Shown piece after piece: positions 1 through 64,000 of a DNA stretch of 64,000 nucleotides. The position numbers and the translations under genes were made by a program. The notes below the pieces were generated by a model that saw only the letters and a program-made list of their open reading frames with translations, was not told the DNA's origin and did not search any database. The stretch lies in NCBI RefSeq assembly GCF_021190955.1, contig NZ_JAIOAO010000006.1:186001-250000 (forward strand), read 5' to 3'. Positions within the stretch are counted from its first letter, which is position 1, and each line of letters opens with the position of its first letter. This stretch comes from Parachryseolinea silvisoli. Lineage in GTDB: Bacteria; Bacteroidota; Bacteroidia; Cytophagales; Cyclobacteriaceae.

Positions 1-84
1 TACTTTAAAAGCATAGCTCTGGGCGCCTGCCAGGGTGGCAGACAGTAAAAAAATCGAAAAAAAGCTCAACTTGACGGTTTTCAT
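1..84 (-). CDS. N-terminus of a secreted protein (partial)
   Basis: The reading frame starts at an ATG on the minus strand at 84 and runs off the left edge, so only 28 codons are visible. They encode a typical Sec signal peptide: a lysine-containing start (MKTVK), a hydrophobic core (LSFFSIFLLSATLAG) and an AQS-type cleavage site. Nothing of the mature protein beyond about eight residues is present, so no function can be assigned. It lies 26 bp downstream of the CHASE2 gene on the same strand and could be its operon partner. Confidence 0.6.
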   Translation of the reverse strand, partial: MKTVKLSFFSIFLLSATLAGAQSYAFKV

Positions 85-110
85 GGGTTCTTCGTGTCCT
101 AATGTAATGT

Positions 111-1436
111 TTATACCTCTTCCTTCTTAATGGTAAACCATCTGCGGGTTTTTATCGCAGAAAGACCCGCGCGCACCACACTGTGGTATAATTCAAAGCA
201 TGTTCCCACGACCGCGAGTGCCGCCAACGTATACGTCAGATTAAGCTTGAAATTGAACCAATAGAGGGCATAGATCATTAAAAAGGTGCACACCAAAAAC
301 TGCGCCAGCTGTGCGAGAATGCTCAACGCATCAAACCAAACCGGAATTTTCCTGTTTATATAGGTGAACAGCACGACGTTTAGAAAACACACCAGAATCG
401 CAATGGCATATTCCTGCCAGGCCTCCAATTCGTCTATGTAGGCTTCGTCCAGAATCATGGAGATAACATTGGCGTGTACGACCACGCCGTACATATCAGG
501 GCGGGTTTTGCCGGCAAACTGTTTATTGAGCGGAGTAATAAATTTATCGTCCCACGAGGTGTCGAGCATGTCATTGCCCATAAAACCGAAGAGTACGATG
601 CGGTCGGTAATGATCGAGGGTAAAAACGATGTGGTATCAAACGGCTGGTACCAATCGAGATAGGTGTAGCGGCTCGAGAACTCGGGCGCGGAAGCTTTAT
701 AGGGATCGGGCACGTTACCCCGGTAGTTAATTACTTCTGAATGGTTCTCGCGCTCCAGGAAACGTTGAGTCTTTGCCGAGTCGTATAACATGGCGATGCG
801 TGTGGCAAACGCCAGCTCCACGTTGCCGTCCTCCATGTTCATGGAGGGATTCAGGCGGCGGCAGGTCTTCAGGTCTTCCTGATGCTCGGCGTCGGTCTCC
901 AGGTTGGCGTAGCCTTCAAAGGCATTGCGGCGTATGAAGGCATCGGTATGTTGCAGCGAGTCATAGCGGTCTACATCGCCGTATTGCGTCGTGATTTTCT
1001 GTGACTGTAACAGTTTTGTCACCAGCACAACGTTGCCAGCTTCGGCAATAGCATCGGCCAGTAAAAGGTTGTTAAGTGTGTCGTATGCCAGGGGGCAACA
1101 TACGGAGTCTATCTTGCCATCGAAGCAGGCACCGCAACCAAAGAATGCATCGATGCCGATCACCTTGGGCTTGAAACGGCTGATGGCCCGTATTTGCTGG
1201 GCAATCTCGCCACGTGTCAGGTTGCCAATGTTGACGATAGTGACATTCTCGTCGGGCGGCGGCACCTCTACACGCAGGTTGGAGAAAGTGATGTCGGTAA
1301 GCTCCATGTCGCCGAGCGCTTTTCCGAGCGGATCGAACACGTTGAAGATGTTGAATTGCGACACTTCCCGAACGGCAAACAATACCAGGAAAACGAAAAT
1401 TGTCGCAATGAGCGAGTCTGACCAGAATTTACGCAT
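111..1436 (-). CDS. CHASE2-domain membrane protein without an output domain
   Basis: The protein has 441 residues when started at the ATG at 1436, chosen because the signal-anchor follows directly (MRKFWSDSL, then a hydrophobic stretch to about residue 25). The middle is a CHASE2-like extracytoplasmic sensor region with the phrase KVIGIDAFFGCGACF and several clustered cysteines. Three C-terminal membrane helices follow (about residues 350-430). In most known proteins CHASE2 is followed by a kinase or nucleotide cyclase; here the chain ends about 15 residues after the last helix, so any signalling must go through a partner. It is divergent from meaB across a 62-bp palindromic intergenic region. 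The domain call is from motif impression only. Confidence 0.65.
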   Translation of the reverse strand: MRKFWSDSLIATIFVFLVLFAVREVSQFNIFNVFDPLGKALGDMELTDITFSNLRVEVPPPDENVTIVNIGNLTRGEIAQQIRAISRFKPKVIGIDAFFGCGACFDGKIDSVCCPLAYDTLNNLLLADAIAEAGNVVLVTKLLQSQKITTQYGDVDRYDSLQHTDAFIRRNAFEGYANLETDAEHQEDLKTCRRLNPSMNMEDGNVELAFATRIAMLYDSAKTQRFLERENHSEVINYRGNVPDPYKASAPEFSSRYTYLDWYQPFDTTSFLPSIITDRIVLFGFMGNDMLDTSWDDKFITPLNKQFAGKTRPDMYGVVVHANVISMILDEAYIDELEAWQEYAIAILVCFLNVVLFTYINRKIPVWFDALSILAQLAQFLVCTFLMIYALYWFNFKLNLTYTLAALAVVGTCFELYHSVVRAGLSAIKTRRWFTIKKEEV

Positions 1437-1455
1437 GGCGGTAGGCGATGTATCA

Positions 1456-1493
1456 GGTAAATTTAGAAATTTACCGGTGCTTTTCGAAAGCAC
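1456..1493. promoter_or_regulatory. Two adjacent inverted repeats in a divergent promoter region
   Basis: Between the CHASE2 gene and meaB lies a perfect 9-bp inverted repeat with a 2-bp spacer (1456-1464 and 1467-1475, GGTAAATTT/AAATTTACC). A 7-bp inverted repeat with a 3-bp spacer follows (1477-1483 and 1487-1493). The first palindrome contains TAAATTTA on the plus strand and TAAATTTC on the minus strand, each one base short of the TAnnTTTG -10-like element. It could therefore hold both divergent promoters or be an operator. No matching -33 TTTG was found. Confidence 0.4.
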
Positions 1494-1498
1494 ACTGC

Positions 1499-2503
1499 AT
1501 GACACCCCGTAAAGCGCGCCCTACACCTGATCAATTTGCTGCCGGTATCCGAGAGGGTAACCGCGTTTTGCTGGGACAAGCCATTACTTTGGTGGAGAGC
1601 ACCCTGCCTGCTGATCAGGAGCTTGCGCACGCCTTGCTGGAGCGGCTGCTGCCCTATACCGGCAACGCCATCCGTATGGGCATTACCGGAGTGCCCGGTG
1701 TCGGCAAGAGCACATTTATAGAGACACTGGGCAAGCACATTACGAACCAGGGTAAAACGCTGGCTGTCCTTACCATCGATCCCAGCAGCCGGCTGACCGG
1801 CGGCAGCATTCTCGGTGACAAAACCCGCATGGAGGAACTGTCACGCAACCCGCATGCCTTTATACGACCTACTGCGGCCGGCGATGCCCTCGGCGGTGTT
1901 GCTCACCGCACGCGCGAAGCGATGTTGCTCTGCGAGGCTGCCGGCTATGATGTGATCATCGTCGAGACCGTGGGCGTGGGGCAGTCGGAAATTTCTGTGC
2001 GTAACATGGTTGACTTCTTTCTGTTGCTGATGCTGGCCGGTGCTGGTGATGAGCTGCAGGGCATCAAAAAAGGTATCATGGAAATGGCCGATGCGCTGGT
2101 GATTACCAAAGCGGACGGCGAGAACAAAAAAGCTGCACAGGAGGCCCGGGGCGCCTATACGCAAGCGTTGCATTTGGTAGCATCACCCCTGGCCAACGAG
2201 TGGACGGTGCCGGTGTTGACGGCTTCGGCTTTAACCGGCGATGGCTTTGACGAAACGTGGGCCACTGTAGAACGTTACTGCGATCACACCCGGGCGTCAG
2301 GGTTCTTTCAGGCCACCCGCAGCCGGCAAAATATCAACTGGTTTAACGATTACTTTCAGCTACTGCTGCAAGCAGATCTGCAAGCTTCTGTACAGGCTCT
2401 CCGCAGCTCCCTGGAACAAGCAGTGGCACGGCAGGAATTATCGTCACATGAAGCGGCGCTTCGTTTATTGCAGGCATACCGAGATCACCATCGTACACTA
2501 TAA
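1499..2503 (+). CDS. meaB: MeaB/ArgK-family GTPase, chaperone of B12-dependent mutases
   Basis: MeaB-type G3E GTPases guard and reload adenosylcobalamin in methylmalonyl-CoA mutase and related enzymes. The 334-residue product has the usual family length. A P-loop GVPGVGKS lies at about residues 64-71, followed by the family motifs TIDPSS, ETVGVGQSE and the base-recognition TKAD. The start at 1499 was chosen over an upstream in-frame ATG (1448) because the latter would run through the palindromic intergenic region and the family begins near this point. The 3' end overlaps the convergent Dph6-like gene by 6 bp. The position beside a B12-uptake operon fits its role with cobalamin enzymes. No mutase gene is in the window. 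Confidence 0.9.
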   Translation: MTPRKARPTPDQFAAGIREGNRVLLGQAITLVESTLPADQELAHALLERLLPYTGNAIRMGITGVPGVGKSTFIETLGKHITNQGKTLAVLTIDPSSRLTGGSILGDKTRMEELSRNPHAFIRPTAAGDALGGVAHRTREAMLLCEAAGYDVIIVETVGVGQSEISVRNMVDFFLLLMLAGAGDELQGIKKGIMEMADALVITKADGENKKAAQEARGAYTQALHLVASPLANEWTVPVLTASALTGDGFDETWATVERYCDHTRASGFFQATRSRQNINWFNDYFQLLLQADLQASVQALRSSLEQAVARQELSSHEAALRLLQAYRDHHRTL

Positions 2504-3223
2504 CGGCACGAGGTCGCGAAACCAAAAGTCGAGCGATGAAGGCTCAGGCTCGCCTGTGGGGGATACTTTCTGAAAATTATAGGAGCGCTTGACGACCTCT
2601 CCCGCGCGAAACGATAGCGGCGTTTTGAACAACGGACCGTCGTATACCAACGTATGGAATTCACCATTCTCACCACAACAGTCTACACCGGCAGGCAACG
2701 AGGCGGCGAAGGCATCATCAAGCGTTACCCCCAATCGGCCGGGCATGAACCACGATGCGTTGGCGGAACACAAGACAGTTTTATACCCCGAGGCCAGAAA
2801 GTCGTGCAATATTTTTTCAGAGGGTATCGCCCACAACGGATAGATGCCTTTCAAACCTACGGCTTGCAGCATCGCCTCACGATATGCGCGCAAGTCTTCC
2901 AGAAAGATGTCGCCAAAGATAACGGCCTCTATATGCGCTGCCGCGCATTCCCGGTAGAAGTCTTGCATGAGGGTTTCGTAGGCGCCGTGATCAGGCGCTT
3001 CGGGAAGGTATAATTTGTGAAGCGGAATGCCGAGGCAGGCAGCCTGCTCATCAATCAATTCTTCGCGAACACCGTGCAGGCCTACGCGACGCGTCGTGTC
3101 GCCGATAACGGTATGCAGGTTTACTACGTTGTACTCGCCGGTGGCCAGAATCTTGTGTAAAGCAAAGGTCGCGTCCTTGCCGCCACTCCAGCTTATCGTT
3201 ACATTTTTTCTTGTCTGCTCCAT
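2498..3223 (-). CDS. Dph6-like N-type ATP pyrophosphatase in a B12 operon
   Basis: This 241-residue protein belongs to the adenine nucleotide alpha-hydrolase family often labelled diphthine-ammonia ligase. The PP-loop signature SGGKD is at residues 13-17, and the family phrase GLHGVREELIDEQA follows at about residues 48-61. Dph6 itself amidates diphthine on archaeal and eukaryotic EF-2 using ATP. Bacteria do not make diphthamide, so that name cannot give the function here. It is the last gene of the riboswitch-led operon (29 bp after DUF5522), so a corrinoid-related ATP-dependent amidation or ligation is an attractive but unproven inference. The family call is secure; the substrate is unknown. 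Confidence 0.8.
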   Translation of the reverse strand: MEQTRKNVTISWSGGKDATFALHKILATGEYNVVNLHTVIGDTTRRVGLHGVREELIDEQAACLGIPLHKLYLPEAPDHGAYETLMQDFYRECAAAHIEAVIFGDIFLEDLRAYREAMLQAVGLKGIYPLWAIPSEKILHDFLASGYKTVLCSANASWFMPGRLGVTLDDAFAASLPAGVDCCGENGEFHTLVYDGPLFKTPLSFRAGEVVKRSYNFQKVSPTGEPEPSSLDFWFRDLVPL

Positions 3224-3252
3224 AAACCCCTCGAGTCTGTACCGGCCGGCTG

Positions 3253-3447
3253 TTATTTTTCTGGCTGTTGATGGATGGGCGTGGTGGCGCCCTTCTTATG
3301 TCCGTAAGGACAATGACGGCATCCGCGCCCGCAGCAAAAGCCCCGCTTGAGGAAAAAGGCCTCGGTAAAAACCATGAGGCCATTTTCCATGTAATAGTAG
3401 GGGCTACTTTCTTCGGGCGCGGATTTGTCCGTCACGTCGTCTTTCAT
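3253..3447 (-). CDS. DUF5522 small cysteine-rich protein
   Basis: A 64-residue protein with the conserved core FFLKRGFCCGRGCRHCPYG. Four cysteines (CC-x3-C-x2-C) suggest a bound metal or Fe-S cluster; no role is established. Its ATG overlaps the stop of btuG by 4 bp (3444-3447), indicating translational coupling, and the Dph6-like gene follows after 29 bp. It therefore belongs to the B12-riboswitch operon. The N-terminal 20 residues are polar and look unstructured. The family call rests on recognising the cysteine motif and the preceding MVFTEAFFLKRG phrase. Confidence 0.75.
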   Translation of the reverse strand: MKDDVTDKSAPEESSPYYYMENGLMVFTEAFFLKRGFCCGRGCRHCPYGHKKGATTPIHQQPEK

Positions 3448-4511
3448 TTCTTAAAGATAAACTGCGTCGGGCCAACACCCGTGGTGAAGGACGTTTTTAA
3501 AGCACCGGTGGAGGTATACACGTATGCGCCACCGCTGGCTGAAAAAAGGCGGGCGTCGCCTACGTAAAAATCACCATTCTCCGGGTTTACGCCAAACGAA
3601 TATAGGTCGACTACTTCTTCCGCTGTAAACAAGGGGGCCGCAGGCGCTTCTTTAGAATCAATCGGCATGCTATAAATATTGTTGCCTCCGGTGAAATACA
3701 GTGTCTTTCCGTCGGGCGAAACTGCCAGATCGGAACCTGCCTGGAAGTCGAGGTGGATTTGCACTTGCTCAAAATTCTTTACCCCGATGCTCTCCAGATA
3801 GCTATCTTCGGCACCATAGCCGCCGCGGCAAATCACCCACAGTTTGTTATTAGCATCCAGTACCATTCCGGAGGGGCCGTTCATCACAGCCACATCTCTG
3901 ATCACTTCATTTTTTGATGGATCGATGACCGACACCGCGCTTCCCGCGCCAAAGTTGTTAATGGAGGCGAAGAGGTAGCCACCGGCATAAAACAAATCAT
4001 CGACACCTGGTCTCGTTGGGATGTTACCGGTGATGTTCATCGTCTTGGCATCCGCTACTACAATGGAAGAGTTGGTGAGGTTGTACTCTGCATCGTAAGG
4101 GCCGAATACGCTGATATATGCCTTGCCGTTAATGACCGACACGTACCGAGGTTTATCCAGTACCGGCTCGGCTACTGTCTTTTCACGTGCAAAGGTGGTA
4201 CTGTTGGCCACTTCGATCGTATTGCTATTGTTCAAGACGAGGTAAGCGCGCTCGCCGTCCAGCGTGATGGATTGCAGCACGTCGCCCGCAAAATCGCCAG
4301 CCGCATTGCGAAATATATTCTGCGCGACAGAGTCCTTCTCGGGATTATAATAGGTAACACTGCCATTGGCGGCCAGAAAGTTACCCTCGTTGGCGACCAG
4401 CACACCGGTGACAACCGACTGGTTTCCCTTTTCGCCGTCGTCATCCGAACAGCGTTGGAATACCAGCACGGCGCTGACGGCTACTAGCCACATGTACGAT
4501 TTCATTTTCAT
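3444..4511 (-). CDS. btuG: BtuG-like surface lipoprotein (DUF5074 beta-propeller)
   Basis: The 355-residue protein starts with a lipoprotein signal and Cys at about residue 21. It is followed directly by SDDD, resembling the acidic lipoprotein export signal that sends Bacteroidota lipoproteins to the cell surface. The rest is made of repeated blades of a YncE/DUF5074-type propeller, with phrases such as PRYVSVINGKAYIS and DLAVSPDGKTLYFTGG. In Bacteroides, BtuG of this class sits on the BtuB barrel and captures cobalamin with very high affinity. Here the gene overlaps the upstream TonB-receptor gene by 4 bp and lies under a cobalamin riboswitch, which supports the same role. The lipobox (VFQRC) is atypical because it has Arg at -1. 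Confidence 0.8.
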   Translation of the reverse strand: MKMKSYMWLVAVSAVLVFQRCSDDDGEKGNQSVVTGVLVANEGNFLAANGSVTYYNPEKDSVAQNIFRNAAGDFAGDVLQSITLDGERAYLVLNNSNTIEVANSTTFAREKTVAEPVLDKPRYVSVINGKAYISVFGPYDAEYNLTNSSIVVADAKTMNITGNIPTRPGVDDLFYAGGYLFASINNFGAGSAVSVIDPSKNEVIRDVAVMNGPSGMVLDANNKLWVICRGGYGAEDSYLESIGVKNFEQVQIHLDFQAGSDLAVSPDGKTLYFTGGNNIYSMPIDSKEAPAAPLFTAEEVVDLYSFGVNPENGDFYVGDARLFSASGGAYVYTSTGALKTSFTTGVGPTQFIFKK

Positions 4512-6376
4512 TTCGATATAGAATTTAGTTGGTAATTAAGTTGCAGGGTATAATACCGGCCGGGCATGGCATAGGCCGCATATTGTCTGTATTCTTCATC
4601 CAGCAGGTTCTGCACAGATCCTTGCAGCGTTACAGTATGCCGCCTCAGGGTTAAGGTTCGCCCCGCGGACAAATCGATACGGGTATACGGGTCTAACGAA
4701 TAGTCTGCTTCGTTGGCAAACAGGTAGTACCGCCGGCCACTGTACTGCGCCTGTACCGTGGCGTTATAGCCGCGCCAATTGCCGCGCAGGTAGCCTGACG
4801 CGGTCTGCACGGGGGTATAGATCAACTGCCGGTCAAGAGACCACGGGTCATTGGGTGGCACCTCGGTGCTAATGGAGCGTGTATATTGATAGTTGACGCC
4901 TGCTATCACGGTTACGATACCCTGGTATATCGGCCCATGCACTCGCATCTCGGCACCTCGCACCTGCACATGCCGGATGTTTCGCGGAATGTAGTTGCCT
5001 CCTACCGGCACCCATTGTATCCATTGATCGACCTCTTGCGTGTACCACGTATTTTCGACCGTCAACTGGTTCCATATCCACCGCCAGCCAGCTTCTGCGG
5101 CATAGCTTAGTTCCGGTTGTAGACTCCTGTCACCGGCGTTCTGCCAGTAGCGGTCGTTGAGCGTGGGCACCCGGTAATTCCGGGAGGCGTTGCCACGCAG
5201 GGTAAACGTTGCAGCAGGCCGTTTCACGACTATGTATTCCACACCGATGTACGGCAGAAAGGGCGGCGAGAAACCCGATACGGCGGGCTGACGCAAGTTC
5301 AACGCCAACGACAAGCGTGTACTGATGCTTTTCTGCAGGGAAACCATAAAATCGAACCTGTCTTCTTCGGCATGGTGATCTTTATACTCGTCAATGTCGG
5401 CGCGGATGTGATTCCACTCGGCGCTTACTTCGGCGTGTATGCGTGCTGGCAGGATAAAGGCATGCTTGACGCTGCCCGTCCAGCGGGTTACAAGGTCCTC
5501 TTTACGATAAAAGAGTACGTCGCGCACGTAACCGCCGGTGGCGGTAAATTGGCCGCGGCGACCGTTGCTTTTGTACTGCAGGCTAAGGCGATGATTCTTA
5601 TCACGCTGTGTGGCGTCACTAAAATACTGCCCAATGGGCGGCTGTACCTCTCGATCAGCATCATGATACCAATAGTGCAATGACAGCGACTTTGTATTGG
5701 TCAGGTTGTATACGATGTCTTGTAGTATGCCGATCTGCTTGAAGGCCGCATGTGGCTGGCGCTGGCCGAGGGCTTGTATCGTAAAGTCATTTTCGCTTTG
5801 CACATGGTATACTTGTGTGTGCGCGTTCCACCGCCCCAGGGTGAATGCTCCACCGGCTTCGGTAGTATACTGACCAAAGCTGCCCACTACCTGTGCGATG
5901 TGAAATATTTCCTGCGACGACGCTTCGGGTGAGGTCAGCAGCACCGTACCCCCCAACGCACCGCTACCATAGCGGGCGCTGCCGCCACCCGCGTGTACTT
6001 TGACAGAACCAAAAGCCGAAGCGGGTAAAATGGAGAAGTCTGCTTGTCCGAGGGAGAAACTATTGATATTTATACCGTTCCACAACACGGCCGTATGTTG
6101 CGGTGCCGTACCCCGCAGGCTGATGCCCGAGATCATGCCCTGACCGTAACTTCGAAAATATACCGGCAGTTGTGTGGCCAGTACTTCACCGAGATGCGTG
6201 GAGCGTTGCTGACGCAACAAGGCAGAGTCGACAGTAGTAAAAGAGGAGCCGGCCAGGAAGCGCTCGTCGGTTATACCATACACTTCTACCGAGTCCAGCA
6301 ACACCGGGGCTGTCTGTTGCGCAAAACAGTACACGCTTGTGAGCATGCTCACGACTATAAGAATACCTACCCGCAT
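4508..6376 (-). CDS. btuB: TonB-dependent outer-membrane cobalamin receptor
   Basis: A 622-residue outer-membrane receptor with an N-terminal Sec signal (cleavage near CFAQQ). The plug domain carries the phrases SLRGTAPQHTAVLWNGI and ARYGSGALGGTVLL, and a 22-strand-type barrel ends with an aromatic-rich C-terminus (YYTLQLNYQL). The length is close to BtuB rather than to the much longer SusC-type receptors. The substrate assignment depends on context: a cobalamin riboswitch lies directly upstream, a BtuG-like lipoprotein is coupled downstream, and a BtuF-like binding protein is divergent. It is the first gene of the operon, with about 70 nt between the riboswitch B12 box and the ATG. Confidence 0.87.
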   Translation of the reverse strand: MRVGILIVVSMLTSVYCFAQQTAPVLLDSVEVYGITDERFLAGSSFTTVDSALLRQQRSTHLGEVLATQLPVYFRSYGQGMISGISLRGTAPQHTAVLWNGININSFSLGQADFSILPASAFGSVKVHAGGGSARYGSGALGGTVLLTSPEASSQEIFHIAQVVGSFGQYTTEAGGAFTLGRWNAHTQVYHVQSENDFTIQALGQRQPHAAFKQIGILQDIVYNLTNTKSLSLHYWYHDADREVQPPIGQYFSDATQRDKNHRLSLQYKSNGRRGQFTATGGYVRDVLFYRKEDLVTRWTGSVKHAFILPARIHAEVSAEWNHIRADIDEYKDHHAEEDRFDFMVSLQKSISTRLSLALNLRQPAVSGFSPPFLPYIGVEYIVVKRPAATFTLRGNASRNYRVPTLNDRYWQNAGDRSLQPELSYAAEAGWRWIWNQLTVENTWYTQEVDQWIQWVPVGGNYIPRNIRHVQVRGAEMRVHGPIYQGIVTVIAGVNYQYTRSISTEVPPNDPWSLDRQLIYTPVQTASGYLRGNWRGYNATVQAQYSGRRYYLFANEADYSLDPYTRIDLSAGRTLTLRRHTVTLQGSVQNLLDEEYRQYAAYAMPGRYYTLQLNYQLNSISK

Positions 6377-6406
6377 GAATATTTCTTCGACTACTATACT
6401 TCTAAC

Positions 6407-6420
6407 CTTTCACCCGAAAG
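6407..6420 (-). promoter_or_regulatory. Small hairpin in the riboswitch expression platform
   Basis: On the minus strand, CTTTC-GGGT-GAAAG forms a 5-bp hairpin between the aptamer and the btuB start. No U-run follows it. A translational switch is therefore more likely than a transcription terminator, but the pairing is short and the role is inferred. Confidence 0.3.
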
Positions 6421-6439
6421 TCGGAAGCCTGAAAACAGA

Positions 6440-6645
6440 TTTTAGTATCACGGCAGGTCTCCTGGCTCGCCCGGCTTTTGCTTACCTTCTCATTCGTCCC
6501 GACGCGTCGGGAGCGAACAATGGTGTTGCAGAACAAAAGTTGAATTTCCGCCAGGAGTAGCAAACAGCCTGGCAGACCGGGATTACAGTTGCGGGGACAG
6601 CTCCGGATTTGACGTTAAGTCTTACCGGTATTCCCTTTTCATCTT
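6440..6645 (-). promoter_or_regulatory. Cobalamin riboswitch
   Basis: The minus-strand RNA reads AAAAGGGAA near 6640, then GCTGTCCCCGCAACTGTAA (about 6585-6603), and ends with the B12 box AGCCAGGAGACCTGCCG at 6451-6467. These are the conserved blocks of the adenosylcobalamin riboswitch in the right order and spacing. It precedes btuB and so should repress btuB, btuG, DUF5522 and the Dph6-like gene when cobalamin is plentiful. The expression platform between 6450 and 6376 has no strong terminator, so translational control of btuB is the simplest reading. Confidence 0.93.
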
Positions 6646-6668
6646 CTGCGGTTGCAAACAGCAGAAGA
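6642..6668. repeat. 8-bp inverted repeat at the 5' edge of the riboswitch
   Basis: TCTTCTGC at 6642-6649 and GCAGAAGA at 6661-6668 are perfect complements with an 11-base loop. The repeat sits between the aptamer and the divergent lipoprotein gene. It could be a 5' hairpin of the btuB leader or a binding site. There is no U-run on either side, so it is not a terminator. Confidence 0.4.
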
Positions 6669-6714
6669 ACCGTGAATCGGGTGCGAACTTAATTATTTTC
6701 TTAACATTGCAGCC

Positions 6715-7848
6715 ATGTATCGTGTAATCATTTTCGTGCTGGTGCTCGTTCTGGCGGGCTGTAACCGCCCGGCTGCTGACCAACCAACAGCCGTTTCCCT
6801 GCCTTCTCAAACGTTATTAAAGTATGCACGGGGCTTTACCGTGGCCTACGATGGGAATATAAAGACCGTAACCGTGTTAACGCCTTTTCAGGGCGCGTCC
6901 ACGGGCTTTACATATTTGCTCGTGCCGGCGGACGAAGAGGTGCCGGCGCATGCTCCCGATGTGAGGGTGATCCGCACACCCCTCACCTCCATCGTGTGTA
7001 CCTCCACTTCGCATATACCGTTGCTGGACTATCTCGGCGAGACCGACAAACTGGTGGGCTTTCCATCGACCGATTATATCAGCTCGGAGAAGATGCGACG
7101 CCGCGTTGATACCGGCCAGGTAAAAGACCTGGGTGTCGACAACAGTATTACCCTGGAGCAACTGGTCATGCTGAAACCCGGTATGTTGATGGGCTATACC
7201 CAAAGCAGCGACTATGGGCAGTTTAAAAAAATAGAAGACCTCGGCGTGCCGGTGGTAATCAATGCAGAGTACCTGGAGAAACATCCGCTGGGCCGCGCCG
7301 AGTGGATCAAGTTTATGGCGCTGTTCTTTAATCAGGAGAAGCGCGCCGACTCGGTATTTCAGGTTATCGAAAAAAGTTATCTCGACGCGAAGGCCGTGGT
7401 GGACACAGTACGCACCCGCCCCACGGTGCTGAGTGGCGTGGTGTATGGCGATGCGTGGTTTCTACCCGGTGGCCAGAATTATGCGGCGCGCATCTTAAAC
7501 GATGCCGGCTGTCAGTACTTATGGGCGGCAGACTCATCGACCGGTGCGCTGAAGCTCAGCTTTGAGCATGTCTATGAAAAAGCGCATGACGCTGACTTCT
7601 GGATCGGAGTGGGCTCTTACAACACGTTGCCCGCACTACGCGCCGCCGACCATCGCTACGCGCAGTTCAAACCGGTGACTACGCGCCAGGTGTACACCTA
7701 CGATGCACGCAAGGGCGCGCGGGGTGGCAGCGAGTTTTTGGAGCTGGGGTATTTGCGTCCCGACCTGATCTTGCGCGACCTCGTCAAGATCACGCACCCC
7801 ACATTGCTGCCCGACCACACATTGTACTTCTACGCACCATTGCAATAG
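6715..7848 (+). CDS. btuF: BtuF-like periplasmic corrinoid-binding lipoprotein
   Basis: The 377-residue product has a perfect lipobox (LAGC, Cys at about residue 16) and the fold signature of class III ABC-transporter binding proteins. The phrases are VRVIRTPLTSIVCTSTSH, DNSITLEQLVMLKPGMLMG and the C-terminal lobe YLRPDLILRDLVKITHP. This family binds cobalamin or iron-siderophores. Divergence from a riboswitch-led btuB operon makes cobalamin the likely ligand. No BtuCD permease or ATPase gene is adjacent, so the inner-membrane partner must be elsewhere. A TAACATTG element (6702-6709), one base from consensus, ends only five bases before the ATG, so the message may be nearly leaderless. Confidence 0.72.
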   Translation: MYRVIIFVLVLVLAGCNRPAADQPTAVSLPSQTLLKYARGFTVAYDGNIKTVTVLTPFQGASTGFTYLLVPADEEVPAHAPDVRVIRTPLTSIVCTSTSHIPLLDYLGETDKLVGFPSTDYISSEKMRRRVDTGQVKDLGVDNSITLEQLVMLKPGMLMGYTQSSDYGQFKKIEDLGVPVVINAEYLEKHPLGRAEWIKFMALFFNQEKRADSVFQVIEKSYLDAKAVVDTVRTRPTVLSGVVYGDAWFLPGGQNYAARILNDAGCQYLWAADSSTGALKLSFEHVYEKAHDADFWIGVGSYNTLPALRAADHRYAQFKPVTTRQVYTYDARKGARGGSEFLELGYLRPDLILRDLVKITHPTLLPDHTLYFYAPLQ

Positions 7849-7919
7849 GGCATGCGCTTCGCGGCGACGACCGACGCAACAATTCGTTCAAGGATAGCGC
7901 CGGTATGCGCACGACCTTT

Positions 7920-7927
7920 TAACTTTG
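7920..7927 (+). promoter_or_regulatory. TAnnTTTG promoter element of the WG-repeat gene
   Basis: TAACTTTG matches the Bacteroidetes -7 element exactly and ends six bases before the ATG at 7934, implying a leaderless or nearly leaderless transcript. No TTTG is present at the -33 position, so the call is tentative. Confidence 0.35.
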
Positions 7928-7933
7928 TCTGCG

Positions 7934-10078
7934 ATGAGGATTGTGAGCCGCTTTTTGTATTGCTGTCTGCTGGTATTTTTTCTTTCGGATGCTGCACACG
8001 CCGAGGAGCTGTCGGTTTTTGAAGAGAATGGAAAGGTGGGGTTGAAAGATAACCAGGGCAAGGTACTGATTCCGGCGAAGTACGATGCACTGGGATGGAG
8101 CGACGGCCGCTTTTCGGTCATTGATCAAACTATTGGCTATAAGCTGAATGGCCGCTGGGGTCTGATCAGCATTACCAACCGCACGCTCACCAAAAACGAA
8201 TACGAAGAAATTCTTCCCGGCGATGGGTCTGTGCTCATTGCCCGCAAGCAAGTACAACCCCATGTGCTGCGCGTCGCCACGGGCTGTCTGAATACAGCGG
8301 GCAAGGAGATCATCTCTTTTCAATACGACGGCCTGAAGCTTGCCTCGCTGCGGGCCATTGTCTTTAGCAAAAGCGGCAACACCTATAAATATGGGTTGCT
8401 GTCACTGGATAACCGCACCATCATTCCTCAACAGTATCAAAGCATCTACCCCATTGGCAGCTTGCGTTTTGCCGTGGCGAACTTTGACGACAAGATTGCC
8501 ATCTTCACGGAGACCGGTCGCCAGCTTACCGGCTTTACAATCGACCGCATTGCACCGTTCACCAAGCACTACGCCACCATTTATCAAAATGGCATGCAGG
8601 GCGTGATCGATCGCGACGGACAAATAAAAGTGCAGCCGCGGTACCGCGGCATTGCCATTCTGGAAGATGGTACCGTGAAAGCGCGTGAGGCCGATGAGTG
8701 GCAATTCCTGAACGGTCAGAACAAGCTCACACAAAAGGTGCAGGCCGACGCATTGTATCCGGTCGCGCCGAACCGGTTGAAAGTAATGCAGGGCGGCATG
8801 TTGCAACTGACGGACCTTTCGCTGAAGCCGCTATCGCCGCAGCAATACACCACTATTGCACCCTTTCAACATGGTAAGGCCCTGGTGAAGGTGCAAAACA
8901 AATATGGACTGATCAATTTGTCAGGTCGTACACTTATACAACCGACGCACGACAGCCTGGTACTCGTGCTGACGCACCACCGCGCGTTGGCGGGTCAGCG
9001 CCAGGGTACCCGGTATAGCTGGACTTTAACCGATACAACGGGTACGCGCTTGTCGTCGAAGTCATACGATTACATCGACCACTTTGACGGCACCTACTTT
9101 ATGGTCCGCAGCCGCGGCTACGCCGGCACCATGGATCTGGCAGGGCGCGAGGTCGTGCCATGCACGTATGATTCGGTGTTGCAGACCAAAGACAACTTGC
9201 TGGTGGTAAAGTTTCGCGGGCAGTATGGCATTATCAATCAACGCGAGGAGTGGATCGTTACGCCGCGGGCGTCGAAGCTGTTTTTGCTCGGGCACGACCG
9301 CTACATTGAGCAGACGCCGCGCACGCGTTTCCTGAAGTCGCTGGACGGCATCGTCATTTATTTTACCGAGAACCCACTGACGTATTACCCCGACTACATC
9401 CTGGAGCTGCTGCCGTCGGGCACGCTGTGGAAAATCGACATGAACGGCCGCATTGCCGACCGGCGCGTATTTCCCACCGAGGCGCTGGAAAAGATCTATG
9501 AAGAAAGCGAAGGGCTGCGGGCCATTCGCAAGAACGGCAAGTATGGCTTTATCGACAACCTGGGACGGCTGCGCATTGCCAACCGGTATGAAGGTGTAAA
9601 ACAATTCAGCGAGACCCTGGCACCTGCCATGATTCGCGGGCACTGGGGCTTTATCAACCACGACGATCAGATCGCCATTCAGCCGGTATACGACGAGGTA
9701 TCAGGTTTTCAGAATGGCTTTGCGCTCGTGAAACAAAAAGGCTTCGCCGGCATCGTCGACAAAACGGGCCGGCTATTGTTACCGACCCGCTATGACGATA
9801 TTACTGTACTCCCTACGCGCAACCTGCTGATCCGCAGTAACGGTCTGGTAGGACTGGCGGACAACACCGGCAAAATCCTGATTCAACCCAAGTACCAGCA
9901 ACTGGAAGATACCGGCAAGGGCTTTGCCGTGGTCGAGCGCGAGGGCACTTATGGCGTCATTACTTTGCAAGGCATCAGCACCGTGCCCATGATCTATGAC
10001 ACGATTGTATACGATCCCTTTAACAACGTCTTCCTGGCGTTGAAGAAGTCGCCGTGGCAAAACCTGACGGTTAATTAA
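7934..10078 (+). CDS. Secreted WG-repeat (KWG leptospira-type) protein
   Basis: A 714-residue protein with a Sec signal peptide (MRIVSRFLYCCLLVFF, cleavage near AHAEE). It is followed by about fifteen tandem repeats of the type NGKYGFIDNLGRLRIANRYEGV, that is, G-x-W/Y-G-hydrophobic-I-D-x-x-G-K-x-hydrophobic-I-P/Q-x-x-Y-D. These WG repeats form short beta elements in exported proteins of unknown function. The ATG at 7934 was preferred to a TTG at 7925 because it starts the signal peptide and the TTG overlaps the promoter element. The gene ends exactly where the convergent membrane protein gene ends. Confidence 0.85.
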   Translation: MRIVSRFLYCCLLVFFLSDAAHAEELSVFEENGKVGLKDNQGKVLIPAKYDALGWSDGRFSVIDQTIGYKLNGRWGLISITNRTLTKNEYEEILPGDGSVLIARKQVQPHVLRVATGCLNTAGKEIISFQYDGLKLASLRAIVFSKSGNTYKYGLLSLDNRTIIPQQYQSIYPIGSLRFAVANFDDKIAIFTETGRQLTGFTIDRIAPFTKHYATIYQNGMQGVIDRDGQIKVQPRYRGIAILEDGTVKAREADEWQFLNGQNKLTQKVQADALYPVAPNRLKVMQGGMLQLTDLSLKPLSPQQYTTIAPFQHGKALVKVQNKYGLINLSGRTLIQPTHDSLVLVLTHHRALAGQRQGTRYSWTLTDTTGTRLSSKSYDYIDHFDGTYFMVRSRGYAGTMDLAGREVVPCTYDSVLQTKDNLLVVKFRGQYGIINQREEWIVTPRASKLFLLGHDRYIEQTPRTRFLKSLDGIVIYFTENPLTYYPDYILELLPSGTLWKIDMNGRIADRRVFPTEALEKIYEESEGLRAIRKNGKYGFIDNLGRLRIANRYEGVKQFSETLAPAMIRGHWGFINHDDQIAIQPVYDEVSGFQNGFALVKQKGFAGIVDKTGRLLLPTRYDDITVLPTRNLLIRSNGLVGLADNTGKILIQPKYQQLEDTGKGFAVVEREGTYGVITLQGISTVPMIYDTIVYDPFNNVFLALKKSPWQNLTVN

Positions 10079-10816
10079 TCATGCGATGTTGGCCGACAGC
10101 CGGGCGACGATCACTTGCCGTTGCTCACGGTGGCCGCAGTAACTACAGCGGTAATGTTGTAACATTTCCCCTTCGTCTGACAGTGTCGGTGCCTGGGCGA
10201 TGTCCTCGTGATGAATCTTGAGGGTGAAGTAGCCGCATTCCGAGCACTCCTCGGCATGTTGATAAGCGCTGTATTTTTCGATCTTCTTATAACCTGTTTT
10301 ATCATCCAGCCAGATGTCGTAGTCGATCGAGTGCACCTTGCCATCCTCCACCTGTTCTTTCTCCAGGTGATGCTCCTCCTCCGACTCGGCCAGCTTGCGC
10401 ATAATGTTGCCGTCAGGCGAGGTACGCGGCGTATTGCGCAGTTTGTACAGGCGGCGTTCGAGCTTGCCGGGGTAATAAATACGCACCAGGCTGAAGAAAA
10501 CAAAGTAAGCAATGATCACAAAGCTTACCGATATGAACAGGCGTACATAGAACCAGCGGTGGCCTTCTTCCTGTATGGCCTGTGAGCCGATGGTGTTGCC
10601 AAAGAAGGCCGCCGCAAATACCACCATCATAACCGAGTACCAGAAATACCGGACTTCGTGCAGGTTTACATAATCATACTTCGCTTTGTAGTCTTTGAGC
10701 ATAGCGATGCGAAGCTCATGATACGCCAGAAGCAGGATGGCCATGCCCATGCAGACCGCCGCACCAGCATACATGTAGCCGTGCCACGAATCCAAAAAAG
10801 AAGACGTAATTTCCAT
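10079..10816 (-). CDS. Membrane protein with C-terminal zinc ribbon
   Basis: A 245-residue protein of unknown function, started at the ATG at 10816 because the preceding in-frame codons resemble noncoding sequence. It has three predicted membrane helices (about residues 12-32, 58-78 and 92-112) and a charged linker. The C-terminal domain carries two CxxC pairs (CSECG and CSYCG, about residues 195-232), a likely zinc ribbon. The linker region resembles a dimerising helix rich in Glu and Lys. It lies between the WG-repeat gene and fabI and is divergent from fabI. I do not recognise the family. Confidence 0.7.
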   Translation of the reverse strand: MEITSSFLDSWHGYMYAGAAVCMGMAILLLAYHELRIAMLKDYKAKYDYVNLHEVRYFWYSVMMVVFAAAFFGNTIGSQAIQEEGHRWFYVRLFISVSFVIIAYFVFFSLVRIYYPGKLERRLYKLRNTPRTSPDGNIMRKLAESEEEHHLEKEQVEDGKVHSIDYDIWLDDKTGYKKIEKYSAYQHAEECSECGYFTLKIHHEDIAQAPTLSDEGEMLQHYRCSYCGHREQRQVIVARLSANIA

Positions 10817-10994
10817 AGACGCTGAATGTTTATGTTTCAAAGAAATATAAGAAAAAAACGCGTTATTTTCTCGTTTCAAACGGTGTAGAAGGTACACTGG
10901 TACCGTTCTGCACCGCAACTTTAATTCTTGTTTTTTGCGGATGTATTGTAATATTGCGGCTTAACTAACACCACATCAGTTTAATTTATAAGCT

Positions 10995-11807
10995 ATGGCT
11001 AACAACTTACTGAAAGGCAAACGCGGCATCATTTTCGGTGCACTGGACGAAAACTCCATTGCCTGGAAAACAGCGCTGAAAGTAAAGGAAGAGGGGGGTG
11101 TGTTCACCCTGACCAACGCCCCCATTGCGATGCGCCTTGGCAAGATCAACGAGCTGGCGAAGGAATGCAATGCGGAAGTTATTCCCGCAGATGCCACGTC
11201 TGAAGCAGACCTCGCGAACCTCTTTACCAAATCGCAGGAGGTATTGGGTGGCAAGATCGACTTCGTGCTGCACTCCATTGGCATGAGCCCCAACATCCGC
11301 AAAGAGAAGCCTTATGGCGACCTGAACTACGAGTGGTTCCAAAAGACGCTCGACATTTCGGCGCTGTCGTTTCATAAAGTGCTGCAGACCGCCGAGAAGC
11401 TGGACGCCCTCAACGAGTGGGCATCGGTGCTCGCCCTGAGCTACATTGCCGCGCAACGGTCGTACCCCGACTATACCGACATGGCACAAGCGAAAGCCAT
11501 GCTGGAGTCGATTGCCCGCAGCTACGGTGCGCGTTATGCCAAACTGAAAAAGGTGCGTGTTAACACCATTTCACAGTCGCCTACCCGTACCACGGCCGGC
11601 TCGGGCATTTCGGGCTTCGACGTGTTCTTTGACTTTGCCAACATGATGTCGCCGCTGGGCAACGCTTCTGCCGAAGATTGCGCCGCCTACATCACCGTGA
11701 TGTTCTCTGACTTCACACGCATGGTGACCATGCAAAACCTGATGCACGACGGTGGTTTCTCTGCTTCGGGTATTACCGAAGAGATCGTCGAGCGCCTCAG
11801 CAAATAA
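10995..11807 (+). CDS. fabI: Enoyl-[acyl-carrier-protein] reductase (NADH)
   Basis: FabI reduces trans-2-enoyl-ACP in the last step of each fatty-acid elongation cycle. The 270-residue protein shows the FabI form of the SDR fold. It starts with a divergent cofactor loop GALDENSIAWK, with DFVLHSIG at about residues 89-96. The catalytic pair Tyr150 and Tyr160 and Lys167 are in SYIAAQ...PDYTDMAQAKA, matching the FabI spacing of ten and seven. The C-terminal TAGSGISGF substrate loop is present. It appears monocistronic and is followed by a strong terminator. Confidence 0.95.
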   Translation: MANNLLKGKRGIIFGALDENSIAWKTALKVKEEGGVFTLTNAPIAMRLGKINELAKECNAEVIPADATSEADLANLFTKSQEVLGGKIDFVLHSIGMSPNIRKEKPYGDLNYEWFQKTLDISALSFHKVLQTAEKLDALNEWASVLALSYIAAQRSYPDYTDMAQAKAMLESIARSYGARYAKLKKVRVNTISQSPTRTTAGSGISGFDVFFDFANMMSPLGNASAEDCAAYITVMFSDFTRMVTMQNLMHDGGFSASGITEEIVERLSK

Positions 11808-11817
11808 AATCGTTACT

Positions 11818-11860
11818 CCCTGGCCGGCGGGTACCCCCTTTCCGGCCAGGGTTCTTTTTT
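11818..11860 (+). terminator. Intrinsic terminator after fabI
   Basis: A perfect 10-bp stem CCCTGGCCGG (11818-11827) and CCGGCCAGGG (11842-11851) is followed by TTCTTTTTT. It ends 14 bases before the ispE start, so ispE would need its own promoter or read-through. Confidence 0.85.
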
Positions 11861-11874
11861 AAACCTCCGCCGGC

Positions 11875-12687
11875 ATGGTTGCCTTCCCGCCCTGTAAGAT
11901 CAATCTCGGTCTCCACATTCTCTACAAAAGAACCGACGGATACCATGCGCTGGAGACCTGTTTTTACCCCGTGCCGTGGACGGACATTCTAGAGGTGATC
12001 CCTTCCGACACGTTGGCCTTCTCTCAGTCGGGCGACGCCATTCCCGGCGATCCCCACGACAACCTCTGCCTGCGGGCGTACCATCTGCTGCAAAAAGATT
12101 TTACACTGCCGCCGGTCCGCATTCACCTGCACAAGATCATTCCTACCGGCGCCGGCCTGGGGGGAGGGTCGTCTGACGGCGCCTATACGTTGCGCCTTCT
12201 CAACGACCTTTTCAATCTCAACCTGGCGCCTACCGCCCTGGCGGCGTATGCCGCGCAGCTGGGCAGCGACTGTGCTTTCTTCACCCAGGACACGCCACAG
12301 CTCGGCACCGGCCGGGGAGAGATCCTAAACCCTGTTGACATCTCGTTAAAGGGCAGGTTTTTGGTATTGGCCAAGCCGCCCATTCACGTTTCCACCGCCG
12401 AGGCGTACGCCGGCATAACGCCCGCGACACCAGCAACCGGTCTGACACAAATATTGGCGCAAGAACCGTTGGCAGCCTGGAAAGAAAAGCTTCACAACGA
12501 CTTCGAGGCCTCTGTTTTTGCACGCCACCCTCCGATTCAGGCCCTGAAAGAAAAATTGTATCGCGCAGGCGCCGTGTATGCCAGCATGAGCGGATCAGGC
12601 GCGGCCGTGTTTGGCATTTTTGACCAGGGCGTAGACCTGGCCTTTGATCCGGGCGTGGCGCATTGGTCGGGTGTGCTGCCCCGCTGA
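11875..12687 (+). CDS. ispE: 4-diphosphocytidyl-2-C-methyl-D-erythritol kinase
   Basis: IspE phosphorylates CDP-methylerythritol in the MEP pathway to isoprenoids. The 270-residue protein carries the conserved start CKINLGL (Lys8) with GYH at residues 22-24. The GHMP glycine-rich ATP loop PTGAGLGGGSSD is at about residues 90-101. LGSDCAFF (Asp132, catalytic) and the C-terminal MSGSGAAVFGIF loop are also present. The start is the first ATG after the fabI terminator. No other MEP genes are in the window. Confidence 0.93.
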   Translation: MVAFPPCKINLGLHILYKRTDGYHALETCFYPVPWTDILEVIPSDTLAFSQSGDAIPGDPHDNLCLRAYHLLQKDFTLPPVRIHLHKIIPTGAGLGGGSSDGAYTLRLLNDLFNLNLAPTALAAYAAQLGSDCAFFTQDTPQLGTGRGEILNPVDISLKGRFLVLAKPPIHVSTAEAYAGITPATPATGLTQILAQEPLAAWKEKLHNDFEASVFARHPPIQALKEKLYRAGAVYASMSGSGAAVFGIFDQGVDLAFDPGVAHWSGVLPR

Positions 12688-12751
12688 GGTATATATTCCC
12701 CCGCCGGTATTGCTTTTTGCCGCCGTGTACCGTCTGTATGCAGGGCATTTT

Positions 12752-12759
12752 TATCTTTG
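12752..12759 (+). promoter_or_regulatory. TAnnTTTG promoter element upstream of the EVE-domain gene
   Basis: TATCTTTG is a perfect -7 match placed about 40 bases before the ATG at 12800, in the gap after ispE. No clear -33 TTTG is seen. Confidence 0.35.
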
Positions 12760-12799
12760 CCGCTTTCTTGTAATTTTAGAATTAACTGTAACCGAAAGC

Positions 12800-13204
12800 A
12801 TGAATTACTGGCTGGTAAAAAGTGAACCGAGCGTATACTCCTTTGATGACCTGGTACGCGACAAAAAGACGGGATGGGATGGCGTACGTAACTATGCGGC
12901 ACGCCTGAACCTGAAGGCCATGAAGAAAGGCGACCTGGCCTTTGTGTACCACAGCATGGAAGACAAGGCCGTTGTCGGCATTGCCCGCATTACGAAGGAA
13001 GCTTACCCCGATCCAAAAGATGAGAATTGGGTAGCCGTGGAGCTGGCGCCGGATAAAAAATTGAAAAAACCAGTGACGCTTGCACAAATCAAAGCCGATA
13101 AGCGTTTAAAAGATATGGCGCTGGTGAAGCTGTCTCGCCTTTCCGTACAGCCCGTTAAGCGTGAAGAATTTGATATGGTTATAGCCTTAAGCGAAGAAAA
13201 ATGA
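12800..13204 (+). CDS. EVE-domain protein
   Basis: A 134-residue single-domain protein with the EVE fold (PUA-like). Marks are the start NYWLVKSEPSVYSFDDL, the phrase WDGVRNYAARLNLKAMKKGD and AFVYHSMEDKAVVGIARI. EVE domains read modified bases in DNA or RNA. The start at 12800 is where the family begins; an upstream in-frame ATG lies inside ispE. Its TGA overlaps the ATG of the next gene (ATGA at 13201-13204), so the two are probably co-translated, although the next gene is an exported protein with no obvious link. Confidence 0.9.
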   Translation: MNYWLVKSEPSVYSFDDLVRDKKTGWDGVRNYAARLNLKAMKKGDLAFVYHSMEDKAVVGIARITKEAYPDPKDENWVAVELAPDKKLKKPVTLAQIKADKRLKDMALVKLSRLSVQPVKREEFDMVIALSEEK

Positions 13205-14808
13205 GAAGGAATGTACACCGTACAGGGTGGATGCTGGTCTTGCTGACCGTCCTCGGTGCGCCAGCCACTACGGGTTGGGCCCAGGTGCAGCAACCACACC
13301 GCTTTGAGCGGGAACAAAAAAATTCCGACGACTACTACAATGTCATCTCCCTCAAGGAAGAGGGTCTCGCCCTTTACCGCGAGCGTGACAAATACAAAAA
13401 CAGCAATCGCATCTGGGAGCTGCTGCTGCTCGACACCGCGCTGCAAGAAAAGCGCGTGGTGGAGCTCGAGATCAAAGAGCGGTATAAAATGGTCGGCTAC
13501 GAGGTAACGGCGGGGCAGCTGTACTTTTTGTACCGCACCGGTGAGACTACGCGCAACGACTTCGAGCTGGTGCGCGTGACGCTGGCATCGGGTGAATACA
13601 CGCGGTATTCCATCAAGCCCGACCTCGACTTTAAGCTCACCCATTTTAGCAAGGCCGGCGGCAGCTTTGCCTTTGGTGGCTATGTTAACAACGAACCGGC
13701 TATCTTTTTATACGAGCTCGAGACAGGCAACCGGAAGGTCGTGCCGGGCTTCTTCCAGAAAGATACCGAGCTGGTAGACCTGCGCACCAATCAGAACGGC
13801 ACCTTCAACACCGTCACGATCGACCGCGGTAGCAAAGGCGATCGTTTTATGCTGTTCCGCACGTTTGACGGCAGCGGCGAGCTGCTATTGGAAGACCGTG
13901 TGCCCATCGAAGAAAACCGTACGCTGCAGACGGGCATTACCAGCACGCTGGAACGTGAAGACCTGGTGTTGCTCGGCACCTGGGGCGAGCGCAACTCCAA
14001 ACAATCCAACGGCTTCTATTCCCTGGTGGTCGATCCCTTTAATGAACAGAAGATCCGCTACTTCAGCTTTGGCGAGCTGACGCATTACCTGGAGTATCTC
14101 TCCCCCAAGCGCATGAAGAAGATCCAGGAAGACACCCGGGAAGACCTGGCCGCCAACAAGATCCCAAACTACATCAACTATGTCATGCCGTTTAAGCTCA
14201 ACGAATACCGGGATGGCTACCTGCTGCTGGCGGAAGTGTATACACCCTCCAGCAATTTGAATCCGTACTACAGCAACCCCTATTATTATAATCCCTATTC
14301 CTACAGCCCCTACGGTTCTTATGGCATGTATGGCCCTGGTTATTATTATCCGGGCATGGGGCGTATGTACCGGCCGTATGCGTATGGCAACAACGTTAAG
14401 AATAACGACGACATTAAGAGCAGCGAGACCGTGTTGCTGGCCTTTGACGCGGCCGGCAAAGTGAAGTGGGATCACAGCCTGAAGCTGGAAGACATCAAGC
14501 TGCCCTCGGTAGAGCAGGTGGCGGACTTCAGCCTGAAGAACGGCCACGTACATTTGCTCTATAAAAACGAATCGGACCTGATGGTAAAGTCCATTCCGTT
14601 AAAGGAAGATACTACGCAACTGCTGCAGGAGAAGATCAAGCTCCTGGATCCGGTCGACGAAATACGTTCGGAGAAAGAAGGCGAAGGAAGTGTTCGGCAT
14701 TGGTACGACAACACATTCTATGTATGGGGCTACCAAACCATTCGCAATGTTACGAAGACCGATCGCGTGCGCGACGTGTTCTATATCAACAAAGTGGTGG
14801 TACATTAA
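13201..14808 (+). CDS. Exported protein with Tyr/Pro-rich insert, paralog of the next gene
   Basis: A 535-residue protein of unrecognised family. It has a Sec signal peptide (cleavage near GWAQV) and then a series of beta-strand-like segments (RNDFELVRVTLASGEY, GGSFAFGGYVNNEPAIFLYEL) that suggest a propeller or beta-solenoid. At about residues 352-398 an insert of mostly Tyr, Pro, Gly, Ser, Asn and Met interrupts this. The C-terminus ends with VFYINKVVVH, close to VFFINKISSR in the next gene, and many blocks between agree, so the two are tandem paralogs. It is coupled to the EVE gene by a 4-bp overlap. Confidence 0.75.
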   Translation: MRRNVHRTGWMLVLLTVLGAPATTGWAQVQQPHRFEREQKNSDDYYNVISLKEEGLALYRERDKYKNSNRIWELLLLDTALQEKRVVELEIKERYKMVGYEVTAGQLYFLYRTGETTRNDFELVRVTLASGEYTRYSIKPDLDFKLTHFSKAGGSFAFGGYVNNEPAIFLYELETGNRKVVPGFFQKDTELVDLRTNQNGTFNTVTIDRGSKGDRFMLFRTFDGSGELLLEDRVPIEENRTLQTGITSTLEREDLVLLGTWGERNSKQSNGFYSLVVDPFNEQKIRYFSFGELTHYLEYLSPKRMKKIQEDTREDLAANKIPNYINYVMPFKLNEYRDGYLLLAEVYTPSSNLNPYYSNPYYYNPYSYSPYGSYGMYGPGYYYPGMGRMYRPYAYGNNVKNNDDIKSSETVLLAFDAAGKVKWDHSLKLEDIKLPSVEQVADFSLKNGHVHLLYKNESDLMVKSIPLKEDTTQLLQEKIKLLDPVDEIRSEKEGEGSVRHWYDNTFYVWGYQTIRNVTKTDRVRDVFYINKVVVH

Positions 14809-16300
14809 CCTGTTCTTTTGGCTGGCAGCCACGGTTTGCCAGGCACAGGTAGAGCAATCTGCCCGGTACGAAATTCCCATGCTCGGTTTCGGCCAGCCAT
14901 TTGAAATTGTGCCTGCCTTTCAGAATGGCCTCTTTTTATACCGCCGCCTGACCGGCATTCCCAACGAGCCCAACGACCAGCTCGAGATTCAAAAATTAGA
15001 CACGGCGTTCAATCCAACGTGGCACGGCTACCTGGCTGTACAGAAAAAATACCTGTTAGTAGGACGCAAGGCAGATGCCGATTATTTATACCTGCTGTTT
15101 CACTACGTCGACTTTAGCCGCAACGACCTGGAAATGTTCGCCCTGGAACAAGGCACGGGTCGATACGTGCGCCATGTTATCAAGAACTTTATTCCTTTCA
15201 ACCCGTCGGAGTTTCAAGTGACAAAAGAAGGTGTTCTGCTGGGCGGGTACTTTAACAAGATACCCGTGGTGATCTTTTATTCCTTTGACACGCAGAAGTC
15301 GCGGCTGCTGCCCGGATTGCAAAGTGACATCGGCGAGCTTACGCACATCAAGGTGCATACCGACGGCAGCTTTGACGTGTTGGTGAGCGCGCGAAACTTG
15401 CAGGGCACACGCACGATCTGGGTAAAGAGCTACAACGCGCAGGCGGACCTGATCCGCAACCTGCCGCTGGAACCGGAGGACAACAAGAACCTGCTCTTTG
15501 CCCGCTCGCTTAAAACGGCGAACAACATGCAGGTGATTGCAGGCGTGTATGGGTCGCGTAATTCAGAATATTCCAAAGGCATCTTCATGGCCAGCATCGA
15601 CCCCTCGGGCCTGCAGCAGATCCGGTATTACAACTTTGGCGACCTGCAAAACTTCTTTAAGTACATGAAGGCGGGGCGGGAAAAGCGCGTGCGTGAGCGC
15701 ATTGCCCGGCGACGCATTCGTGGCAAGAAGATCCGTTTTAACTACCGGTTTATGGTGCACGAGCTGGTGCCGTATAAAAACCAGTATGTGTTGCTGGGCG
15801 AGGCGTTCTATCCGCACTATACGTCGGCGGGGGCGGGCTATTCAGGCTTTTTTATGCCCAACACCATGGGCCGCAACAACTACGTGCGCGACGGCCGGAT
15901 TTTTGACGGCTACAATTACACCCACGCGGTGGTGATGGGCTTTGACAACGACGGCAACCTGCAGTGGGACAATAGTTTTGAAATTAATGACGTCAAGACG
16001 TACACGCTCGAACAGTTTGTGAAACTGGAGCCTCACACCGATAAGATCGACCTGCTGTACATGTTCCGCAACGAGCTGCGGACCAAAGTCATTCAGGGCA
16101 ACGAGGTGCTGGAAGGCAAGACATCGGAAATTATCCGCACAGGCCGGGAGAACGAAATTACACGGATGGACGAGAGCAACACCTCGCGGCTGGACTATTG
16201 GTATGGCAACTACTTCTACGCCTACGGCGTCCAGGACGTCTTTAGCCCCGAATCGGGCAAGCGCAAGGTCTTTTTCATCAACAAAATCAGCAGCCGGTAG
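14747..16300 (+). CDS. Exported protein, tandem paralog of the preceding gene
   Basis: About 517 residues, of unknown function. The start is uncertain. The ATG at 14747 lies inside the preceding gene but gives a plausible signal peptide (positive start, hydrophobic INLFFWLAATV, cleavage near CQAQV). A non-ATG start near 14804, at the end of the previous gene, is the alternative. Shared blocks with the paralog include RNDLEMFALEQGTGRYVRHV, FGDLQNFFKYM and a final VFFINK. Where the paralog has its Tyr-rich insert, this one has a shorter Gly/Tyr segment (YTSAGAGYSGFFMPN). Confidence 0.7.
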   Translation: MLRRPIACATCSISTKWWYINLFFWLAATVCQAQVEQSARYEIPMLGFGQPFEIVPAFQNGLFLYRRLTGIPNEPNDQLEIQKLDTAFNPTWHGYLAVQKKYLLVGRKADADYLYLLFHYVDFSRNDLEMFALEQGTGRYVRHVIKNFIPFNPSEFQVTKEGVLLGGYFNKIPVVIFYSFDTQKSRLLPGLQSDIGELTHIKVHTDGSFDVLVSARNLQGTRTIWVKSYNAQADLIRNLPLEPEDNKNLLFARSLKTANNMQVIAGVYGSRNSEYSKGIFMASIDPSGLQQIRYYNFGDLQNFFKYMKAGREKRVRERIARRRIRGKKIRFNYRFMVHELVPYKNQYVLLGEAFYPHYTSAGAGYSGFFMPNTMGRNNYVRDGRIFDGYNYTHAVVMGFDNDGNLQWDNSFEINDVKTYTLEQFVKLEPHTDKIDLLYMFRNELRTKVIQGNEVLEGKTSEIIRTGRENEITRMDESNTSRLDYWYGNYFYAYGVQDVFSPESGKRKVFFINKISSR

Positions 16301-16323
16301 CCCGGGGGCGCGGTGTAAATTGC

Positions 16324-16331
16324 TATATTTG
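16324..16331 (+). promoter_or_regulatory. TAnnTTTG promoter element of pyrR
   Basis: TATATTTG matches the -7 consensus exactly and ends eight bases before the pyrR ATG. The transcript would have almost no 5' leader, which leaves no room for a PyrR-type attenuator here. No -33 TTTG is visible. Confidence 0.4.
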
Positions 16332-16339
16332 CCCGCCGT

Positions 16340-16882
16340 ATGCAGAAAAAACTTATCCTTGACACCGACCTCCTCGATATCACGATAAGTCGTCTTTGTC
16401 AGCAATTGATTGAAAATCACGGTTCTTTTTCTGAAACGGTGGTCATCGGCATGCAGCCCCGGGGCATTTATGTGGCCGAGATCATTCACCAGAAGCTGGA
16501 AAAGCTGGTGAAGACAAAAATTCCGCTGGGCTACCTGGATGCTACTTTTCACCGCGACGACTTCCGCCGCCGCGAGATTCCGGTGAAGGCCAATGAAACG
16601 CGCATTGAGTTCACCGTCGAAAACAAGAAAGTGCTGCTGGTAGACGACGTGCTCTTTACAGGCCGTACCATTCGCGCGGCCATGGACGCTATGATCACCT
16701 TTGGGCGTCCCAAGAAAGTAGAATTACTCGTTCTGATAGACCGGAAATATACACGCGAGCTGCCGGTAGCGGCTGACTATGTCGGCAAGGCTGTGAACAC
16801 GCTTACGTCGCAGCGCGTGCTGGTGGAGCTGGAAGCACAAGGGCATAAACAAAATAAAATCTGGTTGATCAATAAGGATTAA
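16340..16882 (+). CDS. pyrR: PyrR: uracil phosphoribosyltransferase / pyrimidine regulator
   Basis: The 180-residue protein has the PRPP-binding motif VLLVDDVLFTGRT at residues 98-110 and the PyrR phrases GMQPRGIYVAEII and DATFHRDDFRRR. In Bacillus, PyrR binds pyr mRNA in the presence of UMP and also has weak UPRTase activity. Here the gene is six bases upstream of pyrB, fitting a pyrimidine operon. There is no space for a PyrR-binding leader before pyrR or between the two genes, so an RNA-binding role in this operon is doubtful. Confidence 0.92.
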   Translation: MQKKLILDTDLLDITISRLCQQLIENHGSFSETVVIGMQPRGIYVAEIIHQKLEKLVKTKIPLGYLDATFHRDDFRRREIPVKANETRIEFTVENKKVLLVDDVLFTGRTIRAAMDAMITFGRPKKVELLVLIDRKYTRELPVAADYVGKAVNTLTSQRVLVELEAQGHKQNKIWLINKD

Positions 16883-16888
16883 AGGGCT

Positions 16889-17815
16889 ATGTCGAAACTC
16901 AGTCAAAAACATCTGCTTGGCATTAAGAACATCACCCGCGAAGACCTCGAACTTATTTTTGAAACCGCTGAGAATTTTAAAGGCGTCTTAAATCGCCCCG
17001 TGAAGAAGGTGCCCTCCTTGCGCGACATCACCATCGCCAACGTCTTTTTTGAAAACTCCACCCGTACCCGTCTTTCCTTTGAGCTGGCCCAGAAGCGGCT
17101 GTCGGCCGATGTCATTAACTTTTCGGCCTCCAACAGCTCGGTAAAGAAAGGCGAGACGCTGCTCGATACAGTCAACAACATTCTGGCCATGAAGGTGGAC
17201 ATGATCGTAATGCGTCATGCCAGCCCGGGTGCACCGCACTTTCTTGCCAAACACATCAACGCCAACATCGTCAACGCCGGCGACGGCACACACGAGCACC
17301 CCACGCAGGCGCTGCTGGATGCCTTCTCCATTCGCGAGAAGCTCGGCTCGCTGACGGGCAAAAAGGTGGCGATCATCGGTGACATTCTTCACTCGCGCGT
17401 GGCGCTGTCCAACATCTTTGCGCTGCAAAAGCTGGGTGCTAAAGTGATGGTGTGCGGCCCGCCCACGTTACTGCCGAAGTTCATCAGCCAGTTGGGTGTT
17501 GAAGTAGAGCTGGACGTGCGCAAGGCGTTGCTGTGGTGCGACGTGGCCAACGTGCTGCGCATCCAGCTGGAGCGTCAGCACATCAAATATTTCCCTTCTC
17601 TGCGCGAATACTCCCTGTACTACGGCATTACCAAAAAGCTGCTCGACAGCCTCAAGAAGCCGATCCTGATCATGCACCCCGGTCCTATCAACCGCGGCGT
17701 GGAGTTGAGCAGCGACGCCGCCGACTCATCACATTCCATCATTCTCGACCAGGTAGAAAACGGTGTGGCAATCCGCATGGCGGTGCTGTACCTGCTGGCC
17801 GGTGCGAATGCTTAA
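16889..17815 (+). CDS. pyrB: Aspartate carbamoyltransferase catalytic subunit
   Basis: PyrB condenses carbamoyl phosphate and aspartate in de novo pyrimidine synthesis. The 308-residue chain carries the carbamoyl-phosphate motif STRT at residues 57-60, SSVKKGETLLDT, HPTQALLDAF and the C-terminal HPGPINRGVE. The length matches class B/C catalytic subunits. No pyrI regulatory subunit follows. It is in an operon with pyrR, six bases upstream. Confidence 0.95.
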   Translation: MSKLSQKHLLGIKNITREDLELIFETAENFKGVLNRPVKKVPSLRDITIANVFFENSTRTRLSFELAQKRLSADVINFSASNSSVKKGETLLDTVNNILAMKVDMIVMRHASPGAPHFLAKHINANIVNAGDGTHEHPTQALLDAFSIREKLGSLTGKKVAIIGDILHSRVALSNIFALQKLGAKVMVCGPPTLLPKFISQLGVEVELDVRKALLWCDVANVLRIQLERQHIKYFPSLREYSLYYGITKKLLDSLKKPILIMHPGPINRGVELSSDAADSSHSIILDQVENGVAIRMAVLYLLAGANA

Positions 17816-17888
17816 AACACCGTTGGCGTAAGCCAAAACCATTCGATTCCTTTTTCGTATTTTTACTTACTCTGAAGACGCTATTCGT

Positions 17889-19259
17889 ATGATCTATAAT
17901 TCCATTATCGAAACGATCGGCAATACCCCGATTGTCAGGCTCAACAATGTGGTGAAGGGAGTACCCGGTACCATTCTGGCCAAGGTAGAATATTTCAACC
18001 CTGGCAACTCGACCAAAGACCGCATGGCCATTAAAATGGTGGAAGACGCGGAGAAGGCCGGTGTACTGAAACCCGGCGGCACGATTATCGAAGGCACGTC
18101 GGGCAACACCGGCATGGGCCTCGCGTTAGCGGCCATTGCCAAAGGCTACCGTTGCATCTTTACCATGGCTGATAAACAATCGCAGGAGAAGATCAACATT
18201 CTGAAAGCGGTGGGTGCCGAAGTAATTGTATGCCCCACGAACGTTGCCCCCGAGGACCCGCGCTCGTATTACTCTGTGGCGCGTAAGCTCAACAAAGATA
18301 TTCCCAACTCGATATACCCCAACCAGTACGACAATCCGTCAAACGCAGCGGCACACTATGCCACCACCGGCCCGGAAATCTGGAAACAGACCGCCGGTAA
18401 AATCACACACTATGTTGCAACGGTGGGTACAGGCGGCTCGATGTGCGGCACAGCACGCTACCTGAAAGAACAGAACCCTAACCTGGTGGCGATAGGCATC
18501 GACACCTATGGATCGGTATTCAAGAAGTACAAAGAGACGGGCATCTTTGACGAGAACGAAATCTACCCCTACATGACCGAAGGCTTCGGCGAAGACATTC
18601 TGCCCAAGAACGTAGACTTTGACGTGATCGACTCGTTCATAAAAGTAACGGATAAGGACGGCGCCATTGCTGCCCGCCGGCTGTCGCGCGAAGAAGGTTT
18701 GTTTGTGGGATGGTCCAGCGGCTCGGCCTTGCACGGTGCATTAGAGTACGCGCGCGAGAACCTGAAGAAAGATGATGTGATGGTCATTCTGCTGCCCGAC
18801 CACGGCACGCGCTATTTGGCCAAGGTATACAACGACCAGTGGATGAAAGACCACGGCTTCCTGGAAACCCGTGCGTTTAGCTCGGCCCGCGACATCATCA
18901 GCCGCCGCGCCAGCAAAGACAGCCTCATTACGGTGAGCAAAGACGCGAAGGTGAGCGAAGCCATCCTGTTGATCAACCGCCAGGGCATTGACCAGATCCC
19001 GGTGACAGAGAACGGCCACTTTGTTGGCAGTGTAAGCGCCTCCAGCCTGTTGGAGAAGATCATTCAAGACCCACAGTTGCAAGCCAAGGCTGTAGGCGAA
19101 GTGATGGATAAGCCCATGCCGTTCGTGGCGCCCGACAGTACATTGGACGTATTATCATCGCTGTTGAACAAAGACAATAAAGCGGTGCTGGTGCGCGACG
19201 ATTCAGAGAAGGTGCATATCATTACGCAGCACGACGTGTTGCAAGCCATGACAAGCTAA
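17889..19259 (+). CDS. Cystathionine beta-synthase with C-terminal CBS pair
   Basis: This PLP enzyme of the fold-type II family replaces the hydroxyl of serine (or acetylserine) with homocysteine. The 456 residues comprise a catalytic domain with the PLP lysine in NPGNSTKDRMA (Lys43), the phosphate loop GTSGNTGMGLA and GTGGSMCGTARYLK. A C-terminal pair of CBS domains runs from about residue 335 to the end. The CBS pair distinguishes it from plain CysK. Reverse transsulfuration is the probable pathway. No cystathionine lyase is adjacent. Confidence 0.88.
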   Translation: MIYNSIIETIGNTPIVRLNNVVKGVPGTILAKVEYFNPGNSTKDRMAIKMVEDAEKAGVLKPGGTIIEGTSGNTGMGLALAAIAKGYRCIFTMADKQSQEKINILKAVGAEVIVCPTNVAPEDPRSYYSVARKLNKDIPNSIYPNQYDNPSNAAAHYATTGPEIWKQTAGKITHYVATVGTGGSMCGTARYLKEQNPNLVAIGIDTYGSVFKKYKETGIFDENEIYPYMTEGFGEDILPKNVDFDVIDSFIKVTDKDGAIAARRLSREEGLFVGWSSGSALHGALEYARENLKKDDVMVILLPDHGTRYLAKVYNDQWMKDHGFLETRAFSSARDIISRRASKDSLITVSKDAKVSEAILLINRQGIDQIPVTENGHFVGSVSASSLLEKIIQDPQLQAKAVGEVMDKPMPFVAPDSTLDVLSSLLNKDNKAVLVRDDSEKVHIITQHDVLQAMTS

Positions 19260-19260
19260 G

Positions 19261-19289
19261 ATTTTGGAGGACTATTTGTCCTCCAAAAT
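19261..19289. terminator. Bidirectional terminator between convergent genes
   Basis: A perfect 12-bp stem (19261-19272 and 19278-19289, ATTTTGGAGGAC/GTCCTCCAAAAT) with a 5-base loop lies two bases after the cystathionine synthase stop. It overlaps the last codons of the minus-strand OmpA gene. A/T runs flank the GC core on both sides, so it can end transcription from either direction. Confidence 0.75.
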
Positions 19290-20504
19290 TTCAATTTCTA
19301 CCCGCACGTTTTCTTGTGCGCGATTGCCCATCTTATCATAGAGCGGGCGCTTGCCACCCCAGGCTTTTATATCCATACGATCGGCTTCGATGCCATCATT
19401 GATCAGGAAGCTTTTAATAGCAATAGCACGCTCTTCCGACAGTGCTTTGGCCGTGCCAAAGCCTTCCTTGGTATCCTTCAGCGAAAAGAACTCCGTGCTC
19501 CCCTCGGGCAGGGTGATGATCTTACCTGTAGCGTTGCCGTTGGTATGACCGTGAATACGGATCTTATACTTCGGATTTTCTTTCATCATGTCGCGCAGGC
19601 TCTGTATTTCATAACGCGACTCGGGCCGCATGACAGCGGCATCGCGGTAGAAGAGCACGTTGAACATCACGGAGACATCGCCCTTGTGCAGCCGCACCAG
19701 TCCGAACGGTATTTCTATGGCGCCTTCGGCGTTGGTTTCAATGCCTTCGCCCTCCGGCTTATTATAGTATAGATTGATCTGCTGCTTGCGATAACCAAAT
19801 ACTTCGGCGACCACCCCGATGCTGTCGGTCTTGCTGGCGGGGTCTCCCACCTTTACGATCTCATTTCCTTTGTAATCCCCTATTTTCCGGGCACGGTCCA
19901 GGTCGATAGCTTTCACTTCGCCTTCGACCTTTGCATTGTCAGTGGCACGGTAGAGGCGGAAGACAAACAGCTTGCCCGGCTTACCGTCGTCAACAAACTC
20001 GGGTTTCTTTTCAGGCTCGGGCTGCGGCGGCGCGGCTACATTGGTGACTACCGGCTCCGTCGTGACCGGGGCAGGCTCGTCCGGCACCCGTTCCATTTTC
20101 TGTTGGGTGTCGGGGTTGATGTCTACGCCCATGGTCTTTTCAGGAAGCGACGCAGTCGTTCCCAGTTCGAGCGAACCACTGTATACCCATGTATCGGCCA
20201 ACTCCGACTGGGCGCGCAAGCGACGTGCTTCCGAGATGGCCGCGGCACGGTCCGCAGTGCGCAGCACGTACACATAATACAGCTTCCGCACGGGGTTGAG
20301 CTGAATGTTGGCATGCAGGCTCAGATCGTGGTTGGCATGCTGGGTAAAGCGGACAGCATTACGCTGATACTTAAATGCCCCGATCACGACGTAGTTCTGG
20401 GCATCGTCAAGGTGTTGCTCCAGACGGATGGAGTTGGTGTAGGCAGGCTGTACCATGAGTACAGAGAAAATTCCTGCCAGTGCGGAAAAAAATAGGGTCT
20501 TCAT
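19272..20504 (-). CDS. OmpA-family protein with SPOR-like N-terminus
   Basis: A 410-residue cell-envelope protein. It has a signal peptide (cleavage near PAYTNS). A segment at about residues 36-110 (YVVIGAFKYQRNAVRFT, KLYYVYVLRT) resembles a SPOR-type peptidoglycan-binding fold. A Pro/Glu-rich linker follows, then a carboxypeptidase-like region, and a C-terminal OmpA domain (SLRDMMKENPKYKIRIHGHTN and ERAIAIKSFLINDGI). The OmpA domain should bind peptidoglycan and anchor the outer membrane. The reading frame's last codons form one arm of a terminator. Confidence 0.8.
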   Translation of the reverse strand: MKTLFFSALAGIFSVLMVQPAYTNSIRLEQHLDDAQNYVVIGAFKYQRNAVRFTQHANHDLSLHANIQLNPVRKLYYVYVLRTADRAAAISEARRLRAQSELADTWVYSGSLELGTTASLPEKTMGVDINPDTQQKMERVPDEPAPVTTEPVVTNVAAPPQPEPEKKPEFVDDGKPGKLFVFRLYRATDNAKVEGEVKAIDLDRARKIGDYKGNEIVKVGDPASKTDSIGVVAEVFGYRKQQINLYYNKPEGEGIETNAEGAIEIPFGLVRLHKGDVSVMFNVLFYRDAAVMRPESRYEIQSLRDMMKENPKYKIRIHGHTNGNATGKIITLPEGSTEFFSLKDTKEGFGTAKALSEERAIAIKSFLINDGIEADRMDIKAWGGKRPLYDKMGNRAQENVRVEIEILEDK

Positions 20505-20591
20505 GACTCACTGGCTTTGTTAGGTGATTAAACCAATACAAAGTTGGCAATGATTTAACAAAAAGCAATTAATTGTCTACTTATCAGTTGC

Positions 20592-22955
20592 TTACATTTT
20601 AGATAGAACTTCAAAGCGTTGTTCCAGGATGTCACCGCTTTCGTCCATGATGGTCAGGATGTGCTTCCCCTGGCCAGGGCGGACGGTGAGGTGGTGATGA
20701 CGCTGGGTGCTGCCCAGATACTCGCCATCGAGGTGCCAGAACACGGTGGCCTGCGGGTTGCGGTGGGCCAGCTCAAAGACAGCGTCGCCCAGCTGGCCGT
20801 TGAGGTCGCGGGGGATGTAGATCCGGGCGCCTGGCTTAGGGTAGATCATATCCATTGCCACCACCGCGGAGGACGGCTGACAGTCTTTACGAAAGGGTGG
20901 CAACGAGCGGTACGATACATTATGCGGACGGAAGTAATATTCCTGCGCGGGTGGCAAGACAAACCAATTTACGTCTACCATACGATCTACCGGCTCGCAG
21001 TTGCTGTGAACACGATATTTTCGGTCGCCTGTTAAGTGCACCCTGCGGTGCAGCGGACAAGCACCCGTCTGCAGGCCCCGGGTATGTACCCAGCGCGTCA
21101 CAACCTCGTCGCACAGCGGACTGTTGCGATAGCCGCTTTTGGCACAGACGGTAATCCTGGTCATTTCAGCTTCCGGTCGCCGGAACCAGCGATTACCGGG
21201 CAGTTGTGAAAATATGTCAAACATTACCGGTGCGGCGGCATCCGTACCGGTCAGCCCGGGACGTCCTTCGCCATCGGCATTGCCTACCCATACGCCCACG
21301 ACGTAGTCGGGCGTTACGCCCACAGCCCAGCCGTCGCGAAAGCCAAAGCTTGTGCCCGTCTTCCAGGCAATCTTTTTAGCACTATTGAAGTAGCGCCACC
21401 CGGATTCTTCGCCCGGGCGATACACCTCTTTCAGCGCGTCAAAGGTTTGATAGATCGACGCGGCATCCAGCACCGAGGAAGCTTCGCCCGCTACAGCAGC
21501 GGTCGTATCGATCGGTGCAAGCCGGTATGTCAACGGGTGTATATCTTTCGGCATATATTTATTCGCACCGGCCACGGTGAAATAGCGATTGAGGGTACGG
21601 GCCAGGGAGGCGTACATGCCGGTGATATCCCAGAGGGTGCCTTCGGCGCCACCCAAAATGAGCGATAGTCCGTAATGATCGGGTGGATGCTGCAGCGTGG
21701 TCATGCCCAGGTCTTTCAGCAACGAGTGGAATTTCTCGTAGCGGTAGTTGCGCAGCAGGTTTACGGCCGGCACGTTGAGCGAACGGATGAGGGCACGGTC
21801 GGCGGGCACGGCGCCGTCGTAGTCTTTCGAGAAATTCTTAGGCGTAAAGCCGTTGATAAAGATCGGTATGTCGGGCAGCAATGTGCCTGGCAATATTTTT
21901 CCTTCTTCAAGCGAAGCTGCAAAGAGAAAGGGCTTGAGAATGCTGCCTGTACTGCGGGGGGCACGGGCTACATCGACGTCGTCGCCCCGGTAGTTGCGCG
22001 TATTGCTTACGTTGCCCACGTAGGCCAGTACCCGCCCCGTGGCAACCTCTGCGACGATGGCAGCACTATGATGGATCTGGTTGCCCAGCAGTCGCTGGTG
22101 GTGGTCTTGTATAATCTGCTCGACGCGTTGCTGCACGTGCTGGTCGAGCGTGGACCGCAGCGTGTGGCCGGCGAGTTCCTCCTGCTGCATGCGCGCGAGC
22201 AGGTGTCGCGCGTTGCGCGGCAGCGGCAAAGGTTCTTCGGGAACAGGCTCTTCTTGCGCCAGCTGGCAGGTGAAGGCGTCGATATGCCCCTGGTCCCGCA
22301 GCCTTTCCAACAGCCGGTCACGCTTGGCCTTAAGCTGGGCGCGGTTGCGGCCGGGATGGATCAGCGCAGGGGCATTGGGCAACACGGCCAGCAACGCTGC
22401 CTCGCTCCAGGAAAGCGATCGCGCATCGCGGCCAAAATACCGCCAGCACGCAGCATCAATGCCCACCACGTTTCCGCCAAACGGCGCGTGTGAGGCATAC
22501 AGGGCCAGGACCTCATCTTTGCTGTGCCGCCACTCCAGGCGGGTGGCCAGGATGATCTCGATCAGTTTTTCACCGACGGTGCGCCCCTCTCCTTTGCGGG
22601 CCAGCCGTATCACCTGCATGGTAAGGGTACTGCCCCCGCTGACCACACGCTTCGCGGCCAGATTCTGGCGGAACGCGCGACCCAACGACAGCACGTCTAC
22701 CCCCGGGTGGCTGCGGAACCGCTTGTCTTCGTACGCCAGCAGGGCCGCGGTAAATTTTTCGGGAACGGTGTCCGTTTCCGGAAACCGCCATTGGCCATCC
22801 GGGGCGATGGCGGCGCTTAACAGGTCGCCGCGGGCCGATTCAAGCACCGTAGAATAGGGATCGGTAAAAAGGGTGGTCGGTAACGAGAAGTAATAGGCTA
22901 CCAGGGCAACCCCCAGCAAGACTGTACTAATTTTCCATTTTAACCCCCGTGACAT
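20592..22955 (-). CDS. pbpC: Penicillin-binding protein 1C
   Basis: A 787-residue bifunctional peptidoglycan synthase. It has an N-terminal membrane anchor (about residues 9-25). The GT51 glycosyltransferase domain has catalytic Glu76 in YEDKRFRSHPG and GGSTLTMQVIR. The transpeptidase domain has STGSILKPF (active Ser near residue 335), SLN in IRSLNVPAVNLL and KTGTSFGFRDGW near residue 528. A C-terminal BiPBP_C module follows. PBP1C is the usual partner of bacterial alpha-2-macroglobulin, encoded 6 kb away on the same strand. A TATTTTTG element ends seven bases before the ATG. Confidence 0.93.
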   Translation of the reverse strand: MSRGLKWKISTVLLGVALVAYYFSLPTTLFTDPYSTVLESARGDLLSAAIAPDGQWRFPETDTVPEKFTAALLAYEDKRFRSHPGVDVLSLGRAFRQNLAAKRVVSGGSTLTMQVIRLARKGEGRTVGEKLIEIILATRLEWRHSKDEVLALYASHAPFGGNVVGIDAACWRYFGRDARSLSWSEAALLAVLPNAPALIHPGRNRAQLKAKRDRLLERLRDQGHIDAFTCQLAQEEPVPEEPLPLPRNARHLLARMQQEELAGHTLRSTLDQHVQQRVEQIIQDHHQRLLGNQIHHSAAIVAEVATGRVLAYVGNVSNTRNYRGDDVDVARAPRSTGSILKPFLFAASLEEGKILPGTLLPDIPIFINGFTPKNFSKDYDGAVPADRALIRSLNVPAVNLLRNYRYEKFHSLLKDLGMTTLQHPPDHYGLSLILGGAEGTLWDITGMYASLARTLNRYFTVAGANKYMPKDIHPLTYRLAPIDTTAAVAGEASSVLDAASIYQTFDALKEVYRPGEESGWRYFNSAKKIAWKTGTSFGFRDGWAVGVTPDYVVGVWVGNADGEGRPGLTGTDAAAPVMFDIFSQLPGNRWFRRPEAEMTRITVCAKSGYRNSPLCDEVVTRWVHTRGLQTGACPLHRRVHLTGDRKYRVHSNCEPVDRMVDVNWFVLPPAQEYYFRPHNVSYRSLPPFRKDCQPSSAVVAMDMIYPKPGARIYIPRDLNGQLGDAVFELAHRNPQATVFWHLDGEYLGSTQRHHHLTVRPGQGKHILTIMDESGDILEQRFEVLSKM

Positions 22956-22962
22956 GTTTGGG

Positions 22963-22970
22963 CAAAAATA
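22963..22970 (-). promoter_or_regulatory. TAnnTTTG promoter element of pbpC
   Basis: TATTTTTG on the minus strand is an exact -7 match and ends seven bases before the pbpC ATG. This implies that pbpC is transcribed on its own with almost no leader rather than from an alpha-2-macroglobulin operon. No -33 TTTG is evident. Confidence 0.38.
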
Positions 22971-23050
22971 CCATTTTCCTGGCGGCCGGGAGTTACTAAA
23001 TTCACCGCGTGAGAATTATTATCCATACTATCTAACCGCTTCCGTTTCGC

Positions 23051-23374
23051 ATGAGTGCATTGATCAACCTGGTAAACCAGATCTTTGAGATCGAGCAAAA
23101 AAATACTAGCAAAGGTGACCCTGCGGAGCTGGGCCGCAACATGGAGCGCCTGCGTCACCACCTCGACGAGCTCGGACTGCAATACCACAGCCCCCTGAAT
23201 GAAAAATATACCGATACCCGCACCGACTGTGTGGCGAGCATCGTTGGTGACCTGGTAGATGCCTCGATGTATATCACCAAGGTGATCAAACCCGTAGTCT
23301 TTCAAAAAGATACGGCGGGTAACCGTACCATTGTACAGAAAGCCGTCGTTATAGTTGAACATCGTACTGTATGA
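23051..23374 (+). CDS. GrpE-like small protein coupled to Hsp70
   Basis: A 107-residue protein. Residues 1-50 are predicted helix, and the remainder resembles the beta-head of GrpE (LQYHSPLNEKYTDTRTDC, ITKVIKPVVFQKD, IVQKAVVIVE). GrpE-family heads act as nucleotide exchange factors for Hsp70. This one lacks the long N-terminal helix of ordinary GrpE, which is usually near 200 residues. Its TGA overlaps the Hsp70 start (ATGA at 23371-23374), tying the two together. The GrpE relation was judged by eye and needs a profile comparison, but the pairing with an Hsp70 gene strongly favours it. Confidence 0.65.
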   Translation: MSALINLVNQIFEIEQKNTSKGDPAELGRNMERLRHHLDELGLQYHSPLNEKYTDTRTDCVASIVGDLVDASMYITKVIKPVVFQKDTAGNRTIVQKAVVIVEHRTV

Positions 23375-25884
23375 GTAGCACCATTGACTTCGCCATCGAC
23401 CTGGGCACCACGAACTCGCTTATTGCGAAAGGGCAGTTCGGGACCATTGAAGTATATAAAAACCCTATCGGCCACAAAGAGACGCTACCGTCTGTCGTAG
23501 GCTTTCGCAATGATCGCATTCTGATTGGCGACAAAGCCCGCGAGTACGTGGAGAAGGACCCTGAGAATGTATTCGGCGGCTTCAAGCGCAAGATGGGAAC
23601 ATCGGAAACATTCTTCGTCAAAAACCTGCAGGCGCAGAAAACTCCCATCGAGCTCTCGGCCCTGGTGCTGAAGGAGCTGAAGACCTTTGTGCACAACGCC
23701 CCTGCTATACCGTCGGTGGTCATTACAATACCGGCGTCCTTCGACACGGTACAATCCAACGCCACCAAGAAGGCAGGCTACGAAGCCGGCTTTAAAGAAG
23801 TTGTGTTGCTGCAAGAGCCCATCGCCGCATGCCTGGCCTTTGCCAACAAAAGCGACGGCGTACAGAAACAAGGCAAGTGGCTGGTGTACGACTTGGGCGG
23901 CGGCACGTTTGACGTAGCCATCGTCTCCATCTCCGATGCGGAGCTGACCGTCATCGATCACAAGGGCGACAATTACCTGGGCGGACTGGACTTCGACAAC
24001 CTGCTGGTGGAGCGAATCATCCTCAAGCAGCTTTTCCGACAGCCCCACCTCACAAACCTGCAGGCAAAAGCGGCCAGTCAGGCGATTGAGTTTAAGCGCT
24101 TGTATCAGATCTTGTTACACAAAGCCGAGAACGCCAAGAAAGAGCTCTCCGTCAGCCCACAAACCGAAGTAGAAATTTCGGTAGAAGACGATTCCGGCAA
24201 CACGCAGGATATCCTATTAACGCTTACACGCGCCGATTTCAACAGCTGCATTGAAGACAAGGCGTTGTATACCATCGACCTCATCAACGAGCTACTGCAA
24301 CGCAATGCCCTGGCCACAACCGACATTCAACAGGTCGTGCTGGTCGGTGGCAGCACGTATATACCGCTGGTGCGCGAGCTGATTGAACGCAGGCTGAACA
24401 TCGGTGTAAATGCATCGGTAGACCCTACTACCGCCGTGGTGGTAGGGGCGGCGCAATATGCAGCCACGAAACGGGCCGAGGCCCATGCCGACGCCCTGGC
24501 GCAGCCCAGGAGTAGTACCAGCACCACGGCCCGCATACGTGTAAAAGCCTCGTACCTCAAGACCAGCATGGATACCGAAGAGCTATTCCTCGCCACGCTG
24601 GAAGGCGACATTACGAATATACATTATCGTATCCAACGGGAAGATGGGGGCTACGACTCGGGGTTAAAGAAAGCCACGGAAAAAATACGCGAATACCTCA
24701 CCCTGTTGCCCGCTCAATTGAGCCGGTTCCAGGTAAAGTTCTTTGACGACCGTAACGACCCGGTGGAGGCTGAGATCGACCCGATCGAGATCGTGCAGGG
24801 CAAATATAACATTCACGGCCAGCCGCTGCCCAACGACATCTGCCTGGAAGTAGACGATCTGGAGGAGCGTACAACCAAGCTGGAGCTGATCTTTGGTAAG
24901 AACAGTGTCTTGCCTCTCAAGAAGACCATCTACCGCGAGGTATCCAAAACGATCTATAAGAACAGTAAGGATAAGCTGATCGTCAGCATCCTGGAGGGTG
25001 ATCGCTTTGCGTTCCCGTCGACTAATCAGGTGATCGGTCTGATCGAGATCAACCCCGAAGAGCTGAACGCCGACCTCGTCAAAGGGTCGGACCTAGAGAT
25101 CAAGCTGGAAATTTCTGAATCACGTGATATCAACGTGAATGTATACCTCAGCATGACGGAACAAGAATTCAAGAACGTCTTCAGCCCGTCGGAGCGGTAC
25201 GTGAGCATCGGCAAACTGGAGGAGGAAGTCGACATTCTCATAGCGAAGCTAAAATCAGAGCTTCGCCAGAATGAAGCGACGGAAGACTATGAAACTGCCG
25301 GCAAGCTAGACACATACCTGCAAGAGGCGATGGTGATCCGCCAGGGCCTGGACAACCTGGGCACATCGCTTAACAGCGACGAGAAGTATCACCTGGAAGA
25401 ACGTAAGCGCAAGCTGGCCCAGAAATACGATCAGCTCGGAAGACTCCGCAAACTGACGGCCGCACGGACAGAATACTTTGAGGTCAAAAGTCGGTTGGTC
25501 TATGAGTTTAGTCAAAGCGACGAAACGCGTGTGAAGTATGAAACGCAATATAAACAGGCCGTCGACAGCGAGCCGGGCTTTGTCGCCTCCGAAAGTGTTT
25601 TCCTGGTGGAAGCGAAGACCAAACAGCTACGGATCATTCTAAACGACGTATTGCTCAACTCGCGTGATTTCCTGATCCGTCTGTATTACGACCTGGCGGG
25701 ACGATCGAAAGATGAGTTTACAGACAAGCAGCGCGCGATAGGTTATCTGGAGCAAGGTGAGAAGGCCCTGGAGCGGCAGAACTATAACGAGTTGAAAGTA
25801 ATCAATCTCAACTTGCTACAGCTGCTGCCGGATAAGAGCGAATACGTACGCCTGAAGAATTTCAAAGGAACGGGCATCGGGTGA
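23371..25884 (+). CDS. Non-canonical Hsp70-family protein, 837 residues
   Basis: The N-terminal ATPase domain is clear: phosphate-1 loop AIDLGTTNS (8-16), FKRKMG (71-76), QEPIAACLAF (148-157), phosphate-2 loop YDLGGGTFD (173-181), GGLDFDN (204-210) and adenosine motif VLVGGSTYIP (323-332). The usual hydrophobic DVLLLD-type linker after the ATPase domain is missing. In its place is a Ser/Thr-rich stretch at about 380-390 and an extra beta-rich domain (about 390-510). Only then comes a substrate-binding-like beta region, followed by a long helical coiled-coil tail (about 640-830). At 837 residues it is about 200 longer than DnaK. It is cotranscribed with a GrpE-like gene; no J-protein gene is nearby. 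Confidence 0.88.
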   Translation: MSSTIDFAIDLGTTNSLIAKGQFGTIEVYKNPIGHKETLPSVVGFRNDRILIGDKAREYVEKDPENVFGGFKRKMGTSETFFVKNLQAQKTPIELSALVLKELKTFVHNAPAIPSVVITIPASFDTVQSNATKKAGYEAGFKEVVLLQEPIAACLAFANKSDGVQKQGKWLVYDLGGGTFDVAIVSISDAELTVIDHKGDNYLGGLDFDNLLVERIILKQLFRQPHLTNLQAKAASQAIEFKRLYQILLHKAENAKKELSVSPQTEVEISVEDDSGNTQDILLTLTRADFNSCIEDKALYTIDLINELLQRNALATTDIQQVVLVGGSTYIPLVRELIERRLNIGVNASVDPTTAVVVGAAQYAATKRAEAHADALAQPRSSTSTTARIRVKASYLKTSMDTEELFLATLEGDITNIHYRIQREDGGYDSGLKKATEKIREYLTLLPAQLSRFQVKFFDDRNDPVEAEIDPIEIVQGKYNIHGQPLPNDICLEVDDLEERTTKLELIFGKNSVLPLKKTIYREVSKTIYKNSKDKLIVSILEGDRFAFPSTNQVIGLIEINPEELNADLVKGSDLEIKLEISESRDINVNVYLSMTEQEFKNVFSPSERYVSIGKLEEEVDILIAKLKSELRQNEATEDYETAGKLDTYLQEAMVIRQGLDNLGTSLNSDEKYHLEERKRKLAQKYDQLGRLRKLTAARTEYFEVKSRLVYEFSQSDETRVKYETQYKQAVDSEPGFVASESVFLVEAKTKQLRIILNDVLLNSRDFLIRLYYDLAGRSKDEFTDKQRAIGYLEQGEKALERQNYNELKVINLNLLQLLPDKSEYVRLKNFKGTGIG

Positions 25885-25892
25885 TGCCTGTT
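25869..25892. terminator. Hairpin at the convergent 3' ends
   Basis: AACGGGCATC (25869-25878) pairs with GATGCCTGTT (25883-25892), with one G-U pair. It covers the Hsp70 stop and reaches the stop of the convergent gene. The following T content is weak, so it is only a possible terminator. Confidence 0.4.
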
Positions 25893-25893
25893 C

Positions 25894-27453
25894 TTACTTG
25901 TACTTGGCAAAGCCTTCGTATTCAGTAAAATGTGTATTGTTGCATCCTATCACTTGCAGGCTACCTTTGGTGTCCGACGTAAAAGCAATGCCTATCACAC
26001 TGTGAGATGGCACGCCTCCAAGGAACTGGTAAGATCTTTTTAGATAATCTAACGTTGTAGAATCCGGCGACAGAAATACGCCCCGTACGGTACGCTCAAC
26101 ACCGGCGCGCATAAACAGGTTCGCTTTGAATGTAACATCATGCGACCAGTTATTGCCAGGGTAGAATGACAATACGTCCTGCATAACCATCCTCGTTTCT
26201 ACCTTTTGTCCCTTCGCCAGATATACCACGTACGTGGTCTGCTGGTTACGCAGGAAGACGACGATGTCATAGTCAGAGTTGTTAGACAGTTCCGCGCGAT
26301 TGGAATTTTGCGGCTGATAATTTAACAGTGGTTCGCAGAAGTCGGGATATAGCGGCACGTCCGCAGGTGCAACATACCGGGGCTGCCGGCGGATTACCTC
26401 GGCAATAGAATCTTTTCCGTGGGCCGTCAGCTGCCGTTTTACAATACGCCTGATGCGTGCGGTAAAGGTTTGATACCCCATTTCTGACGGCGTGATGCTC
26501 GTACCGGGAATGCTGGTCTGGTTTAAGTTGGGACCTGTGTAGCCATGATCATCGTCGTCGGCTAAGTTGATCAGAACACGTAGCAGCGTGATGATAAAAA
26601 ACGCGATGCCGATGATGGGGCCACATCCGGACTTTGAGCTACTGTTGCCTGACGTCGCCTCCTGCTTCTCCTGATGACGGTTAAAGATGGCGCGGTTTTG
26701 CATGATGATCCGCTTCGTCTCCGGGCTGCAATTGAGTCCCTGAAGGTACGAGTATATACGCTGGCAAAAATCAGCATACGTACGTTGTATCTCCACCGAC
26801 AGGTTGATAAGCGCAATGGCCAGCATCTCGCGGTACTGCGAAAGCGCCTCGGGGAGGTCGTTCAGGAAATCGACAAACGTACCATCCACAAAATCATAGT
26901 GAGCCGCTACAAAGTTTATCTCTTTCCTCTCCGTGCGTTTGATCTCCTCTGCCAGCGACTTGAGCGAATGACCCAGTTTGCCAAAGGTATTGTCGAAGAA
27001 AGTCGGTTCCAGCAAGTGGCGGGCTAAGAGGAAAGAACGCGCCGTTGCAAAGTCCCGTTTTAGAAAAGCTTGATTGATGCCCTTCCCTACCGGCTGTACC
27101 AGGTAGGGTGAGATAAAAGTCTTGAACTGCCTGAACTCCGCCCGATAGCTCAGGTTGCGGTCGTATAACGGGCCGGCTGCGGGCGCCGTGCCCTTTTCCA
27201 AGAGGGCTAGTAAGCGGGGGTTGTCATATATCCACTGGTGAAACAGATAGGACTGTTGCTGTTTCAGGTCTTCGATCAACGTCAGGATGTCGTCTTTGGT
27301 AAGCGATTGTGTTCCCACCTGTAAGCTGCCTGTGCCGCCATGGTCCAGCTCGACCAACAATCGTTTCTGAATACGAAGCAAGCTGTTTACATCGGGCTGC
27401 TCCTGCGGAGCTCCGGCATATTGCAAAACGGGAATGGGCGATCGGTACTGCAT
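25894..27453 (-). CDS. Single-pass membrane protein A of the Hsp70-linked paralog pair
   Basis: About 519 residues, of unrecognised family. The start at 27453 (MQYRSP) was chosen over an upstream in-frame ATG because the paralog begins with the same residues. A conserved helical N-terminal domain (LLRIQKRLLVELDH, LTKDDILTLIEDL, FHQWIYDNPRLLALLE) is followed by a second region (FISPYLVQPVGKGINQAF, RDFATARSFL). One membrane helix lies at about residues 274-300. A C-terminal beta domain then carries NNSDYDIVVFLRN, YLAKGQKVETRMVMQDVLSFYPGNNW. The likely arrangement is cytoplasmic helices and a periplasmic beta domain. It is convergent with the Hsp70 gene, nine bases apart. Confidence 0.75.
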   Translation of the reverse strand: MQYRSPIPVLQYAGAPQEQPDVNSLLRIQKRLLVELDHGGTGSLQVGTQSLTKDDILTLIEDLKQQQSYLFHQWIYDNPRLLALLEKGTAPAAGPLYDRNLSYRAEFRQFKTFISPYLVQPVGKGINQAFLKRDFATARSFLLARHLLEPTFFDNTFGKLGHSLKSLAEEIKRTERKEINFVAAHYDFVDGTFVDFLNDLPEALSQYREMLAIALINLSVEIQRTYADFCQRIYSYLQGLNCSPETKRIIMQNRAIFNRHQEKQEATSGNSSSKSGCGPIIGIAFFIITLLRVLINLADDDDHGYTGPNLNQTSIPGTSITPSEMGYQTFTARIRRIVKRQLTAHGKDSIAEVIRRQPRYVAPADVPLYPDFCEPLLNYQPQNSNRAELSNNSDYDIVVFLRNQQTTYVVYLAKGQKVETRMVMQDVLSFYPGNNWSHDVTFKANLFMRAGVERTVRGVFLSPDSTTLDYLKRSYQFLGGVPSHSVIGIAFTSDTKGSLQVIGCNNTHFTEYEGFAKYK

Positions 27454-27574
27454 GATTGACGAGCCGGAAAGATACCGCAAACACGCTTTCCCGGGATTCT
27501 ATTTGCGGGCGAAACCTTACGTGCAGGATAATTCACCCGGAAGTAAAGTTTATCCGGCCTGCCAAATAAGGTGT

Positions 27575-29122
27575 TTAAGGGCTCTTTTGCGATATTTCTT
27601 GTAATAATACATTGTCCGGTATGAGTTGTAACCCCCCGTTACCGGTCAACGAAACACGTAAAGGCTTTTTACCCGAGCTGGCCGGAAGATGATACGTTTT
27701 ATTTAACAGCAGCAACGTGGTGGTATCAACGTTGGTAAAAATGCCGTACTGCGCTTTTACATCGGTCCACGGATATACACCGCGTTTCATACTACCGGGT
27801 GACTGCCAGTCATTACCCACATAAAAGGCAAGGTCGTCGCGCACGCTGATCGATGTCCGCAAAGAATCTCCCCGGGATAGGAACCCATTGTATAACGCCG
27901 AGTCGCTCATAACAAACAATACGGCGTCGTATGGAGACTGATTTACAATCGTCAACGGCACGGCTGCAGTAGCTTTATAGTTCGACAGATGCGTGCCGGG
28001 CACAGCGTGGTGCCACAGGGTATGTTCATTGTTTACCTGGGGGTTGGTTAACAATATATAGCGCATGGAGTCGGCCCCGGAGGGATTCAACTGTTTTTGA
28101 ACGATGGTTCGCAAGCGATTGCAATACGCGCGATAGGTTTCCTGTACGGTAGGGATCTCTTCTTCGGCCCGACGCAAGACATGCGGGCGGGTGTTCGGGG
28201 TTGGCGGATCAATATGAAAAAGCTTCATGAGGCCGTACACCAGTATACACAAGCCAATAATGATGCCGAGCACCCAGGCAACCGTTCGCGCACAGCCACG
28301 ACCCAGGTCGCTGTATACCTTGCCCACCACGAGCTCCGGCGCCTCCGTTTGAAAGTTCGTATAATTGGCCACCAACACTTCCCGCACGTCGGGTTCACAA
28401 TGCAATGCCAGCAGGCATTTGTATACGCCGTGGGAAAAACCGATGTCTGTTATGCCTATTTTTACCAGCATATTTATGAGTTCAATACTGAACCATTCAC
28501 GAAAGTCGGCAACGCTTTCTGGCAAGGCATTGAGCAACGCTATAAAGTCCGGTGTGATATACCTAAATGCCTGGCTATTAAAAGGCTCTTCACCCGTTGT
28601 TACACGTCCCGGCGCATGACTAAGGGGTTTTAGCATGTGGATCAGCCGCGCCAGAATCTCCTCCGCGCGGGCGGGCACCAACAACGTGGTCGCTTCGAGA
28701 AACCGCCGTACCGTAGCAAAATCCTGTTGAACAAAAGACTGGCTCATCCCCCGGCCGACCGACTCCACCAAATAAGGAGATACAAATGCCTGAAACGATT
28801 CAAAGCGTGGGTCGCCCGTCAGGGCAGGATTGTACAGTGGCCCATCGTCGGATATAAGCCCCTGCTCCAGCAATAGTAAAAGCGCGGGATTTTCGTAGAT
28901 CCACTGGTGAAACATACGCTCTTCGGCAGGGCGTAGCGCATCGATCAACTTGAGAATGTCGTCTTTCGTCCATACCTCTTCTCCTATTGAAAACGTGCCG
29001 CCACCGTGATGCTCGAGCTCAAGCAATAGCTGCTTTTGCACCCGTAACAGGCCTGTATCGTCCCAGGACGCTGGAAAATTACCGGTCAGGTATAAAATAG
29101 AAAAAGGAGACCTGTACTGCAT
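27575..29122 (-). CDS. Single-pass membrane protein B of the Hsp70-linked paralog pair
   Basis: 515 residues, a clear paralog of the downstream gene. The same blocks occur in order: LLRVQKQLLLELEH (25-38), TKDDILKLIDAL (52-63), FHQWIYENPALLLLLE (71-86), FVSPYLVESVGRGMSQSF (113-130) and QDFATVRRFL (133-142). One membrane helix lies at about 280-302. The C-terminal beta domain carries VNQSPYDAVLFVMSD, GFLSRGDSLRTSISVRDDLAFYVGNDW. The GNDW ending resembles small beta-sandwich domains in several uncharacterised bacterial proteins. It lies 93 bp after the alpha-2-macroglobulin gene's stop, but a terminator precedes it on that side. Function unknown. Confidence 0.75.
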   Translation of the reverse strand: MQYRSPFSILYLTGNFPASWDDTGLLRVQKQLLLELEHHGGGTFSIGEEVWTKDDILKLIDALRPAEERMFHQWIYENPALLLLLEQGLISDDGPLYNPALTGDPRFESFQAFVSPYLVESVGRGMSQSFVQQDFATVRRFLEATTLLVPARAEEILARLIHMLKPLSHAPGRVTTGEEPFNSQAFRYITPDFIALLNALPESVADFREWFSIELINMLVKIGITDIGFSHGVYKCLLALHCEPDVREVLVANYTNFQTEAPELVVGKVYSDLGRGCARTVAWVLGIIIGLCILVYGLMKLFHIDPPTPNTRPHVLRRAEEEIPTVQETYRAYCNRLRTIVQKQLNPSGADSMRYILLTNPQVNNEHTLWHHAVPGTHLSNYKATAAVPLTIVNQSPYDAVLFVMSDSALYNGFLSRGDSLRTSISVRDDLAFYVGNDWQSPGSMKRGVYPWTDVKAQYGIFTNVDTTTLLLLNKTYHLPASSGKKPLRVSLTGNGGLQLIPDNVLLQEISQKSP

Positions 29123-29159
29123 TCCCCGGAAAGGTATAGATAAGTACGGTATCTTAGAA

Positions 29160-29192
29160 ATAAAAAATCTCCGGAATTACCCGGAGATCTTT
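29160..29192 (-). terminator. Intrinsic terminator after the alpha-2-macroglobulin gene
   Basis: ATCTCCGG (29167-29174) and CCGGAGAT (29181-29188) form an 8-bp stem. The minus-strand RNA then runs into a U-rich tract (AAAAAA at 29162-29167 on the plus strand). It separates the macroglobulin gene from the downstream paralog pair. Confidence 0.75.
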
Positions 29193-29215
29193 ATACTATA
29201 GAAATATCGCTGTGG

Positions 29216-32200
29216 CTATTGCGCCGGTGATCCTTTTACCACCTCCACCACCTGCCCTTTTTTGCGGGCGTAGATGCTCTTGTCGTACATCGCCTCACAA
29301 TTGACCGCCGGCAGATAATACGAACCGGCGTAACCGGCCGTCAGACTGACGTGGAACGTCTTGCGCTGGGTGGCAGCAAGATCGAAATAAGTATATACCC
29401 GATCGTCGCGAATATCCTGGTATTGGAAGACGCTATTGGCAAGCTGATCTTCGTCGTCAGTAATGCGCAGGTTATTGATTTCCCAGCCCGACGGGAATAC
29501 TTGCGACAGCGCCAGGTTTTCATACGACGAGCGGGTGCCGTTGTGGAGGACGCTAACCTCGGCCAGGAACTCGGTACCCTGTTCGAGTCGCGTTACGTCC
29601 AGTTCTTTGCCATCGGTGTCGGTATACCGCACGCTGAGGGTCAGATTGCTCTGCGCATCTTCCTCCGCGCCGCGCGCCGGAGTGCCTTCCATAATAAGCC
29701 GTGTAAACAGCATTCCCCCGCTTTCGTTGGTGATTTTAACACTCTCCTTGCGCAAACCCGTCAGCGGGATGGCTACCTGCGCCACGGGCAGCTCGGTGCT
29801 GGCCTGCACAGTCTTGCCGTTGAGGACATACGAGAACTTCAGCGCGCCGCGTTTATCCATACCGGCAAAAGCGCCAATGGCTTTCAGACAGAAGGCCGTC
29901 TCCTGCGTGCTCATCCAATAGCCATAGTCGCCCAGGTACTTCGATATTTCTTTCAGCACGGCAAAGGCTTTGGTCTTGTCGCCCAGCGCCGCGAGCGTTT
30001 CCAGGATCAGCGCTTTGTCGCGTACGTCCGAGCCATAGCTATACGACAGCTCACGATACGGTTTCACCGTGGTCGTCAGATTGGTAATCAGTTTAGTTGC
30101 AGCCTCCGGCTGACCAGCCTTGGCGTAAGCCGCCGCCAGCATCCACGCAGCAGTAGTGTTGAGGTTGCCCAACTCGCGCAGTCGGTTCATCGCCCCCATC
30201 TCCGGAGCACCGGCCAACGCCAGGGTATACAGGCGGTAGGCCTGCATCAGGTCGTTGTTATAGTAGTTGTCGTTGCGACGCCATTCCTGCGCTTTGTTTT
30301 TCTGGTACTTCTTCCAGCGCTTCAGCATATCGGCCGGCACGTAATAGCCTTTCGCCTCCGCATCTACCAGGAAGTGGCCGGCGTACGTGGTACCCCACGG
30401 GTCAGAATGTTCCGCCGGACCAGGCCAGTAGCCAAAACCACCATCGCTTTGTATAAAAGACTTCAACCGCTCGATACCCGCCGTCACGTTGCGCTGGATA
30501 TTTTTCTTTTCAAGCTCGGTCAGCTCCTTCACCTGCGCGAGGTAGAGCTGCGGCAATACCGACGACGTTGTCTGCTCGATACAACCGTGCGGGTATTGGA
30601 TGAGGTATTTCAAACGACTGCCCAGGTTGATCGGCGGCAGGTTTGAAACCTCCACGAGGGCCGTATTCGTACCCGTTATACCAAACGGCACCGCGTCGGC
30701 GGCCCAGCTCTTGCCGGCCTCCAACACCGATTCCGTTACCTTGGTCACTGGTGTGTTCGGGTTCCGTACCTCGATCTCAATCACGTCGGTCGACTGGAAT
30801 TTACCCGAACTGGCCGTCACTTCTACTTTCGCAATACCGGCCTCTGCTTTTACAGCCAGGTCGAAATCTACCGTCAGATCACCACTTGCCGGCATCGCCA
30901 CCGACTGACTGGCATTACCGGCCAAACGCAGCGGACCTGACACCTTCACCTCTATTTTTACATTCTTAATACCCTTCTCCTGCGTAAACAAAGTTATCGG
31001 CAGCTTAACCGTTTCTTCAGGCCCCAGCACACGCGGCAGCGTAGCCAGCACCATCAACGGCTTGCGTACGGGCGTCGCCTTCTCGGCTTTGCCGTAAGCG
31101 CCTTCGTAGCCCGCTACCACCATGGTCTTAACCGACCCGATATATTGGGGCATGACGAACGTATGACTGTTGGTGCCACTGTTCAGGGTATACGGGCCGA
31201 AGTACTTCACCACCGGTTTAAAACGGTTCGCGCGGGCGTCGTCCTCCTTGGCCGCCAGCTCGGCATCACCGCCAATCGCCAGCAGGCGTTCCAGCCGGGC
31301 GCCAAAGGCTCCCATCACATCGTCAAATACATCCCACGTGCGAACGCCTAATGCCTCGCGCGCATAGAAGCGGCCCCATGCGTCGGGTGTTTTAAAGCGG
31401 GTGATGTCCAACAACCCTTCGTCCACCACGGCAATAGTATACGTCATTTTGCGGTTTGTCTTTTCGGAGATACGGATCGTGACCTCCTTACCCGGCTCGA
31501 GCTCGTCGGGCATAGCGATAACCGGCTCCAGGTGTGTTTTGGGATCTTCCACGCGAATGGACGACACGCCATACAACCGTATCGGCAGATCGTTTACCGT
31601 TTGCGCGTGCGGTTGTAACAGCGATACATGCACGTAAATATTCGGCGCCATGTCGGGCGAAGTATCGAAGCTGAACTTGGTCTCGCCTTGCTGCGTCTCT
31701 ACCCAATAGGTCTTCAGCACGCGGCTGCCATTCTCGAGGCTTACCAACGCACGGCCACCCGGCGCACTGCTGGGAATGGTGATGTTTACTTTCTCGCCAA
31801 TGTTATAGTTCGTCTTGTCCGTGGTGAACGAAAGCATCGTCGCACCGCCACGCGAATCGTCATCGTCGCGCGCGCGGCTATACCAGCCCGGCTCGTCGAC
31901 ATAGATGATCTGTCCCGTGCAGTGGCCTGAGACGGGATCACAGGCGCGCACAAAGTAACGACCGTACTCGTACTCACCCATTTTCATTTCAATTGTCCAG
32001 TTACCCTTGCCGTCAACGGTCCTGGCCTTGCCGCTCTTGACCAGCTTCGAGTAGGATCCTTCTATATAGTTGGCAATGCTCTCTTCCGAGTTATCCCACC
32101 ACCAGCGCCAGCCAAGTTTATACACCGACACCTCGATATCATCGCGCGATACCCCCTGACCGGTCTCATCCAATGTTACCAGGTTGAATGTATGCGGCTT

Positions 32201-34819
32201 GTCGAAATAGAGAATGCCGCTATACTTCTCGCCTTCGGGCGCCTTCATACCGATGTACGATTCGTACGGATAGTATGGAATACTGAACCGGTCTGTGCTG
32301 AAGTTACCGCTCTCTTCAAATACCTTTCCACGGAAGACTGCCGTGAGAAAACCCGGGGCGGCCGATGTCGATTCCAGACTTACATTGACGGTGGCTTTAC
32401 CCTCGTCGTCTGTCATGCCTTCAAATACAGGCTGGGCCTCGCTATAGAACTCACGGGCGGGGTCTTCAAAGACATAGTCAGGATATTTGGCAAAGGTTGT
32501 CGGTGCTTTTAGCAATAGCATATCGAACTCGGCCTTCAGGTTGCGGCCCGGCGCGCCATGCAGCCATTTTACATCCAGCTTACCCGTGGCGGTAGCAGAA
32601 GTAAACTTGTCGGCGCCAAAGTCGAGGTTGATCTTGAGCCGGTTGGGTTTAACCGTTTCGATCTTCAAGGTTTGTGTAAACTCGGTGCCGCCTACTTTCA
32701 CGCGGCCCGTCCAATTGCCCGTAGGCGCATCGGAGGCGGTGACGGTGGCAAAAGAATAGAAGCCGTTCTCGGAGCCTGACCGTACCAGGCGGTTTACCAC
32801 CTGTCCTTGCGGGTTCTGCATTTCAAATACCACGGGGTGTGTAGCCGGCAATTGTTTGTTCTTGTCTTCGAGAATGAAGGTGAGGTACAGCGAGTCCCCC
32901 GGGCGCCACACACCACGGTCGCCATACAGGAATCCTTTCAGACCGCGCTGGATCACTTCGCCCGTTACGTCAAAGTTACTAACCGAAAGCGCGTCACCAT
33001 TCATCAGCTTTTGATAGCCGCGTTGTTGGCCATTCTTTGCTATCAGGGCAAAAGGCGTTTCTTTGGTGAGGATCGTCGCTTTGCCATCCGCATCGGTCGT
33101 GGCAGAGCCTATCAACTGCTGTTGGTAGTCATAAAGCTCGAGCTGTGTGCCTGACAGCGGCTGCGTTGTTTTCAGATCGTTCACAAACACCAGTGTGTTG
33201 CCATCGTCGCCCCGCTTGGCGGTAATGCCCAGGTCCGACGCCAGCACGTTGCGTGTAATGGCGCGGCTGTTGGTATAGTACGAAGAGTGGCAGGGGTTGT
33301 CGCGCTCTTCCCAGTCGTAGTCTTCGTAGTAATAATAATCGTCGTAGTAGGAGCCTTCTTCGTCGTAATAGCCGTTGGACTCCTCGTCTTCAAACTGTCC
33401 GACATTCTCGTCCACAACCTCTTCCTCTTCTCCGCCACCTTCACAGGTATACGTAGAGTATGGCCTCTTAAATGAAATCTTCACCTGGTAGATGGCACCT
33501 GGCTCGGTGTTGATCAACTTCGACAGGTCGAGTGTATACCGGTTCCATTTGCCCAGGTCGGTAACCCCGGCGTTATCAAGTTGCACGGTCGTCTTTAGAA
33601 TCTTCCGTCCTACGCGTTGCAGCTCCTGTCCGCCCTGAATGTTATTCACCTGCAGGAACTGCAGGATGTTACGTTCGAATATCTTGAAAATGGTAACATC
33701 TACCGACTTCAGGTTTACTGCCTCGAATGGCAGGACCATTCCATCACTGCTCGGCAGAATAGAGCCCTTACCCGTAAAGCGTACGGCCGGCGATACCTGC
33801 TCGAATACAACTTCGGTGGTAGTCGCATCTTTCATTTTATAGTCCAGGATGTTGCGAATACCGGCTTCGATGCGAATCACTTTGGAGCCTGTCTGCCGTA
33901 CCGGCGGATATACATTGATCTCGTTATCGCGGATCTCGAAGTCCAGCGTGCCCGCTTCGGCCATGGAGATAAGGCCCGTCAGGTCCTGCTTTTCTTTCAG
34001 GGGATCGGAGAACTGCAACACAACGTACTGGTTAGGGTGCTGTACCACGCGGGCTTGCATGAGCTTGAAGTCACCCAGCGAAGGAATCTCTACCACCTTG
34101 TCCTCATCGCGGTCTATGCCCAGCGGTTTACCTTGCACGGACAATGTTACCTCGCTGGCCTGATCCTTCCGCGCTACATCCTCCACGACAAAAGCATGTT
34201 GCTTCCCATCGGGATTATGTGTCCACGTTATTTTTAGCGTATTGCCCTCCTGACGGGGCGTCAGCATTTTTTCCACCACATCTTTTTCGGCAAAGTCGGC
34301 GGTGAACAGGTTGCCTTCAATTTTTTGTCGCTTCAGCTCGGTCTTGACATACGGCTTCACATTGTCAACTCCGATCTCGAAGTTCTGCGGCATAACCTGG
34401 AAGGTATACGCAAACGAGCTCAGCTCAGCTGCAACCTCCGGCACCAACTTGGACAGGGCAAAGTTTACTTCGTAGATCTGGCCTGAGATCAAACGCTTAT
34501 CGGGCTGGAACTCTACCGTGCGGCGGTCGAGCCAGACTGTCTTACCGTCGATGGACGGGCTAAAGGAAAAAAGCCTGGCGAGATTCTCCTGCCCAATCTG
34601 TGACGAGTCAACCACGTCGGTAGCCAGGACAATCCGTACCGTCGTACCCGACGACACGACCCCCGCCGTGTACGACGAGATGTACTCGCCAAAAGCGGGG
34701 TTGATATAACTGGGGCCCGGTTTAGACCCGGTTGACGTGGTGAAATAGAAAATTCCAAAGGCAATAATGCCTATGACAGCCACACCAAGGCCGATTTTCT
34801 TCCAGGAAAAACTTTTCAT
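29216..34819 (-). CDS. yfhM: Bacterial alpha-2-macroglobulin family protein
   Basis: A giant 1867-residue periplasmic protease trap. An N-terminal membrane helix (about residues 9-28) has no lipobox cysteine, so it is anchored in the inner membrane rather than lipidated. MG domains follow (e.g. GFLYGDRGVWRPGDSLYLTF). The macroglobulin core includes VDEGLLDITRFKTPD. The thioester motif CIEQ starts at Cys1413 in HGCIEQTTS and should trap attacking proteases covalently. An unusual acidic, Tyr-rich segment lies between Cys459 and Cys510. Related proteins work with PBP1C to protect peptidoglycan from foreign proteases. A TAAATTTG element lies at 34894-34901. Confidence 0.93.
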   Translation of the reverse strand: MKSFSWKKIGLGVAVIGIIAFGIFYFTTSTGSKPGPSYINPAFGEYISSYTAGVVSSGTTVRIVLATDVVDSSQIGQENLARLFSFSPSIDGKTVWLDRRTVEFQPDKRLISGQIYEVNFALSKLVPEVAAELSSFAYTFQVMPQNFEIGVDNVKPYVKTELKRQKIEGNLFTADFAEKDVVEKMLTPRQEGNTLKITWTHNPDGKQHAFVVEDVARKDQASEVTLSVQGKPLGIDRDEDKVVEIPSLGDFKLMQARVVQHPNQYVVLQFSDPLKEKQDLTGLISMAEAGTLDFEIRDNEINVYPPVRQTGSKVIRIEAGIRNILDYKMKDATTTEVVFEQVSPAVRFTGKGSILPSSDGMVLPFEAVNLKSVDVTIFKIFERNILQFLQVNNIQGGQELQRVGRKILKTTVQLDNAGVTDLGKWNRYTLDLSKLINTEPGAIYQVKISFKRPYSTYTCEGGGEEEEVVDENVGQFEDEESNGYYDEEGSYYDDYYYYEDYDWEERDNPCHSSYYTNSRAITRNVLASDLGITAKRGDDGNTLVFVNDLKTTQPLSGTQLELYDYQQQLIGSATTDADGKATILTKETPFALIAKNGQQRGYQKLMNGDALSVSNFDVTGEVIQRGLKGFLYGDRGVWRPGDSLYLTFILEDKNKQLPATHPVVFEMQNPQGQVVNRLVRSGSENGFYSFATVTASDAPTGNWTGRVKVGGTEFTQTLKIETVKPNRLKINLDFGADKFTSATATGKLDVKWLHGAPGRNLKAEFDMLLLKAPTTFAKYPDYVFEDPAREFYSEAQPVFEGMTDDEGKATVNVSLESTSAAPGFLTAVFRGKVFEESGNFSTDRFSIPYYPYESYIGMKAPEGEKYSGILYFDKPHTFNLVTLDETGQGVSRDDIEVSVYKLGWRWWWDNSEESIANYIEGSYSKLVKSGKARTVDGKGNWTIEMKMGEYEYGRYFVRACDPVSGHCTGQIIYVDEPGWYSRARDDDDSRGGATMLSFTTDKTNYNIGEKVNITIPSSAPGGRALVSLENGSRVLKTYWVETQQGETKFSFDTSPDMAPNIYVHVSLLQPHAQTVNDLPIRLYGVSSIRVEDPKTHLEPVIAMPDELEPGKEVTIRISEKTNRKMTYTIAVVDEGLLDITRFKTPDAWGRFYAREALGVRTWDVFDDVMGAFGARLERLLAIGGDAELAAKEDDARANRFKPVVKYFGPYTLNSGTNSHTFVMPQYIGSVKTMVVAGYEGAYGKAEKATPVRKPLMVLATLPRVLGPEETVKLPITLFTQEKGIKNVKIEVKVSGPLRLAGNASQSVAMPASGDLTVDFDLAVKAEAGIAKVEVTASSGKFQSTDVIEIEVRNPNTPVTKVTESVLEAGKSWAADAVPFGITGTNTALVEVSNLPPINLGSRLKYLIQYPHGCIEQTTSSVLPQLYLAQVKELTELEKKNIQRNVTAGIERLKSFIQSDGGFGYWPGPAEHSDPWGTTYAGHFLVDAEAKGYYVPADMLKRWKKYQKNKAQEWRRNDNYYNNDLMQAYRLYTLALAGAPEMGAMNRLRELGNLNTTAAWMLAAAYAKAGQPEAATKLITNLTTTVKPYRELSYSYGSDVRDKALILETLAALGDKTKAFAVLKEISKYLGDYGYWMSTQETAFCLKAIGAFAGMDKRGALKFSYVLNGKTVQASTELPVAQVAIPLTGLRKESVKITNESGGMLFTRLIMEGTPARGAEEDAQSNLTLSVRYTDTDGKELDVTRLEQGTEFLAEVSVLHNGTRSSYENLALSQVFPSGWEINNLRITDDEDQLANSVFQYQDIRDDRVYTYFDLAATQRKTFHVSLTAGYAGSYYLPAVNCEAMYDKSIYARKKGQVVEVVKGSPAQ

Positions 34820-34864
34820 GAAGCGTTCGAAGCGTTAAAAATGACGTTTAGCGGACAGGTGACT

Positions 34865-34880
34865 ACCTGATAAATCAGGT
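34865..34880. repeat. Inverted repeat between the divergent macroglobulin and response-regulator genes
   Basis: ACCTGA-TAAA-TCAGGT is a perfect 6-bp inverted repeat in the 115-bp divergent gap. It could be an operator for either gene. A few T bases follow on the plus strand, but a terminator here would serve no gene. Confidence 0.35.
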
Positions 34881-34893
34881 GTGTCTTTTTCTT

Positions 34894-34901
34894 CAAATTT
34901 A
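34894..34901 (-). promoter_or_regulatory. TAnnTTTG promoter element of the alpha-2-macroglobulin gene
   Basis: TAAATTTG on the minus strand matches the -7 element exactly, about 75 bases before the ATG. No -33 TTTG is found at the expected distance. Confidence 0.3.
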
Positions 34902-34934
34902 AAGTACTTTGTGAAACCTTTACCGACTGTTACC

Positions 34935-35567
34935 ATGAAATCTCTTTCAATCCTTGCTGTTGATGACCAATCCCTTTTTCGCGAAGGATTGGCGCTTGTG
35001 CTGACCCGGCTTTTTCCCGATATAAACCTGCGGCAGGCCGGTAGTGGCCCGGAAGCCCTGGAAATGCTCCAGGAGCATCGTTTTAACCTGCTATTGCTGG
35101 ACATCGGCATGCCCGGCATGAATGGCATAGAAGTAGCCCGCCAGGTGCTACGGCAATACCCCGACCTGCGCATTATCGTTTTGACACAATACAATGGCGA
35201 AGGCATGATCACCCACCTGGTACGCCTGGGCGTGCACGGCTTCCTACTCAAGAACAGCGAGTCGCAAGAGATCAAAAAAGCCATCGAAACCGTATTGGAC
35301 AATCGCCAATATATCACTCCGATGATCCACCCGTCGTTGCTGAAAGAAGAGGCCGTTGTTGCCGCTCCGTCCATTCAGTTCAGCAAACGCGAAGCAGACA
35401 TATTGATATACCTGAAAATGGGTAAGTCCAGCAAAGAAATTGCCGAACGGTTGGCGTTGAAGGAGAATACCATCAATAGCTACCGCGAAGATATGCTACA
35501 AAAGACCAAGACCCGCAACGTGGCGGAGCTGATCTCGTATGCGTACGAGAATGGTGTGTTAGGTTAA
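34935..35567 (+). CDS. NarL/LuxR-family response regulator
   Basis: A 210-residue DNA-binding response regulator. The receiver domain has the acidic pair Asp10/Asp11, phosphoacceptor Asp56 in LLLLDIGMPG, and a conserved Lys in GFLLKNS. A LuxR-type helix-turn-helix occupies about residues 152-205 (FSKREADILIYLKMGKSSKEIAE, NTINSYREDMLQK). The ATG at 34935 starts the receiver fold; a GTG further upstream lies in noncoding sequence. It converges on the histidine kinase gene, overlapping by 9 bp, so the two are probably cognate although they are on opposite strands. Confidence 0.88.
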   Translation: MKSLSILAVDDQSLFREGLALVLTRLFPDINLRQAGSGPEALEMLQEHRFNLLLLDIGMPGMNGIEVARQVLRQYPDLRIIVLTQYNGEGMITHLVRLGVHGFLLKNSESQEIKKAIETVLDNRQYITPMIHPSLLKEEAVVAAPSIQFSKREADILIYLKMGKSSKEIAERLALKENTINSYREDMLQKTKTRNVAELISYAYENGVLG

Positions 35568-36389
35568 CACGTCGGCCGCCGTGGGCATAGCGGGGAACTT
35601 GTTGGACGTAGTATCTTTCTGCTGTTGCAGGTTGAACTCAATGATCACGCGCAACCCGCGGGGCGATACATCTTCGCGACGCAACGTAGCGCCGATGCTG
35701 TTAGCCCGCTTCAACAGGTTGATCATACCCATGCCGGAAGTTTTTTGCTCGTGCTCGTGACGGCGATAGTCAGAGCCATCATCTTCTACGGTGATGGTCA
35801 GGTTTTCATTATCCCAATGTATATGTACTGAAATGTTCCAGGCATTGGAATGTTTGATGGCATTGGAGAAAAGCTCCTGCACCATGCGGAATAAGCTGAG
35901 CTTTTGTCGTTGTTGAATCGGTACAGGTGTACCGCTTTGTACAAAGTGTACGTGGGTGCCCTTCATCGCGTCCAGCTTATGGCACAGCTCACGAATGGCA
36001 AAGTTCAGACTCATGCCTTCGATAAAATCCGGAGACAGATTCCAGATGATGTTGCGGATGGTTTCAATCGTCAGGTTGAGATTCTTCTTGACTGTTATGA
36101 GCTTCGCCTCGATGTGCGGCGGCAAGGCATCGGCTTCGCGCATCACCAATTCCAGGTCTAAGTGTATCAGGCTCAACACGGTACCAAGTTCGTCGTGCAG
36201 GTCGCTGGAAATGCGTTGGCGATCGTGCTCGATAAATTCGTTCACACGCGACCACGGAATTAATTCGGCCACAGGTTCTGTACCGCTGCGCGAAGTCTTT
36301 TTCGGAGCCTTTTTTCCGCCAAAGAGATACACCAGCAAGCCGGTAAAGATTGCGCTGCCAAGAGCCACCAGGATATAGGTAGTTACCAT
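35559..36389 (-). CDS. Sensor histidine kinase (HisKA_3 type)
   Basis: A 276-residue kinase with one N-terminal membrane helix (about residues 4-23) and no periplasmic sensor domain. The dimerisation/phosphotransfer helix carries His65 in SSDLHDELGT, as in NarX/DesK-type kinases. An HATPase_c domain follows (N box ELFSNAIKHS, G1 VEDDGSDY, G2 GMGMINL). The start at 36389 (MVTTYILV) directly precedes the helix; a GTG 12 codons upstream is the alternative. The partner is almost certainly the NarL-type regulator on the other strand. The stimulus is unknown. Confidence 0.87.
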   Translation of the reverse strand: MVTTYILVALGSAIFTGLLVYLFGGKKAPKKTSRSGTEPVAELIPWSRVNEFIEHDRQRISSDLHDELGTVLSLIHLDLELVMREADALPPHIEAKLITVKKNLNLTIETIRNIIWNLSPDFIEGMSLNFAIRELCHKLDAMKGTHVHFVQSGTPVPIQQRQKLSLFRMVQELFSNAIKHSNAWNISVHIHWDNENLTITVEDDGSDYRRHEHEQKTSGMGMINLLKRANSIGATLRREDVSPRGLRVIIEFNLQQQKDTTSNKFPAMPTAADVLT

Positions 36390-36714
36390 ATAGCTAACTG
36401 AAAAGGTTGAAGTTATACCTGTCACTAATAAATTACATTACTAAAATATCGCACCTACCGACAGCTCCTCGTTCTGACGCTAGATACCGCCACCCGCACA
36501 GATGTAACTGCAAAAGTGTCCGTAGCATGTACTATAAACAGAGACGCGACAACAGGTGTACGGGGAATAGCCCATGATACTCAAGGGAATAGATCAGGGC
36601 ACGGCAGGTTTTAGGATTCTTGTATAAGTTCGATTTTTCCAACGAAAAAAACAACGGTGCTGTGAGTTAGTTTCACAGCACCGCAAGTTTCCTGGGCGAT
36701 AATAAATACAATAA
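36390..36714. other. Intergenic region between the histidine kinase and the aromatic operon
   Basis: About 325 bp with no convincing coding frame. Apart from the operon terminator at 36643-36683, I see no promoter of consensus quality or RNA element. The kinase promoter must lie in its left part but could not be identified. Confidence 0.5.
36643..36683 (-). terminator. Terminator of the pheA-tyrA-aro operon
   Basis: An 11-bp perfect stem (36655-36665 and 36673-36683, CGGTGCTGTGA/TCACAGCACCG) is followed on the minus strand by TTGTTTTTTT. It lies about 30 bases after the stop of the DAHP synthase gene. Confidence 0.9.
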
Positions 36715-37818
36715 TTACACGCGTTCAGCCACCTTGTTCATAACGGCTGTCTGAATCTGGATCGACTCGTTGTGGATCAGTTTCAGCAACTCTTGTGTGA
36801 AGTCCTGGTTCAGGCCCATGGCTTTACCCAGCGTGATACGGGTCTGAATGATTTCCTCCCAGCGGTTTACCTGAAGGATGGTCACATTGTTTTCCTTCTT
36901 GTATTGACCAATCTTCTCCGAGATCTTCATACGCGAAGCAAGCTTCGACATGATCTCATCATCCAACTGGTCAATCTGCTCGCGCAGGATGCTCAGGGTA
37001 TCTTTGAAAGTCTTGCTGTCAGACGAAACCGTACGTACGACCAGGTCTGCTACGATCTTGCCCAATACAGCCGGCGTAACTTGTTGTTTCGCGTCGCTCC
37101 ACGCAGCATCCGGGTTGATGTGGCTTTCGATCATCAGACCAGCCATGTCAAGGTCAAGCGCTTTTTGCGAGATCAGGGCGATCAGGTCACGGTTGCCGGC
37201 AATGTGGCTCGGGTCGCAGATGATGTCGAGCTCCGGAATACGGGTCTTCAGCTCGATGCTCATGTCCCACATGGGAGCGTTGCGGAAGGGGCCTTTTTCG
37301 AAGGAGGAGAAACCGCGGTGAATAGCCGCCAGTTTTGTGATGCCAGCTTTGTTCAAACGCTCCAGCGCGCCGATCCATAGCTCGAGGTCGGGGTTGATGG
37401 GGTTCTTGACCATCACCGGAATGTCAACGCCTTTCAGCGAATCGGCTACTTCTTGCACAGAGAAAGGATTTACCGTTGTACGGGCACCCACCCACAGAAT
37501 ATCGACACCTGCTTTCAGCGCGGCCTCTACGTGTGCGGCATTGGCCACTTCGGTCGTGATCGGCAGACCAGTCTCTTTTTTAGCAGCTGCCAGCCATTGC
37601 AAACCGGGTTCGCCGGCGCCTTCGTATTGGCCCGGCCGGGTGCGGGGCTTCCAAATGCCTGCGCGCAGCGCGTGGACCTTACCAGTGGCCGCCAGTTGCT
37701 TCGCAGTGGCAATGGTTTGCTCTTCTGTTTCTGCGCTGCAAGGGCCGCTGATGATAACGGGTTTGCTGGCGGTCGGCAACCAGGAAGAGATCGATTCGAG
37801 TTTCAAAGAATGTTTCAT
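36715..37818 (-). CDS. Bifunctional DAHP synthase / chorismate mutase
   Basis: A 367-residue fusion. The N-terminal domain (about 1-265) is a KDPG-aldolase-like type I-beta DAHP synthase (ISGPCSAETEEQ, GIWKPRTRPGQYEG, CDPSHIAGNRD), which condenses PEP and erythrose 4-phosphate. The C-terminal domain (about 275-367) is an AroQ chorismate mutase (LREQIDQLDDEIMSKLASRM, RWEEIIQTR). The mutase supplies prephenate to the two prephenate enzymes encoded in the same operon, neither of which has its own mutase domain. It is the last gene, 12 bases after tyrA. Confidence 0.93.
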   Translation of the reverse strand: MKHSLKLESISSWLPTASKPVIISGPCSAETEEQTIATAKQLAATGKVHALRAGIWKPRTRPGQYEGAGEPGLQWLAAAKKETGLPITTEVANAAHVEAALKAGVDILWVGARTTVNPFSVQEVADSLKGVDIPVMVKNPINPDLELWIGALERLNKAGITKLAAIHRGFSSFEKGPFRNAPMWDMSIELKTRIPELDIICDPSHIAGNRDLIALISQKALDLDMAGLMIESHINPDAAWSDAKQQVTPAVLGKIVADLVVRTVSSDSKTFKDTLSILREQIDQLDDEIMSKLASRMKISEKIGQYKKENNVTILQVNRWEEIIQTRITLGKAMGLNQDFTQELLKLIHNESIQIQTAVMNKVAERV

Positions 37819-37830
37819 ATGGGTGAGTAG

Positions 37831-38739
37831 TTAGATTTTTACTGTAGAAGATGATGGCGATTGTTGTTGTGTCTGTTGTTGTGTTTTGAGTTCGATACCG
37901 TCCAGCACGCGGCGGATCTCGTTCGCGCCCGACATGATACGGTTTAGCTCCTGTGTGTCATGCTTTAGCAAATGATAGTGAAACCGTTGCAGGTGCATGA
38001 TATACTCTTGCAAAGCCTGGCTGAGGTAATCGAGATTCTGCTCGAAGATCGGCGCCCACATGGCCGGCGAGCTTTTCGCCAACCGCACCGTGGAAGCAAA
38101 ACCACTACCCGCCAATGCGAAGATGTTTTTCTCGTCCTTCTCGATGTCGAGTACGGTCTGTCCCAGCAAGAACGAGCTGACGTGCGAGAGGTGCGACACG
38201 TACGCTACGTGTTTGTCATGCTCCTCCGGTTCCATAAAAATTGTATTCAGTTCCAGGGCGTCGAATACACGGCGTGCAACGGTCAGGGCATGCTCGGAAG
38301 AACGCTCCTGCTCGCAGATGATATTGGTCTTGCGCTGAAACAACCCACGGAAGGCCGCTGTCGGGCCGGAGTTCTCCGTACCGGCGATGGGATGCGCAGC
38401 CACAAACTGCGCCCGCTTGGGGTGGTTTGCCACCGCGCGGCAAATCGAGCTCTTGGTAGAGCCTGCGTCCAATACGACCGCCTCGGGCTTCACCAAGTCC
38501 AACACGGCCGGCAGTGTTTTTGCCAGAGCATTTACCGGTATCGCCACAATCACCAGGTCAGCTTCGCGCAACGCTACGTCTGCAGGCAACACACGGTCTA
38601 CCAGGCCCAGGGCCACGGCCTGTTCGCCGTTCGCAGCATTCTCGTCTACACCCGTCAGCGACGTTGCCAGCCCGGCGTGTCGCAGGTCTAGCGCCATCGA
38701 GCCGCCAATCAATCCTAACCCTATTACAGCTACGTTCAT
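37831..38739 (-). CDS. tyrA: Prephenate dehydrogenase
   Basis: The 302-residue enzyme oxidatively decarboxylates prephenate to 4-hydroxyphenylpyruvate for tyrosine. The start at 38739 places the NAD-binding GLGLIGGS right at the N-terminus. DAGSTKSSI, HPIAGTENSGP and the C-terminal helical domain follow as in TyrA. It overlaps the aminotransferase gene by 4 bp (ATGA). A Gln/Ser-rich tail (QQQTQQQSPSSS) ends the protein. No ACT domain is present, so feedback control probably acts elsewhere. Confidence 0.92.
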   Translation of the reverse strand: MNVAVIGLGLIGGSMALDLRHAGLATSLTGVDENAANGEQAVALGLVDRVLPADVALREADLVIVAIPVNALAKTLPAVLDLVKPEAVVLDAGSTKSSICRAVANHPKRAQFVAAHPIAGTENSGPTAAFRGLFQRKTNIICEQERSSEHALTVARRVFDALELNTIFMEPEEHDKHVAYVSHLSHVSSFLLGQTVLDIEKDEKNIFALAGSGFASTVRLAKSSPAMWAPIFEQNLDYLSQALQEYIMHLQRFHYHLLKHDTQELNRIMSGANEIRRVLDGIELKTQQQTQQQSPSSSTVKI

Positions 38740-39932
38740 ACTTTCGCGGTCGTTGCGGCTGACGCAGCAGCCTGTTTCTTTAAAAAGCTCTTTACACGCT
38801 CCAATGCCTCTTGCAGCATGGTCTCGGTACAGCACAACGACACGCGGATGTAGCGGCGGCCGGCCTCACCAAAAATAAAGCCCGGGGTAATGAACACCTT
38901 CGTGCCATATAAGATCTCGTCAATCCATTTCTCAACATCGGCGATGTGGTCGGGCGCTTTCGCCCATACAAACAACCCCGATTGGTCCGCATACGTACAG
39001 CCCAACACATCCAACAGCTGTATAGCCACCTGCTTGCGTTGGCGGTACACCTGGTTCAGCTCCTTAAACCACGCATCGCCATTCTTCAGCGCTTCCGTCG
39101 CTGCATGTTGCAAGCCCAGGAACATACCCGAGTCCATGTTGCTTTTTACTTTCAGCACCGCCTCGATAAACTCTTTCTTACCCGCTACCCAGCCTAAGCG
39201 CCAGCCCGCCATGTTGTGCGACTTGCTCAGCGAGTTTAATTCCAACGCCACCTCGTCGGCACCTTCAATGGAAAGGATGCTCATGGGGTTGTCGTTCAGA
39301 ATAAGGCTATACGGATTGTCGTTTACGATCAGGAACTGGTGCTTGCGCGCCAGGTCTACCAATGCCTTCAGCTCTTCGCGTGAAGCAACACGGCCCGTCG
39401 GCATATGCGGAAAGTTCACCCACATGACCTTTACCTTCGACAAATCACTCTTCTCCAGCTCGGCAATGTCAATGCCCCAGTTTAATGATTCTTTCAACGC
39501 ATAGGGACGCAGCTTGGCGCCTACCAGGTTAGCAACCGAAGAATACGTAGGATAACCCGGATTGGGGATCAGTACCTCGTCACCTTCGTTCACAAAGGCC
39601 ATGGCGATGTGCATGATGCCTTCCTTCGAGCCCATCAGTGGCAGAATCTCCGTCTCCGGGTTCAGCGTCGTAGTATATACGTTGCGATAGAAGTCGGCAA
39701 TCGCCTGGCGGAATGCAGGTATACCTTTATAGTTCTGATAGCCGTGGTGTGCAGGGTTCTTCGCCGATGCAATCAAAGCATCGATCGTGGCAGAAGACGG
39801 CGCCTGGTCGGGGCTGCCGATGCCCAGGTTGATCACGCGCAGCTCGGGCGTGTCAAGGCCGCGTACTTCGGCCAGCTTCCGGCTGAAGTAGTACTCTTCC
39901 ACATTGGCAATTCGTTTCGCTGTCTGTATCAT
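38736..39932 (-). CDS. Class I/II aminotransferase of the aromatic operon
   Basis: A 398-residue PLP enzyme. The pyridoxal lysine is in LNSLSKSHNMAGWR, the aspartate-pocket motif in NPGYPTYSS and NDNPYSLIL, and the C-terminal substrate arginine in RYIRVSLC. The ATG at 39932 was chosen (MIQTAKRIANV); the preceding frame extends into the gap. Flanked by pheA (13 bp) and tyrA (4-bp overlap), it most likely makes phenylalanine and tyrosine from their keto acids, although the fold also covers aspartate and diaminopimelate aminotransferases. Confidence 0.88.
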   Translation of the reverse strand: MIQTAKRIANVEEYYFSRKLAEVRGLDTPELRVINLGIGSPDQAPSSATIDALIASAKNPAHHGYQNYKGIPAFRQAIADFYRNVYTTTLNPETEILPLMGSKEGIMHIAMAFVNEGDEVLIPNPGYPTYSSVANLVGAKLRPYALKESLNWGIDIAELEKSDLSKVKVMWVNFPHMPTGRVASREELKALVDLARKHQFLIVNDNPYSLILNDNPMSILSIEGADEVALELNSLSKSHNMAGWRLGWVAGKKEFIEAVLKVKSNMDSGMFLGLQHAATEALKNGDAWFKELNQVYRQRKQVAIQLLDVLGCTYADQSGLFVWAKAPDHIADVEKWIDEILYGTKVFITPGFIFGEAGRRYIRVSLCCTETMLQEALERVKSFLKKQAAASAATTAKV

Positions 39933-39945
39933 ACGCTCTCTATGG

Positions 39946-40788
39946 CTACTTGTATTCGATCTTCGCTTTTTTATACTCACCCAAAACATTCAGGTTTTTT
40001 ACCTGCCGCATGACGGCGCTCATGGCATCGTCATAGTTCTTGCGGCGGCGCCACTCCACATCAATGTGAATGGAGTATTCGCTTGGCCGGCCAATAATCG
40101 GAATCGACTGGATTTTGGTCAGGTTAATACGGTTGTCCTTAAACGTGGTAAGCGCATCTGCCAGGCTTCCCACCTCGTTGGCTACCTCAAAACACATAGA
40201 CGCCTTGTTGCTTTCGATCTTGCGGTCGGCTCGTTTGGCCAGGACCAGGAAACGCGTGAAATTCTTCTTGTGCGTCTCGATGCGTTTTTCCAGAATCTGC
40301 AGTCCGAATTTCTTAGCGGCAAATTCGTTTGCAATAGCCGCTGTGTTTTTCAGCTTCAGCTCCTTCACCCGACGGGCCGACAGCGCCGTATCATCGCTCT
40401 CGCGGATTTCCACACCATTCAAAGAATGCAGGAAGTCCGAACACTGGCGGATGGCCATGGGATGCGACTCAATGGTCTTAATGTCGCTCAGCTTGGTGCC
40501 GGGCAGTGCCAGCAAGTTCATGTGGATGGGCAGGTACAGCTCGCCGATGATGCTGAAGTGATAGTCTTGCAATAAAAAGTAGTTCGGCAGAATGCTGCCC
40601 GCGATGGAGTTTTCAATGGCCATCACCGCATAGTCGCTGTAACCATGCTTCAGGCTCTCGCACAGCTGGTGAAATGAAAGGCACTCGACGGTTTCGATCG
40701 CCTCCGTAAAATACGTGAAGGCGGCTACCTCGTGAAAGCTGGCTGTGATACCCTGAATTGCGATTTTTAATTTCTTCTTTTTGGCCAT
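39946..40788 (-). CDS. pheA: Prephenate dehydratase
   Basis: The 280-residue enzyme converts prephenate to phenylpyruvate. The catalytic domain starts with IQGITASFHEVAA and carries AIENSIAGSI, SHPMAIRQC and the catalytic TRFLVLA motif. A C-terminal ACT domain follows (GSLADALTTF, KIQSIPIIGRPSEY). In many PheA proteins the second ACT motif reads ESRP; here it is QSIP, so the phenylalanine site may differ. There is no chorismate mutase domain, which is instead fused to the DAHP synthase. It is the first structural gene of the operon and follows a leader-peptide attenuator. Confidence 0.93.
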   Translation of the reverse strand: MAKKKKLKIAIQGITASFHEVAAFTYFTEAIETVECLSFHQLCESLKHGYSDYAVMAIENSIAGSILPNYFLLQDYHFSIIGELYLPIHMNLLALPGTKLSDIKTIESHPMAIRQCSDFLHSLNGVEIRESDDTALSARRVKELKLKNTAAIANEFAAKKFGLQILEKRIETHKKNFTRFLVLAKRADRKIESNKASMCFEVANEVGSLADALTTFKDNRINLTKIQSIPIIGRPSEYSIHIDVEWRRRKNYDDAMSAVMRQVKNLNVLGEYKKAKIEYK

Positions 40789-40828
40789 ATACGTAATCTG
40801 TTCCCTTCCATCGCCTCTGAAATCAAGC

Positions 40829-40860
40829 ACAAAAAAAAAAGTCCCGGCTAACCGGGACCT
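40829..40860 (-). terminator. Attenuator terminator upstream of pheA
   Basis: On the minus strand GTCCCGG (40858-40852) pairs with CCGGGAC (40847-40841) across a TTAG loop and is followed by ten or more T. The same GTCCCG can instead pair with CGGGAC at 40911-40906 at the end of the leader peptide, giving the alternative antiterminator. Confidence 0.88.
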
Positions 40861-40900
40861 TTCTGAGTTATCTTGCTATTCTTTTACAATAACACCACTC

Positions 40901-40963
40901 TTAGAGTCCCGTTTGGGGTCTAAAAAAGTAGTAGTAAAAATAAAAGAATGTAGTTGTGTTCAT
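40901..40963 (-). CDS. Phe/Tyr leader peptide of the pheA operon
   Basis: A 20-codon frame starting at ATG 40963 encodes a peptide with nine consecutive aromatic residues, FFYFYYYFF (codons 6-14; five Phe and four Tyr), and ends at TAA 40901. It lies about 20 bases after a good promoter and 40 bases before a terminator, and 110 bases upstream of pheA. Ribosome stalling on the Phe/Tyr run when charged tRNAs are scarce would leave the last codons (about 40906-40912, ACGGGAC) free to pair with the terminator's first arm and so prevent termination. The codon content and the pairing make this a classical attenuator. Confidence 0.88.
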   Translation of the reverse strand: MNTTTFFYFYYYFFRPQTGL

Positions 40964-40981
40964 TTCTCTGCTGATGTGCTC

Positions 40982-41013
40982 CAAAGATACACGCATTTTT
41001 TTCGCAGATCAAA
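40982..41013 (-). promoter_or_regulatory. Promoter of the pheA operon
   Basis: On the minus strand TTTG (41013-41010), 20 bp, then TATCTTTG (40989-40982) matches both Bacteroidetes promoter elements. Transcription would start around 40976, just before the leader peptide. Confidence 0.8.
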
Positions 41014-41096
41014 GTGAACGGAGCATCTTTTACAAACTTTTCAAGAAACTAATGATTGTTAGTCAATCAGTTACAGGCAAATTCACGCCGGAATTG

Positions 41097-41104
41097 TACT
41101 TTTG
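41097..41104 (+). promoter_or_regulatory. TAnnTTTG promoter element of the His-rich lipoprotein gene
   Basis: TACTTTTG is an exact -7 match, 18 bases before the ATG at 41123. No TTTG stands at -33. Confidence 0.35.
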
Positions 41105-41122
41105 GCAAAAATCGATATCCAA

Positions 41123-41584
41123 ATGAACACAACCCTGAAAACCGCCCTGTTCGTTTCCGCCCTGCTGGCAGGTGCCTGCGGGTCCAAAAATCAAGAGCAC
41201 GACCATGACCACGAACATGGCCATGACCACGAGCATCCCGCCGCTGACGGCAGCCCGAACCAGGCCCTGGGGGAAGAGGTCATGAAAGTACACGACGAGG
41301 TTATGCCCCGGATGAACGATATCTACAAGTTGAAAGAAGGCCTCAAAAAGAAACTGTCGGAAACCGGCGTAGCCGACGACAAGAAAAAAGAAATAGAGCA
41401 GACCATCACCCAGCTGGACTCTGCCAGCGACGGCATGATGGTATGGATGCGCGCCTTCAACCCGCAACCGGACTCGCTGGACGAAGAGAAGACCCGCGAG
41501 TACCTGGAAAATGAAATGGAGAAGGTAAAGAAGGTGCAAGAAAACATTCAGCAAGCCATCGCAAAAGCCGAAGCTATACATTGA
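41123..41584 (+). CDS. His/Asp-rich lipoprotein, possible metal binder
   Basis: A 153-residue protein with a lipoprotein signal (ALLAGAC, Cys at about residue 20). A run of alternating His, Asp and Glu (HDHDHEHGHDHEH) follows that should bind divalent metals such as zinc or nickel. The remainder is two long amphipathic helices (HDEVMPRMNDIYKLKEGLKKKL, EYLENEMEKVKKVQENIQQA). No enzymatic motif is visible. The ATG at 41123 starts the signal; an upstream TTG would overlap the promoter element. It stands alone between the aromatic operon and gcvT and has its own terminator. Confidence 0.8.
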   Translation: MNTTLKTALFVSALLAGACGSKNQEHDHDHEHGHDHEHPAADGSPNQALGEEVMKVHDEVMPRMNDIYKLKEGLKKKLSETGVADDKKKEIEQTITQLDSASDGMMVWMRAFNPQPDSLDEEKTREYLENEMEKVKKVQENIQQAIAKAEAIH

Positions 41585-41619
41585 TCCGCAACCGGTATAA
41601 AATTAAAATTAACACGTAT

Positions 41620-41650
41620 AAAGAGGCTCCTTTAGGGGACGCCTCTTTTT
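41620..41650 (+). terminator. Terminator after the His-rich lipoprotein gene
   Basis: AAGAGGC (41621-41627) pairs with GCCTCTT (41641-41647) with partial inner pairing, followed by TTT and G. It separates the lipoprotein gene from gcvT. Confidence 0.75.
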
Positions 41651-41681
41651 GTTTGACACGTGTATGGAAATAAGATTTAAT

Positions 41682-41689
41682 TACATTTG
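41682..41689 (+). promoter_or_regulatory. TAnnTTTG promoter element of gcvT
   Basis: TACATTTG is an exact -7 match, 19 bases before the gcvT ATG. A TTTG at 41652-41655 is about 6 bp too far for the usual spacing. Confidence 0.4.
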
Positions 41690-41708
41690 CGCCACCTAAA
41701 CGAGCACT

Positions 41709-42794
41709 ATGGATATAAAACATGTTCCCCTTAACGATCTCCACGCAACGCTGGGTGGTAAGATGGTACCCTTCGCAGGCTTTAACATGCCCGTCCGTTA
41801 TTCTTCCGACATCGAAGAGCACATGACCGTACGCAACGGTGTGGGTGTATTCGATGTATCGCACATGGGTGAGTTTACCCTCAAAGGCCCCAACGCCCTC
41901 GACCTCATTCAGCGCGTGACAAGCAACGACGCCGCGAAGCTTATAGACGGCCAGGCACAATACTCCTGCCTGCCCAACGAGACCGGTGGCATCGTAGACG
42001 ACCTGATCGTATATAAGATCAAAGACAACGATTACCTGCTGGTCGTCAACGCCGGCAACATCGATAAAGACTGGAACTGGATCAGTCAGTATAATACCAA
42101 AGGTGTAGAGATGAAAAACATCTCCGACGACACGTGCCTGTTTGCGGTACAAGGCCCTAAGGCCGCTGCCACGTTGCAGAAGCTTACAAAGACAGACCTG
42201 TCGGCCATCAAATACTATCACTTTGCCATCGGCGAATTTGCCGGCGTGCCTGACGCGATTATCTCCAACACCGGTTATACTGGTGCGGGTGGCTTTGAAA
42301 TCTATGTACACAAGCAATACGCCGAGAAAATATGGAAGGCGATCTTTGAAGCCGGCGCCGAATTTGGTATCAAACCTATCGGCCTGGGTGCCCGCGACAC
42401 CCTGCGCCTGGAGATGGGCTTCTGCCTGTACGGCAACGACATCGACGACACAACGTCGCCGCTGGAAGCAGGCCTGGGCTGGATCACCAAGTTCACAAAA
42501 GAGTTTACCAACAGTGCCGCGCTGAAGAAGCAGAAAGAAGACGGCGTGACCAAAAAACTGGTGGGCTTTAAGATGGCCGAGAAAGGCATACCCCGTCACG
42601 ACTACGCTGTAAAAGATACGGCGGGCAACGTGATCGGTAAAGTTACCTCCGGCACGATGTCGCCCCTGTTGGGCATTGGCGTAGGCCTGGCCTATGTCAC
42701 TACCCCGAACGCCGCCGTCGGAACCGAAATTGCCATCGACGTACGCGGCAAAGCCCTGAAAGCACAGGTCAGCAAGCTCCCGCTGATCGGATAA
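41709..42794 (+). CDS. gcvT: Glycine cleavage system T protein (aminomethyltransferase)
   Basis: GcvT transfers the methylene group from the H-protein-bound intermediate to tetrahydrofolate, releasing ammonia. The 361-residue protein shows [30 protein letters not shown] near the N-terminus (two adjoining blocks), the folate region [15 protein letters not shown] and the C-terminal barrel [21 protein letters not shown]. The length is normal. It is monocistronic, between two terminators; gcvH and gcvP are not in the window. Confidence 0.95.
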
Positions 42795-42810
42795 ATGAAC
42801 GTATATTGCT

Positions 42811-42856
42811 GCCCCGGAGCCCGGCCTACCCGCCGGAACTCCGGGGCATATTTTTT
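42811..42856 (+). terminator. Terminator after gcvT
   Basis: GCCCCGGAG (42811-42819) and CTCCGGGGC (42839-42847) form a 9-bp stem, with further pairing inside, followed by ATATTTTTT. It ends 11 bases before the comB start. Confidence 0.85.
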
Positions 42857-42867
42857 CCATAAAACGT

Positions 42868-43578
42868 ATGACAAAAACCATTGACGTCTGCCTTAGCCCC
42901 GAGCTGATGCACCTCTATAATGTACACGACCGCACCGTAGTCGTCGTGGACATCTTCCGCGCCACGTCTTGCATGACCACGGCCCTGGCACACGGCATCC
43001 ACAGCATCAGGCCCTTTGCCAAGGTAGAAGATTGCATAGCCATGAAGTCGGACGAATATTATACTGCCGGTGAACGTGATGGAAAAAAAGTAGAAGGCTG
43101 CGACCTGGGCAACTCGCCGTTTGAATACATGGAAGATTACCTGAAAGGCAAAAAGATTGCCTTCACCACCACCAACGGCACGCAAGCTATTGCCAAATCC
43201 GAAGGGGCCCGCGAGATCATCATCGGCTCCTTCCTCAACTTGTCGGCCGTAGCCAATTATTTGCTTGAAGGCGACAACAACGTACTGGTCGTATGCGCTG
43301 GATGGAAAGGGAAAGTAAACCAGGAAGATACCCTCTTTGCCGGGGCTCTCGTCGAAATACTAAAGGAACACATCGAACCCGACTGCGACGCTCCCGTCAT
43401 GGCCCAACACCTATATAACCAGGCCAAGACCGACATGATGGATTTCCTCAAAGACGCCAGCCACGTCCGCCGCCTTGCCAAGCTTAATATTTATAAAGAC
43501 ATCAGCTTCTGCCTCACCCCCGACCACTATGACGTCGTCCCCGTTCTGAAAGAAGGCTTCCTGGTAAAAGCAAGTTAA
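42868..43578 (+). CDS. comB: ComB-family 2-phosphosulfolactate phosphatase
   Basis: The 236-residue protein has ComB features: VVVVDIFRATSCMTTAL near residue 25, the phrase GERDGKKVEGCDLGNSP, TTTNGTQAI and VVCAGWKGKVNQEDT. ComB removes phosphate from 2-phosphosulfolactate on the way to coenzyme M in archaea. In bacteria the family occurs without the rest of that pathway, and the product might feed sulfolactate metabolism or sulfonolipids. No comA or comC is nearby. The gene's last 4 bp overlap the convergent membrane protein gene. Confidence 0.85.
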   Translation: MTKTIDVCLSPELMHLYNVHDRTVVVVDIFRATSCMTTALAHGIHSIRPFAKVEDCIAMKSDEYYTAGERDGKKVEGCDLGNSPFEYMEDYLKGKKIAFTTTNGTQAIAKSEGAREIIIGSFLNLSAVANYLLEGDNNVLVVCAGWKGKVNQEDTLFAGALVEILKEHIEPDCDAPVMAQHLYNQAKTDMMDFLKDASHVRRLAKLNIYKDISFCLTPDHYDVVPVLKEGFLVKAS

Positions 43579-44693
43579 ACGCGTATATAAATCTTCCTCC
43601 GATCCAGCAGATACCCCACCGACCAACAAATCATCATAAAAAAGAAAGCAAACAGGAAAGAAGCATTCATCGGACTGGCAAAGCTCCCAAACACATCATG
43701 AAATAACCATCCCACGACATTACTCTGCCCCACCGGAATCAGATAAAACGTAATCAACAATAGCTCCGACAGCAAATATATAAACAGTGGATTTTTCCCA
43801 AACACCACAAAGAACCCCGTCCACTTTGTCCGCCGCATCATCTCAATCACATACAGCAACAACGGGATCAACAACAGATCCAACCCCACCGTCACCAACA
43901 CAAACGAGCTCGTCCAGATCTTCTTATTGATCGGAAACACCATATTCCACGTCAACGCCACAAAGATCAACACAGCCCCCACCATCAACAGTTTCGCCAG
44001 GGTTTCATACGTCACACCCTTCTTCCTGATAAAGTCCCCCGCCAGATACCCCGCAATCACATTCACCAGCGACGGTAACGTACTCAAGATTCCTTCCGGC
44101 TCGAACGCTACGCCTTCGCCATGATACATATGTGCTTCTCCTAACACCAATTTATCTAACGCGTTACCCGCATAACCCGTCATGCTATACGGATCAACCG
44201 CATCGCCAAACGCATAGAGAAGAAACCAATACGCCAGCAGCACCACAATACTAAAAACGACAGCAAAGGTCTTGGAACCATGGTACACCACAATAGAGGC
44301 AATCAGGTAACAAATCGCAATACGCTGCAACACCCCCAGTATCCGCGTTTCTGAAAAAGGCTTTAACGTCCAGGTATGAAAGTCTACATACGGGAACCAA
44401 TACATCAGGAATCCCAGCAAGAAGATAATAGCAAACCGCTTCAACGTCTTGCGCCAGAACAAACTACTCCCCTCCTGCCCGGCATATTTATACATCACAA
44501 ACGCCATGGCATTGCCCACAGCAAACAGGAACGAAGGAAAAACAAGATCAGTGGGCGTAAAGCCATGCCACGTAGCGTGTAGCAAGGGCGGATAGGCAAT
44601 GCTCCAGTCGCCCGGAGAGTTCACAATGATCATAAAGCAAACGGTCATTCCCCGGAAGACGTCCAAGGCCAGGAAGCGCTGGTTTTCGGCCAT
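43575..44693 (-). CDS. DUF5009 / heparan-alpha-glucosaminide acetyltransferase-like membrane protein
   Basis: A 372-residue polytopic membrane protein of about ten helices, with the conserved start RFLALDVFRGMTVCFMIIVN, PLLHATWHGFTPTDLVFPSFLFAVG and the C-terminal KNPLFIYLLSELL. The family includes lysosomal HGSNAT and bacterial NagX and is thought to move acetyl or acyl groups across the membrane onto sugars. The ATG at 44693 (MAENQRFLALD) was chosen because the longer frame adds residues with no family match. It ends inside the 3' end of comB. Confidence 0.85.
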   Translation of the reverse strand: MAENQRFLALDVFRGMTVCFMIIVNSPGDWSIAYPPLLHATWHGFTPTDLVFPSFLFAVGNAMAFVMYKYAGQEGSSLFWRKTLKRFAIIFLLGFLMYWFPYVDFHTWTLKPFSETRILGVLQRIAICYLIASIVVYHGSKTFAVVFSIVVLLAYWFLLYAFGDAVDPYSMTGYAGNALDKLVLGEAHMYHGEGVAFEPEGILSTLPSLVNVIAGYLAGDFIRKKGVTYETLAKLLMVGAVLIFVALTWNMVFPINKKIWTSSFVLVTVGLDLLLIPLLLYVIEMMRRTKWTGFFVVFGKNPLFIYLLSELLLITFYLIPVGQSNVVGWLFHDVFGSFASPMNASFLFAFFFMMICWSVGYLLDRRKIYIRV

Positions 44694-44786
44694 AAGTAGG
44701 TATTGATTAGGTATACGAATCTGTCTTATTTTTTCGACAGCACCAAGTGCACATAGACACACTTTTGTATACGCGTGGGTTACACG

Positions 44787-45113
44787 CTACTGGAGCTTAG
44801 GATTGTTCTTGTGTCGATCCTGATCGCGCACGGTCTTCTTGGCAAGATTCTTCTCAAAAGCGTCCGTTAGGTTCACCCCCGTTTGGTTTGCCAGGCAGAT
44901 CAGCACCCACAGCACATCGGCCATCTCATCGCCCAGGTCCTTGCCTTTATCCGACTCCTTCTCCGACTGCTCGCCATACCGCCGCGCCATGATGCGCGCC
45001 ACTTCGCCTACCTCTTCCGTAAGGATCGCCATATTCGTAAGCTCGTTGAAATAACGTACGCCGGTGGTCGTGATCCATTGATCCACGCGTTCTTGTGCTT
45101 CTTGCAGAGACAT
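44787..45113 (-). CDS. MazG-like nucleotide pyrophosphohydrolase
   Basis: A 108-residue all-alpha NTP pyrophosphatase. The metal-binding pair EEVGEVAR and DEMADVLW (an ExxE-ExxD arrangement) is complete, and the length fits the short MazG-like group. Such enzymes cleave non-canonical or excess nucleotides to monophosphates. It lies about 93 bp upstream of the DUF5009 gene on the same strand and may be cotranscribed. The substrate cannot be inferred. Confidence 0.88.
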   Translation of the reverse strand: MSLQEAQERVDQWITTTGVRYFNELTNMAILTEEVGEVARIMARRYGEQSEKESDKGKDLGDEMADVLWVLICLANQTGVNLTDAFEKNLAKKTVRDQDRHKNNPKLQ

Positions 45114-45198
45114 GATGATGAGTTTGGCTGTAAGATGACAAAAATATTATCAAAACGAAACCGGGTTACCAGAAGGGGTTTATCGAATAAAGGGGGCC

Positions 45199-45588
45199 AT
45201 GGACATCCCGCTTAAATCAATTACAGCTTGCCTTCTTTTGGCAACGCTGGCATCCTGCGATTATCTTATCTCCTATCGTGGTTTTGTATTGGATGCCCAG
45301 ACCGAAAAGCCAATCAAAGACGCAACCGTGATCTTTGACAAGCGACCGTATAAAACGGATTCCCTGGGGTATTTTGAAATTCGATATCTGGGTGGTCGTC
45401 CCGACTACCATTTCTCCGTAGAGAAAAGAACATACCACAAAGGACAATTAACGATCGAATACAATGATAATTGCGAAGTCTATAAAGTAGAGAAGATGGA
45501 TATAGCACAACAAATCCCCTTCAACAGCATGAACTTTAAGGTAACAGATGACACCCTGACCTTCTATTTAAAAAAGGTCCTCGAATAG
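45199..45588 (+). CDS. Lipoprotein with a carboxypeptidase-regulatory-like domain
   Basis: A 129-residue lipoprotein (signal ending LATLASC, Cys at about residue 20). It consists of a single beta-sandwich resembling the CarboxypepD_reg-like fold, with the typical phrase YRGFVLDAQTEKPIKDATVIFD and TDSLGYFEIRYLGG. Such domains are found alone or at the start of TonB receptors; here it is alone. Function is unknown. The gene and the next one are visibly richer in A and T than their surroundings. Confidence 0.75.
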   Translation: MDIPLKSITACLLLATLASCDYLISYRGFVLDAQTEKPIKDATVIFDKRPYKTDSLGYFEIRYLGGRPDYHFSVEKRTYHKGQLTIEYNDNCEVYKVEKMDIAQQIPFNSMNFKVTDDTLTFYLKKVLE

Positions 45589-45654
45589 TTACTGCTGGGT
45601 CTTCAACTAATATCCAGCACTGGAAATAAAGGGCGCTCGCCGATAAGCACAAAA

Positions 45655-46302
45655 ATGAAAATATTTAAGAGAATACTAAAATGCCTTCTTCTCCTGGTGG
45701 CCATCCCTACGGGCTACTTCACAACCGCCTTTTTGTTAACTTCCATAACGGTAAACAAAAATTCAGACGAGATCACCTCCAAGAGTAAGACCGTATATTT
45801 GAGCACGAACGGCGTTCATTTAGACATCATCATATCAAAAAAGGATATCCCTCCCAGTCTTCTGGAAGACATCGTTCAGCTGGAAAATGAAGAGTATATA
45901 TCGTTTGGTTGGGGCAACGAAAACTTCTACATCAACACCCCTACCTGGGCCGACTTGACCGTTAAAAACGCTTTTCAGGCAATGTTCTTAAACGGACCAA
46001 CACTCATGCACGTAACCCGATACAGACAGAAAAGCACATCCTGGACCGAAGTTAATCTACAGGAAATCGAGTTGAAAAAATTGAACGACTATATTCTACA
46101 ATCTTTCCGATTAAACAACAACCACAAGATCATATTACCAGACACTGGCTACACTCCGCGCGACAATTTCTACAAAGCAAATGGCGGCTACTCTTGCCTG
46201 ATGACCTGTAACACCTGGGTGAACGTTGGCTTCAAAGAAAGCGGTCTAAAGGCGTGCTATTGGACACCGTTTGATTTCGGCTTACTCGATAAGTACAAAT
46301 AA
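45655..46302 (+). CDS. DUF2459 (TIGR02117 family) protein
   Basis: A 215-residue protein with one N-terminal membrane helix (about residues 8-30) and a DUF2459 domain: VYLSTNGVHLDIIIS, EYISFGWGNENFYINTPTW and TCNTWVNVGFKESGLKA. The conserved His and Cys (H in GVHLD, C in MTCNTW) are suggestive of a cysteine-hydrolase-like site, but no function is known. Codon choice is AT-rich compared with nearby genes, which may indicate recent acquisition. Confidence 0.82.
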   Translation: MKIFKRILKCLLLLVAIPTGYFTTAFLLTSITVNKNSDEITSKSKTVYLSTNGVHLDIIISKKDIPPSLLEDIVQLENEEYISFGWGNENFYINTPTWADLTVKNAFQAMFLNGPTLMHVTRYRQKSTSWTEVNLQEIELKKLNDYILQSFRLNNNHKIILPDTGYTPRDNFYKANGGYSCLMTCNTWVNVGFKESGLKACYWTPFDFGLLDKYK

Positions 46303-46493
46303 TGAATATACCAACAAAAAAAACTCGGACCTCATAAGGGTATACGTGTATGAAGATCACCAAGCATATAGCGTGACAACAATCCTACATAATTACTCTC
46401 GATCGGTGTTTATTTGAAATAATACCACCAAATGGCGGGGCGGGCACCATAATTTAGGTATACAGAATATATACATTCTAATAAACCTATAAT

Positions 46494-47090
46494 ATGAACA
46501 TGCGTTTTAATGTTTTAACACTAATATTCCTTTTTGCCCTCTGTCAAGGTTGTGACACCAAGAGCAAGGAGGCTGCTCAACGGACAGCCGACAGCACTGC
46601 TCTTGCTAACCAGGAAGCGGCTTTGGCGACAAAAAAAGCGGAAGAAAAAATTGCGCGCCGGGCAAAGCTTACCAAGGAAAGTGCAGAACGAGCGGAACAG
46701 CGCAACGCTGCCGCGGCTGAAAAGGCTAAGAAATCCATAACGTATAAAGACGCGACGGGCAAATTAATCTACATTAAGGCGGAAGTTTCTCCTGAATACG
46801 CCGGTGGCGAGCAGGACATGCGAAAATATCTGAAAGATAATCTGAAGTATCCCGATGCTGCGCGTGAAAGTGGTGTAGAAGGGACAGTATTTGTAGATTT
46901 TGTTGTTGATGATAAGGGAAAGGTACGTGACGTCGTGGCGTCTGACGCTGTCGGTGACAATGTAGATATAGCGCTGAAAGAGGAAGCCGTACGGGTCGTG
47001 GCATCCATGCCAGGTTGGCTGCCGGCCAGACAAAAAGGAAAAACTGTTTCTTCAGCCTTCAGCATACCCATAACATTTGAACTGGAGTAA
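46494..47090 (+). CDS. Lipoprotein with coiled coil and TonB C-terminal domain
   Basis: A 198-residue protein. It has a lipoprotein signal (LFALCQGC), an Ala/Lys/Glu-rich helical region with strong coiled-coil character (about residues 27-82) and a TonB C-terminal domain (MRKYLKDNLKYPDAARESGVEGTVFVDFVVDD as two adjoining blocks, ending IPITFELE). TonB normally has an inner-membrane helix that works with ExbBD; here the anchor is a lipid. This makes energy transduction unlikely and suggests a structural or receptor-binding role. ATG 46494 or the next ATG two codons on could be the start. Confidence 0.8.
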   Translation: MNMRFNVLTLIFLFALCQGCDTKSKEAAQRTADSTALANQEAALATKKAEEKIARRAKLTKESAERAEQRNAAAAEKAKKSITYKDATGKLIYIKAEVSPEYAGGEQDMRKYLKDNLKYPDAARESGVEGTVFVDFVVDDKGKVRDVVASDAVGDNVDIALKEEAVRVVASMPGWLPARQKGKTVSSAFSIPITFELE

Positions 47091-47109
47091 TTCGGTTTCA
47101 TCAGAATAT

Positions 47110-47140
47110 AAAAAGGGCTTTTAAAAAGCCCTTTTTATTT
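47110..47140. terminator. Bidirectional terminator between the TonB-domain and VanX-type genes
   Basis: AAAAAGGGCTTTT and its complement AAAAGCCCTTTTT form a long stem with A/T flanks on both sides, 20 bases after each of the two convergent stops. It should end transcripts from both strands. Confidence 0.85.
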
Positions 47141-47158
47141 ATCCAGTCTTCCTAAAAG

Positions 47159-47833
47159 TTACTGTAACTCTTCAAAATCAATATCTAACACGTCGTACTT
47201 CGTCCAGCCAATAAAATCGAAATGCCACCACTCCGAACTATTGACTTTAAACCCTTGCTGTTTCATCACTTCAATAATTAGCGACCGGTTCTTCCGGACC
47301 TCCGGATCTTTCACCGGTGTAGACGGCCATGCTGCCTTTTGAAATGAATCATATCCTGTAGGCATCTTCAATTCTTGCCCTGTTTTCAGATCGATCAACG
47401 TCATATCAATAGCACAACCCCGGTTATGCCGCGATCCTTTATAGGGCGACGCGACATAGGTCGTATCGTGATATACCTCGTAGAACTTCACCGTCGCCTT
47501 ATACGGCCGGTAAGCATCAAACACCTTTATTCCCAATCCCTTTTCTTTCAGCGCCGCCTGTGCGCGTTTCAACGCCTCGGCCACCGGTTTGCGTGCATAT
47601 GCCTTTGCCAGGGTATAAATGCGTTCCCCCGTAAAGTTGTTGGTCGTCGCATACCGGATGTCCAACACAATGCCCGGTATTAACTTCTCCAGATCTATTA
47701 ACTCCTTCGCAGGATTTTCCTTCACGGAAGCTTTATACGCTTCGAGCGTGGTAGGGTTCAACCCATACTTATTCTTCTGTGCAACCGCCACCAGGGGCAG
47801 TAGAAAAACAAAAAGCAATATGTAACGCATCAT
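47159..47833 (-). CDS. D-alanyl-D-alanine dipeptidase (VanX/DdpX family)
   Basis: A 224-residue periplasmic zinc dipeptidase with a signal peptide (cleavage near AVAQK). The zinc ligands and catalytic residues are complete: SRHNRGCAIDM gives His136 and Asp143, and SEWWHFDF gives Glu201 and His204. DdpX-type enzymes recycle D-Ala-D-Ala from peptidoglycan; VanX confers vancomycin resistance only together with VanH and VanA, which are absent here. It is the last gene of a six-gene minus operon that also encodes D-aminoacyl-tRNA deacylase. Confidence 0.92.
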   Translation of the reverse strand: MMRYILLFVFLLPLVAVAQKNKYGLNPTTLEAYKASVKENPAKELIDLEKLIPGIVLDIRYATTNNFTGERIYTLAKAYARKPVAEALKRAQAALKEKGLGIKVFDAYRPYKATVKFYEVYHDTTYVASPYKGSRHNRGCAIDMTLIDLKTGQELKMPTGYDSFQKAAWPSTPVKDPEVRKNRSLIIEVMKQQGFKVNSSEWWHFDFIGWTKYDVLDIDFEELQ

Positions 47834-47850
47834 AACCAGGGTTTAACTCA

Positions 47851-48369
47851 TTAGGACTTCGACAACCTTGCCTGGTACAACGCCAGGTTCTCTGCATCAA
47901 AACAACAAAAGATGACTTTCTCCAAAGAAGATTCATTCTCCAGAAAGCGCCGCACGGCTGAAATCGCAATGTCGGCCGCCTGCTCCTTCGGAAAGCGATA
48001 CACGCCGGTGCTGATGTTTGGAAACGCCACCGTCCGCACACCATTCTCCACGGCTACACGCAGGCTATTTTCATACGCCCGCGTCAGCAGCTCGTCGTCT
48101 TTCGGCCGACCATTCCATACAGGGCCTACCGTATGGATCACATGTCGTGCCTTCAACTTCCCTCCTGTGGTGATCACGGCTTCACCCGTTGGGCATCCAC
48201 CCTGCCGCGCTACGATCTTGCGGCACTCCTCCAATATCTGCGGTCCGCCGGCGCGGTGTATCGCACCGTCTACACCACCGCCGCCCATCAGACTGGTGTT
48301 CGCGGCATTCACAATGGCATCTATCGCCAGCGTGGTAATATCGCCTTGCATAACCTCTGTCCGACTCAT
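47851..48369 (-). CDS. Macro-domain protein (O-acetyl-ADP-ribose deacetylase type)
   Basis: A 172-residue single macro domain. The ADP-ribose loops are IVNAANTSLMGGGGVDGAIHRAGG (in two adjoining blocks), CPTGEAVITTGG and FPNISTGVYRFP. This is the MacroD/YmdB class, which hydrolyses O-acetyl-ADP-ribose or removes ADP-ribose from acidic residues. Its ATG overlaps the dtd stop by 4 bp. The link to its D-amino-acid neighbours is unclear. Confidence 0.93.
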   Translation of the reverse strand: MSRTEVMQGDITTLAIDAIVNAANTSLMGGGGVDGAIHRAGGPQILEECRKIVARQGGCPTGEAVITTGGKLKARHVIHTVGPVWNGRPKDDELLTRAYENSLRVAVENGVRTVAFPNISTGVYRFPKEQAADIAISAVRRFLENESSLEKVIFCCFDAENLALYQARLSKS

Positions 48370-48818
48370 ACTTTATTCTTGGTATCCATGATGATCGTCA
48401 CCGGACCATCGTTCAATAAGCTCACCTTCATATCCGCGCCGAACTCGCCTGTCTGCACAGCCTTTCCCAGCTCGGCCTCCACGGCTTTCACAAACGCCTC
48501 GTACAACGGCACCGCCACGGGTGGCTTTGCCGCTTTGATATACGACGGCCGGTTCCCTTTTTTAGTACTGGCCTGCAGTGTAAACTGACTCACGACAATA
48601 ATGTCTCCCCCTTGCTCCTTAACACTTAGATTCATCACGCCCCCGGCATCGTTGAAGATGCGCAGGTTCACAAGCTTACCAGAAAGCCAGGTTATATCCT
48701 CGGCCGTGTCAGCATCTTCAATGCCCACCAGCACCAGTAGCCCGGCGCCGATGGACGCTTTCACATGTTGGTCGATTGTAACAGCGGCGGACGTGACACG
48801 TTGAATAACGGCAATCAT
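48366..48818 (-). CDS. dtd: D-aminoacyl-tRNA deacylase
   Basis: DTD removes D-amino acids (and glycine) mischarged on tRNAs. The 150-residue protein starts MIAVIQRVTSA and carries both signature motifs: SQFTL in VVSQFTLQAS and the cross-subunit GPVT in NDGPVTI. The ATG at 48818 was chosen over one three codons upstream because the family begins with M-x-VIQRV. It is coupled to the macro-domain gene by a 4-bp overlap. Confidence 0.95.
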   Translation of the reverse strand: MIAVIQRVTSAAVTIDQHVKASIGAGLLVLVGIEDADTAEDITWLSGKLVNLRIFNDAGGVMNLSVKEQGGDIIVVSQFTLQASTKKGNRPSYIKAAKPPVAVPLYEAFVKAVEAELGKAVQTGEFGADMKVSLLNDGPVTIIMDTKNKV

Positions 48819-48833
48819 AGCGTACACACAGCA

Positions 48834-49469
48834 TCAGAACTGCTGCAAATCTTTAGATTCATGAATAAAAGTTCCCTTCTGCTCCTGCGACGCATAGTGC
48901 AGCATACCCCGCGCAATCTTCACGGAATCAATAGCCTTATACTTTCCAGGAATCAGGAATCCGAATACTTTATAGAAAAACTTCGCCGCGTCTTCTCCCG
49001 TGCGTTGCTCCTGACGAGGACCTAACAACAACGAAGGACGAAAAATATGCAGCGCCTCAAATCCAACCGCGCGAATCGCCTCCTCTACTTCGCCCTTCAC
49101 ACGATTATAGTATACCGACGACTCTTTGTCGGCGCCCAATGCCGAGATGAGCATGTATTGACGGGCACCACTGGAGTAGCCACTCCGTGCCAGCAGCAGC
49201 GGGTAATAAAAATCTACCTGGTAAAAATTCTCTTTGGTTTTCGCCTTGGCAATGGTCGTACCCAGACAACAAAAGATATCGTCCGCTTTCAAATGTTGAC
49301 CGCCGCTCAGGGTTTCCTGTGTAACGGGTACTTGTTCTAGCTTGGGGTGCGTCGGCAGTTCCGTACGCGTGAGTGCCACCACTTTACTATAGCGGTCACT
49401 TTCAAGCAAAAGCCGTAACAGTTGACTTCCCACAAGACCGGTACCCCCGGCGATCAGCGCTGTTCTCAT
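48834..49469 (-). CDS. NAD(P)-binding oxidoreductase (HTATIP2-like atypical SDR)
   Basis: A 211-residue Rossmann protein with the N-terminal dinucleotide loop AGGTGLVGSQLLRLL. The phrases DDIFCCLGTTIAKAKTKENF and YMLISALGADKESSVYYNRVKGE (two adjoining blocks) are typical of the atypical SDR group that includes TIP30/HTATIP2. The Y-x3-K is within YYNRVKGEVE. The substrate is unknown. The ATG at 49469 overlaps the YkvA-family stop by 4 bp, and dtd follows after 15 bp. Confidence 0.87.
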   Translation of the reverse strand: MRTALIAGGTGLVGSQLLRLLLESDRYSKVVALTRTELPTHPKLEQVPVTQETLSGGQHLKADDIFCCLGTTIAKAKTKENFYQVDFYYPLLLARSGYSSGARQYMLISALGADKESSVYYNRVKGEVEEAIRAVGFEALHIFRPSLLLGPRQEQRTGEDAAKFFYKVFGFLIPGKYKAIDSVKIARGMLHYASQEQKGTFIHESKDLQQF

Positions 49470-49867
49470 GCTACCAGAGAACGGTTTTTCTCCCACAGCA
49501 AGAATTTGTCTACCTCTACGCTAACAGCATTGTATACCGCCACGAGCACGGCCACGTCGTCCGTTAGCCCCGTGATCGGCATGAGGTCGGGCAACAGATC
49601 AATCGGCATGACGAAGTACGCCAGTGCGGCAACGATCATCACCATGGTTTTCCAGGGTACCTCGCGGTATTGCCCCGTCGCATACGCACGCGAAATACGC
49701 CCCAGCACGAGGAGCTTCTCCTTGGCTGCGGCGGCATTAACATCTTTCCACGAAACACTTTTCAACTTCATGCCAAGCTTTGTCAGCAGCAGCACCAGCC
49801 GTCCGCGCGTTCCCAGAATACCAGACGCCTTGGTCAGCGCCAGATCAAAAAAACGATTCTTCAGCAT
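49466..49867 (-). CDS. YkvA family (DUF1232) protein
   Basis: A 133-residue protein whose C-terminal half has the DUF1232 signature AYFVMPIDLLPDLMPITGLTDD (in two adjoining blocks) with hydrophobic helices on both sides. The domain is a short membrane-associated segment of unknown function, common in Bacteroidota and Proteobacteria. It lies in the six-gene minus operon between a membrane-anchored protein (54 bp) and the oxidoreductase (4-bp overlap). Confidence 0.88.
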   Translation of the reverse strand: MLKNRFFDLALTKASGILGTRGRLVLLLTKLGMKLKSVSWKDVNAAAAKEKLLVLGRISRAYATGQYREVPWKTMVMIVAALAYFVMPIDLLPDLMPITGLTDDVAVLVAVYNAVSVEVDKFLLWEKNRSLVA

Positions 49868-49921
49868 CTTTCTCGTTGTTAGGTGTTTTCAATATTCAAT
49901 TCCACCCAGCGTGGCGCCCGC

Positions 49922-50443
49922 CTAGAATATACGCTGAATTTCTTTCTTCAGCTCCGTCAGGGCGTGGGCCATGGGGTCTACCGGTTTATTGACCGACTTC
50001 TCAAAAATCTTTTTCGAAAGATCCAGACTCGAACTCTCCGGCCCCATTTCACTGGACGCGTCATTGATCGTCACAATCAGGTCTTCCTTGGCCCCCTTTA
50101 ACAGGTTCCATACCTCCTCGCTCATGTACACCTGCTGGGAGGCATTGTGGTTGTACTCATTCCGGATTTCCGCCAGCAGCAATTGGTGAAACTCCCGGGC
50201 CGGCATGCCGGACGCGTTTAACCGCACCAGCAGGTTTTGCGGCGAAATGCGCTCCAGAAATAGCGTCATCCGCTCATAAGCCTGTAACCGGTTGGGAAGC
50301 AGCGTTTCGATGCTGCGGCTCCGCACTTCCAGTTTTTTTAGCTCAATTTCCTTTTCGATAAACATGCGCACCAGCAAATACGCCAAATACAAAACGATAG
50401 AAGCAGGAATTAGTATTTTACCAAACTCAATAAGTACATCCAT
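49922..50443 (-). CDS. Membrane-anchored conserved hypothetical protein
   Basis: A 173-residue protein. One N-terminal membrane helix (about residues 8-28) is followed by charged, mainly helical sequence (EKEIELKKLEVRSRSIETLLPNRLQAYERM, in adjoining blocks). The segment NRLQAYERMTLFLERISPQNL and REFHQLLLAEIRNEYNHNASQQVYMS look like a conserved core. I recognise this as a Bacteroidota-type hypothetical but know no function. It is probably the first gene of the minus operon running to the VanX-type gene. Confidence 0.7.
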   Translation of the reverse strand: MDVLIEFGKILIPASIVLYLAYLLVRMFIEKEIELKKLEVRSRSIETLLPNRLQAYERMTLFLERISPQNLLVRLNASGMPAREFHQLLLAEIRNEYNHNASQQVYMSEEVWNLLKGAKEDLIVTINDASSEMGPESSSLDLSKKIFEKSVNKPVDPMAHALTELKKEIQRIF

Positions 50444-50483
50444 ACGTGCAAAAAGTAAACTTTATTTACGGTTTGAAAGTTAA

Positions 50484-50491
50484 TAATTTTG
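50484..50491 (+). promoter_or_regulatory. TAnnTTTG promoter element of the IscA-like gene
   Basis: TAATTTTG is an exact -7 match, 21 bases before the ATG at 50513, in the divergent gap. No -33 TTTG is found at 19-20 bp. Confidence 0.38.
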
Positions 50492-50512
50492 TACCACTAA
50501 GCGTTTATTTTC

Positions 50513-50857
50513 ATGTTTGACAACCTGCGCCCCATCTCCCTGTCCGATCGTGCTGCCGAAGAGGTGCGCAAAATCATGGAAACCAAGAACATCCCGGCCG
50601 ACTATGGCCTGCGGGTAGGCATCAAGGGCGGCGGTTGCGGTGGCGTATCCCTCCTGATCGGCTTTGATAAACAAAAAGACACAGACCTGGCCTACACCAT
50701 CGCCGGCATTCCCGTCTACGTCGACAAAAAACACACTATGTACATCATCGGCAAGGAAGTCGACTTTTACGACGGCGAAGACGCCCGCGGCTTCACGTTC
50801 GTTGACTTACCCGCTGAAGCCCAGGCGAAAGCAGACTCCACGCCCCAAAACGCCTGA
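50513..50857 (+). CDS. IscA/HesB-fold protein lacking the C-terminal CGC motif
   Basis: A 114-residue A-type Fe-S carrier fold: ISLSDRAAEEVRKIM, YGLRVGIKGGGCGGVSLLIGF and the strand GKEVDFYDGE. A-type carriers normally bind Fe or a cluster through three cysteines, one in the GGGCGG loop (here Cys42) and two in a C-terminal CGCGxSF. The latter is absent; the chain ends GFTFVDLPAEAQAKADSTPQ. Only Cys42 remains, so cluster binding would need another ligand or a partner. It stands alone before the MOSC gene. Confidence 0.85.
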   Translation: MFDNLRPISLSDRAAEEVRKIMETKNIPADYGLRVGIKGGGCGGVSLLIGFDKQKDTDLAYTIAGIPVYVDKKHTMYIIGKEVDFYDGEDARGFTFVDLPAEAQAKADSTPQNA

Positions 50858-50944
50858 GCTCCTCCCAATAACTCTACAGCAGCAAACTGTGTACGGACCA
50901 CTTTTAACTGTACCTTTACACCGCAAACAACGTTGAAGCGGTAC

Positions 50945-51754
50945 ATGACCGACCTCCGACTCACCGAAATCTGGATTTACCCCATTAAATCCCTCGGCGG
51001 CATCCCGCTGACATCTGCCCGCGTCATGGGCAAAGGACTGCAATACGACCGTCGCTTTATGCTCGTTGGCCCGGATGGTGTATGCCTCACCCAACGCGAG
51101 CACCCCATCATGGCCCTGTTCAAACTTTCGCTGGACGGCGACCAGATCCTGATCCGTCATAAAAACGATGTCCTCGCACTGCCCGCCGTACCGACTGTAT
51201 TCGCGGAGCCCGAGCAGGTGCGCATCTGGGACGACACTGTTGCAGCCCAGGGCGTAGGCGCCGAATACGACCAGTGGTTCTCCTCCCGCATGGGAATGAA
51301 CGCTCACCTGGTATACTTCCCCGAAGGCAACGCCCGCCCCGTAGACCCCCAATACAAAGTAAATGACGAGCACGTCGGGCTGGCCGATGCATATCCCTTT
51401 TTGGTGATTGGTCAAAGCTCGCTCAACGACCTCAATAGCCGCCTGGATACCCCGCTGCCGATGAACCGCTTCCGCCCGAACCTGGTAATAGCCGGCGCCG
51501 ACGCATATGCCGAAGACACCTGGCGCGACTTTCGTATCGGCGATACCCGCTTTGTCGGCGTAAAGCCTTGCGCACGCTGTGTATTGACCACCGTTGATCA
51601 GGACACAGCAGTAAAAGGAAAAGAACCCCTGAAGACGCTGGCAAAGTATCGCTCGCGCAATAACAAGATATACTTCGGCCAGAACGCCGTCGCACTCGAC
51701 CTGCAATACATCACCGTAGGCGACCCCGTCACCATACAAACCACCAACTCCTAG
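50945..51754 (+). CDS. MOSC-domain protein (YcbX/mARC type)
   Basis: A 269-residue protein with an N-terminal MOSC beta-barrel (LTEIWIYPIKSLGGIPL, YDRRFMLVGPDG) and a MOSC domain with the probable molybdenum ligand cysteine in KPCARCVLTTVDQDT. YcbX and mARC reduce N-hydroxylated compounds with molybdopterin. The C-terminal 2Fe-2S ferredoxin domain of YcbX is absent. The ATG at 50945 was preferred to an upstream TTG. It heads an operon with hemJ, SCO1 and a cytochrome c. Confidence 0.88.
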   Translation: MTDLRLTEIWIYPIKSLGGIPLTSARVMGKGLQYDRRFMLVGPDGVCLTQREHPIMALFKLSLDGDQILIRHKNDVLALPAVPTVFAEPEQVRIWDDTVAAQGVGAEYDQWFSSRMGMNAHLVYFPEGNARPVDPQYKVNDEHVGLADAYPFLVIGQSSLNDLNSRLDTPLPMNRFRPNLVIAGADAYAEDTWRDFRIGDTRFVGVKPCARCVLTTVDQDTAVKGKEPLKTLAKYRSRNNKIYFGQNAVALDLQYITVGDPVTIQTTNS

Positions 51755-51768
51755 CACACTGTAGGCCG

Positions 51769-52305
51769 ATGACGCACCTGTATTTAAAAGCCGCACACAT
51801 CATCTTTATCGTCACCTGGTTTGCCGGTTTGTTTTATATGCCGCGCCTCTTTGTCTACATTGTCGAGGCGCACGGCAAAAGCGAACCCGAGAAATCGATC
51901 GTGCTGAAGCAATTGAAAACAATGGCGTCGCGTTTGTGGTTTGGCATCACCTGGCCGTCGGCCGTCGTCACCCTGTGCCTGGGTGCCTCGATGGTCATCA
52001 ACCAGCCGGAGTGGCTCAGCATGGGGTTCATGCACATCAAGCTCACACTGGTATTCTTTTTATACCTCTACCACATCTCCCTGCATGTCATCTTCCGGCA
52101 GTTGCAAAACGATGTAGTAAAATATACCTCTACCCAAATGCGCATCTGGAACGAAGTGGCTACGCTCTTCCTGATCAGCATTGTATTTTTGATCGTATTA
52201 AAAAATGCGCTGAGCATGCTCTGGGGTCTCGCCGGCCTGCTGGCAGTCACCATCCTCATCATGATCGGCATCCGTACCTATAAGAAATTCCGCAAAAATG
52301 ATTAA
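51769..52305 (+). CDS. hemJ: Protoporphyrinogen oxidase HemJ
   Basis: HemJ is the membrane-bound, oxygen-independent enzyme that oxidises protoporphyrinogen IX to protoporphyrin IX in heme synthesis. The 178-residue protein has four to five membrane helices, with the conserved His in the first (LKAAHIIFIVTWFAGLFYMPRLF in adjoining blocks) and SMGFMHIKLTLVFFLYLYH. The position with SCO1 and cytochrome c genes fits a heme/respiration theme. It starts 14 bases after the MOSC stop and overlaps the next start by 8 bp. Confidence 0.88.
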   Translation: MTHLYLKAAHIIFIVTWFAGLFYMPRLFVYIVEAHGKSEPEKSIVLKQLKTMASRLWFGITWPSAVVTLCLGASMVINQPEWLSMGFMHIKLTLVFFLYLYHISLHVIFRQLQNDVVKYTSTQMRIWNEVATLFLISIVFLIVLKNALSMLWGLAGLLAVTILIMIGIRTYKKFRKND

Positions 52306-52951
52306 GCCAAACACCATGCCCCGCGCGTTATTTTCATACCTGTCTCCCGTACTGCTCGCCGTAATCCTGTTGCCGGCTGCGTGCATTGAAAAAAAGGAAG
52401 TGCCGCTGCCTATCCTCGGGGCCCGTGAAGTAAACGGCACCGACACCGTGTACCACACCATCGCCGATTTCAAATTCGTAGACCAGGACAGTACCATCAT
52501 CACCAACAGCACGTTCGACAACAAAATCTACATCGCCGACTTCTTCTTCACTTCGTGCCGCACCATCTGCCCGATCATGAAAACACAAATGCTGCGGGCG
52601 TACGACTCCCTTCAAAACGACCCGAACGTACTGTTCCTCTCACACACCATCGACCCCGAATATGACACGGTAGGCCTGTTGCACGATTATGCCGAGCGCC
52701 TCGGCGTAAAAAGCGACAAGTGGCACTTCGTAACCGGCGCAAAAGACGATATCTATAAGATCGCTCAGACAAGCTACTTTGCCACAGCCATGGAAGCCAA
52801 AGAAGAACCCGACGGTTTCATCCACAGCGGCGCCTTCCTGCTCATCGACAAACAACGCAGAATCCGCGGTAAATACGATGGCACCAAAGAAGAAGACGTA
52901 AACCGACTGCTGACCGACATTCGCCGCCTGGAAAAAGAAAATGCGAAGTAA
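52298..52951 (+). CDS. SCO1/SenC copper chaperone
   Basis: A 217-residue thioredoxin-fold protein anchored by a lipoprotein signal (LLPAAC, Cys at about residue 29). The copper motif CRTIC (Cys87, Cys91) and the conserved downstream His in DGFIHSGAFLLID are complete. SCO proteins deliver copper to the CuA site of cytochrome oxidase or act as thiol reductases. ATG 52298 overlaps hemJ; the ATG at 52316 (MPRALF) is an equally plausible start. It overlaps the cytochrome gene by 11 bp. Confidence 0.92.
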   Translation: MIKPNTMPRALFSYLSPVLLAVILLPAACIEKKEVPLPILGAREVNGTDTVYHTIADFKFVDQDSTIITNSTFDNKIYIADFFFTSCRTICPIMKTQMLRAYDSLQNDPNVLFLSHTIDPEYDTVGLLHDYAERLGVKSDKWHFVTGAKDDIYKIAQTSYFATAMEAKEEPDGFIHSGAFLLIDKQRRIRGKYDGTKEEDVNRLLTDIRRLEKENAK

Positions 52952-53393
52952 GTATGTATTGATCGTCGCCGCCCTGACGGGGAGTTTACTGTTGGCCTGC
53001 TCAGGCCGCAAACAGGACGACACCACGGGATCGGTACCCGAAGGCGACACCAAATTCAAACAATATTATATTCAAGGCGAGCAGCTATACACCAAACACT
53101 GCAGCAACTGCCACCAGAAAAATGGCACCGGCCTGGGCCTGCTCTTCCCGCCGCTCAACGTCTCCGACTACATGGAGGAAAACCGGCCGGAAGTTCTTTG
53201 CCTGATGCGCCACGGCAAACAAGGCCAACTGACCGTAAACGGCAAGAGCTTCAACAAAGCTATGCCCCCCATCCCAACACTCACAGACTTAGAAATCGCC
53301 GAGATCGCCACCTACATCTACAACACCTGGTCTCACCACCAGGGCATCATCGACGTCCGCGAAGCCACCCAAATACTCTCCAAATGTCAGTAG
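52941..53393 (+). CDS. Lipid-anchored c-type cytochrome
   Basis: A 150-residue cytochrome with a lipoprotein signal (LLLAC, Cys20), heme attachment site CSNCH (Cys54, Cys57, His58) and a probable distal Met in NKAMPPI. One heme is expected. The domain is close to the second cytochrome in this window at 56765-57190: both have PPL-x-SDY, LTVNG or ITVNG, and IATYIYNTW or VINYIRTSW. It ends the MOSC-hemJ-SCO1 operon and may pass electrons from the molybdenum hydroxylase encoded just downstream. Confidence 0.9.
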   Translation: MRSKYVLIVAALTGSLLLACSGRKQDDTTGSVPEGDTKFKQYYIQGEQLYTKHCSNCHQKNGTGLGLLFPPLNVSDYMEENRPEVLCLMRHGKQGQLTVNGKSFNKAMPPIPTLTDLEIAEIATYIYNTWSHHQGIIDVREATQILSKCQ

Positions 53394-53411
53394 TTCACTC
53401 TCACACTGATG

Positions 53412-53828
53412 CTACATATACTTCAACTTCAACTCCTGCCTAACCTTCTCCTTCTTCACCACCACCTTCGCCTTCTCAAACGAAGGCGGCCCAAATGTCC
53501 CCATGGCGTTATTCCCAAACGCAAACCCCTCCTTAGGGATACCCACTACGTTGCTATCCATCTCCCCATTCCCATTCTCATCGTGCAGCACACTCACGGC
53601 ATAATCCCCCGCGGGTAAATTCTCAAACACCACCGTCACGTCTTCTTTAGAGGCCTTCACCACCTTCCCCTCAATCGCGTTCTTCAAAAACGTACCCTCG
53701 TTGTTAAACAACCCCACCCGAATTTCTCCCTTCGCCTCACGAATCTCCGTCACCTTCACTTCGATAGAACCCTGGCTCCACGCCATCACCGGCAGCCATA
53801 ACAAAACAATCGATAATAGATTTTTCAT
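53412..53828 (-). CDS. DUF2141 exported protein
   Basis: A 138-residue protein with a signal peptide (cleavage near AWSQG) and the DUF2141 beta domain: GEIRVGLFNNEGTFL, FENLPAGDYAVSVLHDENGNGEMD (adjoining blocks) and VGIPKEGFAFGNNAMG. The DxNxNGxxD stretch resembles a calcium loop. Function is unknown. It lies alone between convergent and divergent neighbours. Confidence 0.9.
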   Translation of the reverse strand: MKNLLSIVLLWLPVMAWSQGSIEVKVTEIREAKGEIRVGLFNNEGTFLKNAIEGKVVKASKEDVTVVFENLPAGDYAVSVLHDENGNGEMDSNVVGIPKEGFAFGNNAMGTFGPPSFEKAKVVVKKEKVRQELKLKYM

Positions 53829-54043
53829 AGCACAAACACCTTATTTAAAACCATTCTAATCAATATACAGAAATACCACCTTTTTTCCATCCGCTACAAT
53901 CTGTCGTTCGTCTACTCCCTGGCTCCACTTGTAACACAAATGCAACTTCCCCGGAAATGAGTACATCCGCGCTGCGGAAGAAGTGCTTCCTTTGCTTCCA
54001 AATTTCGTAACTTAAACCTGTTAGCAACTCAAACACCTGCACC

Positions 54044-54520
54044 ATGGCATCCTTAACACTCAAGATCAATAACAAAAACTACACCGTCGACGCCGATCCG
54101 AAGATGCCCCTGCTCTGGGTCATCCGGGATATTGTCGGACTGACCGGTACAAAGTATGGCTGCGGTATTGCCCAATGTGGGGCGTGCACCATACACCTCG
54201 ACGGCGCTCCGATGCGCTCGTGCTCACTGCCAGTATCGGCTGTGGCCGGCAAAAATATCACCACCATCGAAGGCCTCTCCGACGACAACAGCCATCCCGT
54301 TCAGCAAGCGTGGATCACCGAGCAAGTACCACAGTGTGGCTACTGCCAGTCGGGCCAGATCATGGCCGCTACAGCGCTGCTCAAGAAAACACCGATGCCC
54401 ACCGACAAAGACATCGACACCGCCATGCAAGGCCACATCTGCCGCTGCGGCACCTACCCGCGCATACGCAAGGCTATTAAAACAGCCTCTACGCTCATGA
54501 CGCAAAAAGCGTCGAACTAA
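54044..54520 (+). CDS. 2Fe-2S subunit of a molybdenum hydroxylase (IorA/CoxS type)
   Basis: A 158-residue electron-transfer subunit with two [2Fe-2S] clusters. The ferredoxin-like N-terminal part has [15 protein letters not shown] and MRSC. The helical C-terminal part has CGYCQSGQ and CRCGTYPR. The domain order and cysteine pattern are those of isoquinoline 1-oxidoreductase alpha and related small subunits. It is the first gene of the operon with the molybdenum subunit, 43 bases ahead of it. Confidence 0.95.
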
Positions 54521-54563
54521 ATTATACTCTACACCATACGTATCCTACAGACACTACGATACC

Positions 54564-56711
54564 ATGAGCACGCTATCCAGAAGAAACTTCATAAAACTTT
54601 CCAGCCTCACGGGCGCTGCCCTCACGCTGGGCTTTTACTCCCACGGCAAAGAAACGTCCATCCTGAAAATGGACACCGCCGGGAACCTGGGCGTCGACCT
54701 CAACGCCTGGATCTCCATTGATACCTCCGGCAAAGTCACCATCACCAATCACCGCGCTGAAATGGGCCAGGGATCTTTTCAATCCGTGCCCCAGATCATC
54801 GCCGAAGAATTGGAAGTAGACCTCAACTCTGTTAACATCGTCTTCGCACAAGGCAACAGCGCCAAATACGGCAGCCAGATCACCGGTGGTAGCTCCACCA
54901 TACGCGGTACCTATAAAAAGCTGTTGAACCTCAGCGCCACCGCGCGCGAGATGCTGATCGAAGCCGCCGCCAACAAATGGAAAGTACCGCATGGCGAATG
55001 CTACGCCGAGAATGGGCACGTGATTCATAAACCCAGCGGTAAAAAATTCCACTACGGCGAGCTCGTACAAGAGGCATCCAAGCTCACACCACCCAAACAT
55101 GTCAAGCTCAAGCTGCCGGAAGAATATAAGATCATTCGCAAGCCTATACCACGCCAGGACACGCCGTCGAAGACAAATGGCAAAGCCATCTTCGGCATGG
55201 ACAAGCGCCTGCCGGGTATGCTCTACGCCGTGGTAGAACGCAACCCGCGCTTCCAGGGCAAAGTAAAAAGCTTCGACGACACCGAAACCAAGAAGGTACC
55301 TGGTGTAAAATATGTCATCCCGGTAAAGACAAGCGTGTTTGCCACCTTCCGCGAAGGCGTAGCAGTTGTCGCCGATAGCCTGTGGGCCGCCATGCAGGGC
55401 CGTAAAGTATTGAAAGTAGAGTGGGACGACACCGGCTTCGAGCACCTCAACACCGAGCAGCTGTATACACGCATGAACGAGTCGCTGAAAAGCCCCGGAC
55501 TCTCCATCCGCACACAAGGCAACGCTAAAGGTATATTTGATAAATCTGACAATAAGCTGGAAGCGGTATATGAAACGCCGTACGAATCGCACAGCTGCAT
55601 GGAGCCTGTAAACTGTACCGCGCACTACCACGACGATATGGTCGAGATCTGGGGACCGATTCAAGGCCCCGACTGGGTGCAAGATTTCCTCAGCCCGCTG
55701 CTCAACCTGCCGAAAGAAAAAATCGTCGTCAACATGACCTTCCTCGGCGGTGGTTTTGGCCGTAAGGCGTTCATGGACTATCCGCACGAAGCCGCTATCA
55801 TCTCCAAAGAAATAAAAGCGCCCGTACAAGTCGTATGGACCCGCGAAGACGACACCACGCAAGGCCCGTTCCGCCCGGGCATGGTATACGGCTGCAAAGG
55901 ATCGCTCAGTAAAGAGGGCAGCATCACATCCTATGCCCTGCGCACCGCCGGACAGAACATGGACCACCAATGGCTCAACGCCAACAAAGAGGCCTACAAC
56001 AACTCCGGCTCGGAAGGTTTCCTGGAAACATACTTCCGCTCCATTCCGAACTACGACTTCTCCGACTCGCCGCTGGATGTTCCTATTCCCGTCATGTGGT
56101 GGCGATCGGTATATGCCTCGACGAACGCATTCGCCATGGAAAGCTTCATGGACGAGCTCGCCGCCAAGGCTGGCAAAGACCCGTTGGAATTCCGTCGTCA
56201 GCATTTACACGACGAGCGTTACCAGGCCCTGGCCAATAAACTGGAAGAAGTATCGGGCTGGAAGAATCGAAAGAAAAATGAAGGCTATGGCGTTGCCATC
56301 ACCGAGTGCTTCTCTACCATCGTAGGTGAAGTGGTAAAGGTCTCAAAGAAAAGCGACGGCAAAATCAAGATCGACAAAGTATGGGCTGTGATGGATTGCG
56401 GCTGGTATGTAAACCCTGATATCATTCGGGCACAAGTAGAAGGCAGCATCGTCATGGGCCTCGGCGCAGCGGTAACACACGCCACGCACTTCAACGATGG
56501 CAAGGCCGTGGAGCAAAACTTCAACACCTACAAAATGCCACGCATCATCGACACGCCGGAGATCGAAGTCCACATTATGGACAACGAAGAAAAAGCGGGC
56601 GGTGTTGGCGAACCGTCCCTGCCGCCCTTCGCCCCGGCACTGACAAACGCAATCTTTGACCTCACCGGTAAACGCGTACGCAAACTACCCTTTAGCCTGG
56701 ACGCCGTATAA
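54564..56711 (+). CDS. Molybdopterin-binding subunit of an IorB-type aldehyde/xanthine-family hydroxylase
   Basis: A 715-residue molybdenum subunit. A twin-arginine signal (SRRNFIK, then a hydrophobic stretch) predicts Tat export with the small subunit. The molybdopterin loops include FLGGGFGRKAFMDY (about residue 395). The catalytic glutamate is in GVGEPSLPP (Glu683). Other family phrases are NHRAEMGQGSFQSVPQIIAEEL (adjoining blocks). Two-subunit enzymes of this class hydroxylate N-heterocycles or aldehydes and give electrons to a cytochrome. The substrate cannot be read from sequence. Confidence 0.93.
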   Translation: MSTLSRRNFIKLSSLTGAALTLGFYSHGKETSILKMDTAGNLGVDLNAWISIDTSGKVTITNHRAEMGQGSFQSVPQIIAEELEVDLNSVNIVFAQGNSAKYGSQITGGSSTIRGTYKKLLNLSATAREMLIEAAANKWKVPHGECYAENGHVIHKPSGKKFHYGELVQEASKLTPPKHVKLKLPEEYKIIRKPIPRQDTPSKTNGKAIFGMDKRLPGMLYAVVERNPRFQGKVKSFDDTETKKVPGVKYVIPVKTSVFATFREGVAVVADSLWAAMQGRKVLKVEWDDTGFEHLNTEQLYTRMNESLKSPGLSIRTQGNAKGIFDKSDNKLEAVYETPYESHSCMEPVNCTAHYHDDMVEIWGPIQGPDWVQDFLSPLLNLPKEKIVVNMTFLGGGFGRKAFMDYPHEAAIISKEIKAPVQVVWTREDDTTQGPFRPGMVYGCKGSLSKEGSITSYALRTAGQNMDHQWLNANKEAYNNSGSEGFLETYFRSIPNYDFSDSPLDVPIPVMWWRSVYASTNAFAMESFMDELAAKAGKDPLEFRRQHLHDERYQALANKLEEVSGWKNRKKNEGYGVAITECFSTIVGEVVKVSKKSDGKIKIDKVWAVMDCGWYVNPDIIRAQVEGSIVMGLGAAVTHATHFNDGKAVEQNFNTYKMPRIIDTPEIEVHIMDNEEKAGGVGEPSLPPFAPALTNAIFDLTGKRVRKLPFSLDAV

Positions 56712-56764
56712 TGCGTCCTGGAATAATATTTGAATAAGTATTCAATAGACCGACAGACACATAC

Positions 56765-57190
56765 ATGAACAAAGTAATCACAACAGCCCTGGTACTCACC
56801 GCCGGCATCACCTTCTTCTCGTTTAAACAATCCGCCTCCACGCGCGACAGCGTGGCCACGGGTAAAGAGATCTACGAAGCGCAATGCATGAGCTGCCATA
56901 TGGACCAGGGCCAGGGACTTGAAGGTGTATATCCGCCGCTGGCAAAATCAGACTACCTCGCCGACAAAGACCGCCTGGTAAAAATCATCCGCAAGGGCAT
57001 GCGCGGCCCCATTACCGTCAACGGCGTGCAGTACGACGGAGAAATGACTGGCTTCGAGCTCACCGACCAGGAAACCGCCGACGTCATCAACTACATCCGT
57101 ACTTCCTGGGGTAATAAACACGCCGCGGTTAAAGCCGCCGACGTACCCGCAGCACTGAACAAAGCATCTAAAGATTACCAGCCGTACTAA
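56765..57190 (+). CDS. Periplasmic c-type cytochrome of the molybdenum hydroxylase operon
   Basis: A 141-residue monoheme cytochrome with an N-terminal signal or anchor, CMSCH at Cys41-His45 and a probable distal Met in GEMTGFELT. Its place directly after the molybdenum subunit (53 bp) marks it as the likely electron acceptor of the exported enzyme. It is similar to the lipoprotein cytochrome at 52941-53393. Confidence 0.93.
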   Translation: MNKVITTALVLTAGITFFSFKQSASTRDSVATGKEIYEAQCMSCHMDQGQGLEGVYPPLAKSDYLADKDRLVKIIRKGMRGPITVNGVQYDGEMTGFELTDQETADVINYIRTSWGNKHAAVKAADVPAALNKASKDYQPY

Positions 57191-57239
57191 GCAGCTGGTA
57201 ACGCCTTTCGAACGAAGAAGTATGAACGTGTGACGAGCC

Positions 57240-58436
57240 ATGAAAGAGTTTAAGAATATACTGGAGGCCTATAACAAAGTAGACTTTACCCAACGGCGGG
57301 CCGTACTGGCCACCGTGGTAAAAGTACGCGGCTCGTCCTATCGTAGCCCCGGCGCCCGCATGCTGATCACCGACGACGGCAAATGGGTCGGCTCCATCAG
57401 CGGCGGCTGCCTTGAAGGCGATGCCCTGCGCAAAGCCCGCCAGGTCATGAGCAACCGCGTGCCGCTCACCGTCACCTACGACACCAGCGAAGAAAGCAAC
57501 CAGAACCTCGGCATCGGCTTAGGCTGCAACGGTATCATCGACGTACTGCTCGAGCCCCTCGACGACGCCGACAACACCAATGCCGCCACGTTCTTCGACA
57601 GCATTATCAAGCGTAATAGCCCCGTCGCGCTCGCCACTGTTTTCACCGGCGATACACCAGCCGAAACAGGCCACAAGCTCCTTCTCACAGAAGAGCATGC
57701 TATACTGCATCAAACGATTCAGCACCTAGACCTGGCTCACGCGATCGCGACAGACCTTGCCACGCTGTTCACCACACGCAAGTCCGAGGCACGCCAGTAT
57801 GCGCTGGCCGGTACAACAACAGAAGTCTTCATTGAGCTTATACAACCCACCGTAGATGTGATCCTCTTCGGCGGCGGCTTCGATGCCCGCCCGGTAAGCC
57901 AGCTCATGAAAAGCCTGGGCTGGGGCGTCACCGTCACGGACGAATGCGTCGCCCACATCGCTCCGCTCTTCTTCCCGGCCGCCGACAAGCTCGCACTCTG
58001 CCAGCGTCAATACGTCGACCGCGACTTCACCATCACACCCTACACCGCGTGCGTGTTAATGTCTCACAACTATGAATACGACCGCGACGTGCTGCGCAAG
58101 CTGCTGAGCACCGAAACACCCTACATTGGCATCCTGGGACCGCGTAAACGCTTCGACAAAATGGTGAAGGAATTCAGCAACGAAGGCATCACCCTGACCG
58201 CCGACGACTACCACCGCATCCACGCCCCTATCGGCCTGGACATCGGCGCCGAGACACCTGACGAGATCGCCATCGCCATTGCGGGCGAGATCCAGGGTAA
58301 GTTCTCCAACCGCTCCGGCGGCTTCCTGAAGTACCGCCAGGCCCCCATACATCATCGCGACAGCCTTAGCGATCAAGTCTTCAAACAAGTATATTTACAT
58401 ACACCTGACGCCGCCCGGTCCGCACAGGGAGCCTGA
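57240..58436 (+). CDS. XdhC-family molybdenum cofactor insertion protein
   Basis: A 398-residue XdhC-type chaperone. The N-terminal CoxI-like domain has GSSYRSPGARMLI and GSISGGCLEGD. The C-terminal Rossmann XdhC_C domain has DVILFGGGFDARPVSQLMKSLGW (adjoining blocks) and YIGILGPRKR. XdhC binds sulfurated molybdopterin and loads it into xanthine dehydrogenase-type enzymes. Its place after the structural genes gives it the neighbouring hydroxylase as client. Confidence 0.92.
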   Translation: MKEFKNILEAYNKVDFTQRRAVLATVVKVRGSSYRSPGARMLITDDGKWVGSISGGCLEGDALRKARQVMSNRVPLTVTYDTSEESNQNLGIGLGCNGIIDVLLEPLDDADNTNAATFFDSIIKRNSPVALATVFTGDTPAETGHKLLLTEEHAILHQTIQHLDLAHAIATDLATLFTTRKSEARQYALAGTTTEVFIELIQPTVDVILFGGGFDARPVSQLMKSLGWGVTVTDECVAHIAPLFFPAADKLALCQRQYVDRDFTITPYTACVLMSHNYEYDRDVLRKLLSTETPYIGILGPRKRFDKMVKEFSNEGITLTADDYHRIHAPIGLDIGAETPDEIAIAIAGEIQGKFSNRSGGFLKYRQAPIHHRDSLSDQVFKQVYLHTPDAARSAQGA

Positions 58437-58493
58437 TAGGCCCTGCGGCAACCACTTCCTCTTCTTCGGTACAAAATTTTAACAAGCAGGAAA

Positions 58494-59081
58494 ATGAACA
58501 TTGGAATTGTCTTGTTGGCCGCCGGCGCATCGGTACGTATGGGCACGGCCAAACAACAACTGCTGCTTGATGGCGAGCCCCTCCTCTGCCACGCCGCCCA
58601 AGCCGCCCTGCACGCCGCCGCCACCCACACCGTCGTGGTACTGGGTGCCCAGGAAGCCGTCCACCGCGCCCTGCTGGAATCCCTGCCCGTAGACGTCATG
58701 TACAACCCCGACTGGGAAAAAGGCATGGGCAATTCCCTCAAAACCGGCATGCACCGCCTCCTTCGCATTGCCCCCGAAACGGACGCCGCCCTCATCATGG
58801 TCTGCGACCAGCCCGGCGTCACCGCCCACTATCTCAATAGCATCATATTAAAATACAGCAAGACCAACGCGCCCCTCATTGCCTCCCGCTACGCCGGCAC
58901 CGCCGGTGTCCCTGCCCTGTTCGCCAAAAAGCTCTTCCCCGAGCTCATGGCCCTGGATGATAAACAAGGCGCCAAAAAGGTCATTCAACACCACCATGAC
59001 ATCACCACTACCCTCGACTTCCCCGAAGGCGCCGTCGATATCGACACTCCCGAAGACTACCAAAAACTAGTGCGGGTGTGA
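58494..59081 (+). CDS. MobA/MocA-type molybdopterin nucleotidyltransferase
   Basis: A 195-residue nucleotidyltransferase. The motif LLAAGASVRMGTAKQQLLLDG (in adjoining blocks) is the usual nucleotide site, CDQPGVTAHYLNSI carries the metal-binding Asp, and DIDTPEDYQKL ends the protein. MocA adds CMP to molybdopterin for xanthine dehydrogenase-type enzymes, and MobA adds GMP. The surrounding hydroxylase and XdhC genes favour the MocA role. It is the last gene of the operon. Confidence 0.88.
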   Translation: MNIGIVLLAAGASVRMGTAKQQLLLDGEPLLCHAAQAALHAAATHTVVVLGAQEAVHRALLESLPVDVMYNPDWEKGMGNSLKTGMHRLLRIAPETDAALIMVCDQPGVTAHYLNSIILKYSKTNAPLIASRYAGTAGVPALFAKKLFPELMALDDKQGAKKVIQHHHDITTTLDFPEGAVDIDTPEDYQKLVRV

Positions 59082-59089
59082 GCGCAAAC

Positions 59090-59120
59090 AAAAAAAGCCA
59101 TCCTTGTGGGATGGCCTTCT
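59090..59120. terminator. Terminator between the hydroxylase and str operons
   Basis: GCCATCC (59097-59103) and GGATGGC (59109-59115) form a stem with A-run upstream on the plus strand, giving a U-run for the minus-strand rpsJ transcript. The plus-strand transcript gets a weaker TTCTT tail. Confidence 0.8.
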
Positions 59121-59143
59121 TGATATTCGATTGTGTACAATAA

Positions 59144-59449
59144 CTACACCTTGATCTCAACATCAACACCGCTGGGAAGCTCAAGCTTCATCAGAGCATC
59201 TACTGTCTTGGCACTGTTGGAATAGATATCCACCAGGCGCTTATAAGTACACAGTTGGAACTGCTCGCGCGACTTCTTGTTAACGTGAGGAGAGCGCAGT
59301 ACCGTGAACTTTTCCTTTTCAGTAGGCAGCGGAATAGGACCGCTAACCACAGCACCGGTTGCCTTAACAGCTCTTACGATTTTCTCGGAAGACTTGTCCA
59401 CGAGATTGTGATCGTAAGACTTAAGTTTGATTCTGATTTTTTGATTCAT
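59144..59449 (-). CDS. rpsJ: 30S ribosomal protein S10
   Basis: The 101-residue protein has the S10 core [16 protein letters not shown] and [28 protein letters not shown] (adjoining blocks). S10 helps build the 30S head and binds NusB in antitermination. In Bacteroidota, as in other phyla, rpsJ can follow fusA at the end of the str operon; the S10 operon proper is not in the window. It lies 30 bases after fusA. Confidence 0.98.
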
Positions 59450-59479
59450 AGGTTTATCTAAACGCCTTTTAGATGTTAA

Positions 59480-61594
59480 TTATTTACCGGCTTTAACGCC
59501 TTTCAATTCTTCAATTACTTTATCCGCGAGGTTTTTCGGAACCGGAGCATAGTGTGCGAACGTCAGCGAAGCTGATGCGCGACCAGACGTCAGCGTGCGC
59601 AGGTCGGTGATGTAACCGAAGAGCTCTTTCAAAGGCACATCAGCCTTAATAACCTGGGCGCCACCACGGCTGTCCATACCCTTCATCACACCGCGTCTTC
59701 TGTTCAAGTCACCTGTCACAGAACCGGTATATTCATCAGGGCTCAATACTTCTACCGACATGATCGGCTCGAGCAGTTGAGGACCGCATTTTGCAGCAGC
59801 TTCTTTGAAACCAATACGAGCAGCAAGCTCGAACGACAGTGAATCGGAGTCAACGTCATGGTATGAACCGTGGAACAGACGCACTTTCATGGAATCGATA
59901 GGATATCCGGCAAGAGGCCCGTTAGCCATCGCGCTTTCAAAACCTTTCTGAACCGGCTGAATGAATTCGCGGGGGATAACACCACCTACGATATCGTTCA
60001 CAAATTCCAGTCCTTCCTTGTCGCCTTCCTCAAGTACGCGGGGCCCGATCTCGAATACGATATCGGCAAACTTACCACGACCACCGGTCTGCTTCTTGTA
60101 AACTTCCTTATGTTCAACCGACTTCGTAAGCGCTTCTTTGTAGGCCACCTGGGGAGCACCCTGGTTAATCTCTACTTTGAATTCGCGACGCAGACGATCG
60201 ATGATGATCTCCAGGTGAAGCTCACCCATACCGCGAAGGATGGTTTGGCCTGTCTCCTGGTCGGTGTTAACACGCAACGTAGGATCTTCTTCCACCAGTT
60301 TGGCAATCGCCATACCCAGCTTATCCACGTCAGCTTGTTTCTTCGGTTCGATCGCGTAGCCGATTACAGGCTCAGGGAACACCATCGATTCAAGCACGAC
60401 TTTGCGTTTTTCATCGCAAAGCGTATCACCAGTCTTAATATCTTTAAAGCCTACTACCGCACCGATGTCACCAGCGACCAGACGTTCGATCTGGTTTTGC
60501 TTGTTAGCGTGCATCTGGAATACGCGGGAGATACGCTCTTTGCTTTCAGAACGTGTATTGTATACGTAAGAACCTGACTCCAGTACGCCAGAGTAAGCGC
60601 GTACGAAGCAAAGACGTCCTACGAAAGGATCTGTGGCAATTTTGAATGCAAGCGCTGCGAAAGGCTCTTTCTCATCCGGACGGATAACAACTTCCTCATC
60701 TGTGTCAGGATTGTGGGCGATGATATCATCCTTATCCATCGGAGAAGGAAGGAGTTCCATCACATAATCCAGCATAGTCTGAACGCCTTTGTTCTTGAAC
60801 GACGATCCGCATACCATCGGCACGACTTTCATCGCGATCGTAGCCTTGCGAAGGGCCGTCAGGATCTCACTTTCAGAAATTGAATTCGGATCATTGAAGA
60901 ATTTCTCCATCAGTGACTCGTCGAAATCGGCGACAGCCTCCAGGAGCTTCTCGCGATATTCGAGAACTTCATCTTTCATGTCGTCAGGAATCGGTACAAC
61001 TTGGTACGTCATACCTTTGTCCGACTCATTCCAAACGATACCACGGTTGTTAATCAAATCAACAACACCGCGGAAGTTCTCTTCAGAACCGATCGGCAAC
61101 TGCAGGGCTACTGCATTGCTTCCCAGTTTCTCTTTTACCTGCTTACAAACACCCAGGAAGTCAGAGCCGGCACGGTCCATCTTGTTGACGAAACCGATAC
61201 GCGCTACTTTATAGTTGTCAGCCAGGCGCCAGTTAGTCTCGGATTGTGGCTCTACACCATCCACCGCGCTAAACAAAAACACCAGACCATCCAATACGCG
61301 CAGGGAGCGGTTTACCTCTACGGTAAAATCCACGTGACCAGGCGTATCAATAATATTAACGTTATACCTGTTACTTCTGTAATCCCAGAATACGGTAGTG
61401 GCGGCAGACGTAATGGTAATCCCTCTCTCCTGCTCTTGCGCCATCCAGTCCATCGTCGCTGCACCTTCGTGCACTTCACCGATCTTGTGGTTCACGCCGG
61501 CATAGTACAGAATACGCTCCGTCGTGGTAGTCTTACCTGCGTCGATGTGTGCCGCGATACCAATGTTTCTGGTATATTTTAAGTCTCTAGACAT
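59480..61594 (-). CDS. fusA: Elongation factor G
   Basis: The 704-residue translocase GTPase has the G1 loop [16 protein letters not shown]2/G3 [10 protein letters not shown] and DTPGHVDF, G4 NKMDRAG and the domain IV and V blocks [23 protein letters not shown] (adjoining). The length is standard. It lies 17 bases after rpsG in the str operon. No tuf gene follows in the window. Confidence 0.98.
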
Positions 61595-61611
61595 TACCTG
61601 GTTCCTCTAAA

Positions 61612-62079
61612 TTAGAATCTGAAATGTGAAAATGCCTTGTTGGCTTCAGCCATGCGGTGCGTGTCGTCCTTCTTCTTCATAGCAGCACCTTCACCTTTGG
61701 AAGCCGCAATGATCTCAGCCGCCAGCTTATCCATCATGGTCTTCTCACCGCGCATACGCGAGTAGTCGATCAGCCATTTGATGCTCAGGTTGATCTTACG
61801 CTCCGGGCGAATTTCAACCGGCACCTGGAAGGTAGCACCCCCTACACGGCGGCTCTTTACCTCAACACCTGGCATCAGGTTGTTCATCGCACGTTTCCAT
61901 ACTTCGATACCAGCTTCGTTGGTTTTCTTCTCAACTTGTGCTACGGCATCGTAGAAGATGGTGTATGCTGTGCTTTTCTTGCCTTGCTCCATCAGGTAGT
62001 TCACGAACTTAGTTACCAGCGGATCGCTGAACTTAGGATCGGGCAGAAGATATCTCTTTTTAGGTTTTGACTTTCTCAT
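61612..62079 (-). CDS. rpsG: 30S ribosomal protein S7
   Basis: The 155-residue S7 starts [17 protein letters not shown] and includes [18 protein letters not shown] and [11 protein letters not shown]. It organises the 30S head at the E and P sites. Gene order and spacing (13 bases after rpsL) are those of the str operon. Confidence 0.98.
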
Positions 62080-62092
62080 GGCTTAAATCCGA

Positions 62093-62521
62093 TTATTTTT
62101 TCTTACCCTTTGCTGCTGGTGCACCTTTTCCGGCAGGCGCTGCTGCTCCTGGCTTAGGACGTTTTGCTCCGTATTTCGAACGGCTCTGCTTACGGCCGTT
62201 TACACCCGCAGTATCCAATGCACCACGAACGATGTGGTAACGAACACCGGGAAGATCTTTCACACGACCACCACGGATCAGCACGATCGAGTGCTCCTGG
62301 AGGTTGTGGCCTTCACCCATAATGTAAGCATTTACCTCTTTGCCGCTCACCAGGCGAACCCGGGCAACCTTACGCATAGCGGAATTAGGCTTTTTAGGAG
62401 TTGTTGTGTACACACGTGTACATACGCCTCTTTTTTGAGGGCAAGAGTCAAGGGCAGGCGACTTGGACTTGAATTCCAGTGTCTTACGTCCTTTTCTTAC
62501 AAGTTGTTGAATGGTAGGCAT
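62093..62521 (-). CDS. rpsL: 30S ribosomal protein S12
   Basis: The 142-residue S12 carries [35 protein letters not shown] and [15 protein letters not shown]. Residue Lys in TTPKKPNSA, the position of streptomycin resistance substitutions, is the usual Lys. The C-terminus has an extra Ala/Gly/Lys/Pro tail of about 18 residues (e.g. [14 protein letters not shown]) beyond the common length of about 124, seen in some members of this phylum. A strong promoter lies 40 bp upstream. Confidence 0.98.
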
Positions 62522-62560
62522 TTATATTTCTTTTTAGAAACCTTTCAAAATTTTGGACTG

Positions 62561-62591
62561 CAAAGGTACCTAAACTAAGATTCCTTGCAAA
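62561..62591 (-). promoter_or_regulatory. Promoter of the str operon
   Basis: On the minus strand TTTG (62591-62588), 19 bp, then TACCTTTG (62568-62561) matches both Bacteroidetes promoter elements exactly. It lies about 40 bases before the rpsL ATG, leaving a short leader. Confidence 0.85.
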
Positions 62592-62694
62592 GCCCCATCG
62601 CAATATTTTTGCGCAAGATGACCTAATAATGAGACAAATACGTATCCCGACAGCCGATTTAAAGAATTCTTAACGTACCGGCGCGCCCGATTTC

Positions 62695-63030
62695 TCAGGC
62701 TTCACCCACCGCACCCCCAAAATTCATGGGAAACTTGGGCATATCGTCCGTACGCTTAATCGGTCCGAAGCTCGCTTCGTATTTGTCAATGTTGTCTTTT
62801 AACGCCTGTAACAGACGCTTGGCATGCTCCGGTGTGATCACAATCCGCGACTTCACCTTCGCCTTCGGAACCCCCGGCATCAACCGGATAAAATCAATCA
62901 CGAACTCGCTGTTCGAGTGCGCAATCATCGCCAGATTCGAATAAATCCCCTCCGCGATCTCTTCCGTCAGCTCAATGTTGATCTGACCTTGCTGTTGCCC
63001 CGGCTGCTGCTTGTTCTTGTCTTCTGTCAT
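62695..63030 (-). CDS. DUF3467 protein
   Basis: A 111-residue protein. A Gln-rich start (KQQPGQQQGQ) is followed by the DUF3467 core INIELTEEIAEGIYSNLAMIAHSNSEFVIDFI (in adjoining blocks) and KSRIVITPEHAKRLLQALKDNI. The gene often sits between rpoC and rpsL in Bacteroidota. No function is established; the fold looks like a small alpha/beta protein. It lies between the rpoC terminator and the str promoter, so its own promoter is unclear. Confidence 0.9.
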   Translation of the reverse strand: MTEDKNKQQPGQQQGQINIELTEEIAEGIYSNLAMIAHSNSEFVIDFIRLMPGVPKAKVKSRIVITPEHAKRLLQALKDNIDKYEASFGPIKRTDDMPKFPMNFGGAVGEA

Positions 63031-63043
63031 AAATGCTCATAAG

Positions 63044-63085
63044 TAAAAAAAGTGCGGATGGCACCCGAAGGCCGCACATCCGCAC
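63044..63085 (-). terminator. Terminator after rpoC
   Basis: GTGCGGATG (63052-63060) and CATCCGCAC (63077-63085) form a 9-bp stem, with a 7-base U-run following on the minus strand (63045-63051). It lies about 25 bases after the rpoC stop. Confidence 0.88.
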
Positions 63086-63111
63086 GATTTATAGTCATTT
63101 AATACATCGTA

Positions 63112-64000
63112 TTAGTCCTGAAGCTCCTTTTCGCGGTCCCGAGTCGTACGCTCCGGCGCATTCACCGCGGATGAATCGTACTCGTCTTTGTGAGTAACGA
63201 TCATGTCGAGGAACCTCCGTTGACCCGTACCGGCAGGGATCAGGTGCCCTACGATAACGTTCTCTTTCAAACCGTTCAACCAGTCGGTCTTGCCACGGAT
63301 CGCCGCTTCGCTCAACACCTTCGTCGTTTCCTGGAAGGACGCCGCCGATAGCCAGCTTTCCGTTTTCAAAGACGCCTGGGTAATACCTTGCAGCGTCGGT
63401 CTTGATACGGCCGCCAGGGCGTCGCGTACCTCTACCAGCTTCAGGTCTTTACGACGCAGCACCGAGTTCTCGTCGCGGAATTCACGTCCCGTAACGATCT
63501 GACCGGGTCTCATAGTAGGCGAATCGCCTGCATCTACGACCACCTTCTTATCCAGAATCGTGTCGTTGTCTTCGCGGAACTGCAGTTTGTCAACGTACTC
63601 GCCCGGCAGGAAGCTGGTATCACCCGGATCGAGGATTTCCACTTTCTGCATCATCTGGCTTACGATCGCCTCGATGTGCTTATCGTTGATCTTCACACCC
63701 TGCAGACGGTATACTTCCTGGATCTCGTTCACCAGGTACTCTTGTACCGCAGTAGGACCTTTGATCGACAGGATGTCCGAAGGCGTAATAGAACCGTCAG
63801 ACAGCGGCTGGCCGGCCTTCACGAAGTCATTGTCCTGAACCAGGATGTGCTTCGACAGCGGCACCAGGTAGCGCTTCTGAACTCCGTCACGCGATTCGAT
63901 GAAGATCTCGCGATTACCACGCTTGATACCACCGTACGTAACAACACCGTCGATCTCGCTCACAACCGCCGGGTTCGACGGGTTACGAGCTTCGAACAAT
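63112..64000 (-). CDS. rpoC: DNA-directed RNA polymerase beta' subunit, C-terminal part (partial)
   Basis: The frame enters from the right edge and ends at 63112, giving about 296 residues of the beta' C-terminus. Recognisable blocks are [38 protein letters not shown] (in adjoining blocks), [52 protein letters not shown] (adjoining) and [21 protein letters not shown]. The jaw and clamp parts are off the window. Confidence 0.97.

Follow-up and report, generated by a model that had tools for sequence, protein, structure and literature searches.

What controls the operon headed by pheA in Parachryseolinea silvisoli, and which amino acids does that control read? In the window (the whole stretch of DNA that was analysed, 64,000 nucleotides), the operon lies on the minus strand and comprises four genes: pheA, encoding prephenate dehydratase (39946..40788; PF00800, 4.2e-56), with its likely start at ATG 40788 (MAKKKKLK) and a weak match to the ACT domain (PF01842, under its cut-off); a class I/II aminotransferase gene (38736..39989; PF00155, 2.5e-65); tyrA, encoding prephenate dehydrogenase (37831..38739; NF006307, 346 bits, cut-off 295); and a gene for a DAHP synthase-chorismate mutase fusion (36715..37818; PF00793 and PF01817). 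Our analysis indicates, with a probability of about 0.93, that this operon is controlled by a ribosome-mediated leader-peptide attenuator responding to charged tRNA-Phe and tRNA-Tyr. Such an attenuator had been proposed from the sequence of the window (hereafter, the original prediction), and comparison among relatives supports it through a conserved leader, pairings that are kept and a tight spacing.

Upstream of pheA, all on the minus strand, the anatomy begins with a Bacteroidota-type promoter, TTTG-N20-TATCTTTG (40982..41013), assigned by sequence match and clade counts. Its −33 box, TTTG, lies at 41013-41010 and its −7 box, TATCTTTG, at 40989-40982, separated by a 20-nt spacer, with 0 mismatches to TTTG-N18-22-TANNTTTG, the Bacteroidota promoter consensus. 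After a further 18 nt comes the ATG (40963) of a 20-codon leader ORF, MNTTTFFYFYYYFFRPQTGL (40901..40963), ending in TAA at 40903-40901; its codons 6 to 14 (40922..40948), delimited as regulatory by the codon columns of 61 distinct clade leaders, are nine consecutive Phe/Tyr codons, FFYFYYYFF. Shine-Dalgarno-led initiation is not the rule in Bacteroidota. Between the leader ORF and pheA, the first structural gene, stands an intrinsic terminator hairpin (40836..40863) of 12 bp with arms 40863-40852/40847-40836, loop TTAG and −17.7 kcal/mol, and a ten-T run is read from the sequence at 40831..40840. The original prediction had named the promoter, frame, aromatic run and ten-T terminator in this order upstream of pheA, and its coordinates proved exact to the base. 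A generic sigma-70 scan of the window did not return the leader promoter, because that scan targets another promoter type. With at most one mismatch, the promoter consensus was matched in 14/66 clade loci, 15/22 others and 5% of shuffles (loci up to L138); a good match is limited to part of the clade.

The segment from leader to terminator folds 6.3 sd better than its shuffles, none of 200 being as good. A run of eight Phe/Tyr codons has 3 matches at 2 places in the 7.95-Mb genome, the second place being antisense to the 3′ end of a DEAD-box helicase-like gene (read by eye), and a reversed control pattern has 6; being commoner in the genome, the control led us to drop the rarity of the codon run by itself as proof. 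What lies beyond chance is the conjunction of the parts and their conservation, not the codon run alone.

Conservation was surveyed in 198 regions upstream of pheA, to which the survey was confined: a relatives search gave 30 (our own locus among them), the genomes of named species 80 and a class-wide search 28, and 60 were fetched by coordinate, seven of which precede longer pheA frames (361-451 aa) hand-picked from the relatives search. A leader was scored when a frame of 9-60 codons in the last 450 nt before pheA held at least six aromatic residues in nine. Leader ORFs were present in 143/198 regions, compared to 17/990 dinucleotide shuffles and 6/198 reverse complements, and, by a simple rule, a terminator stands after 143 of the 153 leader frames. 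After removal of duplicates, 132 of 180 regions had a leader (L195 counted among them) and 126 a leader plus terminator; L104, whose upstream end is incomplete, was excluded from the distinct count. Frames passing the leader rule with no terminator (L195 and one frame each of L150, L155, L171 and L184) presumably arose by chance. Within the clade whose PheA is at least 69% identical to ours (own locus included), all 68 distinct loci carry the leader, so that the conserved frame which the original prediction had expected in relatives is indeed present; the nearest named relatives by PheA identity are Dawidia soli (97%), Ohtaekwangia koreensis (90%) and Chryseosolibacter histidini (86%). The clade terminator was found in 63/68 by rule and in five more (L078, L083, L087, L091 and L094) by eye, as a hairpin with an interrupted T tract.

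Among more distant loci, 64/112 have a leader, 63 of these with a terminator, and 48/112 have none. In 23 of 54 leaderless regions, an open stretch 200 nt or more in length ends no more than 120 nt from the pheA match; hence pheA may follow another gene there. The window's PheA query found no match in 206 of the 296 genomes of the class, which limits statements on the class to genomes with a window-like PheA; of 60 class-wide places lacking a locus, 53 were fetched, 2 were already included and 5 were left out. Outside the class, a sample of 20 hand-chosen places with open frames of 279-319 aa gave a leader in three (L207, L208 and L209, scored for leader, not terminator) and none in 17. The PheA proteins of these three are 43-48% identical to the query, closer than those of the other 17 loci. 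Operon and attenuator may have moved together into the three genomes. Where the named-genome loci offered 4.5 kb of room or more (13 with less were left out), a DAHP synthase lies downstream of pheA in 57/57 with a leader and in 0/9 without; as the genomes counted are related, this apparent coupling is an association only.

The next question is whether the leader holds two structures that exclude each other. A stretch of the terminator 5′ arm (40859-40853) can pair with either of two partners, the 3′ arm or an antiterminator segment, CGGGACT (40905..40911), which lies inside the end of the leader ORF and duplicates a portion of the 3′ arm sequence. The predicted complementarity of CGGGAC (40911-40906) to GTCCCG (40858-40853) on the minus strand is there base for base, and the predicted mutual exclusion is upheld by relatives, which keep both pairings. 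When the pre-terminator RNA of the window was folded (−20.8 kcal/mol), CGGGACT paired with GGTCCCG around an inner part (40865..40900) in which GAGT (40900-40897) pairs with ACTC (40868-40865) and encloses a 7-bp hairpin (40894-40888/40880-40874). Consensus folds of the pre-terminator part, covering 48 of 63 clade sequences, gave this extended antiterminator in subgroup A (13 sequences), the outer stem only in B (15), the outer stem plus a different inner hairpin in D (10) and, in C (10), another fold with neither. The pairing first proposed for the antiterminator stands, but its extent probably needs correction: in the window and close relatives, these folds point to a structure reaching beyond CGGGAC/GTCCCG and taking in an inner GAG/CTC stem and a hairpin.

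In the alignment of 63 clade sequences, 99.4% of terminator cells are paired, with 43 double-change cells versus 6.1 in shuffles and a covariation score of 0.281 versus 0.103. The antiterminator helix is paired in 91.6% of cells (slid versions, 16-64%), with 10 double-change cells versus 3.8 in shuffles and a score of 0.162 versus 0.130; its pairs with changes on both sides, 3 versus 2.5 in shuffles, are not above chance in this alignment. Beyond the clade, the segment co-varies with its own terminator, as in CGGGGTT/AGCCCCG (L016), GTGAGACTCT/GGAGTCTCAC (L030) and GGCAGGA/TCCTGCC (L159). Across 43 non-redundant leaders, the segment scores 17.5 with the terminator arm of its own leader and 13.2 with those of other leaders, and in 39 of them the own-arm fit exceeds the average for the rest. 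The antiterminator is better than shuffles at 5% in 124 of 143 leader-terminator pairs (28/43 non-redundant) and within what 5% of shuffles reach in 19 of the 143. RNAalifold, run on the whole alignment, recovered the terminator as sole structure, and the free fold of the full-length RNA holds the terminator and a long leader helix, between the aromatic codons and the region past the stop codon, not the antiterminator; hence, the model rests on folding during transcription. A CCC/GGG mini-stem, paired in 94.7% of cells with covariation not above shuffles, was set aside as a protector hairpin, and no conserved form of a pause or protector (1:2) hairpin was demonstrated.

From this arrangement we infer translation of the leader, ribosome stalling, and termination or read-through, in the following course. 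Transcription would start just downstream of 40982, and a ribosome would enter the 20-codon leader. With Phe and Tyr ample, it would pass the nine aromatic codons and cover CGGGAC near the stop codon, whereupon the terminator 5′ arm would pair with the 3′ arm and transcription would end. With Phe or Tyr short, it would stall at a Phe or Tyr codon, leaving CGGGAC free to pair with GTCCCG of the terminator 5′ arm, and the polymerase would continue into pheA. By sequence and spacing, the leader has an antiterminator that shares the terminator 5′ arm and that a ribosome at the leader end would mask.

Counted from the first base of the codon in its A site, a ribosome reaches about 12 nt ahead. Across the 43 non-redundant leaders, the distance from the first base of the last aromatic codon to the antiterminator start is 13.9 ± 2.6 nt (median, 13), compared to 26.2 ± 16.0 nt in shuffles, and it falls inside 10-17 nt in 38 of the 43 versus 17% of shuffles; the distance of the antiterminator to the stop codon is loose (sd 10.3). 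We scanned ribosome positions on the window leader, using this edge of 12 nt. With the A site anywhere from codon 3 to codon 14, which is the final Phe of the aromatic run, all seven antiterminator pairs formed; four were left at codon 15, and there were none at codon 16 or later, nor at codon 2, where the leader helix won. Thus, a stall on any aromatic codon would free the antiterminator, and reading on would hide it. Even at the last aromatic codon, a stalled ribosome would just leave the segment free, CGGGAC lying immediately beyond its leading edge.

These results bear on the reading that the segment is a plain constitutive terminator or a small-RNA gene, that is, an RNA of about 140 nt with a function of its own in which the short frame is incidental. 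The strong terminator ahead of pheA would suit it, as would weak matches to small-RNA models such as BTnc231 and FopS; the latter, however, stay under their gathering scores. Moreover, an incidental frame would not be expected in every distinct clade locus with codon-wise variation, nor would the pairing segment be expected to keep its tight spacing to the aromatic codons rather than to the stop codon. We consider this reading very unlikely and return to the attenuator.

Which amino acids, then, would the attenuator sense? Both Phe and Tyr are present in 142 of 143 leaders, and Trp is present in 9 of 43 non-redundant cores; since leaders were detected by aromatic count, codon statistics are partly conditioned on it. 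In the 61 distinct clade leaders, core columns switch between Phe and Tyr, with A or T mainly at the second base; the first base is nearly always T, and the third is nearly always T or C, with G as often as Trp occurs. This interchange within codon columns, and the joint presence of both residues, supports the original view that one attenuator senses both. Shortage of either Phe or Tyr would be expected to open the operon, and in some lineages that of Trp too. Sensing of several aromatics fits the operon because it holds the first enzyme of the common pathway.

The same variation weighs on a nascent-peptide mechanism, in which the FFYFYYYFF peptide would stall the ribosome on a ligand, rather than through slow decoding of Phe and Tyr codons. 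Arrest peptides can control downstream structures, and the leader has the long hydrophobic aromatic tract that such a mechanism might use. However, Phe, Tyr and Trp vary in order and number among leaders, and residues past the core differ by family; what is kept is a codon class, not a fixed arrest motif. We hold arrest to be as improbable as the small RNA, and attenuation by slow decoding remains our reading. A T-box, riboswitch or protein-binding leader sensing Phe or Tyr directly is the least credible alternative: by inference from known systems it could have the same position and terminator architecture, but the window's sole Rfam match at gathering score is distant, the −7 box and the ATG are a mere 18 nt apart, and all remaining sequence before the terminator is taken up by the ORF and the alternative stems.

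The whole-window scan gave no Rfam match at gathering score, T-boxes and other cis-regulators included, at the pheA leader. The one such match in the window is a cobalamin riboswitch (RF00174, 6435-6689, minus strand, 88.2 bits). The Phe_leader model (RF01859) aligned end to end with the pheA leader at 33.5 bits, its gathering score being 55, and membership in that family was ruled out; in the same scan, RsmY, presumably a chance match, reached a similar E-value at 23.3 bits. Like the enterobacterial pheA attenuator that RF01859 describes, the window leader has an AUG, aromatic codons, alternative stems and a terminator before pheA. The E. coli pheA leader uses Phe codons only, whereas ours mixes Phe and Tyr, heads an operon that includes tyrA and DAHP synthase, and places its antiterminator segment in the last codons of the ORF; the likeness recognised is one of plan. 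In having one leader with codons for several end products, it resembles ilvGMEDA and ilvBN, the multivalent attenuators of branched-chain operons, although its codons are for aromatic, not branched-chain, amino acids.

The original prediction also presented an aromatic attenuator in Bacteroidota as notable, and the implied rarity was overstated. A 2021 study of Flavobacterium psychrophilum (PMC9723704) reports strong clues that leader peptides attenuate amino-acid operons there, and describes a conserved, structured element in the 5′ region of pheA, which other Flavobacteriaceae also have and which lacks Rfam matches. That element concerns the same phylum and the same gene and is likened to ours by description only; in the accessible text of that study, unlike here, it is reported without leader sequence, codons or mechanism. 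Among other reports, a 2010 survey (PMC2965389) states that, leaving aside the case in bacilli which it describes itself, such leaders had been demonstrated in Proteobacteria and Actinobacteria only; short ORFs of Bacteroides thetaiotaomicron are called reminiscent of leader peptides (PMC7366714); and Weinberg et al. (2010; PMC2864571) list Bacteroid-trp RNA (RF01692), which is predicted to regulate in cis in Bacteroidetes. RF01692 had no match at its gathering threshold in the window or in the PF04715, hisG and ilvD loci of this genome. Our literature search, which mostly did not extend to subscription papers, found little on attenuation of amino-acid synthesis in Bacteroidota and no account of a leader peptide before pheA in this phylum, of mixed codons or a spacing rule in such a leader, or of a tandem form. 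The mechanism is classical; the breadth, the spacing rule and the tandem form are new. The locus is a well-defined case in which leader-peptide attenuation in Bacteroidota could be put to the test, and the spacing rule, drawn from many natural sequences, could aid in finding further attenuators.

The tandem form was read in one family (that of the genome G060), in which 60 genomes were searched and 46 had pheA. Its 30 distinct loci (31 rows, one a duplicate) include 10 with two complete leader-terminator units before pheA and 20 with one, and single and tandem forms are both present in one genus-level group (g55). Tandem aromatic units upstream of pheA are listed for L230, L235-L242, L018, L025, L030, L173 and L187, the last five from the earlier 198-locus survey. 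For the upstream unit, four of these five have as best antiterminator segment a short one whose end lies past the stop codon, so the working of that unit is less certain. Tandem attenuators are also a feature of mgtCBR, which respond to other signals. Some relatives' pheA leaders, not that of the window, share this arrangement of tandem short ORFs, although theirs repeats one aromatic-codon unit before pheA. For Salmonella mgtCBR, the accessible text of PMC3641672 describes two short ORFs in one leader region, with attenuation of transcription anticipated. Tandem copies in part of one family provide a way to ask what doubling of a gate does.

We lean, with some reserve, toward regarding the pheA leader as a Bacteroidia-wide type that occurs sporadically outside the class with a Bacteroidia-like pheA. 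This type would sense the whole aromatic pool, with Phe and Tyr interchangeable and Trp added in some lineages, since its operon holds DAHP synthase; a ruler of about 13 nt would replace the pause hairpin, and the unit would be doubled into two gates in part of one family.

Other leaders of similar build occur in the same genome. A WWW leader, MKNFNNIAWWWHISKHDM (L203, 1325-1381, minus-strand numbering), lies upstream of an anthranilate-synthase-type (trpE-type) gene (PF04715), an HHHHH leader, MINKITIGFHHHHHVLTVRGIAY (L204, 1203-1274), lies upstream of hisG, and an Ile/Leu/Val leader, LVIVVILLVV (L205, 154-276), is found in one of two ilvD-family loci. After each of them come a GC-rich hairpin and a T-rich tract (terminators by eye), and no Rfam match reached gathering score at these PF04715, hisG and ilvD leader loci.

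Upstream of the leader promoter, 34 bp from the −33 box, lies a 16-bp palindrome, ACTAACAATCATTAGT (ACTAACNNNNRTTAGT; 41048..41063). With at most two mismatches it was found in 55/66 clade loci versus 2% of shuffles and in 0/22 loci outside the clade (counts, like those for the promoter, on loci up to L138). It could possibly be the operator of a regulator of the pheA operon or of the divergent gene; as an operator of a regulon it was set aside, the whole genome holding a single exact copy. The small protein encoded by the divergent gene (41126-41584, plus strand) begins like a lipoprotein, contains a stretch rich in His, Asp and Glu (QEHDHDHEHGHDHEHPAADG) and has no Pfam or NCBIfam match. Of 80 clade rows, duplicates kept, 66 have a divergent homologue close to pheA; of the same 80 rows, 56 have both palindrome and gene, 12 the palindrome only, 10 the gene only and 2 neither, which suggests that the two are not strictly tied. 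As a guess, the protein encoded by the divergent gene binds metal.
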